DNA from: Dermatophagoides farinae
Lineage: Eukaryota; Arthropoda; Arachnida; Sarcoptiformes; Pyroglyphidae
Assembly (NCBI RefSeq): GCF_024713945.1
Contig: NC_134681.1
Span: 558,001-622,000 of the forward strand
Direction of reading: 5' to 3'
DNA: 64,000 nucleotides
Below, in pieces: positions 1 through 64,000 of this stretch. Position numbers and translations under genes: made by a program. Below the pieces are notes generated by a model. That model ran no database searches and was not told the origin of the DNA. It saw only the letters and a program-made list of their open reading frames with translations. Positions within the stretch are counted from its first letter, which is position 1; each line of letters starts with the position of its first letter.

Positions 1-226
1 TTATGATTATATAATAACTGTTTATAGTAACAAAAAAAAAGAAATGAAAAATTGTTAGATTCATTCAATGTTATATAATAACTTGGTCAATTTCATCATC
101 ATTTGATTGGTGAATTTTTTATTTTTATTTTTTTTTTTTTTACTTTCTTTTCCACCTTTGTCGATTGAGTATCGATGAATAAATGAATGATGAATAAATG
201 GAATGAATGGCTTCAAACGATTTGTG

Positions 227-252
227 CGTGTGTGTGTGTGTGTGTGTGTGTG
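227..252. repeat. (TG)n microsatellite
   Basis: Near-perfect TG dinucleotide run. It is one of dozens of (TG)n/(CA)n tracts spread through the non-coding parts of the window. Confidence 0.9.
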
Positions 253-3200
253 GTAATTTGATTTTTTTCTTCTTTGGTATTTGAACAAAAAAAAAAAATT
301 CGAATACCCAATAATAATATCTGAATGAAAATGTTTTTCCTTAATTTCAAAGTCTATTTAGTTTACTTGGATAATTTTCTTTTTCTTTTCATTTTATTTG
401 GTTAAAATTTTATTTTTTTTTTTACTTTTTCATGGATTGATTATAATGATGGTAAAATGATGATGATGATGATGGTATTTATATGTTCGAATAGAATGAT
501 GATGATGATGATGATGATGAATGAAATAATTTTCTCTAATCTAAACCTAAATCAAAAATGATGATTGGCTAGCTTCTTGATTATGTCTATATACTTTATG
601 AATATTACTACTACCATACGGGTAAATATAATATATACAGTGATAGTGTGATGCGTGTGTGTGTGTGTGTTTACCTGTGATGATAATAATTAGCTAATAT
701 AAGGGTCATTATATGATGATGCCAAATATGATGATGATGATGACCATCATCATCATCTGGTCTATATTTGAATGGCGTTGATTAGTGTGTGTCTGTGTGT
801 ATGTGTGTGTGTGTGGAATAAAAATTGAAATAAACAGTCTGATATTTTTAATAATAATCCTTTGAGGTCAGTCATTTTATTTCAATTTCATCAATTCTCT
901 CTCTCTCTCTCTCTGTGCCGAATCTAGAGCATTTTCTTATATGAACACATTGATAATGATATTGTTATATTTGAATTGATCAATAAATTTTCCCTCTCTA
1001 TTTTTTTTTTCTCGCTCGGGAAAAACTTTTTTTTTTTTGGATTTTAATGTTTGGGTACTTTGTTTTGTTTCTTGTAATGATGGGTGAATAAAGTTTTTTT
1101 CTTCTTGGGTTTGGATTTTTTTTTGGTTAGTTGTTGTTGATGATAGTTGTTCCCAACCATTAGGCCTGGCCTAAATTTTCAATTTTTATTTTTCGCTGAA
1201 TCTTTAATGTTCTTTAATCTTAGACAAACAAATTTATCAAATGTTGTTTTTTATTTCACTGGATGATGGCCCTAAGGATCGATGATCTAAATCTAAAAAC
1301 AAAAAATCACATCACACAACAACAACAACAACAAGCATCATTTTGGGCGAAACAATGTCGATCAATTTATGTTGATGATAGGATAAAAATCGATACATTA
1401 AAATTGATTTTTTTCTTTTTTTTCTACTCTTCAAAATAAAAAAAAGTACAATTCATGAACAACGGGTAGTTCAATCAAACATCATTCAATCGATATTTGA
1501 TTCTTGTTATTTTTTTTTTTTGATATATTCACAGTTATGACTCATCATTTTTCACCATGATCATCTAACATTGAACATTGAAATGTCAACATTTCAAGCC
1601 AATATTTTATGGATGAACATGAATTGAAAATCTTTATTCGAATCGAATAAATTCGATCATTTCATTTGATTATGGAAAAATTTCCAAAAAAAAAAAAATT
1701 TTTTTTTCTTCTCTCTTCATTTTGGAAATCTTTCCGAAAACTTTTTATGACTTGTAATTATTGGAATGAAAGTGATGGATATGCCAGAACATATGATGAT
1801 AATAATAACAACAACAAAACAACAACAACAACAACAATCCTAATAATAATGTTTGCCAGTCTGTAATATTTTTTTTTCCTGTATATTTTTAGCATTTGTT
1901 TTGTTTTTGTTTGTCTCTCTTTTCTTATAAATATTGGTTAGTTATTGTTGTTGTGTACGCCTTTGATGATTATTATTGAATGGATGGATCAAAGATGATG
2001 ATGGTGATCACAATGTGTCTATTTGAATCATTCATTTCATCATTATTTATTTCTTCTTGTTTCATATATTATTTTCGTTTGGTGTATGTGTCTATTTTAG
2101 AGTTTTGAATTTTTATTTTTATTTTTTGTTTTCTGCTTTTGTTTTTCAAGTTGCCGATTGGGTTGATGAATGTGGATATTCAATCTACCATTTCTTATTA
2201 TCATCATCATCATCAACTCTGTGTGTGTGTGCATGTGTGTATGTGAGTATTATAAGCTGTCTTGAATTGTTTTCGTTTATTGGAAAATGATGATGATTGC
2301 CGGCTTTGTATTTATGATTATACCGACTGACTGATTGACTGACTGACTGACTGGCTGATCTTTTTCTCCTTTTTTTTTTTTGGTTTCTAAAGACGATGAT
2401 TATAATGATTATAATAATAATAATGATGATGATGACGATAATCTTCAATAGAATTGTATTTTTTTTCCTTTCTATTTTCATCTTGTCTTTGATCCATTAT
2501 GGATTTGAAAAGAGAGAAATAAAAATCGAAATGTCGATATAATGATTACACTATTTTGTATTTGCAAAAAATTCGTATTGATATCAATAATATCTAGATC
2601 AATCATTGATTTTTTTTTTTTTGAATATCCAATTCAAGCAACAATTTGATTATGGTTGAAAATTTCTCTTTCTTTTTTCCTGTGAATGTGTACAAAATAT
2701 GAATGGTACAAACTTTTTTTTGTTGTCCCATTACAATCCACTTTTACTAATCTAAATTTAAATGATGATGATGATGATGATGATTGACTTTATGTTTATA
2801 TTAGATTGTTGTTCACTGTTATATATTTTGTTCTATTTTTGACCCTCAATTTTATTCATTCATCTTCATTGTTTTTATGTTTTGTTTTGTTTTGTTTTGC
2901 TTATTCATTCAACCAAATACAATATAGTCTGGTTTCAGTCTAGATTTATGGATTTCAAACCCAGTGTATCATCAACATTTTTTTTTATTTTGGTTTTTTC
3001 CCTTTTTATTTTCGCTCTGTTTAATATAGGATACTAAAGTTGTATGATAGATGATATATTCACAAACACACACACACAGCATGTTATCATCAGGATACTT
3101 TTTCTTTTTTTCTTGTTTAATTTGATTTTTATTACTGAACAGAAAAAACAAAAACAAAAAACGAAAATTTCGACCATCCCTTTCGACATGCTATAATTTG

Positions 3201-3793
3201 AATCGAACAAAAAAAAAATAGAAAAGAAAAAGAAAACAAATTTTCATCGCTATCGTTTTCAAATTCGACAGAAAAAAAAATTTACTTTTGAATAAACATG
3301 TGAATAACATTAGAATAATGATAAACGAAATCAAAATCCATACCATAACAAAATCAAAAATCCATTCGATGCATATATAAAACTGAATGTTTTTGTTTTT
3401 TCTTGTACAAATTTGAAAATTGAATTTTTTTTTCGCATTCAAAAAATGAAATGAAATAAAATTTGCATATAACAAGGTTTGTTATTTTTTTTTCTAACCC
3501 TGTTTTGTTTTTTTACATGGTTAACCGAATCCAATTTCAATTTGATTTCTATTTTTTATTTTATTTTGGAACCAAAAAAAAAAAAAAAAAAAAAATTTGA
3601 ATTTTTGAATTTTGTCATACAAAAATGACATTTGTCATTTCAACAGATTTTTAAATCTAGATCATCTATATTCGTTACACATTCAATCATTATCATTACC
3701 AGATTATTATTATTATCATCATCATCATCATACAACTATAAGATCACATTTGCGTGTATATATCATTATTGGATTTTTTTTCTTTAATTTCAT

Positions 3794-3819
3794 TGTGTGT
3801 GTGTGTGTGTGTGTGTGTG
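3794..3819. repeat. (TG)n microsatellite
   Basis: Perfect TG run within AT-rich non-coding sequence. Confidence 0.9.
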
Positions 3820-4500
3820 AAAAAATAGAATGGGTATCCATTTCATTACATATCACTACGTTATATGTGTATCTGGTTCATTTTTCAATCATCATCATCA
3901 TCATCAGATTTATTTCTCTTTCACACACACATTATACACACCACATATGTCGGTCATTTGATTTCTTGTTTTTTTTTTTTTTTTTGTTCATTATTTTCTT
4001 TTGTATAATCATCAACATCACTACCGTCTCTATACGTCCGAATATCCATTACATATCATCATCATCATCATCATCATTGAAGATAGACGCCAAATATCAT
4101 TATAATAATGATAATGATGATAATATCATCATTTTTAGTCATTCAAAAGTCATTATTATTATTTCCAGGTATTTTTTTTTTTTTGACAATGAAGTATATG
4201 AAATGATAAAAAGAGAGAGAGAGAGTGAGTGAGTGAAAAAGAGAATCATGTGTGTGTGTGTGTCTGTGTTATTGTTGACTGACGATTATGTTTCCGTTAT
4301 TTATTATTTATTATTACTATTATCGGATTGCGGCTATCATTTTCGAACGAAGAAGCAACAACGACAACAACAACAACAAGCGATGAGTAAAAAAAACGAA
4401 TTTTAAACAATTTTGTTTGTGATTCTTTTTTCTCATCGCTATTTTATTTTTTTTATTCATTCAATATCTATTGTGTTTTTTTTCTGTTCATATCAATCAG

Positions 4501-4530
4501 TTGGTCGGTCGGTCGGTCGGTCGGTTGGTC
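4501..4530. repeat. (GGTC)n tetranucleotide repeat
   Basis: About seven copies of a GGTC/GGTT unit. It is unusual here because the unit is GC-rich while the surroundings are strongly AT-rich. Confidence 0.85.
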
Positions 4531-4952
4531 CTTCATTTGTTTAGGTCAAATCAAAACCGGCCTCTCTTGTATTGGTGTGTGTGTGTGTGTTTATTTCTAT
4601 CGGTTTGTCATGTCATGTCATGTCATTGTTTGGTGTGTAATTTTTTTTTCTTGCTTCTATTTTGTGTCGTTGGTTAATCAAGAGAATTGCTCTAGTTTTT
4701 TTTGTGTGTGTGTGTGTGATTATTTTTTATTATTGTCGTTTTTATTATTATTATTATTATTTCTCGCCATTCGATCCCAAAAATAGGATCATTTTGTTCC
4801 ACAGTGTGTGTAGGTCGATCTCGATTTTATTCAGTAACATATATATTCGGCGACACATGGAATAATATAACTAACAACAGGTTATTGTAACACCGGGTAT
4901 AAAATAATAATGAACAAAAAAAAATGATGTTCATTTTTAACTTTTCTGTATT

Positions 4953-4984
<32 letters not shown>

Positions 4985-4985
4985 A
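4953..4985. repeat. (TTG)n microsatellite
   Basis: Perfect TTG trinucleotide run of roughly eleven units, typical of the non-coding DNA here. Confidence 0.9.
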
Positions 4986-5054
4986 TTTCTTATCAATTTC
5001 AATCATTTTTTTTTCATTGATAATCATCTTTTGATTCCATTTTTTTTGCAGTGT

Positions 5055-5181
<127 letters not shown>

Positions 5182-8100
5182 ATTCTACTCGTCTTTATTT
5201 ATGCTACTGTATATAGTGCACATTCTATTATTTCCAAGTAATTCACCTGTCATTTCTAATTAGGGTCAATGAGTTAAATTTGAAAGAAACAAAAAAAAAA
5301 TATACATGTCTACAACATATACCCAGATTTCATTTCATTTCATCATCATTCATTTGTTTATAATCACGGTCATCATTTACATCCACTTACATTCTACACT
5401 TCACTGACCATATAGGAAATGATTACATGATCATAAATAATGAAAATTTTTTCATTTTTAGAAAAATCTATTCTTTTTTATGGAAAGATTCCAGAAAAAA
5501 AATTGGAAAAATTTTCTTTCCTTTGGCCATAATTGCAAAAGTTTCATTTTTTTTCATTTTAACTTTTGAACAACAATCAAGCTTCTGTTGATTTGTCAGT
5601 GTTGTTGTTGTTGTATAGTTTATATTTCTGATATATACTCTCTATTCATTGTAATATATTTCCATTTCATTTCATATTTATTTCTGAAACTTTTTTTTTC
5701 CATTTTCTGTGTATGAAAAAAAAACTGTTATTATGGTCTAAACACCAACACCACCACCAACAACGGCTCACAATTTAAATGCATTTATATCATCATCATC
5801 ATCATCAGCTGTGTTTAAAATGTTGAAAAACAAAACAAAACAAAACAAAGCGAAAAAAAATGAAACGTTTCAAAAAAAAAAAAAAAAAAATTGAAATGAA
5901 TACTGTATATTCAAATCGTTAAAAAAAACATTCTCTTTTGCTCTTTCATTGTAATCATGGTGAAAAAAAAAATTAAAATTATTTGGGGCAAATTATATCA
6001 TGTATAATATGTTCGGTGTGTGTGTGTGTGTGTCTGTGTGGTGTCTGTACATCTTAAATTTGATTTTAAATTCAATTATAATAACTAATTTTAACTTTTT
6101 TTTTATGTATTGGGTTACAATATAGAAACAAAAAATATGGCCAGTGGTTTTCTTTTATTGTTTTTTGTTGTTGTTGTTATTATCATGAGAAAAAATTGAT
6201 TTGATTCGAATAAAAAAATCCCTTCACCTGTTAATTATAATTATTTTTCCATTTAGAATGAAAGAAAAAATGATAATATTTTTTTTCCTCTAGGTAGAAA
6301 GAAAATATATAACAATTATTATTGAGCTTTTCATTCATGTGTCATTTCCAAACAACAACAACAACAACAACAACAACATCATAGTGGAAAATTTTCCTTT
6401 ACTTATTTTTTCCCTATATACATCCAATACAATCCAATACAATAATATTGTTCTGTTATGGTGATATATCATGGTGATATACCCATTATCAATTGTCACA
6501 TTTGCACAACACACACAATAACAACACCAATTCACTAACAACAATGCAACAAGTTCCATTAGTTTTTAAACATCGACCTCTATTATTATTATTATTATCA
6601 TTCATTCAGAAGGAAACGCCGATTTTGATGTTGATGTTGATGATGATGAACCAAGAAAAGTCGTAAACCAAGTCTTGTTGTTGTTCTGGTGACACAGACA
6701 CATACACACACACACACACACAGAAGTTTTTTTCCTGTTTTTTTTCTGATCTAAGATTTTTTTTTTGAATTTGGTATTTCTTTTCAATTTTAATTTTTTT
6801 TTCTCACTATCTCTATCTTGTCGTCGGCAATCAGTGTCTTTTTTTCTCTCTCTCTCTCTCTCTCTCTCACTCGATGTGTCTTCTCTTCCTCATCAAATGT
6901 GTTTCATTTTATGATCTTGCAAATACACAAATATACAAATAAAGAAATCAAAAAGATGACAGAGTTAAACATTGACTGGTGATCTATTATCTTTTCTACT
7001 CTTGTTTTGTATTTGCACACACACACACACACACAGTGAAAATATACGGTGTTTTTTTTTCTCTGGAATCAAATACAAAATAGAGATTTTTTTTTCGTCG
7101 TCGTCGTCGTTGTTGTTGTTGTTGTCTGTCAATGTATTTCATCATTTTTTTTTGTCATATAATACCTCTATGGAGAAAATGAAAGAGAGAAAAAATCCAT
7201 TTGCCCATTTTTCAAGCACTCAACAATGAATGAATGAATAGATTGGATGAATGATTTGTGTGTGTGTGTATAACGGTAACTTACTTGATTTGAATAACTG
7301 AATAAATGTATGATATATATATGTGTATATGCATTGTAGTGGATTATAATAATCAAATCCTTACAATATGGTTATGACAAGTGTGTGTGTGTGTGTGTTT
7401 TAAATGTGTATATATACGAGAAAAAAAAACTTTTAAATCTAAATGATAGATACAAATATACCAGAAAAAAAACAATAAAAAGAAAAGCGAATTCAATCCA
7501 TTAATCCAATGATGAGGATGATGAACTTTTGTTATACACACACACACAAGTATTATTGACACCATTATCCAATACAATTTGAATGGATATAATAACGATG
7601 ATGATGATGATGAAGATGATGGTTTGATGTTTCAGATCGGACATCATTTTGATTTGTTCGTTTTTTGTTTTGTTTTGTTTTGTTTTGTTTTCATTCATTC
7701 ATTCATTGTTTATCATCCACATCATCAACAGACCTTTGATTGTCTTGTCTCCAAAAAATTTTTTTTTTTTTTTTTGATGATCGGTTGATCAAAAATCATC
7801 AATCGATTAGAGATTTTCAAGAAAAAAAACAACAACAACGAAAAGAAAGGAAAGAAAAAGAAGAAAAAAATTTTTCTTTTCTTTTAAATCCACAATAATT
7901 TGTTGATTCGAAAATATTATAGACAAGAAAAACAACAAGACGAAAACAAAAACATTTTTCATTCACATTTATCCTGCCATTATCATCATCATCATCATCG
8001 GTTAGATCATCATTTTGGATGAAATATTTGTTGTTGTTGTTGTTGTTGTCATAGATATAGAATAGATCAAAGATGATGATCAATCGATTTTGTTCATATT

Positions 8101-9149
8101 TTGTGAACAAACGAACGTACAACATAAAAAAAACTAAATTCTTTTTCATTTTTTTTTTTGCATCAATCCATGTTTATATCATACTCATTTTTTCAACTTG
8201 TCAAACTTTTCGTTGTTATTGTTGTATTTGTTTCATCGTGTCCGTTTGTTTAATTGTGGGTATAACTTGAAAATTTTCTATGCCATATTTGTTTGCTTTG
8301 TTTGTCTCGGTATTTATTCAGCCTTGGAAGGCAAAAAAAAAACAAAAAAAAATTGATTGGAAATGAACCATACGAAAAAAAATAATACCAATATATAGTA
8401 TAAATATTTGAAAATGGAAAAAACTTTTTCGGTTGAATGTGTCATACAATTGGATTGGAGGAAAATTTTTTTTTTCCAAGCTTTTGTGGAATGATCATAT
8501 TTCATATATTAAATCTTTATCTCTCTCTTTCTGTTTCTGTTTCTGTCTCTCTACACATCGATTTACAACAAATGATGAGATTTTCAATTTTAAAAACTTT
8601 TTTGTTGTTGTTGTTGAAAAAAAACCCATCGAAGAAAATAACAAATGAATCAAATGTATTCATTATTTTGGATCCAATAGTCCTAGTCAAACAATTCAGG
8701 CCATGTGTTTGTGAAATGTGTTTATGCAAGCAACAACAACAACAACAACAACAACAAAAAAACCAAAACAAAACAAAAGAAGCTTACACAAACAGAATGC
8801 CAACAGATTATTTTCTTTTTTTTTCTTAACGAAAAAAAAATGTCATGACATGATGATGATGATGATGATGACATGATTTCATTTCATTTTTTTTTCATAA
8901 AAAAAACAGATTTTTTTTTTACTTGGATTGATTTGTGCCAAATGTCCATTATAATTTTTTTTTCAGTTCATAATAATAATAATAATAACGAAAATACGAA
9001 ATCACACACAAAAGTGGTCAAGATTTTGCAAAAAGTAAAGTAGAAATAAAAAAAATTTCTAAAAATTTTTTTCCATCAACAAAAAAAAATTTGTGATGTG
9101 ATGATTATCATTCATCATCATCATCATCATCATTGACTATTTTTCCGTT

Positions 9150-9203
9150 TTTGTTGTTGTTGTTGTTGTTGTTGTTGGTTGTTGTTGTTGTTGTTGTTGG
9201 TTG
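9150..9203. repeat. (TTG)n microsatellite, interrupted
   Basis: Two blocks of TTG repeats separated by a single TTGG interruption, followed by TAG units. Confidence 0.9.
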
Positions 9204-11382
9204 TAGTAGTCGTAGTTTCCATTATTCATGTTGTTGTTGTTGATGATGATGATGATGATCATGATGATTGGTATTCACAGCCACAATTCATCGTTTTTTT
9301 TTCTGGATTTTGAGATTAAATGTATTCACAATTTTTTTCAATTAAAAGAAAAAAAAATATCTTGTCGATGCCTCTATTGTATTGTGGTTGTTGTTGTTGA
9401 TGATCAAATATATACTGGATAAGTGGTATATATTACTGTATTTATATCACAAACATATTCATATATCTTTGGTATTCAATAGGCCAAAAAAATATGTATT
9501 TATGATAAATATAAATTACACGGGTATGAAATGACTGAATTTCCTGATGTTTTCATCATGTCAACGGATCATCATCGGTTTCATCTTTTTGGCATTTATG
9601 AAATTTTTTTTTTGTTTTCTTACTTTTTTCTCCTTCATCATCATCGTCATCATCATCATCTTGTACATACAGTGTTTGGTGGAAAAAAAACACGATTTTT
9701 TTTTTCTCTGAACATCATTGTGAATATGGAAATCACTTTTGTTTTGTTTTGTTTTTTTTCTCCTCAATTTTTTTTTCCTTGATCAATTTGGTATTACTAT
9801 CATGATTTCTTGGTGATTGCCGTTGTTGTTGCTGTTGTTGTTGTTGTTTTTCACATCTTTTCATTGAATTGAATGGAAAAAAAAATGTTTCCGTTTTTTT
9901 TTTTTTTTTTGAATATCTTGTTATTCATTAAATGGTAAAAAAAACGAATTTATACGAATTAGCAGCCCAATAAAAACTTAAACTCTGATGATGATGTAGT
10001 TTAATTTGATCATCAAAACGATGAATGAATTGTAAAACTAGAAACTAAACTAAAAAAAAAAAATACAAGATTTGAATATCAATTGGATAGAAAATTCCAA
10101 TACATACATACATTCATTCATTATATGCATATCATGTTCATTGTGTCGATAATCCGGTCAACCAATCAATTTCATTTACACGTTTTTTTTCTCTATGTTC
10201 TCTTTCAAATAGGTTTTTTTTTCATTCATTACCGACACTTTTTTAGAAACCAGAAAAGATTAATCTTTTCATTGATGAATCGTAATGGGAAAAAAAGGGG
10301 TTAATTTTTTTTTATCTATAAATATAGCTACAAGTTAGCAAATTATTATTTCATGTTGGCCAAAAATCCATGTTCATCAATCTCATATATTCAAATTAAT
10401 TGTTCCCACATATATCTGTTGCCATGTTTTTTGTTTTGTTTTCATTCATATCCACCCATATTCATCTATTGATGATTGATCAATGAAAGAATAAAAAATC
10501 GATCAAATCAAATTGATTGATTTTGATTTGTTGGTGTTTTGTTTGTGTGTTTGTGTGATTGTAATTGTTGTTGGTTAGTTATAATGCATTTCGATTGTGA
10601 ATTAAACAACACACACATGTATGCACGCGATATGATTCCAACAAATACAGAAAAAAAAACTTTGGAATAACTATTTCGTTGAAATCTTTTTATTTTTCTC
10701 GCTATTTTTATATTGATAATTTATTAATGTTGATATATACCTGGAATGGAGCCAAACACACACACACACACCCTATATGCTGTCAGAGAGGATGAAAAAA
10801 AAATCTGACCAAATCATTTCTTCCGAACAAATCAAATCATTTCATTTCTTTGGCCGTCATCATTAAATTGCATGTGTGTGTGTGTGTGTGTGTGTGTGAT
10901 AATGAAAATGAAATAAAAATACCCGAAAAAAAACTGAAGGGGAAACACCCTGGATGAATGAATGAATGAATGAATAAATAAATAGTTATAAAAAAACAAA
11001 TCATCAAAATGACAACGCCCATTCATCGACATTAATACATATGGACAAACAACAAACGGAAATAGATTTTTGTGTCCGTTATTTTTTTCTGTTTTGTTTT
11101 TGTTTTTTTTTCTCGATTTTTATATAAATGATATTTACCGTATTAATATATTATAGTTGTGGTTAAATAACAAAATGATTGATTAGGGCTATTGATGATC
11201 ATAATGATGATGATGACGATGATGATGATTATGAACAAACAATTGTCTAAATAGCCGCAGCTGAAAAGAAAACAAAAAGAATATATATTGATGATGATGA
11301 TGATGATGATAAGAGAATGATGATTGTGTCCATCATTCATTCATTCATTCATTCATTTAGTTAAGATGATGGTAAGCTAAAT

Positions 11383-11496
11383 ATGGAAAATTTTAGCTTC
11401 TGTGCTGCTGTTTTTGTTATTGTTGTTGTTGTTGTTGTTGTTGCTGTTTCAGGTCAAGCTCAATGTCTGAATCGTTTTCAAGTATATTGTAAATAA
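11383..11496 (+). CDS. Putative 37-residue secreted peptide, or first exon of a secreted protein
   Basis: This small ORF has an ATG in a good context (A at -3, G at +4). It encodes MENFSFCAAVF, then a Val run translated from a (GTT)n microsatellite, then AVSGQA and the tail QCLNRFQVYCK before TAA. It reads as a classic signal peptide: short polar start, long hydrophobic core, small residues before a cleavage site near residues 24-26. The mature peptide would have two cysteines (28 and 36). A GT donor at 11489 (GTAAAT) or 11482 (GTATAT) could make it exon 1 of a longer secreted protein. Donor 11482 joins in frame to an open stretch starting at 11723. I recognise no family. The signal-like layout could be accidental, because the hydrophobic core is itself a repeat. 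Confidence 0.35.
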   Translation: MENFSFCAAVFVIVVVVVVVAVSGQAQCLNRFQVYCK

Positions 11497-12843
11497 GTAT
11501 TTATAGATAAGAATACCATGGAAAAATAACATCAACCAGTAGCCTGACAAAAATCAAACATCATGAAACTTTTTCTTATATTTTTTTTCGGTCATTCACG
11601 GTGGTCGGTAACCATGGTTAGATATTTGTGTCTTTTTTTCTTATTTTCTTCATAATTTTTTGTTGTTGTTGTTGTCCAATGATGTTGATGATATAACAGT
11701 AGTTTTTTGTGTTTAAATGTAGAAAAATCTGATGATTGTCAATGATGATGGCCACCATTTTATATTGATGATGATTATGATCATAAAAACGGTAGTTCCA
11801 AATACAATGTCGATGAAGGATAACGAATCGATTTTTTTTTGTCGAGAACGAATATTACATACAACAAGGTATGATTGGATGATCACAGGTTTTTTTTTTT
11901 GCTATACCGAATCTCATATCGATAATGATGATGATGGCAATGGTGGTGGCCACACAATATCATCAAGCATAAATATCGAAACGGATTGATTTTTGTATGA
12001 ATCAAAAAAAAGCGATGATTGACCGACCTAATTTTCAATTGTTTTTTTTTTTGTTTATGGTTATTATTATTATTATTATTATTGATCAGTTCTGATCATT
12101 TCAATCATTTTTTTTGGCTCACGATTTTCTTTTTCGCTTTACAGGCTAACAAATAATAAAATGGTCATGGTTAAATTTTTTTTTTCATCAGTTCTTTTTT
12201 TTCACATTTCTCCACATGATGATGGTTGATTTTCAATTTGTTTAAATTCATTCGCAAATTGGTATATTATATATATATAGAGTTTAATGTTTCAGACGAT
12301 ACGAAATAGGATGATGATGTGGATGTTAGCGATACAAATGTAATCTAATGATTTTTGTACGAAACACAACGCTAATCACCTCTCTTTCTCTGTCTCTCTG
12401 GCTAGTCTTTAAAAATGTTCACTCTTTTTTCTTTATTGTTTTGTTTCACTTGAAACATCATTATTCAAATGTGTAATAAAAGTGATTCTAATTTATTTTT
12501 TTCTTTTTTTTGTTTAATGTTTCCTATGACACTAAATAATGTTGTAATTATTTATCATCACCCAAGAACATTTCAAAGATTTTTTTTTCTGATAATGATG
12601 ATTCAGTAGTAGCATTAATAGTTGCATTAATAAATTTCTTTATCATTTCCTTTACCACATTTATTTAATTGTGATTATATCCCATATATATGTGTGTTAT
12701 CTGATGCTAATGATGATGATGATAATGATGATGATGATGATTTTCAAAATATTTAACCAAATTTAAATTACTTGATGAAATTTCTTTTCCTACTGCTTTT
12801 TTTTCCTCCTCTCTTTCATTGGTTGTTGTTGTTGTTATTCATT

Positions 12844-12867
12844 TGATTGATTGATTGATTGATTGAT
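12844..12867. repeat. (GATT)n tetranucleotide repeat
   Basis: Six tandem GATT units. Confidence 0.85.
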
Positions 12868-13405
12868 TTTTTTCACTGTATACTATAGAAATGCATGTTT
12901 TTCTCTGATTTTTTTTGTTTCAGATTGATTATTAGCTACTATATTCAGCAAAAAAAAAAAAAACACGTGTTTAAACATTTACACAATCGATTTTTATTTT
13001 TATTTTTATTTGCGTGTAAAGCTTATTGCAAATTTGATTGTCATTCAATACTGAATGAATGAATTATTATCATCATCATCATCAAATTTTCACCCTTGTT
13101 TCCTTTCTATTGCTTTTTCCATCTATTTGATTGGTATTTTGTGCGTACATTCTGTTTCAATATATAAAAAAAATAGGATTGCAGCAAATAAATCTACCAA
13201 AAAAAAAAAAATTTGCAATCAAGTGTACACTAGTATGATAATAATAATGATCATGATGATAGTGGAAATAAAACGAAAACAAAACAAAACAAAAAAAAAT
13301 ATGAATAGTAGCCTTGATGGTTTATATATGATAATAATGATGATGATGATGATGGGAAGGACATCAAACAATAATTGCCATTACCATTACCATTACCAAC
13401 CGACT

Positions 13406-13430
13406 AACCAACCAACCAACCAACCAACCA
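13406..13430. repeat. (ACCA)n tetranucleotide repeat
   Basis: Tandem ACCA units; in one frame they read PTNQ repeats within an unconvincing ORF (13055-13465). Confidence 0.85.
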
Positions 13431-13558
13431 CATGGTCAACAACTAAATGTAATATTTGCCAATAAAAAAAATGTTTTCATTATTTGTATTAGCTATGATG
13501 ATGATGATGATAGCTACAATTCATTGAAATATTTAAATGGATATAGCTTGTTACGTAT

Positions 13559-13659
<101 letters not shown>

Positions 13660-16600
13660 TTGAAGATTTTTCATTTTTTTTGTTGATTCAAGATTCATTG
13701 TTGTTAAATGATTATCATCATCGATATGTTTGATGAATTGATATGAATTTGATGGTACATGGTTGATCAGCATATTTATATTTTTCTTCTTCTTCTTCTT
13801 CTCTAATCATCATGTTTTTATCCGATAAAAAAGAATCAATCAATCAATCCAACCGTATCGATTGAATTGGTTTCTATTTTTTTTTTTTTTTTTTTTTTTT
13901 TTTGAATAAAATGTGAATTTCTAATTTCCGTGTAATTGTTTTTCATATTTCGTTTGTTAAAATTATCATATAAGCCATAAATCTGATTTTTAAAAATTAC
14001 ATTCATAATTTTAATCACCAAAAAAAAAAAAAAATTCAATGATGTTGAAACAAGAAATGAACAAAATACCAACACAGGGTTATTTAACGGTAAACTAATC
14101 GAATGGAAACTAATTTACCATTCATGATTGTGTTTGTATTGAATTGATCTGATTTCATATTTTTTTTTCTTTCTTCTTCTATCAATCTTTATCTTTTTCT
14201 TACTTCCCATTTGTACGAATTCATTTGACCGTCAATTATGTTATTGCTGTTTTTTTTATTGTTATTTTTGTTGTTGTTGTCATACAACCGGAATATATGA
14301 TCGGAACAATCAATATTACCAGTAATAATAATCATTATTATGGCCAATAATAATCATTGTTTGTATGCCATGAAAGTTGACTATCATTATCATCATCATC
14401 ATCATCATTGAATGACCCCAAAGAACTACAAATTCATTTTTTTCTTTCAATCGTAATATCGTCAATATGTTATTCGAACACAAAAAAATGTCCATGCTTT
14501 ATATATATATAATAAATGTAAAAAGAGAAAAAAAAATTTTTTTCTCGCCACTACTGCCAATCATCAGAATGGCCTAAATTATCGATTGACATCTAATTGG
14601 TGTGTCTCTCGATCATCATCATCTTTTTTTTTTTTTTTGGTTTGGCTTAAATTTTTTTTTGTTTATGAAATCAAATAAAAAAAAAAATCTTTATGACCCC
14701 GGATAGGCCTACGCCATACATACATACATAGATCCTGTGCATACATGCAATCGGTTCAATCAAAAAAAAAAAAAAAAGTTCCGATAGTTCAATTGCCGTT
14801 TAACACCTGGCATTTCTGTATTTTTTTATTATATATATTATTATTATTTGCTCAAATTCAGGACATTTTACCTATGCTCCTGTATGATGATGATGATGAT
14901 GATGATGATGGCCATGACACCCACACATGTGCAACAGACACACACACACACACCCACTTGCTGTCTGTCACCATTTATGATGATGACATTTGTTTATCAA
15001 AAAAAAAACTTCTTGTTTTTTTTCTATTTGATAACTAAAAAAAAATAAAAAAATAAAATAAACTTGACCATTAGATGATTGATTAATACAGCCGAAATTT
15101 TTTTTTCTTGTTGTTTTCGATCAGATTAGATAAAACTATTTCTGGAACAAATACAGGTGCAAATAAAAATTTTAAATTTTGAAAATTTGACATACACACA
15201 ATGCATGAAAAATAATAATTGAAAAGAAATTTTAATGTTTTATCTCTTGTGTTTTTTTTTGTTTTCTTTTTTTTTTTTTTGCAACAATTCATAGATTTGT
15301 CTGATATGCCTGAGCAGTAGCCGAGAAAAAAAATGGTCACATATTTTAATGAAGATTAATTATCAACAACAACAACGACAACAACAACAACAACAACAGC
15401 AGCAATGTTAATTTTTAAATTTATTCAACCAAACAACATTTCAATGAATTGGTATTAAAAATAAAAATAAAAATGTCACACTGAATTTCAAGCCAGCCAG
15501 CAAATGAAAAAAGGCGACAAACAAAAAACGAATAGAAACGACACCAAACGGCCAAACCAATTTTAACGGCTAAATTGTTAATCCAACAACAACGACAACA
15601 ACGACGAAAAAAAAAATTTTTTTTTCTCTCTATTTATGAACAATATGGAGATTTAAACAAAACAAAACAAAAATATTTTCAGATCAAGTCCACTCACACA
15701 CTCATACACATAAACAAATTCGGACAAACAAATAAACACTGGAATTCATCATCATTGTTTTGTTTGACTTTGAATTTATCATCATCACCATCATCGTCAT
15801 CATCAACAACAACAACAAGATACGATTAACCATCATCACCAATAGTGTGTAGTACACTGACATTTTTGGATCTGTCATCTGTGAAGCGATTATTTTGGCA
15901 CAAATTTTTTTTCTTCTTTCTTTCTCTCTCTCTCAATCACTTGCTAAGCCTTATTTTATTTTTTATTTTATTTTTTTTCGAAGATTTTTTTTCATTTTTT
16001 TTTCTTCCACTTGTTTTCTTTTTCGTCGTCTTCTTTTTTTCTGTTTCTTTGCTTTTTATATATATTATATTGTTATTGTCATCAGTCGATTGTTTTTTTT
16101 TCGTTTCTGTTTTTTTTTTGTTTTTATTTTTTTCATTCTTTTCTCTCATTTGTCATTGTCGCCTATGATGTTTTTTTTGTGTTTGTGAATCCAACACTGT
16201 GGCCTTCTTTTTTGTTGTTGTTGTTGTTGTTGTTTGCAAATTCTCCCAATTTCACATTCAACATTCACACCCATTGAACCATTTTTCGTTTCTTTTCGTT
16301 TCGTTTTGTTTCGTTTTCTTCTTCTTCTTAAAATGTTGTATAACCGAATTTTTCATCGTGATTAATGTGTAACATACATACATTTATTATTCTGTTGTAT
16401 TTGTAAGGCATAAATTTATTGTGTATAAAAAAAAACAGAATTTATATCTGTAAACTGTAGAATCATTATCACAATCACAATAAACAAATGAAATGAAATC
16501 AATCAAATCAAATCAAATTATAAAAAAAAAATTGAATCAAAACATTAAAACAAGTTGAAATTACATTACATACACACACACACACACAGAAAACATCAAC

Positions 16601-17051
16601 ATAAACAAATCTATGTATGTATCATAAACACATTATTATTATTTGATTTGATTTGAATACAAAAATTTTCAACAAACAAAAAAAAATCAAAAAATGAAAC
16701 ACCGGCAAACGGCAATCAAAATCAAAAAAATGATGAAGATTAAGAAAAAATTTTCAAAGACAACTACCGGAAGTCTATTATTATTATTATCATCATCATC
16801 ATCATCAATACCGACAATTATGATTTTATTGTTTAAAAAAACGAATACAAAAAGTTGGAAAAAAACGTGAAATTTTTTTTTCTGTTTTTTTGTTTTTTTT
16901 TTTTTTTTGCTTCGTTTGAATACACTCATATACATACATACATATTTCATACATATATATTCATACAGGACATACAACACTAAATAGTAACGATAGAGAG
17001 AAAAAAAAATCGACGAGAAAACTACGAGAAAAAAAACAATCAACCACGAAA

Positions 17052-20000
17052 ATGGTCAACGTCCTAGTTATTGACGATGGCGTCACGGTTGGATCGACTA
17101 AATCAATGTCGACATCGTCGTCGTCGTCGTCGTCGAATACGACAACTACCAATATGACTGCAAATATACCAACAATATTAACAAATTGTGATGATGACAA
17201 TATAACAATAAAACAACAACGACAAAAACCATCAACCGCAACTATTAGATCGATCCAACCAGTGATATCGTCAACAACATCTTCTTTGACAACGACGGTA
17301 AAAACAACGTCAACGATCAATAATAGTCAACAACGTTTAAACGCTATTGGTTTGATAACCAATCGTAATAATAACAATAGGCTAACATCAACAGCAATAT
17401 CGACAAATAATTCAATTTCGTTACAGTCATCATATTCTTGTAGTAAAAATAATCATCATAATACATCTTCAGCATCAAACACTGTAGCGAACATAAACAA
17501 TGCATCCATGGAAACAAACCATAAAGATGGTGGTGGTGGTGGTATCGATACAGATACAAATCATCAACATTATCGTCATTCATCCGCATCATCAGTGGCT
17601 GGCGGCGGTAGTGCTGGTATTGCATTTCGGCCTACCAATTATATATTATTAAATAAACTTCGTGTACAATCATCATCATCTCGTATACGTCGATCATCAT
17701 CTTCTTCATCATCATCATCGCCAGCAACAAATATTGATCCATTGAACGCTATCGTTACAGTTGGATCATCATCATCATCATCATCATCATTGAATGGCCA
17801 AAATAAATCATCATCATCGAATATAAACAAACTGTCAACATCAACATTGTCGGATCGTCGAGATTATCTTGGCCATAGTAATCATAATACAAATCAACAT
17901 TCTCATACAAATCATTTACATCAAAATCATCCGCATAATAATAATAATCATCATCATCATCATCACCATAATACACAGCATGGCCAAAGCCCTAGCCATA
18001 GAACAACAACGTTTAGTACATTGGCTAACATAAATAATAAAATTTCCAACAGCAACAACAACAACAACACTGTAATTGAATCGCCAATTTCAATTTCAAC
18101 AACAAAAATGATGACAACCGCTGAGCAAAAAACTATGAACGTTCCATCAACATCATCGAATGGTCATCATACACATTCAAATTATCATAAACGTCTTTCA
18201 ACATCAACTACAACAACAACAACATCAACATCAACAACAACGACAGCATCTCCATCATCTTCGTCTATAGTGATGGTGGGTGGTGTTGTTGGTGGTGGCA
18301 ATGTTGGATCATCATCATCCTCAACATCAACATCACCATTGAATCATCATCATCATCATCATATAAATCATTCACATCAACAACACCTACGATCATCTGT
18401 TCAAACCACATTCAATGGTAATAATAATAATAATAATAATTATCAGAATACACCAACAACATCAACGAATAGGCCGATTATTACTCGTGTCAATGCTCCA
18501 TATTGGCTTAACCACCAACAACAACAGAACAGCAAAAAAGGTTTGGCCACACAATATTTTTTAAATTTATGTTCTAAAATTTTGTTTTTTTTTTGTTTTC
18601 CGTCGTTTTTTGCATTCAAATTCTTTTAGATTTTTCATCATCATCATCACCATCATCATCGACGCCAACAACACCGATACATGAATATCGGAAAAGTTCA
18701 ACATTATTAAATACGACAAAAAATCGATCAATATTGATTAATACTGGAAATATGATCAATAGGTCAACATCGATTGGAAAATCATCGATTGATGATCTTG
18801 TTCAAACGAAATTAAAACCATCATCATCATCATCATCATCATCAACCACAACAATAACTGTAACAAAATCTGAACAAAAAAATTCAAAACCATTACGATC
18901 AATATCATCATCAACAATAAATAATCAAAATTATCGTATCAATGATTCAACAAGATCTACTACTGTTGATTTATCAACAAGAAAAACAAAAATGATAATT
19001 AATTCTAATAGTAATGATCAATCGTTATCAATATCAAAGAAACGATCATCATTATTGCAAACAACAACAACAACAACAACAATTGAATATTGATAAACAA
19101 AATAAATCAGTGATAAATAATATTGTTGGTCCATGCAATGATGATGATTATAATAGAATCAATAATGATAATGTTGATGATGATAATGATAATGATAATG
19201 TCCATCGATTAGTCATCGATGATGATGATCATCATATAGAAGAAAAACAAAAATGTGATATAAGCAATCGAGTCAAATCTAGTAAAATATTAATAATGAC
19301 AGATGATGGCAATACTTATAATAATAACGGTGATATTGTTATTGATGTTGATAATGATAATAATGACGATGATAATGATGTTAAAGATATTGCATTGGAA
19401 TCTGGTCACAATGTTGACAATACTGATATTGATAATAATAATGTTCGATCATCATCATCATCATCGAATGATAAAATTGAAACGAAAACAAGCCAAAATG
19501 TTGAACAATCTAAATCTAAAAAACATAATGATGATAATAATAATGAATTACAGATGAAACAATTGTTAAAATTTATCAAGAAATCTTCACCTGAAATGCT
19601 TTTCCTGTTGGATAAAAGTGCTCAACTAAGCTATCAGATGGCATTGTTTGAAAGAAAATTGGATTATTTGGAAAAAATTTTTATAAATAACAACAATACA
19701 AACAATAATAATAATAATAATAATAATTCGGATAATCCGGATGAAAATGATGATGATTCATTACTTTGGTCGAAAGTAATTAATCGTACACGTGCTTGGA
19801 TTGCTGATTCACGTAAAAAGAATATTTTTCTTACGAATTATGAATTAAAACAATTGGCTATGAATAAAACATCGAAAGAAAAAATATTGGAAGAATGGAA
19901 AACATTGGTAGCTAAGAATAATAATGAACAAAAACCGTTGAAAATGTTTACCGCCGAAAATTCAATGAATGCTGCAATGAACACTACAAACAGTGTTATT

Positions 20001-22961
20001 GAATCGACCACGACGACGACGACAACGACAACTAATGAATTGTCATCATATACAAGTCTTTCATCTAAAGATGAGCTAATAATGTTACTCGATCAGATTG
20101 CTCAATTTTCATCAAATATTATTTCTAAATCACGTAAAAAACAATTGCATAATTCCAGTGAAAATAATATGAAACAAAATGACGAATATGATGATCTCAA
20201 TGTTAGTGCAAGAGATGGCGCTACTGAATTTCATGGTGATAATAATGACGATTCATCAAATCAAAATCATACAATCAATTGTGAAAAACAACAAAATGCA
20301 AATCAATCAATGATGGAAGAGAATGATCCGAAATCATTTTTACATCGATTATTGATAAATAATCGTATAAGTAATAATGACTATGATGATAATGATGATG
20401 AATGTATACAGAAAAGAAAAAATGAACATTTATTGGAACGATTAAAACCAGATATATTGCAAGCATTAGTACAGATAATCAAAACCAATTCACTTCTAGT
20501 CCAAGTTCAACGTGAATTCGATATACTTATGTGTGCACATTTGAAATCTTTTAGTCGTTCGTTAAGTAAACAGCAACAACAACAACAACAAGTTACGCAT
20601 CATCATGGTCATAATGATGTGAATCAAATTATAATGGGAACATCACCACCATTATTATCATCATTACCATTGTCTTTCAATGGTGGTTGTGAATATCAGC
20701 AACAACTATTGACGAAACGAATTAAATCCAATTCTTCGAATCAAAATAAATTACGGACAACGCAACAACAGCAGCAAATTTTTAATGTTAACAATAATAA
20801 TAATGGCAATAAATCAATGGCGGCTAGTCATCCTGCTAGTTATAATTGCTGTATGAATAATATGAATCAAACATTGAATCCAAAATTATCGCAAACACAA
20901 ACAAATCGTATGATGGTGGATGAATTAACACAATATGTTGGTGATTGTTGTATGGTCAATAAATTATCACAGAATAATAATTTCGTTTCCGATGGTGATT
21001 CTGGTGGTGAATTCACAGCTACAACCGTTACAAATGATTTCAATCAATGTGTCACCGATGATGAATTATCATCATTATTAAATCAGATTGCACTTTGTTC
21101 GCAGAAAATTATTGAACAAAGTGAAAATAGTACTGGTGGTGTCACAATCAATAATACTGCAAATAGTTCAAGCAATAATAGTACAAGCAGTAGTGGATGT
21201 TGTTGTAGTACTAGTATTGATGCAAAATGTTGTAGTATTTCCAATCATCATCATCAACAACAACAACAACCATCACAACCACTTCCGATGACACCATCTA
21301 CATTGGCACTTCGATCCCAACATTATCGTCAAATTGGTAAAGATCCTATTTCACCATATATTGATCAAATGATGATAAATTCACAAGAAATAGGATTACC
21401 AGATAGATACTATTATATGAATCCAACTGGTTCAGTACAGAATCTTGCTCGTAATCATGCGAATTATCATTCGTCACCAATTCGTACATATGCAAATTCT
21501 ATGTCTTTCAATAATCATCATCATCCTTTTCATCATCATCACAATCATTTATTGAATCATCATGATGAAAATATTTTAGATTCACAACAACCAATTTTTA
21601 ATGAATCAATGAAAAAATTGAATAATTGTTATTCATCTCCATCATCGAAACGAATATTACATGAACAATATCTTGGTTGTCCATTGGAAGAACCATTGAT
21701 TGATCGTGTTTCAAACAATATGACTGGATTCATGCTTGCATCATCCACATTCGATATGTTGTCACCACATCATGTTGATCATAATCCAAATTATATGGCT
21801 GCCAGACATCGTTCAAGTCTTGGCCAACATCAAAATCAATTTCATCATCTTGATCATCGACAATCGGTAGATGGTCAATGTTTAAATGATCCAATAAATG
21901 ATTGTATCAATCCTACCAATGCATTTATATTTGATCCTAATGTTGATGTTGAAAGTTTTCTAATGGAAGTTGAAAAAGAATTGGATGAAAATCGTTTTAC
22001 ATCTGCACCACCATTTATGAATCCTGCAACTGATTTCGATAATGGAACACCAACACATCATAATAGGAATAATCATGTCTATAATGGTCGATCATCTCAT
22101 CATCATCAACATTATAATCATCGTTGTTCATCTATGAATCGATCAACGAATCTACGAGATGAATGTTGTCAACGACGATCATCTACTACAGTACAACCAC
22201 TAGCATCTTCATCACCGCTACACAGAAATGAACAATCAATTTCTAAATGTAGTCCTGGATCGTATCCATCACCTCTAGTCACCAATAATAATGCTACATC
22301 AACAATGCATACACCATTAATGAGTTCGATACATTCAGATCATCAACGTAATCATTTTAATCATAATAATAATAATGAAAATCATCATCATCATGTAGAT
22401 TGTTCAAATGCACGATATTCAGATCATCAATCGTTGATATTAGCTGGTGGTAATTGGAAATTAAGCCAACGTAATTCCATCAATGATTTTGGCCGTTTCA
22501 ATATATCGTTAGGTAATCTATCTAACAATAATAATAATAATCAATTGAATGGACATCAACAACATTTTTCATCAACAATGACATCAATGATGGCATCAAA
22601 TGGATCGATACAACAGCAACCATCATCATCATCAGCAACAACAACAACAACAAACACAGCTATGATGACAGATCAAACAAAAATTTCTCATGATCTATTA
22701 GATAAATATCGAACACAAGTATCATATCGTGTTAATGAAGAAACTGATCGTCAATTGAAAGAAATTGATCAATGGCTTTATAAACATCTGGAACAGACTC
22801 AACAACAACAACAACAGCAATCACCGAATCGAACAAACATCAACAACAACAATAATAATAGCAGCCGTTTACATTTAAATCAAGATATTGGATCCATACG
22901 ACAACAACAACAACAACAACAACAGCAAAAATCGACTACAACAGAAAGGCAACAAAAATAA
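17052..22961 (+). CDS. Large Asn/Ser/His/Gln-rich protein of unknown function, three exons
   Basis: Proposed CDS is join(17052..18540, 18630..19010, 19111..22961), 1,906 residues. The start ATG has A at -3 and G at +4. Intron 1 (89 nt) ends in TTCTTTTAG and joins frames exactly, giving NSKK-DFSS. Without it the protein would stop after 525 residues. Intron 2 (100 nt, GTAATG..ATCAG) restores the frame but lacks a pyrimidine tract. Most of the chain is low complexity: runs of S, T, N, H, D and Q. Non-repeat segments are residues ~188-204 (GIAFRPTNYILLNKLRVQ), ~474-490 (IITRVNAPYWLNH), helical stretches at ~774-813 and ~1064-1097, and a C-terminal helix (~1820-1853, with DRQLKEIDQWLYKHLEQ) before poly-Q. 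Two helical modules look related: DELIMLLDQIAQFSSNII (~945) and DELSSLLNQIALCSQKII (~1274). There is no signal peptide or membrane span, so it is likely intracellular. I recognise no family; function is unknown. Confidence 0.75.
18541..18629 (+). other. Intron 1 of the large low-complexity gene
   Basis: Phase-1 intron of 89 nt. The donor is GTTTGG, weaker than the usual GTAAGT. The T-rich body ends in TTCTTTTAG. Removing it joins frame 3 to frame 2 precisely at an aspartate codon. If it is retained, translation stops within it. Confidence 0.7.
19011..19110 (+). other. Putative intron 2, or frameshift in a (CAA)n tract
   Basis: The reading frame changes between the exon before 19011 and the ORF after 19111. 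GTAATG at 19011 and an AG at 19109-19110 give a phase-1 intron that joins NSN to MINNIVGP. The acceptor has no pyrimidine tract, and the segment itself reads as plausible coding sequence in both frames. A one-base insertion or two-base deletion in the (CAA)n tract near 19058-19081 is therefore an alternative. Confidence 0.45.
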
Positions 22962-24480
22962 CAAAAGATACATTTTCATTAATTCGAAAATTCTGCAGTT
23001 GACATATTGTTCATTTATATTCTTGATTTCAAAACTTCAATTTCAATGGCTAGCAATCAACAAATTCACTCACACAAAATGCCAATTTTTTATCATTGTT
23101 TAAGTAAGGCATGAAAAAAATCAAGGACCAAATACAGATCATCAAATAATAATTTTAGACCAAAAAAAATCCATCCACTGTTGTTTGAAAAAAAAAATTC
23201 TTTTAAACGAATTTTGTTTGTTTGTTTTTTCTCTCTATATTCTTGTTACCATTGGGTCCAGATTTTTAGATCATTTTCATTCAGTTGGTGGTACATACAC
23301 ACACAATCACAATGCCTCTGATAATAATCGATTTATAGTTTTTTTTCCTTTCTATTTCATAGTATTTTGTCATCGTTAATGATTAAGCGAAACAACAAAA
23401 CAAAAACAAAAAAAAATTTTAATTATAATTGCTGTCTGTGATTTACATTATTATTATTATTATTATTGAGAATATTATTTGATCGATCAATTCGATTCGA
23501 ATAATGGATAATCAATGTCGAATGATTTTTTCTCTTTTTCTTTTCTCATTTTTTTTTGCATTGTTGAAAATATGTCTATTGTGCATTTGATTGATGAATG
23601 GTGATACAAAAATGAATCAAATCAAATTCTTTGATTCTTTGTTCATTTGTTCATCATTTGAAATTCAAAAAAAAACAATGATTGTATTATGCACCGCCTT
23701 GTAAATCAATTATAAGCATCATGTAAATCATTTGTTTTTCACGAATTTTGAAATACTTATTTCCTTTCAAACAAACATACAAACAAACAAACAAATAGAA
23801 TGAAATCTTATTCCCTTTGCTCTCTACTGATTATAGCCTATTTTTATTGACTGAACATTTGTGTATGTAATAAACAACAAACAACAACAAACAACAACAA
23901 CAACAACAACGACAACAAATTTAATGTCTGAATCAAATTTGTTTTTTTAAAATCAAGTGATACAAGCCAATTCCAATTTTAACATGAATTTTTCTTTTTT
24001 CCCCCGATGACACACACAATTGTATTATTTTTTTTTCTCTTTTTTTTGCTTGTTTTTTTCGCATTTTTTCTTGTCACAAAACACACACAAACACACACAC
24101 AATTCATCATTTTTTTCCTTTCTCACTCATCAAATCAAAACATAAGATTCTATTTGTTTTTGATGATTTTTGTTTGATTATTAATAAATTAAATTTATCT
24201 TGAATTACACATGAATGTTGTGTTGTTTTTTTGTTGGATTTTATTTGTTTTTTTTTTTGATTGATTATGGTGAATTAAGGAAAAATAATGAACGATAATA
24301 CAAAAGATAGATCGAAATAGAATTTATTTGAAATGTGAAGAAGAAAAAAAAAGAAAATCATGATGATGTTTGCTGATTGTTGTTTTTGGCTATGATTGTT
24401 GCAAAATAAGAAATGTATCGGATTCCAGGTGCATAAATGTGTGTGTTTGTGAGTGAGTGTTTTTGTTTTTTTTTTTTATT
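22962..24480. other. Convergent intergenic region
   Basis: 3' flanks of the large gene (+) and the small membrane-protein gene (-). An AATAAA at 23869-23874 (+) could end the first. A minus-strand AATAAA (24323-24328), or copies next to the stop, could end the second. I see no supported gene. A short non-repeat patch lies at 23245-23330. Confidence 0.5.
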
Positions 24481-24989
24481 TTATTTAGGATGACCAGGTG
24501 CCTTCTGATATGCTGTATGCGGATAATTTGGCTGAACATGTACATTTCGTGGTGGTGGATATTCATCGGTTATATGATTTGCCGTATAATAACAAAAATA
24601 TACGGTAACCATTAATGCCATTAGAACGGCCACCGCTCCTATTGTAATGCCAGCAATGGCTGCTGGACCTAATTCACCTGTTTTTTATGGCCCAAAAAAA
24701 AAACAAAAACAAAAACAAAAACAAAAAATAGAAGAAAAATTTAAATCATAAGAAATAATCATGAATATATTATAAATTAATGTAGAATAAAATTTTCAAT
24801 ATTTAATTGATGAATCAGAACCATTTCAATAGTTTTGTTTAGCTGATTGTCTATTGAAAATTTTGGAGACGAACCTCGTCGTTCACCATAACGATTTTGG
24901 CCAAAATCATATGCACCACCAATATATGCTTGGCCAAAAACCAGTTGAATTGCCGTTACAAATATGGCTAGATAAAAATATAATTTCAT
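24481..24989 (-). CDS. Small single-pass (type I) membrane protein, two exons
   Basis: CDS is complement(join(24481..24677, 24875..24989)), 103 residues. Exon 1 encodes a signal peptide (MKLYFYLAIFVTAIQLVFGQ, residues 1-20) and a short Gly/Tyr-rich luminal segment. A 197-nt intron with a GTTCGT donor and CAG acceptor removes a frame that would otherwise run into a stop. Exon 2 starts GELGPAA and supplies one strong membrane span (about 45-69, IAGITIGAVAVLMALMVTV). It ends in a ~34-residue tail containing YPPPR and several tyrosines. The ATG lies just after a T-rich run on the plus strand. The layout resembles many small arthropod type I proteins, but I cannot name a family; the proline/tyrosine tail may bind WW or SH3-type partners (inference). 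The gene is divergent from the ORF at 25330. Confidence 0.75.
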
Positions 24990-25329
24990 TGTGATTTTTA
25001 ATTGATAATTTTTTTTTTCACGATTACAAACAAAAACGAATTTCGTATTGGCGAATTTTGAAAAATGGAATTTTTTTTTGTTTTTTTTTTAGATTACACT
25101 CTAAAAAGACACAAAAGACAAATGAACATAGAAAACAGGAAATTGCGTTGTATGATGCTTGTACACAAATACTAATAATATAACGGTACACTAAATAAAG
25201 CAAAAAAAAAAAAAAAAAAATTATTACTGCAATAATCATTTACTGTAAGTTTTGTTCTGGTATATAAAAAAAACCTCACCTAGTAACCAAAGAAAAACAA
25301 AAATTATTTTTTTTTTCGATATTTCCGAA
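24990..25329. promoter_or_regulatory. Divergent intergenic region, possible shared promoter
   Basis: 340 bp between the ATG of the membrane-protein gene (-) and the possible ORF at 25330 (+). It holds a long A run at 25202-25220 and no obvious TATA box or binding-site cluster. The promoter role is inferred only from the divergent layout. Confidence 0.3.
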
Positions 25330-25683
25330 ATGGTATATATAGACAACCAAATGTTACTATGGATTATAATGATCATTTATCAATTTTTTTTTTTTTTGAT
25401 AAATATCACCATAGCATCCAACAACAACAACAACAACATTGCATCTATAGATTATTATCAATCATTGTCGATTCAACAGTTACTCACGATATCATCGACA
25501 ACCATAATCAATTCAAAAAACAATACATTGAATCATAAAACCAAAAACAGAAACAAAAAGTATGAATCAAAACTTTTTTGTTATCGTATGAAAAAAACGA
25601 ATTTTCAAGAAATCAGTCATTATCGAACCAAGTGGAAAAATAAAAATGAAAAATTCCATAAATTCATCTCAATCCATTCATAA
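25330..25683 (+). CDS. Possible secreted Asn-rich, basic protein, 117 residues
   Basis: The ATG at 25330 has G at -3 and G at +4; the open frame upstream has no better ATG. Residues ~8-27 (LLWIIMIIYQFFFFLINI) form a hydrophobic signal-like segment ending near IASN. An Asn run follows, then a Ser/Thr/Ile stretch, then a lysine/arginine-rich C-terminal half with one cysteine. The codon pattern resembles real genes here more than the repeat-derived ORFs do, but there is no domain and the composition is simple. It may be a genuine lineage-specific secreted protein or a chance ORF. Confidence 0.3.
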   Translation: MVYIDNQMLLWIIMIIYQFFFFLINITIASNNNNNNIASIDYYQSLSIQQLLTISSTTIINSKNNTLNHKTKNRNKKYESKLFCYRMKKTNFQEISHYRTKWKNKNEKFHKFISIHS

Positions 25684-25846
25684 TTATTGTTTGTTTATCA
25701 GATTAGAATCTATGATTACACATCAATTTCTTTATTGTATTTTTTTTTACAAAGAATCATCATCAACTGTTGTTTTTGATCCAAAAATATGGCCACATTT
25801 TTTTTGGATCAAATAATTTGCTATTTTTGGTTTTTATTTGATAATA

Positions 25847-25849
<3 letters not shown>

Positions 25850-25883
<34 letters not shown>
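25850..25883. repeat. (TC)n microsatellite
   Basis: Perfect CT dinucleotide run of about 34 bp. Confidence 0.9.
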
Positions 25884-25885
<2 letters not shown>

Positions 25886-25950
25886 GGCCATCTATTATTT
25901 TGTTGTATTATTATATCGAATCCAATAGATCATTTCAACAACGTTTATCA

Positions 25951-25992
25951 CCATCAACTACTACTACTACTACTACTAGTAGTAGTTGATGG
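25951..25992. repeat. Perfect inverted repeat built on (ACT)n/(AGT)n
   Basis: The 15-nt arm CCATCAACTACTACT (25951-25965) is matched exactly by its reverse complement at 25978-25992. The 12-nt spacer is made of ACT units. It could form a hairpin or cruciform, or a stem in RNA. Confidence 0.85.
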
Positions 25993-26204
25993 TACAATTA
26001 CCGTTATCGTAATCATATATTTAAAAAAAATGAGAAAAAACGCAACTCAATAAATTCTTTTTTTTTTTGGATCAAATTTGTTTGTTTGTTTGTGTTTTTT
26101 TTATGCACACAGAAAAGAATTGAATACAAATTCATCATAAGAAAACAAAGCAAAAAATAAAAAAATTTTTTTTCATCGATAATAATTAAAAATAGACCTT
26201 GCAT

Positions 26205-26230
26205 GCACACACACACACACACACACACAC
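26205..26230. repeat. (CA)n microsatellite
   Basis: Perfect CA run of about 26 bp. Confidence 0.9.
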
Positions 26231-26361
26231 GCATTGACACTTGATTTTGTGCTATCCGATTAATATTGATGCGTTGCTTTGGATACGCAAGAATGATTTT
26301 TTTTTCTCATCCCATTTATTATTTTACCCGTATTGGAAATTTTTATTTGTAAACACCATCG

Positions 26362-26395
<34 letters not shown>

Positions 26396-27482
26396 TGTCG
26401 ACCCGAATGATCTATTTTTAGGTTCCAAAATAATGAACACGCACATACATAAATTTTCATTTTGTTTTTTTTTGTTGAAAATTGAACAAACAAACAGAAA
26501 AAAAACCGAATAACTGATGAAATGATGGCTGATGAACCAGAAAAAAATGTGAATATTAAATGAAGCAAAGTAAAATCGAAAAAGACGAAAAACGAAAATG
26601 AAATGACGAAAGAAAAGTGTGAGGAAAATGGAGAAAAATAAAAATCTTTTCACCTGTCTATTAAATCATCTGCATCGTGTTCTTTTTTTTTTTGCTTTCA
26701 ATTTCTCTAATCGTCCATTTTTAACATCGAAAATTTTTTTTTTCATGAATCCATTTTATTTTTAGAAGTTTTTCTTGGATCATTTATCAAAAAACGACTA
26801 CAACAACAACAATAAATATACAAACAACAGGTGAGAGTGAAAATCGATCGGTGAAAAAAGAAAAAAAATTTTCCCATTCCCGAAATTAGAATGTCAATCG
26901 TCAATGATTTTTTATATGTAAAATAAAGAAAAAAAAGAGATCCTGGAAAAAAAGGGAAAGTTATTGACTCTTTATGAATATAGAGAGAGAGATCTCAGTA
27001 TCGGACTCTTTCAGTTTCAACTGTTGTTTACATTCATTCAATCGAATAAGGTCATCTGGTCATCATTTTCAATTTTCAACGGTTACTGGTATAAATTGGT
27101 ATGGTATTAAAGAAATGAAAGAGAAAGCAAGTGATGAAAAACCAAAAACCAAAAAAAAAAATATATGAACAAAGAAAAGAGAATAATACAATGGGCGTTT
27201 CTGTTTTTTTTTCATTTCACTAATTTCAGTTCTAGTCTTGTTGTTGATGATGATCCAAGATGATGACAACGGTTGTGTATACTACACTCTTAAATGAGCA
27301 AGTGTCCATGTACTCAGGTATTCAGTCCATTACGGTGGTCCAAATCCAATATCGACACCATTAAACCGTTGATCATTGCCGCTGTTTGTTATAATAATAA
27401 TAATCGAATTTAAATTTTTAAATTTTTTTTTAATGTGTTTGTGTTGAGTGTAAAGGATCGAAAAAATTAATGAAACAACAAA

Positions 27483-27887
27483 ATGTCTTCAAAGTTTTTG
27501 ATTCAAACATATTTTAATCATCGATTCTTGATTGCACAACATAATTATCGTTCATTATGTATAATGATCGTTTATTGTATTCTATTAATCATATTATCAT
27601 CATCAATGTTTATTGAACAAGCTGATGCATTTATATTTTGGAAAGCCAAAACAACAGCATGCGATATATGTGATGGTGTTGATACGTATTCCGGTCGTAA
27701 TGTTATGTGCTGTTTTCTATCATCTAAATGTTGTGGGTAAGTTTTGTTTTGTTTTGTTTTTGTTTTTTTCTGGTGTGGGAGTATTTTTTTTTTGTTTAAT
27801 TTCTTTCTCCACTTTTTATCTAGTTATAATAATATTGATGATCTCGAATCGGCCCGTATCAACATGACTACAGCAACAACAACGTGA
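27483..27887 (+). CDS. Six-cysteine secreted peptide precursor, two exons
   Basis: CDS is join(27483..27736, 27824..27887), 105 residues. The 87-nt intron has a consensus donor (GTAAGT) and a pyrimidine-rich acceptor ending TATCTAG. Splicing gives KCCG-YNNIDDLESARINM and a stop at 27885. A hydrophobic segment at residues 28-42, followed by EQADA, looks like a signal peptide with cleavage after Ala49. An alternative start at Met28 would give a more normal signal length. The mature ~56-residue part begins FIFWKAK and has six cysteines at 60, 63, 76, 77, 83 and 84 (C-x2-C-x12-CC-x5-CC), an even number suited to three disulfides. CDIC..MCCF is faintly like the start and end of trissin-type neuropeptides, but the spacing differs. 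There are no dibasic processing sites. Peptide hormone, antimicrobial and other secreted roles are all open. Confidence 0.72.
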
Positions 27888-28594
27888 ATGTCAATTAGGA
27901 ATATAGAATTTTGAATTCATCATAAAAATGACCAACACACAACACAACGAATGTTATCGTTTTTTGCCATTGAAAATTAGTTTTTTTCTCTACATTTTCT
28001 CTCAAAAATTAGTAAACAACTACGACAATTTAACTGATGATTAATTTATTATTCGAATTTAGTGGATTTTTCACTTGTTTATTGGTACTTTTTTTTTCAC
28101 CTACTACGCAGGTGTATGCGTGAATTTTTTATTTGTTTGTTTCTGTTCACCCATTCATCATTTATAATGTATTTAAAAATTTTCGTACAATGGAAAAAAA
28201 CATTGAAATAAAAATAAAAAATAATAGAATTTGATATCCAATTGGCGCACACACACATGCACACACAAGAATCGTATTTTCATTGCATTGCAAGAATTTT
28301 GAAAATTTTTAATTAAAAAAAAAAAATAAATAATCAAGTTACATACCCTAAATGTATTTTTTCCCGAAAACAAAAAAAGAAAAAAAAATTTTGTCCAAAT
28401 AATCAAAAAAAAAAAAAAAAAAAAAAGAAACAGAAATAAAGAGATCCAGTATTGTTTTGTTTTTGATTAAATAATATTGATTGGTGTGTGTGTGTGTATG
28501 TGTACAAAGAATTTCGGTGTAATTGTCAAATGTTTTTTTTTCTGTTCAAAAAAACGATTCCCATTTCGATTCATAGCTGCATTTCAACATGTAT
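27888..28594. other. Tail-to-tail intergenic region
   Basis: Shared 3' flank of the Cys-rich peptide gene (+) and the Pro/Ser-rich gene (-). A plus-strand AATAAA is at 28207-28212 and a minus-strand one at 28045-28050, so the two transcripts may overlap at their 3' ends. A long A run is at 28405-28426. Confidence 0.5.
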
Positions 28595-30099
28595 TCATCT
28601 GGCCAATATCATTTTAGGTAATGTTTCTATTATTATTTTATCACCATCCATTATACTTTCTTGTGCATCAAGATCTTCATCTCTATCGACAACAGTGTTC
28701 ATGTTGAATAAATTTTTTGAATATAATGTTGTTGTTTTTGTTTTTATTCTTTTATTATCATCACCATTATCATTATTATTATAATCATCATCTTCTTTTT
28801 CTGGTTGTCCATTTTTATCGACAATCAAATCTGTTGTCATTGTTGTTGGATCTGGATAATATTCATTGGTCATTATTGGTGGATTTAAATTTGGCATAAA
28901 TTCCAATTGTTTTTGTATATTTGTTGGTAAATGCCAATGACGTCCACTTACTCCACGTGTACCGCCCAAAATGAAACTGGATAAACCAACCGGTAATTTG
29001 GTTTTATATTGCCATCGTTGATTATTTTGATGATGATTGAAGCTGTTTTTATTCGTTAATAATGTTGATGATGTAGTTTTTCTTGATTTACCACGATTTA
29101 TGCTTGTAGCGGTATTTTCAGCTACATCATCATCATCATCACCATCATCTGACCTGCTGCTATATGGATTGATTGCTTCGTCTACAGTTGGATAACTACT
29201 TTTATCGATTTTATCAATGTTGATGTTGTTTTTAGCTACAACAATGTTGGTGTCATTGGCATTATTAACTTGTTTAACCGATGTAGTTGCCGATGCTTCC
29301 ATTAATGGTAAATTATCAAAATCAGCACCATCAACTGGTATTAATGTTATTTTATTCTTGTCAAATTGTTCAATTCGATCAATTTGATTTGATTTCATTG
29401 TATTTAATTTCAAATCTTTTTCATTATTCAAACTAAAATCATACCATACTTCTTCAGGAATTTGATCAAATTTGTTCGGTTGTTGTTGTTGATAAATCAA
29501 TGGTAATGGTGTGAAAAAACTAGCCAATGAACTTGGTTGTTGATAAATAATTGGTTGAAAATCTTTTGGTGGTAATACATAAACCGGATAAGTTTCCGAT
29601 GATGCTAATGGCCGATTTATTGCCGAAGATGCTTCAGAAGTAATTTTACAGCGAACAGATTGAGCATTATTATCATTATCATTATCTTTGTTATTATTAT
29701 TATCTTTAGTTGATAAAGTATCAATTCGTTTTTGAAACATATTCTGATTGATACCATATCGATGATTGTTTGCTGCTGTTGTTGTTGTAATATAATGTGC
29801 AAAGATTGGCATTGCAGCTGTAAAGGCAATTGGATAACGTTGTGAACTCCAACGTATTGTTGTGATCAATGGTGATGAATACACTGGAATGGCTGATGGC
29901 TGTATTGAAGTTGATGATGATGGTGATGATAATGACCGATAAGGAATTGGATAAATATTCTGATGTGCAATATACGGAATTAGAGCTGGCATCATAGATG
30001 TAGATGTAAAAGGTCGATATAATGATCCAATTGTTAATGAAGTAGTTGCAGGAGATGCTGGATTGCCATCATTGTTGATTTTAATATTTTCCAAGGACA

Positions 30100-30134
<35 letters not shown>

Positions 30135-30256
30135 GGCAATGATGATGACGAACGTTGTCGACGAACAATGGCAATATTTTTCACCATTTTTGTCGCATCT
30201 ATCATCATAATTACCATTGACCAAAACAAGATGATATGAATGAACAATTTCTTCAT
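28595..30256 (-). CDS. Secreted Pro/Ser/Tyr-rich protein, 553 residues, unknown function
   Basis: Single open exon. I place the start at the ATG ending at 30256 (MKKLFIHIILFW): the frame extends 14 codons further up but only from a non-ATG codon, and this Met begins a good signal peptide (residues 1 to about 21, ending MMIDA). After it come a basic RRQR site, a long serine run from (TCA)n codons, and a region rich in Pro, Tyr, Ala and Ile (about 60-180, e.g. YPIPYRSLSSPSSS). A middle acidic/Asn-rich part follows. Then comes a less repetitive patch, LPVGLSSFILGGTRGVSGRH, followed by WHLP. The end is Asp/Asn-rich. It has a single visible cysteine (RCKITS) and no membrane span beyond the signal. 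The composition suggests an extracellular matrix, cuticle or silk-like protein, or a peptide precursor; none is proven. Confidence 0.7.
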
Positions 30257-30988
30257 TTTTTTTTTGTTTTGATTAAAATTTGCCGTAAAAATATTCAAAA
30301 AAAATTTCTTTTGTGTACTTTAAATTATTATATTATCTTGGTAGATTTGTCAAAATTGTTGAAATAAATGATGGTTAGTTATTTGATGTCTGGATATTAA
30401 TAATGAAAATTATTTTCAAAATGAATAGGGTACATGGCAAAAAAAAACTGAATGAAGAGAAGATATTTTTCTTTCATACAAAATTTTCAAACAAGCAATC
30501 AAGCATGCTTGAATTGGAAAAAGATGAGAAATTCCAGATTCAAGTTTTTGCTATTGATGGATAGAAAGATAGCAAACAAACAAATAAAAAAAAATCAGTT
30601 TGTCGTTAATGTTGAACAACCACAACAACAACAACAACAAATCTTTAATTCAATTCAATTTTGTTTTATTTCCAAAGAAAAAAAAACAAATGAATTTTCG
30701 AATTTCAAATTGAAGATGGTAGCGGTGGTGGTGGCGGTAGTGGCGGTAGTGGTGGTGGTGTTGATGGTATGATGGTTTTTTCTTGTTGTTGTCGTCTTTG
30801 TCGTAATTACTATACACTGATAAATTTTTATGAAAGAATCGTTTTGGCCAAAAAAAAACAAAAAACAAAGAACAATTGTTTTTGTGTATGGTGATAAATG
30901 TTTTTTGAATTTTTTGTTTCTTGTTCTTTTCCCCTTATGAATAATAATAATAGTCAATTAAGATTCGATTTTGTCGTTTGCGTTTTTG

Positions 30989-30999
<11 letters not shown>

Positions 31000-31035
<36 letters not shown>
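31000..31035. repeat. (TC)n microsatellite
   Basis: Near-perfect TC run of about 36 bp. Confidence 0.9.
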
Positions 31036-31042
<7 letters not shown>

Positions 31043-31621
31043 GATCTCATAAATGGCGCCAAAAAAAAATAATGAAGAAGAAGAAAAAATGGCTACTTCA
31101 ATGGAATATTCAATAATTTTAGCATGATCCAGAAATCAGTGAAGCAAAGACAACAAAAAAAATTTATTTCTTCAATAATTTTCCTCTGTCTCAGACAATG
31201 ATGACGATGATGATGCTATTTTGTTGTTTTTATTCAGGATATTTATTTGTAGGTGTGTGGGTGTATGTGTGCAAACAAAAAAATGGATTGTGTTCAATGC
31301 GATATAATTGTTATTGTCGTGCTGTATTCACAATGAAGTGTCAAATACGATGATGATGATGCCAAGATAATTGATGTTTTTTTTGTTTGTTTGTTGGTGA
31401 AGGGAAAAAATTACAAAAAAAAGGAAATTAATTTCTCATATGTGCAAGTTTAAAAAACAAAAACAACGGGTAAAAAAATTTTTTTTCTGATACCTACAAT
31501 TCTATTAAGTGATTGAATGAAACAAAAAAAAATGTTTAAAATTCAAAACACACACACACTGAAATGAAATGAAATTGAATTTGAAATGAACAAATGAAAA
31601 ATTTTGTTGCTGAGTTTTTAT

Positions 31622-31626
<5 letters not shown>

Positions 31627-31654
<28 letters not shown>
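31627..31654. repeat. (CA)n microsatellite
   Basis: Perfect CA run of 28 bp. Confidence 0.9.
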
Positions 31655-31658
<4 letters not shown>

Positions 31659-34092
31659 AAAAGATGTTAATAAGTTTGGTAAAAGGGTAACATCTTTGTT
31701 TTTGTTTTTTTTATTGTTTTTTACATTAAGTTGTTAATATATGTTGTATATATGTGATCAAGTTTTGATTGATGAGATTTATATTTTACAAAAAATATCA
31801 AAAATGAATGAATGAATGCTATATATATTGGCTGTTCGATGATCGATGTGTTTCATTCATTCATATATTTGATTAAACACCATATGGATTAAAATGATTT
31901 TTTTTTCTTAGCAGATGAAAAAAAAAGAATTCCACTATTTTTGGCATCAGAATGTTAAATCTTGATGATGATGATGATAAATTTACCAACTCACACACAC
32001 ACACCCAACATATGCAATCACATTCAAGATTTTTATCGATATTCACTGCTATTTGTTGTTGTTGTTGATCCAAACTTGATTGTCGACATTGTGTGTGTGT
32101 GTGTGTGTGTACGGCAATCATGATGGACGATGAATAGAAAAAAGGTCTGGGTTTTTTCTTCTTATTTTCTATTTTTTTTTTCACAAGAAAATTTTTTCTT
32201 TTCGGCGTCTTTATTTCTGTATGATATTTGTTGTTGTCCGAGAAAAAAAAACCGAAAAAAAAATTTTCATCCAACTCAGAATGAACTCTCATCGTATCGA
32301 CCAGAAAGTTCAAAATCTCCTCTTTTTGTTTGGACATGATAATGTACACACACACACAAACAGACATTACCACATTCAATCGATTCTTAATGCATATTTA
32401 TGATCAAAATGATTGACCGTTCGATGACCGTTTGTTCATTTTTTTACATTTTGATTGTGATTTCTGTTATTTTATTCTATTCGGTTTTTTTGACCTTTTA
32501 TCAAAATCATGAACAAGCAGCCATCAAATGTCCATCATCATCAACAACAATCATATAATTGGAGAAAAAAAAAGATAATGACCATTGGAGAAATAAATTC
32601 AAAATCAATTTATTCATGATTTTTGTATTATATATGAACAACAAGTTTGTTCTTGCTTCTTTCTTCCTTTTTGTTTTCTCTATACTCATGAAGGGTAATA
32701 ATCCTATATATTTTATATTTTCAACAATATTCAATGTTCGTGTAATCGAAAATTGAACAGAAAAATTGATTTCATAATTTGAAATTGCAAATTTTCAAAT
32801 TTTTTTTTTGAACAGATTCAACAGTGTTCAATAAACTATTTTTCGATCTGAATCATCATCATCATCATTATTATTATTGGGAAAGAGAAAAAAAAAGAAT
32901 GAAAAGCCGATAATTATTAATGTCAAAATTTAATGTTGAAACTTAATATACCAATATATTTGTATTGATTGTTGTTTAGTGTTTTTTTGGCATTACTTTT
33001 TTTTACATCGGATTAATCCATTTTTGTTGTTGTTACTTTTATTATGTTATAATAATAAACTTATTTATAGCAAAAAGAAATTTTGAAAACAGCGGGTTAC
33101 ACACGAGATATTTTGGTAACAAGAGAGCCAAAAAAAAAATTAACGAAATTCTAATCAATCAAATAAAAATTAGAAACAAAAATCTCATACAATAGGGTTA
33201 GGGTAAAGAATTTGTTAAAATTCATATCCACCATCAATCTATGACACAATATTCATCTATCCACCCACACCCACACACACACACACACACAACCAATAAA
33301 TTCAAAATTCTTAAAAATCAATCAATATCCAATGAGAATCCTTAGAGAATAAATTGTACAAATGTTTGACTTTTTGTATGAATTAAAAATGCTGATGAAA
33401 TCGTTGCCAGGATTCATTCATATGTGTGGCGCTACTGTTCCATTTGTTTGTATATATACCGTGTATTTTTTCATTCAATGATGTTGAGCACAATGCGAAC
33501 GTAGGTTGTTGTTGTTGTTGTTGTTATCAAAAAAAAAGAAAAAGATTTCTATGTAAATTTCGAAAATTACTTCATTTTCATCATCACCAATATGTTAGAA
33601 TGAAATTATTCCTATTTTTTTTTTACATGAATAAAATTCATTCAAAATTCGGATCAAATCACATGAAATCCTCAAGAGAAATTTCAAAAGCAATGGGCAA
33701 CACAACATTCGACATGTGATTGAATATTGAAAAAAAAAAAAAGAAAAATCAATTTCAATCAATTGAATAATTCATGAAAAAATCAATTATAAATTATTCT
33801 AAATACAAATATCCATCCATCCATCCATTCAAATAAATCATATTTCAAATGCAGATTTTATAAACAATTTTTTTCTTGGAGAGAAATTCAATTTTTTTCA
33901 TCATCATCATCATCATAGGCACCATTTTCTTCAACCAAAAAAAAAAACAAAAAAAAATCATGTGATGTTGACGAATGAAAGGAATCACTACAAATGAGTC
34001 ATACTCATTTTTTTACATATTATTTTCAAGTGATGATGTGAGAGTAAAATTGAAAATTTGCCTGTCTACATGCTTATTTTATACAATTTTAG

Positions 34093-34165
34093 CCATTTGT
34101 TGAAGTTGTCATATATAATAAAGAACTCTTGAGTGCAGCATTGATGGTTGCGAAATCCATTGCTT
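34093..34165 (+). other. Exon-like island, 73 nt
   Basis: Bounded by a T-rich acceptor (ATACAATTTTAG) and a good donor (GTAAGC). In phase 0 it is fully open and reads PFVEVVIYNKELLSAALMVA followed by KSIA, an amphipathic-looking helix free of the repeats that dominate its surroundings. No neighbouring exon could be linked, so it could be an orphan exon of a gene with long introns, or chance. Confidence 0.25.
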
Positions 34166-35484
34166 GTAAGCATATATGTAAGCATACACATGAGTAGTAT
34201 ATATCCAGAATGATCATGCGTTTTTTTTTTATTCAACGCGCCTGTGTATGAGTTGTTTGTGTGTGTGTGTGTGTGTGTATGTTTATTGTGCATGGTGAGC
34301 TAACAATTTTTTTTCCCTATGCATCCATTACAATTTCAATCGATAAGCCACACTTTTGTGAATAGAATCGATTCGATTCATATTCTAGAATCCGATATCA
34401 GGATTCTATAGTATTCGACAATTTGAAATTTAACTTCAATTCTGTGATTCATTCATCAAGTCGATCAACAATTTGTTTGTTTGTTTGTTTTTTTCATCGA
34501 TTCTTGTATTTGTGTGTGTGTGTTATTGAATACATGCGCTTTATTCTTCTGAATGAATTTGAATAATTTCTTTTTCTTTGAATTTGTTTTCCTGTTTTAT
34601 TTTTTCTTGTTCTAAATACTCTATAAAAAAAAATTTTTTTATCACTTGTTGATCGGTCGAGAAATTGAATGCCCAATTATGATGATGTAATCAATCGATT
34701 CATTTCATTCACTATATATATATATATATATGTTCAGCATTGTATCGTTTGATAAATGTCATTTCTTCAAAACAATCAATTTGTACATCTTTTTTTTTGT
34801 TACTATTCATCATCCATCAAACAAGAGACCGAATTCATCAATGATTTGATTGTGATATCAACATTTTTTTTTGGGTTTCCATTATTATTATCAATTTTAT
34901 GGTGATTGATAATCTTCAACTTTTCATATCAAATAATAACATTCAATCAATCATGAAAATCTTGTTGCTGAAAATGAAGAAAAAAATGAAATTTTTTTCA
35001 AACAAAATCCATGTCCCCTTGAAATAAATAACAAATCGTCGAATAAATAAATAAAAAGTAAAGTCGACAATCTTATCAAAAGCAAGAAAAAAAAAGTTTT
35101 TCTATTGCTTTCAATCTATATACATATATACAATATAATAGTTTGGCTATCCGCTTTTCATTTGCAAAAAAATTATATAAATTCTAAATTTGATCATCTT
35201 TTTTTTCCCAATTTTTTGTTTCTGGTTTGCTTACGGCAATTATATATATCGCTATTTTATTATTATTATTATAACATATCACATTGTGCACGATTAATCT
35301 TTCGTTTAGCATTTTTTTGTTTGTTTGTTTGTTTGTTTGAATTCGGTTTTCCCTGACACATCTTATTTATTTTGTTTTGTTTTGTTTTTTTTTATTATTA
35401 TCTCTATTCCACGCACATTATTTTGTCCATTTTTGTTTCCACTATTCATTCATCAATTTTGAAATTTTTTTTTTGTCCTGAATT

Positions 35485-38400
35485 ATGTCATCCAGTGTAT
35501 TGAACAACAATGAAAACGGCAACGACCGAATTGATAATGATACAATTGATGATGATAAAATAAATTTGAATAAAATACGAATTTTATATGCATCACAAAC
35601 TGGCCAAGCAGAAAGTATTTCACAGCTCATTTATGATCAATTACGTGATTCAATTGTTCAATCCGATATTGTTTCCAAGTGGCCAGATTTTGATTTATGC
35701 AATTATCTAAAACGTTTTTGTGTTAGTGATTATGATAAATTGACTACTGATTTTTGGAAAACAATTAATAATAATAATAATAATAATAATAGCAACAAAA
35801 TAACAACAACAAAATCATCATCATCAAATTCTTGTTCTGTGTGTCATACTAATAATAAAAAAAATTTATTAATTATTGTCGCATCGACCACTGGACAAGG
35901 TGATCCACCCGATAAGGCAACAAAATTCTTTCGATGGCTACGACGTTTAAAACGAGAAAACAAGCAAACAGAATTCAAACATTTAACATATGCATTGTTG
36001 GGCCTTGGCGATACAAACTACGATAATTTTGCCAATTTTTCTAAACAATTGAACAAATTTTTCAAAGAATTAGGAGCAATACCATATATTGAACCAGGTT
36101 CGTTTGTCACGATCATCATCATCAAGGATTATCATCGATTCTATATAATTGATTGATTTTGAAAATAATAATACAATTGACATTTTTGTCTTTTTTTCTC
36201 TCTCTCTCTCTCTCTCTCTTTTGATCTTTATTTGTTTTCATCAATAGCTTTCGCTGATGATGCAGTCGGATTGGAATTAGTCACTGAGCCATTCATTGAA
36301 AAATTGATTGCCACAATTGTGCAACATTTGGAGAAATCAAATGTGGCGAAAAACCCTTGCTGTTGCCATTTAAACGATACAAATAACGACAATCTACATA
36401 GTAAATGTGAAAAGGATCATCATTCTGAATCATTGATGATTAAATCAACAGATGCAATAGACAACAACATCATAATCGAATCAGTTACTGTCGTGAACGA
36501 ATCCAACAAAAATATTAATTCAACTACATCGGTGGACAATTCATTTATCAATGTTAGTGATATTGAAAAAGCAATCAACATTAATACAGATATAATGAAC
36601 ATAAATCGGCCAGTAGTATCATCATGTATATCATTGACCAGTTCTGACAAATGTAACCTTAGTGATATTTGCCGACAATTGGTCGAACCATCTGCTCGAT
36701 TGGAATCGATTGTCGATATTGAACAATTGAATCTTCCAAAAATTCCACTATCGTCATCATCATCAAAGGAAAGGTAAATCGTATAGTAGTTTTATTTATA
36801 GTCAAAAAAATCTTGGACAACTTCCATTCTATTCTTATGATAAAACATCAACAATTTCTATGAAAAATTTTCTCACTAATAAACTCAATAATGCGGATAG
36901 CACTTTGAATATTGGACAGGTTAGCCTGTCGAAAATTCTTTGTAAGTAATAAAATGTTATTTGTTCATTTGTTTGTTAATAATTTTTTTTCCATTTCTTT
37001 AGTTAATGATAATTTACCGTCGACAACTTGTTGCCATCGACGAAAAACTCTACTTGAATGTGATGTTGAATATGAATTATTCCAACCATATAAACAGAAT
37101 GATTGGTTTGTTCCTGGTGATTCATTCGGATTCTATAGTGCAAATTTATTGATTGATGTATATCAAGTGATACGATCAATCAAAGTTAAATGTTCTGTTT
37201 ATGGTGATAATGATGATGATGATGATGATGATGATTCGATTCTGCTTTGGGATTATTTTAAGAGTAATAGAAAACAAGTTTTTGTCGTATTGAATGATCA
37301 GGTAAACATGAAAAATGAATGAACTAATATTTTATTATCTTATCTTGTTTTTTTGATACAGAATACTATTGTTGAATTATTACCATATCTATTTTATGGT
37401 GTTGATCTTCGTACGATACCAAAAAAAGCTACATTATGCCATTTGGCTCAATATACAACCGATGAACAACAAAGGCGACGATTATTAGAGTTGAGTAGTA
37501 GACAAGGAAATCTTGAATATCAAAAATTGATACTTGGCCAAAGCATTACTATTTGTGATATATTACGTTTATTTGACACTTGTCATCCACCTATTGATGT
37601 ACTTTTTGCTCATTTAATCACGGCAAAGCCTCGTTATTTTAGTGCATCAAATGTGCCACGAATTATACAACGAAATCTTGATTCTAGTCGTAATAATAAC
37701 CATGATGATGATGGTGATAATAATGATGATGATAATCCATCTTCAACATTGATTGATCCATTTTATAAATGTAAATTTAAAATCATGTTTTCCGTTTCTA
37801 CCAATTTTTCTCATACATTTATGCGAACATCTGAAAATTTACTAGGCTTGTTTTCTGGAAAATTTTTTCGCGTAAGTTTCTGTTTAATTTTTTGAAAAGT
37901 TAAAATGTTTTTTTTTCATTATAATTTTTTCGTTTTATAGCATTACGATTTTTTACCTAAAAATTTTCAAGTCAATATTACGTGTTCAAATGTTTGGAAA
38001 ACAATCGAATTAATACACGAAAATGTTTTAAATGGCAATATATTCGATAATCAAGATGTTACCTTATATCAATCTATGTCATTTCCTGTTTATTTATTTC
38101 AAAGACCCAATAAAACATTTCGTATGATACCACGTGAATTATCATTGAAAAGACCATTGATTTTAATAGCTACCGGTACTGGTGTAACACCATTCATGGC
38201 CTATCTCGAATTATTAAAAGATATTTTATCTGTGTATAAAAAAGAAAACAATGTCAATATAATAATAATAATCATCATGATCATGATAATGATCACTTAA
38301 CCGATAAATTGATCACTATTAAAGATAATTCACGATTATTACATGAAACTTTTTTCATATTTGGTTGCCGCCATCCTTATCAAGATTTTGCTTATTCTGA

Positions 38401-38980
38401 TCATATAATTTCATTGTATAAAGATCAACCATCAATAATAAATCATCTATGTCTATGTTTTAGTCGAGCAAATTGTTTGGATTTATTGAAATTTGAAATT
38501 GAATCTCAAATTAATCTTTGTTGTATGGCAAAAATAAATAATGATAATGATAATGAGAAGAATATTGTTTCAACACAATCAAGTTCAACAAGTGTTGAAC
38601 AACATTACAACAACTACTATAATGGACAAGAGCAACAACAAAAATTGCAAAATGAAACTGATTCACAGCCAAATATTATTAAACATGTTGATGAATTAAT
38701 ACGAATACATGGTGAAGAATTGACAGATTTGATTATTAATCATGGTGCCATTATTTATATTTGTGGTAATTGGAAATTGATCACACAAGATATTAAACAA
38801 GCATTCTGTGACATTCTTAATCGATATCATTTTGATTTAAATGTAAATCAAATTGGCAAAGATGATGATAAATTATCCAATAATTATTCATCAAAAACAA
38901 TGAAACAAACAAATGAAGCAATGAAATATTTAAAACAATTACAACAGAATGGACGATTCGTACAGGATATATGGACCTGA
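35485..38980 (+). CDS. MTRR: Methionine synthase reductase (diflavin oxidoreductase)
   Basis: Reductively reactivates cobalamin-dependent methionine synthase, passing electrons NADPH to FAD to FMN to cobalamin. Proposed CDS: join(35485..36097, 36248..36773, 36802..36941, 37003..37301, 37362..37871, 37941..38980), ~1,042 residues once one missing base near 38235-38300 is allowed for. The FMN domain has ASQTGQAES (36-44), STTGQGDPPD (~135-144), LGLGDTNYDNF (~172) and the MTRR-type ADDAVGLELV (~207). The FAD/connecting region has QVSLSKI, PGDSFGFYS, IPKKATLCHLAQYTTD, CHPPIDVLFAH and RYFSAS. The NADPH domain has GTGVTPFMAYL, FGCRH and YICGNWK. The C-terminus, RFVQDIWT, matches the aromatic end of animal MTRR. 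Human MTRR is ~700 residues; the excess lies in Asn/Asp/Ser-rich inserts, mainly between the FMN and FAD parts. Two frame anomalies are listed separately. The family call is secure; exon 3 boundaries and functionality are less so. Confidence 0.9.
36098..36247 (+). other. MTRR intron 1
   Basis: 150-nt phase-1 intron containing a (TC)n run. The junction joins YIEP to AFADDAVGLELV, matching conserved MTRR sequence on both sides. Confidence 0.75.
36774..36801 (+). other. Putative 28-nt MTRR intron, or a frame shift
   Basis: The frame moves by one base between SSSSKE (36770) and SQKNLGQLPF (36802). A GTAAAT donor and a TTTATTTATAG acceptor bound 28 nt whose removal fixes the frame. The downstream frame is also open across the whole segment, so a one-base insertion (or two-base deletion) just upstream, e.g. 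in the TCA repeat, would fit too. Confidence 0.45.
38235..38300 (+). other. Single-base frame break in MTRR
   Basis: Upstream, the frame reads KDILSVYKKENNVN, then runs of I/M to a stop at 38298. One frame over, the same DNA reads NNNN-HHDHDNDHLTDKL and continues into the conserved FIFGCRH part. No GT-AG pair in the segment joins the two frames. One missing base (or two extra) in the A run or the AAT repeat explains it. Confidence 0.8.
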
Positions 38981-39157
38981 ATAAGGTGAATTTTCATGGC
39001 TAAGAATAAGTTATAGTTATCTTGAAAAAAATCTTATGTTCTTCGATAATCTAAAAAAAAATTGAATGGCCTTGATCACAATAGTAATGATATTAAACAT
39101 ATTTTTTTCTATATATCATTCTGTTTCATTGCAACAATGAATTTCAATGAAAAAAAA

Positions 39158-39163
39158 AATAAA
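39158..39163 (+). terminator. Poly(A) signal AATAAA, probable MTRR 3' end
   Basis: First canonical AATAAA in the expected strand after the MTRR stop, about 180 nt downstream. Confidence 0.5.
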
Positions 39164-39588
39164 TACAATATCGTAATCGATTGTTATTGTCGCTGATTAC
39201 CGTTGTTTATAAATGATTCGAATAAAATTTGAATTGAATAATTTGATCGAAAATTTTCTTTTTTTTTCTACATTTTATTTTCTATAACGAATAAAAAACA
39301 ATTCATTCATTCGAAATTATTGTAAATGGTATCCGAATAGCCGAAAAAAAAATTCCCATCATCATGATCGTGTGAATTGAAGTGAAGCATTATAAAATAG
39401 AAAATCAAATTGAATTGAATTGATTATTATGTAGTTCAATCCAAAATACTGGAGCAAGAACTAAAAACAATCTTTTTTTTAAAAAAGAAAAACTGTGATA
39501 ATGATAAGATTAATGGGGGAAAAAAAATTTCCAATTAAATACTATCGATCGATGATCCTAAAAAATTAATCTAAATCTAAAACTGATC

Positions 39589-39615
39589 AAAAAAAAAAAA
39601 AAAAAAAAAAAAAAA
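39589..39615. repeat. Poly(A) homopolymer, 27 bases
   Basis: Longest uninterrupted A run I counted. It is followed by CA units. It could be a retroposition remnant, but no coding sequence or target-site duplication is visible beside it. Confidence 0.9.
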
Positions 39616-40989
39616 CCCACACACTCACACACACTAAACACCATCTAGTGTCAAGTTTGTTCAATTCTTATTTTTATTGATTGATTAATTGATCGAGATA
39701 TATAATGATGATATTACATTGCAATCTGTATGTTCAATTCACTGCGTAATACAATTGCAAAAAAAAAATAATAACGCATGAAGCAACAGGTTATTAAAGC
39801 AAAGCATTTTTTTTGGACCACGCCAAATGATGGCCAACAACAATAAAAAAAAATTATAGATTAATCTGGTAAGAATTTTTTTTTTTGTTGTTGTTGTAAA
39901 CACACACACACACGAACAATGAAATTTACTAGAAATTTAATGGTAATTATGAACAATAAACAAAACAAAAAAAAACTATGACAATGGAAAACATTTTTTA
40001 AGAATAATGATGACCATGAAGGATGTTTGTTTCCCTCATGGATCACATAATGTTGGATTACATTCCAACAAACAATCATCAATCCATCTTTGCGTCCGTT
40101 TTTTTTCTTGTTGAATGGCATCTAATCTAAAATAACAATGTTGATGATGATAATGATAATAATTTTGAAATAAATTCAATGATAAAAAAGATTAGCCATT
40201 TAAAAAAAAAAATCCTGGATCATCTTCATTGACATCTCGTGAAACAGGAGGACATGGATTTAGATGTGGCGTAGTTTTTTTTCTGGATCTTTTATTATTA
40301 TTATTATTATTATTATTGATTTATAGATTTATTGATTTTTTTTCTTCTCAAAACGTGTGACGTTGGAATTAAATAACATTGTTACCTTGTTTGATTAATC
40401 AATATAATGGATAGAAAACAAAAAAAAAATTTATGAATAGGAATATATCACTGCCATCGGCATTATTGTTTTTTTTATTGTTGTTGTTGTTGTTGTTGTG
40501 ATTATCATAATCCAGTCAAGTTAATGTGCTGATGCTAGGTCATATAGAATCCTGATTGAATATATCATTATTATATATTCATAATATAATACACACACAT
40601 ACACACTAAGAGCAATGAAAAATCATCAATCAAGGATTATCGACATATTGTTGTTGAAATTGTTGTTAATTCCTTTTTATCTTATTATCAGGATTATTGG
40701 ATATATATATATTTTTCTTTTTGTCACTCTTTATCACATCAAGATTTATAGCAGACAAGATTAATGTTTCAATTGCATTTTGAATTGATATAAAAATCAG
40801 TTCAAAAAAAAATTTGAACATTATCATTTTATTATGATGTAAATTATGCAATCGGATCATTATTGAAAATTTATCGTCATTTTTTTCTTTGTGTTCCAAT
40901 TCAAAGTTTACTTTTTTTTTAAAATAGTAATTGAAACATTAAAATCAATGTTAATTTGTTTTTTTCCACAATTATCTATTATCGTGTGA

Positions 40990-42895
40990 ATGAAAATGAT
41001 GAAGTTGGCAAAAAATAATAATGATTATCGTTGTCGTTTGGCCACCATCACCAGCAATATGACCGTTATAATGATGATTTTTTTCATTGTTTTTATCAAC
41101 GATTCAAATATCGTAATGGCAAATGAAATTCAATCAGCACCGTATTATATGCCATTTGATGAAGCACAAAATATTGATGATATATTGGCAAATTCAAGTC
41201 TTAAACATTTTATTCTTGCATTCATATTGGCACCAAACGATAGTCATGATTGTATACCAGCATGGAATGGCCTACGCAATCGTTTAGTTACTGAAGATAC
41301 ATTTATTGCTGAAATTATTGATAAAATCCGTGGCGCAGGTGGCGATGTTTCCATTTCATTTGGCGGTGCATTTGGCACGGAATTGGGCCATGCTTGCCAA
41401 ACGGCTGCACAATTGGCTGCTGCCTATCAATTAGTTATCGATAAATATAAGCTGACACATATTGATTTGGATATCGAAGGTGATAGCTTAGGTGCTGTTG
41501 TTGATGAACGACGTCGTTTTGATGCAATCAGAATATTGAAAAATAATGCTAGACAAAATGGTAAAAAATTATATGTTTCATTGACATTGCCGACAACAGT
41601 GGTCGGAATCAATGATGCTGGCAGAGAGGAAATCAAATTGGCCATTGAACGTCAAGCCGAAATTGACCTTTACAGTCTAATGTAAGTTTTTTTTGCGTTT
41701 ATTTTTTTTTCTATTCACTTATATCACCATTCACTATTATGCGTGTGTGTGTGTGTGTGTGTGTTTTAAACTTTTACTGAAATGATGACTGACTTACTGA
41801 CTAAGTTACTGAATACTGTTGCATTTGTTCCAAAAATTTTCAAGAAATCAAACAAATGAATTGAAATGAATGAAACGATGTCGCCAAAACAGAATGAAAA
41901 TAAAAATTATGATCTCACCTTGATTTTTCTTTTCTTTTGTTATATTTCACTATGGCTATAATGGTACGGCCATTGACCAATGGCCATCTCATTGTCATTA
42001 TCATCATGATGATCGTTTCATCTCATCATCTATTCATTTTCACAATGTTTCCATTCCCCGTTATCTTTGTTATTTGTGTGTGTGTGTGTGTGTATTTGTT
42101 TATGTCCTGTTATTATCCATTCCTCTTTTTTTTTATTTTTCTCCCTTATTTTACATTTTCATTGTTTCAATTCACAGGGCATTTGACTTTGGAGCAATGG
42201 CCAACAATATGGTTCATACGGTAATCACTGTCATGGAAGCATTCCATCAACAGATCAAATCTATTCACACGGATTGGTCAGATCAAAAAGTATATGAACA
42301 TACAGGAATGATATTAATGAATGGCCATACAGATCAACCAAGTGAATTGTTCTCACAGCAAACATTTGAAGAACTTATTCAATATGCATCAACACATGGA
42401 TTATCACGAGTTTCATTTTGGGCTATAAACCGTGATCGTCCTTGTCCTCCAGATCGTCAACATGGCTGGGCTGCCAGTTTCTGTAGCTGTATTGATCAAC
42501 AAGCATATGATTTTTCTCGAATTTTATCAAAATTTAAATCACAGGAAATTATTACAACATCAGTAACAACAACAACAACATCAACAACAACCAAAATACC
42601 ACAAACAACAACAGAAAAACATCATACCGAATCACGGCCAACAACAACAACAACATCAACAACCGAAATACCTCTAACAACAACGCAAAAACATCAACAG
42701 CCAACAACAACAACAACTCATCGTCCAGATAATGATGATGTGGATTGTTCCAAAGTTCCTGGAGGTGAAGGAATTTTTCCTTGCAAAAATGATATTCATC
42801 ATTTTATTGAATGTTCTAATGGTATCAAATATATTTTTTCATGTCCGGAAAATACTAAATTTGATCCAAAATTATTAAAATGTGTTTGGGAATAA
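40990..42895 (+). CDS. GH18 chitinase, bacterial-type catalytic domain plus CBM14
   Basis: CDS is join(40990..41681, 42178..42895), 469 residues; the 496-nt intron has a GTAAGT donor and TTCACAG acceptor, joining LYSLM to AFDFGAM. A signal segment spans about residues 24-44, ending VMANE; Met24 is an alternative start. The catalytic domain (~45-385) matches actinobacterial/Bacillus-type exochitinases, not the usual arthropod GH18 with FDGxDxDWEYP. It has CIPAWNGLR, GGDVSISFGG (118-126), THIDLDIEG with the presumed acid Glu163, SLTLPTTVVG, the AFDFGAM substrate-binding part, and SFWAINRDRPCP. A Thr-rich, probably O-glycosylated linker follows. The C-terminal CBM14 (residues 420-469) has cysteines 421, 433, 443, 453 and 466; the usual sixth is missing because the protein ends in CVWE. 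It should be secreted and act on chitin in food, peritrophic material or cuticle. Origin of the catalytic part by transfer from bacteria is inference. Confidence 0.9.
41682..42177 (+). other. Chitinase intron
   Basis: 496-nt phase-2 intron, much longer than the others here. It contains two (TG)n tracts (41742-41764 and near 42074-42093) and ends in a pyrimidine-rich stretch before TTCACAG. Confidence 0.85.
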
Positions 42896-42943
42896 TAATT
42901 TGTTTTCCATTTTATAGACAAAATGAAAAATTTTCGTAAAAAA

Positions 42944-42949
42944 AATAAA
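42944..42949 (+). terminator. Poly(A) signal AATAAA, chitinase 3' end
   Basis: Canonical AATAAA about 50 nt after the chitinase stop codon. Confidence 0.6.
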
Positions 42950-44925
42950 AATAATTTGATTTGATTGTTTTACATTCTTATTATATTATGATTATTATAT
43001 CAAAAAATTCATAATGTTTTTTTTCTATGGTTTTGTTTTGATAATTATTAAAATTTGTCACGATCAAATTGATTGACAACACACACACAAACACACACAC
43101 CTGACACTACCATTATCATATAAGGTGGAGTCTTTGAATACGAGACTTTCTGATTGATCGTCTGATCGATTTATTTTATATGACCCAATCATCGATGATC
43201 GATGACAGAAACCAAAAAAAAAACAAAAACAGCCATTGGTTACAAATGTCTAAATTGACCATGACCATCATTATTATTATTATTAATATCAGCCATAGTC
43301 TATGTTGTCGTTGTTGCGGTCACCATCATCACCAATTAGAAATTATCAAGTGTTGGAAAAAATGAAAATAAAAAAAAAATTTTTTTTTTGTTATCATCAA
43401 TGATGTGACTCGTGTTTTTCATAATTATAATGATGATGATGTACTGGAACTCGTGTCTTTCATAATTGGTGGTGAAACAAAATAAACAAAGAAAAAAAAA
43501 TAAACAAACAAACAAAACATGCATATAAATAAAGTAAAGAAAATATCTGAAAGTTATACATGATGAAAAATATGAATTCTATGGCCAACAACATGCATGA
43601 TATTCATCATCATAATCATCATAATCATCATCATCACATGATAGCATGGCAACCTTCACATAATTATTGTTCCAAAATCAACATGAAACTTTTATTTCTG
43701 ATTTTTTATTTTGTTAATTCAAAAATTGTCATTAAATTATGTCGACCCGAAAATGTTTCCAATACTCAATGTTGATGCATTTATAGTTTGTTTGTTTGTT
43801 TGTTTGTTTTTTTTTGCTTGGATTCATGTTCCATAATAATCTGTTATCTATATAATTATATTCAAATTGTAATCATTATCGAATGATTTATTATTTCAGA
43901 ATCGAATTTATCAAATCTTGATGTTGTAAAATTAAATTTTTTGTTTTCCCCAAACATTTCAATGTTGAATTGAAAAAAAATTATTATCAAACTTTTTTTT
44001 TCTCTTTACTTGTTATAAAACTAGGAAGAATGAACAAATTCAAATTTGTTTCACCTGTCATGGACAAAAAAAAATATGCTCTTCATGGATTTTTTTTTGT
44101 CATTTGGACATTTTATAAATCTAAAAACGATCAAAAAAGGAGAAGCAAATAGAAATGATGTAAACAATTCATAATTCGTTTTGTTTGTGTGTTGTGTGTG
44201 TATTTACGTCCAGTGTATATAATTTTTTGTGTGTGTGTTTCACTGAATCAAATCTATCCAACAAATGTCGTATGCATTTTTTTTCTATTAAGTACAAAAT
44301 GATTTATTTAACAAGATTTAAACAAGATTATTCAACAAAATTCAGTGGAAATGAGAGAGAGAGAGAGATACTACAGTTACGTAAAAAAAATGTTTAATAT
44401 ACAAATATTGATGAATGATTGTAATCAAAAAAAAAAAAAAAAACAGAAATTTATAAAAAGACATTGATTCTCTATGTACAGTCTAAATAATAATACATTT
44501 GGACATTGAAATCACTAATTTGATTCAATAGTGGAAATTGAGAAAAAAAAACAAGGATGATCCTATGAATTTAAACGAAGAAAAAAAAATAATGATCATG
44601 ATGATCATGAACATGTTATTGAACAGTTGCCAATATATTAATCAGATAAAGGATATTTCATCGAACAATCAATCTATAGTATTGATTTGATTAGATTGAA
44701 ATTGATTAGGCCCCCCTTCCACAAAAAAATCTAATAAGATGATGTAGAAAATTTAAATTCATTCCAATCCAATCAAAAGAAATGAATAGGATTCAAACGA
44801 ATTAACCCAAAAAAAAAACAGAAAAATAAATAAACAGGACAACAAGGTCATCATCATCATCGTTGATGAAGATGAAAATGGCAGGTTTTCTTCTTTTTTT
44901 TTGTTGCTTCGCTTTTTTTTTCAAA

Positions 44926-45135
44926 TCATTCATCAGAACGATTCGATTCGATTCGAATTGTGGATTGGAATAAATGAATGAATTTAAATGTAAATGAACA
45001 TGTAACTGATGATGATGATGTTGATGATGCCGATGATGTAAATGATGATATTGACCTATTATTCAATCGATTGTTGATTATTTCATCTTTCTTGCTGCTG
45101 CTGCTGTTGTTGTTGTTGTTGTTGTTATTATTCAA
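44926..45135 (-). other. Possible terminal exon, Asn/Ser-rich
   Basis: A minus-strand open frame of 69 codons begins right after an AAAAACAG acceptor-like site and ends in TGA. It reads as an Asn run, SSSSKKDEIINNRLNNRSIS, Ser-rich stretches, then SFTFKFIHLFQSTIRIESNR. It has no ATG and looks like the low-complexity exons of genuine genes here. No upstream exon could be linked. Confidence 0.28.
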
Positions 45136-45300
45136 CTGTTTTTAAAATGTTTGTTGTTGTTGTTGTTGATTTTGTTTCCAATGAATCCCTCAATATCCGT
45201 CGACAATTTTTCATCGTTTTTTTTATCTTTCATTCAAAAAAATTTATTTTTTTTTATATTTTATGTTTTGTTTAACAATTGTTTACAGCTTGTTTATTTT

Positions 45301-45323
45301 TGTGTGTGTGTGTGTGTGTGTGT
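45301..45323. repeat. (TG)n microsatellite
   Basis: Perfect TG run. Confidence 0.9.
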
Positions 45324-45513
45324 TTGTTGATGATTTCAATTGTTTATCGTTAAAACCAACCAGCTGTGATCAGTCAGTCATTTATTCTTAGTTAAAAACA
45401 AACGAATGTGAAAATATATAAAATTCAACAATCATTTGAACTTGTCTTCACTTTATTTCATATTTTCATGATCATCAACAATATATATAATTGACATAAT
45501 AATCATCATTTAG

Positions 45514-45804
45514 CACTATAGTATTGGCCGCACCTTGTTTTTGTACGGAAATGGTAAGCAATATATTTGATGATGGTGATATTGATGATGTTAATGATGA
45601 TAATGAAGTCTTATTTTAACAGAAAATTTTTGTTTCAAACAAAAAAATTTTGATATAAACATCAATTTTTGTTTGTTTGTTTGTTTGTTTTTTTTTTTGA
45701 TATCGACAATAATGTAGGTGGATGTACAATTAAATCAACGAGTTAATCAAAATGGATTCAATGATCAAAGACATACGTTAATCATTGATGTGCTAAACGA
45801 TTGA
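45514..45804 (+). other. Possible two-exon 3' end of an unrecognised gene
   Basis: A short open stretch ending APCFCTEM runs to a GTAAGC donor at 45554. After 164 nt a TGTAG acceptor (45716-45717) leads to 29 codons, VDVQLNQRVNQNGFNDQRHT then LIIDVLND and TGA at 45802. The two join in phase 0, and neither part is repeat-encoded. No start exon or family is apparent. Confidence 0.22.
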
Positions 45805-46644
45805 TTAATTAATCGTTTTTTTCTGTTTCTCTTATTCGTTCAAAAATTTTTCTTTACATTTGATGATTACATTAAAATTGTAAATTTATCATTTGTTTAC
45901 GGACGTTTGAAGAAAAATTGAACTTTTTCCCCATAATCATTACACGTGTTTCGTGTCCAAAAAAAAACAAATATCTCATGTCGAATTTTTGTTTGAAATT
46001 ATTATTAAAAAAGGATGATGAATATGACGTGAAAACGTGCAAAAAAAACATTGTATTGATGGAATTTTTCATCATTTCCATTTGTGAATTCGTGAAAAAA
46101 AACTGACTATGGTTAGTGTTTGTGTATTTAGAATCTTGTTGTTGTGTTTGTTTACGCTTTATGCATTGTTCAAATGATCAAATGAGACAATGGTCATTTG
46201 ACATTTAGTTTTTTTTTCTCTCTCATCATTCTGACATTATCATTAATTTTACTTGCACGTCATTCTCATTTATCATTCATTGACATTTTTTTATCGAGGG
46301 TAAACAAAACAAAAAAAAATACATTCAATCAAGGTGAATGACAACAACAATGAAATGACCAGAATCCATTGATTATTGTAAAGTTCGTAATATTTAAATA
46401 TTTTTTTTTATTTTTATTTACAAGCAATGAACATGATTTTGGCGCGATAGAATGATTCACTAATCCTACACACACACACAAATATATCGACTAACAACAA
46501 CACACACCCAATATAAAGTTGAATAGAAATGAAAAAAAAAACATAAGAGAAAGGAGAGAAAATGGAAAAAAAACATATAAAGGTGGATACATGGATAACA
46601 TGGTAAAATAATAAAATTCTCTTTCAAAAAAAAAAAAATTTGTC

Positions 46645-46649
<5 letters not shown>

Positions 46650-46687
<38 letters not shown>
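46650..46687. repeat. (TC)n microsatellite
   Basis: Perfect CT run of about 38 bp. Confidence 0.9.
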
Positions 46688-46689
<2 letters not shown>

Positions 46690-47510
46690 GAGATGTTTTG
46701 CCATTCAATGATGATGATGATGATGATGATAATGATAATAATCATCGAAAGAAAAAAATCATCATTTAGCCAATCTTTTCTTTTCTTTTCTTTTCTTCTT
46801 TGGAATTTTTTTTTTATTTTCATTCAGTATTTGGATATTGTTAAGCATCGTTGTTTATGTGCATGTGTGTGTGTGTGTGTGTGTGATTTTAAAAAACGAA
46901 AATTTCTTCGTACATTATTCGGTTTTCATTCTGGTTTTTTTTTTTAGTTTTGTCAACCACATTGAAATGCTTCATTGATTTTAATGGAGAAATTATATTC
47001 ATTTTATTTTATTTTTTTTTTTTGACATTACCATCTTCATCTTCATCACCATCAAATCAAATGGATGAATGAATGTTTGTTTCTGTCTATTAAAAAAAAA
47101 ATCCGTATTTTATATTTCAGTTGATTGGTAAATTTTTGATCTTGTGTTTTTTTTTTTTTTTTTTGATTACTCATAAAAAAATCGTGTGATTGACATTAAC
47201 GATTTTTTTTTTTCGTTTAGTCACAACAACAACAACAACAAAACCAACAACAATAATGGTGACATGGTTTTAATTTTCAAAAGTTTATTTTTTATCTTAT
47301 AACATCAACTTTAAGAATACGAAACATAAAATCAACTTGTTCGATACATAAAAAATTTTGTTGTTGTTGTTGTTGTCGATTGAAATGAATTGTTTCACTA
47401 TTTTTTTTGTTGTTGTTGTTGTTGTTGATTTTTTCATGGTGACATTTTTCTCTTTCTCCTTGAAATCAGTGATTGATTGATTGATTGACTGAATGATTGA
47501 TTTAGTGTGA

Positions 47511-48036
47511 ATGTTGAACATTATTAAAACAAAAAAAAACACCAAGATAATATCAAATTCAAAGTTTCCAATGTCTATGTCGAAGATCATTAATGATCAA
47601 TCACCAAAAATGATGTCGGCTGGACAATATAGTGAAACAAGTAGTGGTGATATGTATCTAGATAATCGTTATCTTTATGCTCGTAATAGTAAAGCAATCG
47701 GTGTATTATGGGCAGTATTTTCACTTTGTTTTTCCATCATAAATATGGTCGTATTTGTACAGCCACAATGGTTAGGCGATACGGCTACATCACGTGGTAC
47801 CGGCTATTTTGGTCTTTGGCGATCATGTCGCCTATTACAAGATGGACAAGATTTAATCTGTGAAGGACGATTAGATGATTTTAGTACAATACAGACACCT
47901 GCATTTCGTGCGGCAACCGTATTTGTTGGTCTTTCTGTTTGCCTTTCATCATTATGCGTATTATCAATGGTTTTATTCTTTTTTCTTCATTCATCAACCG
48001 TATTTCATGTTTGTGGTTGGATTCAACTATCATGCG
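47511..48036 (+). CDS. LHFPL-family tetraspan protein, 5' coding exon (partial)
   Basis: First coding exon, 175 residues plus one base, ending at a GTATGT donor. It matches the LHFPL3/4/5 group (lipoma HMGIC fusion partner-like; TMHS in fly). Seen: YARNSKAIGVLWAVFSLCFS and the rest of TM1 (62-83), then VQPQWLGDT, GYFGLW..C in the first extracellular loop, the family's DFSTIQTPAF (123-132), TM2 (about 134-158) and the start of TM3 (VFHVCGWIQLSC). Still to come are the end of TM3, the loop with the usual PDGW motif, and TM4. I did not find these downstream, so they are probably past the window. Vertebrate members are auxiliary subunits of GABA-A receptors or of the hair-cell transduction complex. 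The start is uncertain: Met1, Met21, Met23 and Met34/35 are all possible; Met34 has the best context. Confidence 0.88.
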
Positions 48037-49511
48037 GTATGTTTGAATGAAAATTTTTTTTTCTATTGTTTCAATCATTTCAATTTTAATTTTTTTTTGT
48101 TTGTTTGATACAAACAACAACAAATTGAACAATAATTCTTTTCCAATCTGGCAATGATAATTATAAACATGCTTAATTTGACATTGACAATAATAAGTGA
48201 GATAGTGTGCAAACAAACCCGTTAGCCATTCATTAATATTCATTATTATCATTTTCATATGCGAAAAAAAAGCCAATGCGAACAGTCAGCTATATCATCA
48301 GTTTGTGTTTGTTTGAATTTCGGTTCAATAGATCACAAACATATTTAAATTGATGATCGAATCGATCGATTGATGATCGATGGCACCGAACTGCTCCATA
48401 ACAAAATAAATGACAATTTTCTTTTCTATTTATTATGTGAAAATGTTTCAAAAAAGTTATTGTTATCTGTGTTTCTCTTTTTTTTTCTCAATCACATCAA
48501 CACAGGTGTATGGTATTAAATTGTTTTCGTTTCATTTCATTTGATTTTGTTGTTGTTGTTGTTTTTTTTTCGTGCCAATGATCGTGACATAAGGCGCCTG
48601 GTTTGATTATTTTGGTTTTGTTGTAGGTATTTATTTGGTATTATCCATCCATTATTATTAATATTATTATCATCATCATCATCATCATTATTATTATCAT
48701 TGTATTTGTTTGTCACGAATTGTTGTATACGAACAGATTTACATTCCGTTATTGTATTAGTGTGTGTGTGTGTGAGGTAAATCGTCGTTATTATTTTAAT
48801 CAAATTTTTTCTCCTTCATTTTTCATTCTTTTCTCATTATATTCAATGATTTTGAATGCGAATGGTTAAAAGTTGCAGTAGCAACTGATTAATAATCATT
48901 CACACACACATACACACAGACGTAGAATACGATGCTTTTTTTCTTTTGTTTTTTCATATTTTCGCAAATATTGATTGATTGTTGAGGCATTTTATTTCCC
49001 CTATTTCAATGAGTTTAAATTTTTAAATCTTCTTTCGAAAATGTTGGATTGATTGTTTTCTAGTTCCGAAATTATCTTGTGTTCATTTGCTAAAAATCTG
49101 TTGAAATTCTATTGAATTTGATAATTTACAATATCATATCATTAGTGTATAAACGTTTTTATATATTTATTTAAATTATAATTGAGATGCTCTACCACTA
49201 AAATAACTACCACTCTTGGCAATGATGATGATGATGATGATGTTGATCTTGATAATGATGATCATGATGAAAATAAATTTTCCATTTTGATCAACATTTT
49301 TTGCTTTCAATTCCGAATTTCAAATCGATTTGTTTTCTCACTTGATTTGCCTTGCTAAAAAAAGATGATAATGATTATTTATATATAATATTTATCTGGG
49401 TTATTGGATTGCCCGAAGCAAATGACAGTTATAATTATTATATATTATCGTGTTGAACAAACACATGAGAAGAAAAAAAAATTTATTCATTTTTTTTTGA
49501 ATCATTCAATT

Positions 49512-49643
49512 TCAATGATAACTATTTGGTGTAGAATAATAATAACATGACTCATATTCTTCTGTTTTGCCATTAATAAAATTCAAAACTTGTTTTTTAT
49601 GATTCTCATCATCAAATGAATTAAGGTTAAAATCAATTTCATG
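49512..49643 (-). other. Possible terminal exon, 43 codons
   Basis: On the minus strand a T-rich tract ending TTTTGATAAG is followed by an open frame, HEIDFNLNSFDDENHKKQVL, then NFINGKTEEYESC, and a tyrosine-rich end YYYSTPNSYH before TGA. It is not repeat-encoded and has a gene-like amino acid mix. No upstream partner exon was identified. Confidence 0.28.
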
Positions 49644-51837
49644 CTTATCAAAAACAGAACAAAACAAAACAATAACAAAACATTGGTACAATATCAAATG
49701 ATAAAAATGAAAAAGAAAAATTGAATTGAATTGAATTGAATGCATATTATATACAACATTTAAAATGGAACATTGTTTGGTATTGTTTGCAAAATAAAAT
49801 GTGAAACAAAATGAAACGGAAAACCAAAACCGAACCTAGTTTTATGAATGACAGATGAAAACAAACACACACAGACACATACACACAATCATTCAACAAA
49901 AAAAAAAAATGAATAATGCCAAAGTCGGTGACTAAATTGACTTGTTATCTATGCATACAACGATACGAACAAACTGAATCAAAATGCTGAACAAATAATA
50001 ATGATGATGATGATGTTAATGATGTATGGAAAATAGAATCAAACAAACAAAAAAAAAATGATCAAATCTTCGATGATGGATCGTTCCATTATGAATGAAT
50101 CACTACCGGGGCAATTGTGAGTGAAAGAAAAAAAAATTTTGAAACTGTTTTTTTTAATTGTAAAATTTGTTTTAAAATTATCATTATCATCATGATAATG
50201 ACACTCACTATTTATGTGAATACGATTTTGATTGACAGATAGTGTTCTTCAGTGGTGAAGTGAAAAATTTGAATAATTTGGTGTTTGTTTTGTTTGCAAA
50301 CAACGACAATGTTTCATTCATTCATCATCGTTTCCGTGTGGATTTTGTTTTCCAGGTATCAGATGGAAAAAAAAGACATTTTTTTCGCATTGAATGAATC
50401 AATCGATTGATAATAATGTGTGTATGCTTTTTGTTGGTTTTTTTGCTACTCGTTTTTTTTAATCCTTTCCACTAACAAAATCATTGGTTTGAACTGAATG
50501 TTTTTTTGTTTTGACGGCATGATCAAAATGCACGAATTTTTTTTTCGCCATTTTCATTTCACATTTATAAAAGAAAAGAAAATATTTACAGAAAACAAAA
50601 AATTTCAATTTCAATCCCTCAATCAAACACACACACACACACACATGAAAAATTTCAATTTTTTTTTTCTATCGATTTTTATTTCTGGATTTTCTGTTTT
50701 ATTTTAATGGAATTTTTTCACACATCATCAATGCAATCTTATTGTCATTGTGAACCATAACAATCATCTTCAATAAGAAAATGAAGAAAAAAAAATCAAA
50801 ATCAAAATGAATCTTTTCAAACACAAAGGTCTAGTTATGATGAATTTTATGAATTTTGATGTTGAAAATGTTTGTGAATTGATGAACAACGTGAACAAAA
50901 AAAATGAAAAATGTCATCATTATTGGATGTGAGAATATCATCATTTATTTTATTTCATTTTCGAGTTCATCACTAGGTAAACAAATCATCATCATCATCA
51001 TCATCAAAACGAAAAGTGAAAACCATATGAAACAACTTTTTTTTCTTGTTTGTGCAAGTCATTCATGGGGAAAAAAAATTTGTTCTCCTAGTTCTGCATA
51101 TTTGATTTGATTTTTTTGATTAAAAAATTCCAATCACATCCATATGATTTTTTTTCCTATTCACCGGACGCTTTCTTGTGTTGAAAAGGCATTGTGAATA
51201 AAAAAAAAACAATCAATGATGAATGAATCAATCGATTGGATCGATCGTATGATCAATTTTTGTTTTGTTTATTTTCTTTGTCTCTTATGAATTTTATCGA
51301 TCAAACAAAACATGATTGTTTCAATTGATTTTCCATGTTATCATCATCATCATCATCATGTTGTTGTTGTTGATACAATATGGAATGAAATAAAAATTTT
51401 CTTTTGTTCATTTTTCTTTTGGTAACATCGTTTTCTCATTGATCATTCAATTACATTTAATTTGTAACAAAAAAAAATTTTTTCCAGTTTAAAATTTGAT
51501 TCATTCATTCACATTTGGATGGTGGCTTTTTTCGGAAATTTCTATTCAATTTTTTTCTATTTCGGACAATTCTTTGTCATTTGTCTAACATTCAATGATT
51601 ATTATCTTTTTTTTTATTTATATATTGACATGTGAATGAAATTAAACTGATGTACTGAATTCATATAGAAATGTTTATTTACAATTAAATTTGTGAAAAA
51701 AGAAGAAAAGAATCCATCCACATTTATAGCTAAATTTAATTTTGATTCAAGTTAACCCAAAATGAAGTGAATGAAACTAAAAATAATTCTCATTAAGCGT
51801 GTGTGTGTGTGTGTGTGTGTTCGTTTTTGTCATATAG

Positions 51838-51942
51838 GTCATACTGGTATCTTTGACAGCAACAAAAAACGAAGATATTTTCGAATCATTGCCATAATTA
51901 AAGATGCCACCACACATTTTGTGGACATGATTTTTTTTTCTG
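51838..51942 (+). other. Exon-like island, 105 nt
   Basis: Preceded by a pyrimidine-rich tract ending GTCATATAG and followed by a GTGAGA donor. In the phase-1 frame it is fully open: HTGIFDSNKKRRYFRIIAII then KDATTHFVDMIFFS. The phase would match the LHFPL donor at 48037, but the sequence does not resemble LHFPL. It may be an exon of another gene, an alternative exon, or chance. Confidence 0.25.
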
Positions 51943-54900
51943 GTGAGAATTTAGTTTTTTTTTGTTTCTCTCGCAGTCGTATAACAATCGTTTATTTTTT
52001 TTTTTTTTTTGCTTTTGTTTTGTTTTGTTTTATCATCACCATCATCATCAACAATTTAAACTTTAAGTTAGTTGGTCATTTTTAATTGTTGATGATCGAC
52101 TACATAAACACAAACATCAGTCGCACACACACACACACATATTATGGTCATTATCTCATCATTATCATTGTTTTTGTTTTATATATGAATAAAAAACAAA
52201 AACAAAAAAAAATTTTTCTCTTTGAATTTGACATCATCATCGTCTAAAAATATTTTTCATATAAACAATTTTTAATCATCATTATCATCAGTATCCGATG
52301 TGACCTATCTTGCATATGTATGTGCATGTGTGTGACCCAGCAATTAAAACGAAAATAATTCATCTCTCTCTCCCTCTGGCTCTCTTTTTCCTAGTTTGGG
52401 CCAAAAATATCTGTCATTGATGATAATTATTAAAATCAACAACAATTTTTGTTTGTTTGTTTGATTATACGATGCTAGATTGTTGATGATATTATCAGAT
52501 TTCTTGAATTTTTTTTTCTCGACCGTCTCTTGTTTGTTTGTCAGATATTTTCATGTTTCATCAATGAACACTAGCAAAAGTTTATTGGTGTCTTTTTTTT
52601 TAGCCAAAACAAACGATCAAGAAAAAAAATCGGAAATCCAAAATATTCAGAACAAATTTATGGTGATGTTTGTTGTTTTCAAACAATAAAATAAAAAATT
52701 CAACATACAGCTTTTATGAACACATGATTATAGATGGCCAAAATGGATGGAAAATTTATAATTTATTTTTTTTTCTCATTATAACCAATCATCATCATCA
52801 TATTCAGAAGCCACAAGAAAAAGCCAGAAAGAAATGGTTGATTTATTTATAGTAAATCGAACAGAGAACAACAACAAGTCACGTTATTTAGGAATCATTT
52901 GTCTATGGTTAATAGATATACACGCATATCATATGATAATCATAGATGCAAGATGTGATCATAATCTCCAGAAAAAAAACGATGCGATGATCGTATTCAT
53001 TCATTCACCTTAAGTTTATATTAATTAATATTCCACCCACTAAGCCATTATCGATTAAGAAATGAGAAAAAAAAATCATTAATTCATATCATTTGTACGT
53101 GTCAAAAGATTATCGCGATTTGCTCTTTTTTTTGTTCTCATTTACCTAATGAAAATAAAAAAAAATGAATATTATCAGCATAAACGGGAAATTATTATCA
53201 TCCAACTTGATATATGATATATCGATATGTTGATCCAATAATAATCCATGATGATGATGATGATGAATTTTTCTACATTTGTGTGTGTGTGTGTGTGCAA
53301 ATGATCATCACGATTGATTTGTAGATTATAGAGAAGAAAAAAAAATGGTGCAACATTTGCATAGATTATCTGATGAAGAAGAAGAAGAAAAAATACCTCG
53401 AAACCATAATTGTTGGGTTTATGAGAGAAAAAAAATGAAATAAATAAAATCACATGTCATGATTGTATTCATATCACATTAGACATCATTCAGTCAGTTG
53501 GCCATTTTATCATTATCATGTAAATCTTATATATTCCAACACAGGTAAAATGGTGATTATTATTATTTCTTATTATGGATAAACAAAACAAAACAAAAAA
53601 TAGTGATCATTTGTGTGGCCAAACAATTTGTGAATCATTTTGTTGTTGTTGTCGTTTTTTTTTTGACACCACCAATTACCAAATATGATAAAAAAAATGA
53701 ATGAAAAACACAAACAAATAATGATGATGATGATTATTATTTTCAAAACAACAACAACAACAACAACAACATATATAAACAATGAAAATAATTCAGAATG
53801 AAAATTTAAATTTCCTTTTTGAAATCTTGTGTTCTTCACACACACACACACACCAAAACTGCTGTTTTTGTGTTATTTTTTACCTTATTTTGCCTGCACA
53901 CATCATTAGCACTGAGAATTGTGATTTTTTTTTGTTCAAAAAATTAATTTTCTTATATCGATTAACTTGATTGAAAATTAAATAATAATCATTTAATATA
54001 TGGCTGTATCTTTTTTTTGTTTATTCAGCTAATATTTATCCTTCCTGTTCACGATTTTTTTTTATTATCCATTACAAATATTATTTGGCTAAATTATCAT
54101 CACCATGAACATTATTATCGGTTATCGATTGATGTAATGTATCGATACAAACAAATTTATTGGTGATGATGATGATAAATGATGATTGAAGAGGAAAAAA
54201 ATATCGATTGTAGGAAAAATTTTCATCGATAAAGGAAGTATAAAATTTAAAAAAAAATTTTTTACTAATAAATCTACCTGATGATGGTGATGACGATGAT
54301 GATGATGATCAGGGACAAATCATTTTACCATTCGGTATTATTAGTGTATACGGTGTTTTTTTTTTGTTTTCTTCAACACTTCAAAATCTTCTCATTTAAA
54401 AATTCATCTTTTTCATTAATTAGTTTTACCTCTTTGTTTTTTTTTGATAAATCTGACCAACTAATCTGTCTTCGTGTCTATGTTTTCATTTTCTTCATTA
54501 CTTAAACACATTACTTCCGATTGAAATTTTCTAATTGAAAAAAATAAATAAAATGTTTGAAAATGAAAACGTTGATGATGATCACGAATTTGTTGCTGTT
54601 GTTGTTATTTGTTGTAACTAATGAATGTGAAATTTTTTTTTGTTTGTTTGTTTCATCTTCCTAGATTTTTTTTTCTTATATAAAACACGATGTACGTTTT
54701 GGATTTAAAGAAAAAAAAATACTGTGATCCATTCGTTTCCTATTAATTCCATTCCAGATTTTTTTTTTTGTATATGAAATGAGTATACACATACACTTGT
54801 AACAAACTATTGGTGATTATGTGTGGGAAATTTTTTTTCTTGTTAAATCTAAATCTAAAGATTACATCATCGACGAGCTTCATCATCATCATCATCATCA

Positions 54901-57411
54901 TCATCGTCATGACACAATGATAATGATGATCATATTGATACCTGAGGGCGTCAAATTCTATTATCATGTCATTTTCTTTTCGGATTTTCAATTATCTTAC
55001 ATTCATTTTTTTTTCTTCGTTGTCATTACAAATTACAAACGTTTCTGTTTTTTGATGGAATTTACTTCCTTTAATTTTTTGAGAAAAAAAAAATGAGAAT
55101 TTTCCGTTTTTACAAATGAAAACAAAATGAAAATCAATTAAACATCAGCAACAATGCTGAAATGAATGAGAATGTCTCATAAATGAACAAAAAAAAAAAT
55201 CCAATCAACACAAATTGACCCGAAACAAGAAAAAAATCGTTGGCGTATAAACACAGCAATGCTGAACATGAAAATACAAAACTTTTTTTTTGTTTTTTTG
55301 GCTGATTGTTTCATTAAATTAAAACAAAGCCAAATTCAACATTTAATTTCATCCAAAACAAAAAAATGAATAGGCCATATTGTACGTTTGTTTTGGTGAG
55401 AGAGAGAGAGAGAAAAAAAAATACACCGAGACATTATGAATTCAAGGATGAAACAATTTCAAACACAGTGTTTCCATCTTTGGATTTTTTTGGAATTTTT
55501 TATTTTTTCATTATTATTAATTTATGAGAATTTTCTTCACTTATGATGAATCAATTGTATGCTAATTTGTGAATCTATCTATAATAACCCACACACACAC
55601 ACACAGATTTCTTTTCTAGTTTCAATAATCGTATCATAATTGGACAATACATTTATAATGATTCATCAGACTGATGAAACAATTGAATTGATAAATTTAT
55701 CGATGATGAACGATTTGTGTGGGATTTGTAGAAAAGAAAAAAAAATAGAATTGTGTCCCATTTGTTCATATGTTGTTATTGTTTTTATTTGGACAGAATA
55801 ATTTGAACAATTGCCAATAATCGATAATCATTTCTCATCAATAATAATAATAAATAATGATTATAATTGCATTATAAATGCAAAATGAACAAAAACAAAA
55901 ACAAAAACAAAAAAATTCAATGAAATGATCCCGTATATATCGTGATTGTGTAATTCAATATATATTCGAAACTTGAATTATGAATAAAAATCAATTTGAA
56001 TTTTTTTTTTGTTTCATGATCAACACACTTATAGGTCATTATTATTTATTCAATTTTTTTATTGTTAGACAATTGATGTTTGTGTTTCATGTATGGCCAA
56101 TAGTTTATAATCGACCATCGACAACAATCATAATCCATATCATTTTCATTATCTAGTGTCATGATTTGGTCATTTTATTTTTGTTCATTTTAATTGAAAT
56201 AAACCAAAAAAAAAAAAAAAAAAAAAAACGTTCATTTTCACTGGACATACACACACAGACACACTTTCAGTGTTCTCATGAACATTTATCATTGATTGAA
56301 TTTCAGCTTTTTTTTCTTATTCTCATTCTATCGATTTTTTTTTCAATAAAAATGTTCATTATTTTGTCTAATCAATGAAAAAAAACACACACACAGTGAA
56401 AAGATGGTCGTTTCATTTGTCTTTGAACCTAATCACAAATGGATAGAAAACTAAAATGAAAAAAAACGGTAAAATTGGCCACAACAATAGCACAACAGAT
56501 TTTTTCACACGAAACAATTTGTTATAACCGTTGGCGGTGGCGTTGTTATTTTTAGACATTACAGATTGTCGAGGTGATTATCTTTTTTTCTTCTAACACA
56601 CAGCACATGCACATTTGGGCGAAAAACAAATTTATAGAAAGAAAGAAAAAAAAGAATAGAAAAGAATCAATTTCAATTCAATCGAAGCGAACATCAAAAA
56701 AAAAACATCAATCAAAATCCAAATAAATGGCTTATTATTGCAATCAACCAGTTGAATTTTCTACCTGTTTAGTATAGTTCAATTATTTGATGATGGTCCT
56801 TCATTCATTTGCTTTGACTGAATTTGATTGTTTTATGATGTGGCACGTTTTTTTTCGTTCTGTTTCTCATTATATTCAATTAAATTCAATTTGGTTTCAC
56901 CATTATCATCATCATTATCATTAATAATAATGATGGTAAAAAAAGGGTGAACATGAAAACATGGAAACCCATCCATTCATTCATTCATTCATCGATCGAT
57001 GCAAATTATTATAACGTAGTTTTTAGCAGTATTAATTATCATATATCATTTATAATTCATCATTTTCATCAAAATTATAACAAAAATGAATGCAACAGGT
57101 TGTGTGTGTGTGTGTGTGTTCATCATTGAACAAAATGTTATTGTTCACATTTTTTCAATGTCAATATTCATGTAGTTATCATTTTTTTTTGGCAACAATT
57201 TGTAAAACAGGAATAAAAAAATAACATGAATGTTTCTTTTTTCTATCTTTGACTATCCACTAATGATGATGATGATGATATACAATAAATCTTTCAATTG
57301 AACAAAAAAAATAACAATCGGTTCAGTCAATAATAATCGGTCATAAAAAAAATATGATTGAATCTTGTTTTGGATTGTCAAAAATTGAATTGTCAAAAAT
57401 TTCACATTTAC

Positions 57412-57458
57412 ATTCTCTCTTGCTTGCTCTCTTGATGGACCAAAGAAATCTTTCGACA
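57412..57458 (-). other. Exon-like island, 47 nt
   Basis: On the minus strand, CTCTGTTATTTTTCAG is a strong acceptor. The following segment reads SKDFFGPSREQAREN up to a GTAAAT donor-like site. Without that donor the frame stays open to 57253, ending in an Ile run. No family is recognised. Confidence 0.22.
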
Positions 57459-58906
57459 CTGAAAAATAACAGAGTGCTAATGTTTACAAACAATGAACAC
57501 TTGTAATTTGCCATACAAATGCAAAATGTATTTTTTTTTATTTTTTGATTTACAACAATTATGTGTTATGTGTCTTAGAATCGTTTTTCATTCTTATCTA
57601 AATGGCAACACACACACACATAAATTATTGATTTGCCCTAAACAAATGTATTTGGTTTCCCCCTTCTTTTTCTTCTTCTTCTTCTTGCAAACAACAAAAA
57701 CGTCAAAGACAGAAAAAAAAAGAGTGAAAACAAAAATATTCATATAGACCACCTATATGTTAAGTGCTAAAATATTCAAAAATTATTGAAAAAATAACAA
57801 AGAAACAATCACACACACACACACACACACTACTGCTATGTGTTTGTTTGGATCGATGCTAAACAATATAACAACATCTATCTCTATCTATATAGCTTAT
57901 AATTGAATTGAATTGAGCAATATATATTTTGCATCGATTTTTTTTGTTCAAATCCCATTATTTTTTTTTATTTCAAACTAAACTACGTTGATAATAATGA
58001 TGACGAAGTCGATGATTAGACCTATTATTCATATAATAATGCTAAATATGTATGTGGACATGAATTCTTTTGCATTCATTCATTCATTTATTGTTGTTGT
58101 TGTTGTTGCCATATTTATAACAATCAATTTTTCAAAACAAAACAAAACAAAAAAAACAGTCATGTTACGTATGAAAACAATTTTCAGTGATACAGTAATT
58201 GGCAAAAAAAAAATAAAATAAAATAAAAAAAGCAGAGAATTCATATATGAATAGTGTAGTAATTTATTATTATTATTCAGTGTTTACTGTTGATATTTAA
58301 TGAATGTTTGTATCTAAAAATTTGATACAAATATCAATCAAAATATTATGTGGATATATTCAATGAAATGTTAACCATTTGCCAATGTTGAAACATTTTG
58401 TTCATTTTCTTGATTATTATCAAATTAATTCAAATCACAGATCGTATACAAACACATACACACACAAATATTGGATTGGATGATTCTCAAAAAACAAAAA
58501 CAAAAACAAAAAAAAACATTGCCATCTACAGTGGCAACAATACTAGACAATCAATAATTTGATAGTGAGATGTTTCAATGACACATTTGTTTTGTTCATC
58601 GTTGAGTTGATTTTTTTTATTCTTATTTTCTAATCCTGATTTTATCCATTAAACATGAAGTGTTATTGGAATAGATTCTATCTACACACACACACAAATT
58701 GCATGAAAAAATAAAAATTGTGAAGAAAGTAAAAAAAAAGCCATTTTTTTCTGTTTGTTTACAACCATTTCAGAAGCTTAATATTAATATTAATCAAAGA
58801 TTTATGCACGTTGACGATCCCTGTTTTTTTTTCTTTTCTTTTCTTGTTTCTCTGTCTGTCTGTGTGTGTGTGTGTGTGTGTTCTATTCTCTGACTACTTT
58901 TAGCAC

Positions 58907-58931
58907 TAGTAGTAGTAGTAGTAGTAGTAGT
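58907..58931. repeat. (TAG)n microsatellite
   Basis: About eight TAG units, next to a (TG)n tract at ~58860-58881. Confidence 0.9.
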
Positions 58932-59207
58932 CATTTTTTATAATTAATTTCCACATTTCTAATTTTATATTCGGATTATTATTATCATCAATTTTTATTT
59001 ATATGTTTCAATCATCATACACTGGCTCTGTTGTAAAGCAAATCTTTTACATGTTGTGTTTTTTTTTCTCCATTTGTGAATTCATATCTGAATTGATTTA
59101 TGATTTTTTTAAGATTTTTGTCAAATTTTTTTTCCTCTCTGATTGAATATTATAATCAGATGCACAACACACACACACATATGTGTCATTCAGACTGATT
59201 TGATTGC

Positions 59208-59241
<34 letters not shown>

Positions 59242-60401
59242 GCCACTTTTTGTGGCCAATCAATTTTTCATCATATCGAGATTTTTATTTGAAAGAAAAA
59301 AAATAATATAGACGAATTAGCTTTTCCTATGTGTGCACCTTTTTTTCTATTGCAGAAGAATAAAAAAAGAAAATATGATGATCATCATAATCATTATCAT
59401 CATCAACAATTTTGATAAAAGATGAAAAAAAAATGATCATGATGATGATGATCATGATAATCATAATGATGATGATCGTTTGATGATGTCAAATTTTTCT
59501 TCAATTCTTTCAACTTTCTATTCATCATATTCAATGGTTATGGTTTATTATTATCGGATCTAAAACCAAAAAAAAAAAAAAAAAAAAACAAATGTGACCA
59601 CAATCAAATCGAAAAAAAAGAATATATGAAATGCAATATATAATAATAGAAGATGATGAATAGAACAATGAATGGTTGCCATATAATGTAGGAAAAGACA
59701 AATTTTTTAGGTGCTGTTCATCATCATCATCATCATCATCGTCATGAGCAATGATTATTTTTTTTTTCATTTTTTGTTCCATAATCATTTTTATTATTTT
59801 TGAAAATAATAAAGATGATGATGATGATGACAAGCAAGATTTATATAGATTTTTTTTTCTGCGTTGATTCGAGATCACCATGATCAAAATATAAGAAACC
59901 GAAAAAAAAACGATAAAGTGATCATCATGCATGATTGGCAGATGTGTTGTGAATTTATCATTCACATAATATATAAACACAAAACAAAACAAAACAAAAT
60001 CAAATCGTTTGGTGCTGCCACCACTTGTATATTAGACCAATTACATTTTTTTTTGTTTTGTTTACGAGTTCTATATCACCTTATCAATGCGTTTCATCAT
60101 ACACATTCATTCTAAAATTTTTTCATCGTTTAGAATTGTTTTTTCGTTGTTGTTGTTGTTGTTAATGAATGATTTTTGTATTGTTCAGATCATCACAATA
60201 ATAGTTTGTGTAGTATATTATGTTGAAATGTTTCTTGTAACAACTTGTAATTATACAATTATAAACAAAACAAAACAAAAAAATTTGCATTGAATAGCCA
60301 AACTTCAAAAAAAAACCAAAGTAAGAGTAAAATGAACGAAAAACATTTCATTTCATTATTAATTACTCACTAACAAAACCCCACGGTTTTGGGAAGCATA
60401 G

Positions 60402-60467
60402 AAAATAAGTAAGAGATGTGTTTATGAACCAACTTCAAACTATACCGTTACTTCTCAATCAAAAAAG
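60402..60467 (+). other. Exon-like island, 66 nt
   Basis: It sits between an AG (catag, with no pyrimidine tract) and a GTATGA donor. It reads KISKRCVYEPTSNYTVTSQS then KK in phase 0. The residue mix is gene-like, but the acceptor is weak and the stretch is short. Confidence 0.15.
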
Positions 60468-63400
60468 GTATGACATCAACAACAACAACAAAAAAATTAT
60501 GGATCATCCGTTAATCTCAAATTTCATTTTCATACAATCGGTGTTGGTCGTATAAGTAAAATTCCCATATTTAAATTCAGTGTTTTTGATACATGACACC
60601 TACACATATATGTTCACACGATTTTTCTTTTGTTTTGATTGATAATAGAAACAAAAATGTTCTGTTGTAAACTTGATGATGACAACAACAACAACAGCAA
60701 AAAAATTTTTTTCCCGTTATTCAACACAAAAAAAACACTTTCCAAATTATCATTGATTATCGTTGAATGATTTTGATCAAAAAAAAAAAAAAAAAGATTT
60801 TTTTCATGCAGAATGACCATGAGGTCAATTCAAAGGTTTGGTTATTGTTATTGTTTTCATTGATGAATAAATAAAAAAAAAGAGGATAAAACAAAAAGAA
60901 AAATCGTGTGTACAACTTAACCAAAAACAAAAACAAAAAAAAAAACAGAAAATCTCATTCCTTTATTATATCCATTATTATCATGAATTATTATTTGCAA
61001 AAGAAAATGCTTATCATACTTCCTGGATGTTGTATAGAAGTGTTTTTTATTTATTTTTTTGCTTGGATGGATCAATTTGATGATGATGATGATGAAAACC
61101 CGGTATGACAGATGACACTTGAATTGAAATTTTTCTGGAAAATTTCTTTAATGCATTTTATTTCCAAATGATATGAAAAGTACTGGAAAAAAAAATCCAT
61201 AAATGGATCCTGCTTCTGTATAATAATGATGAATATTTTTTTTTTCATTCAGTAACAATGTTGATCAATGAATTAAAACAACAACAACAACAACAAATGA
61301 ATTTCGTATCAAGTGCCATTTGTTTTTTTACTTATTATTAAATGTGATAATGTTTATCAATTCAATAACGAAACATTGTTGACCACTTTCATCAATGTTG
61401 ATTGTACATTTTCAGTGGTTTTCATTTTCATTTTTTTTTCTCGATTGTTACTGTTAAATGTTTCACCAGTTGCAATGACGAATGTCAATCAATCTGTATG
61501 AGAATAATAACAACAGAAAAAAAACAAAATCATTTTTTTTCTGATATCATCATCATCATCATCAAATGAAGTACTGAATGATTGAAAGACAGAAACGAAA
61601 GAAAAAAAAATTGTTGAAGAAAAGTTTCCAAATCCATTAGTAGTAGTAGTAATTCTCATTCATCGTGTTATGGAGTAACAAGATGAAAAAAAATGAAACA
61701 ACAACAACAACAAAATGATTCAGATGAAGTGAACTATTCATTAAGAGTTTTTTATTCATTCATCTACATTCATACTTGAATTGTTATATTTCATAATGAT
61801 AAAAGCTCAACAAGTGTTTTTTTTCTGTTTTCTGTTTTGTTTTGTTGCGGTTGTCATTGTTTTCATACGTGAATCTTTCTTGAAAACAAAAAATCATCTT
61901 TCATCTTAACTTGTGATAGTAATTTGTAGCAAACTCAATTTTTTTTCACTATAATATATGCAACACACTAAAATAGCTTGACTATATGCTAATGATGATG
62001 ATGATAATGATTGAAGCAACAGGTTTATGCAGTAATGCGATGATAATTAAATTGTCATCATCATAATCATCATTTCGGACAGATAGGATAATCAAAAAAA
62101 GAAAAAAAATTACAGAAAAATTTCATTCTTCCTTTTTCTAGTTCCACACACATTTGTTCTCAACACAATGATCCATCCATTTTTTTTCCAGAATATTTCC
62201 ACTGAATCATTATATAATCATTATAATCGATTTTTGTTTTTATCTAGATTAAATTTTTATAATCAACAAAATGATGACGATGAATATGACATTTGATTTG
62301 AGTGGCAAAAAAAAAACAAAGAAAGTAAAGTCAAAAAAAAAGAAAAAAAAAAACAAATGACCTCGACCATTTATCTATTTTTCCTTACAAGTGTATGTGT
62401 GTGTCCTCGATGGATCATATTTGTTTTAATTTTTTTTCAAGTTCCATCAAAAAAACATCATCATCATCATTTTTGACTAACTATTTGCTCGCTCATTTTT
62501 TTTTTGATCCATTTGTCCAGAAAGAAAAAAAAATACATTGATCCATTGTTCCATATTTTACCGTAAATTGAAGAAAAAAAAATGAATTTTTTTTCACATT
62601 TATTTCCATTTCGATTTTTTTGGGAGGAGAGAAAATTTTCTTCCATTCATCGTTTTTGATCATGATCATGATGATTTTGACTTTGGCGCCTTTTAAATTT
62701 GAATGATGATGAAATTTTCATTTATTTTCAATGATATTCTTTCCAATTTTTTTTTCGTATCTCAAGTCATCGTTAACAACAACGGCGGCGACGACGACGA
62801 CGACAACGAAAAGTTTACTCATTATAAATTGTTGAAAATGGCCGCAAAATAAAACCATCATCATCATCATCAACAACAATGATAATGATGAGCAAATTTT
62901 TCTCTCACATTGAAAGGACGATGGTGCGATATTGAATTTTGTCTGTTTTTTTTGCATGAAAAAAAACCAAAATCCGAAAAATTTGATCAAACAAACTATG
63001 ACTGTGAAACGAATGAACAAGATGAATTTTGAAATATTTTTTTTCAACAACAACAACAACAAAAGATTCAATCATGTAAAACATGAAATTATTTGTAAAC
63101 AGAAATGTATACATTGGTGATGGTCTTGATCGACGATATCGAAAGTCACCACACACACACACATAAATAAATATGATGACCATCATAAATCAAACAAACA
63201 AAATATACATTCACTTCAAATAATGGTGAAATGGAATTTCAAACGAAAAACGTGTTGTTGATTCCTTATATAAACGAATTTCAAACAATGAATGAATGAA
63301 TGAGTGAATGAAAATGAACGAAATTTTAAATCCAATCATAATCAAATAATAATAAAGTTATTATAACGTTTTTTTTCATATATGTGGAAGCAATTTAACA

Positions 63401-64000
63401 TCCACATCTTTATGTGCTATATTCGTGAAGTTTTTTTTTTTCTTCTCTTTCAATCATTATCAACAACAATATTGCACGCATTTATATGGTGATGATTATA
63501 ATTATGGCTATATGGGGTCATTCATATATCACACACACACACACACATTCATCAGGATAGACAATAATAATGAATCGTATCAATGAGAAAAAATGTTTAT
63601 AAATAAAATTAATCCAATATTACGTGTGTTTTTTGTTTGTTTGTTTGTTTCAGCGCACGTTTTATGAATGCGTGAATGATTTTTTTTTATGTGTCCACAT
63701 TATTTTTGCATTTCACTATGATCATCTGTGCATCAATTAGTAAATTATTATTACTTTCAATGAAAAATATTTTGAAGAATTTCAACAATTTGAACATTTC
63801 AAACATGACACTTTGATATGACATTTTGCACGCAATCCACCATGATGATGATTGAGAAGAGAATAAAAATCTCGATTATCAGATATTTTATAAAAATTGT
63901 TTGCTTGTTATACACATTTTCATCTTTCTATTGTGTTATTTTATATAACATATATATATATCTAGCTAATGATTATGGTTATGGTAATAATGGCTTTATG

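Follow-up and report, generated by a model that had tools for sequence, protein, structure and literature searches.

Two chitinase genes of bacterial type with introns and CBM14 domains in Dermatophagoides farinae, the catalytic domain of one probably acquired from an actinomycete

The joining of a GH18 catalytic domain of bacterial type to a chitin-binding CBM14 domain of animal type in a single gene of the dust mite Dermatophagoides farinae raises the question of whether such a gene truly belongs to the mite, where its catalytic domain came from, and how it was altered afterwards. The gene (gene A) lies in a stretch of 64,000 nucleotides analysed as a whole (the window). The original prediction proposed horizontal acquisition followed by domain fusion. 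On the comparison of sequences, it is very probable that gene A encodes a secreted nuclear mite chitinase whose catalytic domain is related to those of the Pseudonocardiaceae, a family of actinomycetes, and has been remodelled with an intron and a CBM14, and that a second gene of the same genome (gene B) is alike.

Gene A is one intact two-exon gene on the + strand (window 40990-42895), situated 599 kb into a contig of 5.4 Mb. Its spliced frame (40990-41681 joined to 42178-42895) encodes 469 amino acids and closes with a TAA stop, and the protein runs from a signal region through the GH18 domain and a Thr-rich linker to the CBM14. The parts are as follows:

40990..41681, + strand: exon 1, signal region and start of the GH18 domain (open frame, ungapped splice alignment)
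40990..41121, + strand: putative N-terminal signal region, residues 1-44 (sequence read by eye)
41137..41681, + strand: GH18 catalytic domain, part 1, from residue 50 (profile search, phmmer)
41455..41478, + strand: catalytic motif THIDLDIE, residues 156-163, with D159, D161 and E163 kept (57-row alignment)
41682..42177, + strand: predicted intron of 496 nt, GTAAGT...CACAG, phase 2 (sequence)
42178..42895, + strand: exon 2, remainder of the GH18 domain, linker, CBM14 and stop (open frame)
42178..42541, + strand: GH18 catalytic domain, part 2, to about residue 352 (phmmer, profile search, alignment)
42551..42739, + strand: Thr-rich mucin-like linker, about residues 356-418 (sequence; weak Pfam Mucin match below the cut-off)
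42743..42892, + strand: CBM14 (peritrophin-A), residues 420-469, five cysteines (Pfam, 32.8 bits)

A Met codon is split by the end of exon 1, which contains its first two bases. Judged by eye, the hydrophobic stretch at the N-terminus covers about residues 24-44, with M24 as an alternative start. The coexistence of GH18 and CBM14 in one two-exon gene is borne out by the open spliced frame and by Pfam matches above the cut-offs for both domains, namely CBM_14 at residues 427-468 (cut-off 22.1 bits) and a weak Glyco_hydro_18 match at residues 52-250 (31.9 bits against a cut-off of 29.6). The NCBIfam profiles gave no assignment for the protein. The five motifs said to mark the catalytic domain (CIPAWNGLR, GGDVSISFGG, THIDLDIEG, SLTLP and SFWAINRDRPC) are all found in gene A. 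Among the other frames of the window, one of eight was matched in Pfam; it is an exon-sized frame at 47511-48047 of the LHFPL family of membrane proteins (E 5e-29), an animal neighbour of gene A. A search of the PDB with one of the frames unmatched in Pfam returned no match.

The catalytic domain belongs to a subfamily of GH18 which we take to be the Pyrococcus-ChiA-like one. In phmmer searches gene A matched PDB 9buf, ‘Exochitinase 1’, a member of that subfamily, along residues 27-309 of a 310-residue query (E 1.1e-36), and 2dsk, a ‘chitinase’, at E 2.9e-25; the latter, with 3a4w and 3a4x, is presumably the archaeal enzyme of Pyrococcus furiosus, and although it shares the subfamily of both mite genes it is matched far better by B (E 1.1e-56). 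A PDB search with 271 residues of the domain, extended to E 10, gave E 0.14 for the best entry not belonging to the subfamily. The homology to 2dsk and 9buf extends over the whole domain, and it is accompanied by a DxDxE motif with both Asp and the acid Glu. The structures 9buf and 2dsk/3a4w/3a4x were left out of the trees described below. In the 57-row alignment D159 and E163 are present in every row and D161 in 56, and the first Asp position of DxxDxDxE carries Thr in 11 rows (A, B and nine others) and Asp in two, in agreement with the earlier remark that Thr at this position also occurs in the bacterial subgroup. As D159, D161 and E163 are kept and Thr in place of the first Asp is normal for the subfamily, the enzyme of gene A is probably active.

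The ordinary chitinases of the same genome, among which allergen groups 15 and 18 presumably belong, are likewise GH18 enzymes, and CBM14 matches lie beside some of them. Unlike gene A, they carry the FDGxDxDWE-type motif and reach 160-303 bits with PF00704 (best seven). This motif or a close form of it occurs in five of six ordinary GH18 fragments, and gene A was rightly described as lacking the arthropod signature FDGxDxDWEYP, with THIDLDIE standing there instead. Two near-identical ordinary GH18 genes (C8:3174586-3175506 and C8:3177017-3177940) lie about 1.5 kb apart, with end branches of 0.0048 and 0.

The closest known counterparts of gene A are actinomycete chitinases of a secreted type with no recognised binding domain, found in Amycolatopsis anabasis (L105) and Saccharopolyspora sp. 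HNM0986 (L036). Their catalytic domains are 50-52% identical to that of A and have the stretches APYYMP, THIDLDIEGD and LMNGHTDQPSELF in common with it. In contrast to A, they have no CBM14, an uninterrupted frame, a GC3 of about 0.9 and a second chitinase gene directly after them, and Pfam recognises in them only GH18, below the cut-off. Splicing out the 496-nt intron of gene A restores the bacterial motif with no gap, as IDLYSL-M-AFDFG (IDLYSLMAFDFG) against IDLYKIMAFDYG. The GC3 of gene A is 0.226, whereas the frames of its two closest named relatives have values of 0.894 and 0.903. The bacterial relatives also start with a hydrophobic leader (judged by eye), and hence the secretion signal need not be an addition made in the mite. 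The boundary between catalytic domain and CBM14 is free of introns in A as in B, so the point of fusion is now unmarked by an intron.

Bacteria do occur in dust-mite samples (PMC8487952), which lends some weight to a bacterial contaminant or a chimera of the assembly as the source of such a gene. Against this stand the intron and AT-rich codons of gene A, the CBM14 in the same exon as the end of the GH18 domain, the position inside a contig of 5.4 Mb, and the existence of another gene built alike. On the grounds of intron, composition, position and gene B, the contamination reading was dismissed, and its probability is close to nil. Gene A has an intron, the base composition of its host and a place on a host contig, and the claim that it is integrated in the genome stands.

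Regarding the origin of the catalytic domain, prokaryotic genome contigs were scanned with a six-row alignment, an earlier scan with gene A as a single sequence having found no match in them. The scan gave 530 confirmed matches, of which the best 80 were analysed, and all 80 were titled as actinomycetes. Among these 80, the highest identities were those of Amycolatopsis anabasis (52%) and Saccharopolyspora sp. HNM0986 (50%), followed by Actinacidiphila, Streptantibioticus and Streptacidiphilus at 43-46%. The original prediction had spoken of an actinobacterial/Bacillus pattern; its actinobacterial half agrees with the 52% identity to A. anabasis, but the Bacillus half is not supported, as the Bacillota rows seen were those of Lactococcus at 28-30%. 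Profile extraction, with a score above 60 and more than 60% of the profile covered, yielded 204 domains, several of which are the same gene fetched repeatedly. Rows shorter than 240 aa were dropped, as were those sharing 75% identity or more with a retained row, which left a tree of 57 rows. The tree comparisons cover prokaryotes and this mite genome only.

In the 57-row tree gene A stands beside the Pseudonocardiaceae-type rows L210, L036 and L105 (98/90), in a group of seven rows (97/91) within a group of 28 (100/99), the other 27 of which are bacterial. Gene A has a long branch (0.70), and its letter composition was marked as atypical. The addition of six ordinary GH18 fragments of the mite left the place of A unchanged (95/87, 95/89 and 100/100), and the fragments formed a separate group (100/100); in the free tree no grouping of A with these ordinary GH18s was seen. 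Likewise, a blastp comparison of A with the frames from eight loci of ordinary GH18s in this genome (L001-L008) gave E 3.0 at best, and neither A nor B is among the 29 places of this genome matched by PF00704 (62,435,336 bases in 22 contigs searched). A catalytic-domain search and a GH18 tree had been proposed as the check on a bacterial origin, and in both A falls among bacterial sequences. The horizontal acquisition and domain fusion suggested at the outset accord with the actinomycete nearest relatives, the nesting at 98/90 and the lack of CBM14 in the bacterial relatives examined.

The AU tests qualify this result. A position of A outside the bacterial A superclade of 27 rows, a group picked once the tree was known, gave p 0.025, and one outside its six nearest bacterial rows was not rejected (p 0.313). 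Joining A and B together to the ordinary GH18s of this genome was rejected (p 8.6e-41), and joining either gene singly was not (A, p 0.14; B, p 0.098). The ordinary mite GH18s form a very distant outgroup, with branches of 2.41, and an outgroup so distant can attach to any long tip; the single-gene results are therefore not read as vertical descent. These tests mainly ask where the root attaches, yet they limit the certainty of transfer. They leave some room for an ancient GH18 lineage of animals, passed down vertically and lost elsewhere, which bacteria resemble or took from animals, as does the composition of the compared set, in which this mite is the only animal. However, numerous actinomycetes have members of the subfamily, as do plasmids of Lactococcus, Yersinia, Cetobacterium and haloarchaea, and A and B occupy different places within it, and an old animal lineage is very unlikely. 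The transfer of the GH18 domain of A from an actinomycete, followed by the fusion of a CBM14, is well supported by relatedness and tree position.

A phage or virus was also considered as the source and was rejected: phage sequences searched with gene A gave no match, and among viral contigs none of the 12 pattern matches with the domain of A, and none of the 92 with alignment A2, was confirmed. As to plasmids, 24 of the 49 that carry a match to the GH18 subfamily are Lactococcus records, and both Lactococcus loci examined (L022 and L035) lie near a transposase of the IS6 family.

A search of the mite genome with gene A found the second gene:

C1:69890-71249 (L017), minus strand: gene B, GH18 and CBM14 with two introns

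Gene B lies about 70 kb from the end of the 9.17 Mb contig C1 and encodes 403 residues in three exons, separated by introns of 52 and 96 nt, with the same layout of signal region, GH18 domain, linker and CBM14. Pfam gives 18.1 bits for GH18, below the cut-off, and 37.9 bits for CBM14, above it. One of the introns splits the codon of the catalytic Glu, and the splice join matches the bacterial relatives. The identity of B is 28% to A, 56% to a gene on an Embleya plasmid and up to 61% to genes of the sampled genomes of the Saccharopolyspora family. In an Embleya relative of B, Pfam finds CBM_2 and fn3 in place of CBM14. Whole-genome searches with A and with B found these two as the only members of the GH18 subfamily, and in the tree B does not group with A. 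Duplication within the mite of one captured gene was tried as an explanation and set aside, since a single clade of A and B was rejected by the AU test (p 9.5e-5). The place of B inside its own clade varied or stayed open between tree builds. Gene B, as read from its sequence, is of a different bacterial subtype than A and appears to have been remodelled likewise.

The loci examined gave 3,251 frames of 120 aa or more, and a profile made from 21 CBM14 domains of the mite recovered two of them, the mite genes A and B. The CBM14 domain usually has six cysteines. There are six in B and five in A, where one is missing at the C-terminal end (42743-42892); one cysteine of A may thus be unpaired and its binding may be weak. 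In a comparison that took in loci covering 30 of the 78 places with a CBM14 in the genome, the best partners of the CBM14 of A were C8:1877973 and C3:3459611 (40.0 and 38.9 bits), and those of B were C1:2519824 and C8:2827288 (36.2 and 35.4 bits). Compared directly, the two domains share 18.9 bits over ten residues (E 0.001, a two-sequence comparison), and in whole-genome protein searches (A to E 1, B to E 10) neither CBM14 matched the other. The CBM14s of A and B look unrelated, and their independent fusion is the simpler reading, although a domain of this kind is short and evolves fast. Elsewhere in the genome, C7:1660585-1665160 holds a dense array of CBM14 matches, several with identical scores, which suggests a recent expansion of repeats. 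Among 14 control genomes, only that of the archaeon Haloferax volcanii had a CBM14 match over the cut-off.

The bacterial relatives of the two mite genes are neighbours in a number of actinomycetes. In a sample of 297 genomes of the Pseudonocardiaceae, the family of Saccharopolyspora HNM0986, relatives of A (E 1e-60 or better) were found in 17 and relatives of B (E 1e-55 or better) in 70. A B-type gene, 51-56% identical to mite B, lies directly downstream of A and in the same orientation in 13 of these 17, and the domain ends of the pair (L203-L216, L036) are 125-183 nt apart. A more distant family member, 33-34% identical to B, follows in three others, and in the last no family member was found within the 1,500 downstream bases examined. 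In Amycolatopsis anabasis the gene downstream is another one of the A superclade (37% to A), and on a replicon of Nonomuraea about 840 bases separate a gene like A (35%) from one like B (49%). In the sample from the family of Streptacidiphilus, a relative of B (E 1e-55 or better) occurs in five of 297 genomes. By sequence likeness, A and B of the mite correspond to the partners of a conserved adjacent gene pair of the Pseudonocardiaceae.

It is this conserved pair that makes a joint transfer attractive, in which an adjacent A-B pair entered a mite ancestor once, after which its two genes came to lie on different chromosomes and each was fused to a CBM14 of its own. The adjacency in 13 of 17 genomes agrees with it, as do the end branches of similar length (A 0.70, B 0.62) and the adjacent pair of genome G426, which is the nearest by path to both A (1.01) and B (0.84) in the 57-row tree. 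Denser trees of B, however, put other and mostly stand-alone rows nearest to mite B; the mite genes lie on different contigs; and stand-alone B genes reach 61% identity, against 51-56% for the paired ones. The AU test gave p 0.083 for B with six rows of operon-B genes, and p 0.028 when G426 and G428 were added. A single transfer of the pair is given a little less than an even chance.

Two separate transfers from different actinomycetes, each gene being then fused to a CBM14, would fit the different bacterial clades of A and B (one clade rejected, as above), the closest identity of B to stand-alone genes and the difference between the two CBM14s. Such transfers require the coincidence that both sources came from one conserved gene pair, and the position of B, which differs between builds, does not favour them. 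A grouping of B with one stand-alone clade was disfavoured (AU p 0.025), a grouping with the Embleya-type clade was not (p 0.18), and B outside all bacterial B rows gave p 0.275; the groups for these tests of B were picked after the first trees. Two transfers can be regarded as an even chance. A further tentative proposal is that both genes of the pair were captured in a single event, scattered to different chromosomes and independently given introns and CBM14s of their own, so that a bacterial unit of two enzymes for degrading chitin would have become two animal enzymes.

Under the favoured account of an actinomycete-derived, remodelled mite chitinase, an actinomycete related to the Pseudonocardiaceae of today would have supplied the catalytic domain of gene A, as its sequence relatedness and place in the tree suggest. 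By comparison with the bacterial relatives, the gains made after the transfer are the 496-nt intron, the base composition of the host, the Thr-rich linker and the C-terminal CBM14. From what is known of the family, the most likely mode of action of A is that of a GH18 enzyme of Pyrococcus-ChiA or exochitinase type, in which E163 would serve as the acid, D161 would steer the N-acetyl group of the substrate and the CBM14 would hold the enzyme on insoluble chitin. The digestion of dietary fungal chitin is its likely job, and moulting or turnover of the peritrophic matrix is a possible one. The horizontal gain of digestive enzymes is known in mites (PMC12105342).

In the sister species D. pteronyssinus, 48 putative horizontally acquired genes were reported, including the chitinase derpt05g01940, whose expression is up to 3.7-fold higher in juveniles (PMC12105342). 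This gene is, like A and B, a chitinase described as horizontally acquired, and it may or may not be orthologous to one of the two. The idea of a horizontally acquired mite chitinase is therefore already in print (PMC12105342), and what is added here is the second captured gene of another subtype together with the bacterial gene pair. In the open-licence literature searched, no description was found of the two actinomycete subtypes, of the bacterial pair or of a repeated CBM14 fusion. A peptide match led to the assignment of an exo-chitinase in the faeces of Tyrophagus to Bacillus cereus (PMC4764834); given that mites encode chitinases of bacterial type, this assignment may merit re-examination.

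The remodelling of a foreign gene can be read twice in this one genome, in two bacterial subtypes each provided with introns and an apparently unrelated CBM14. Whether foreign enzymes are repeatedly fused to binding domains of the host is hence directly testable across mites, and the correspondence to a bacterial pair allows the joint capture of partner enzymes to be asked by the sampling of other mites. If they are secreted, the proteins of A and B would also be candidates for the catalogues of dust-mite allergens.
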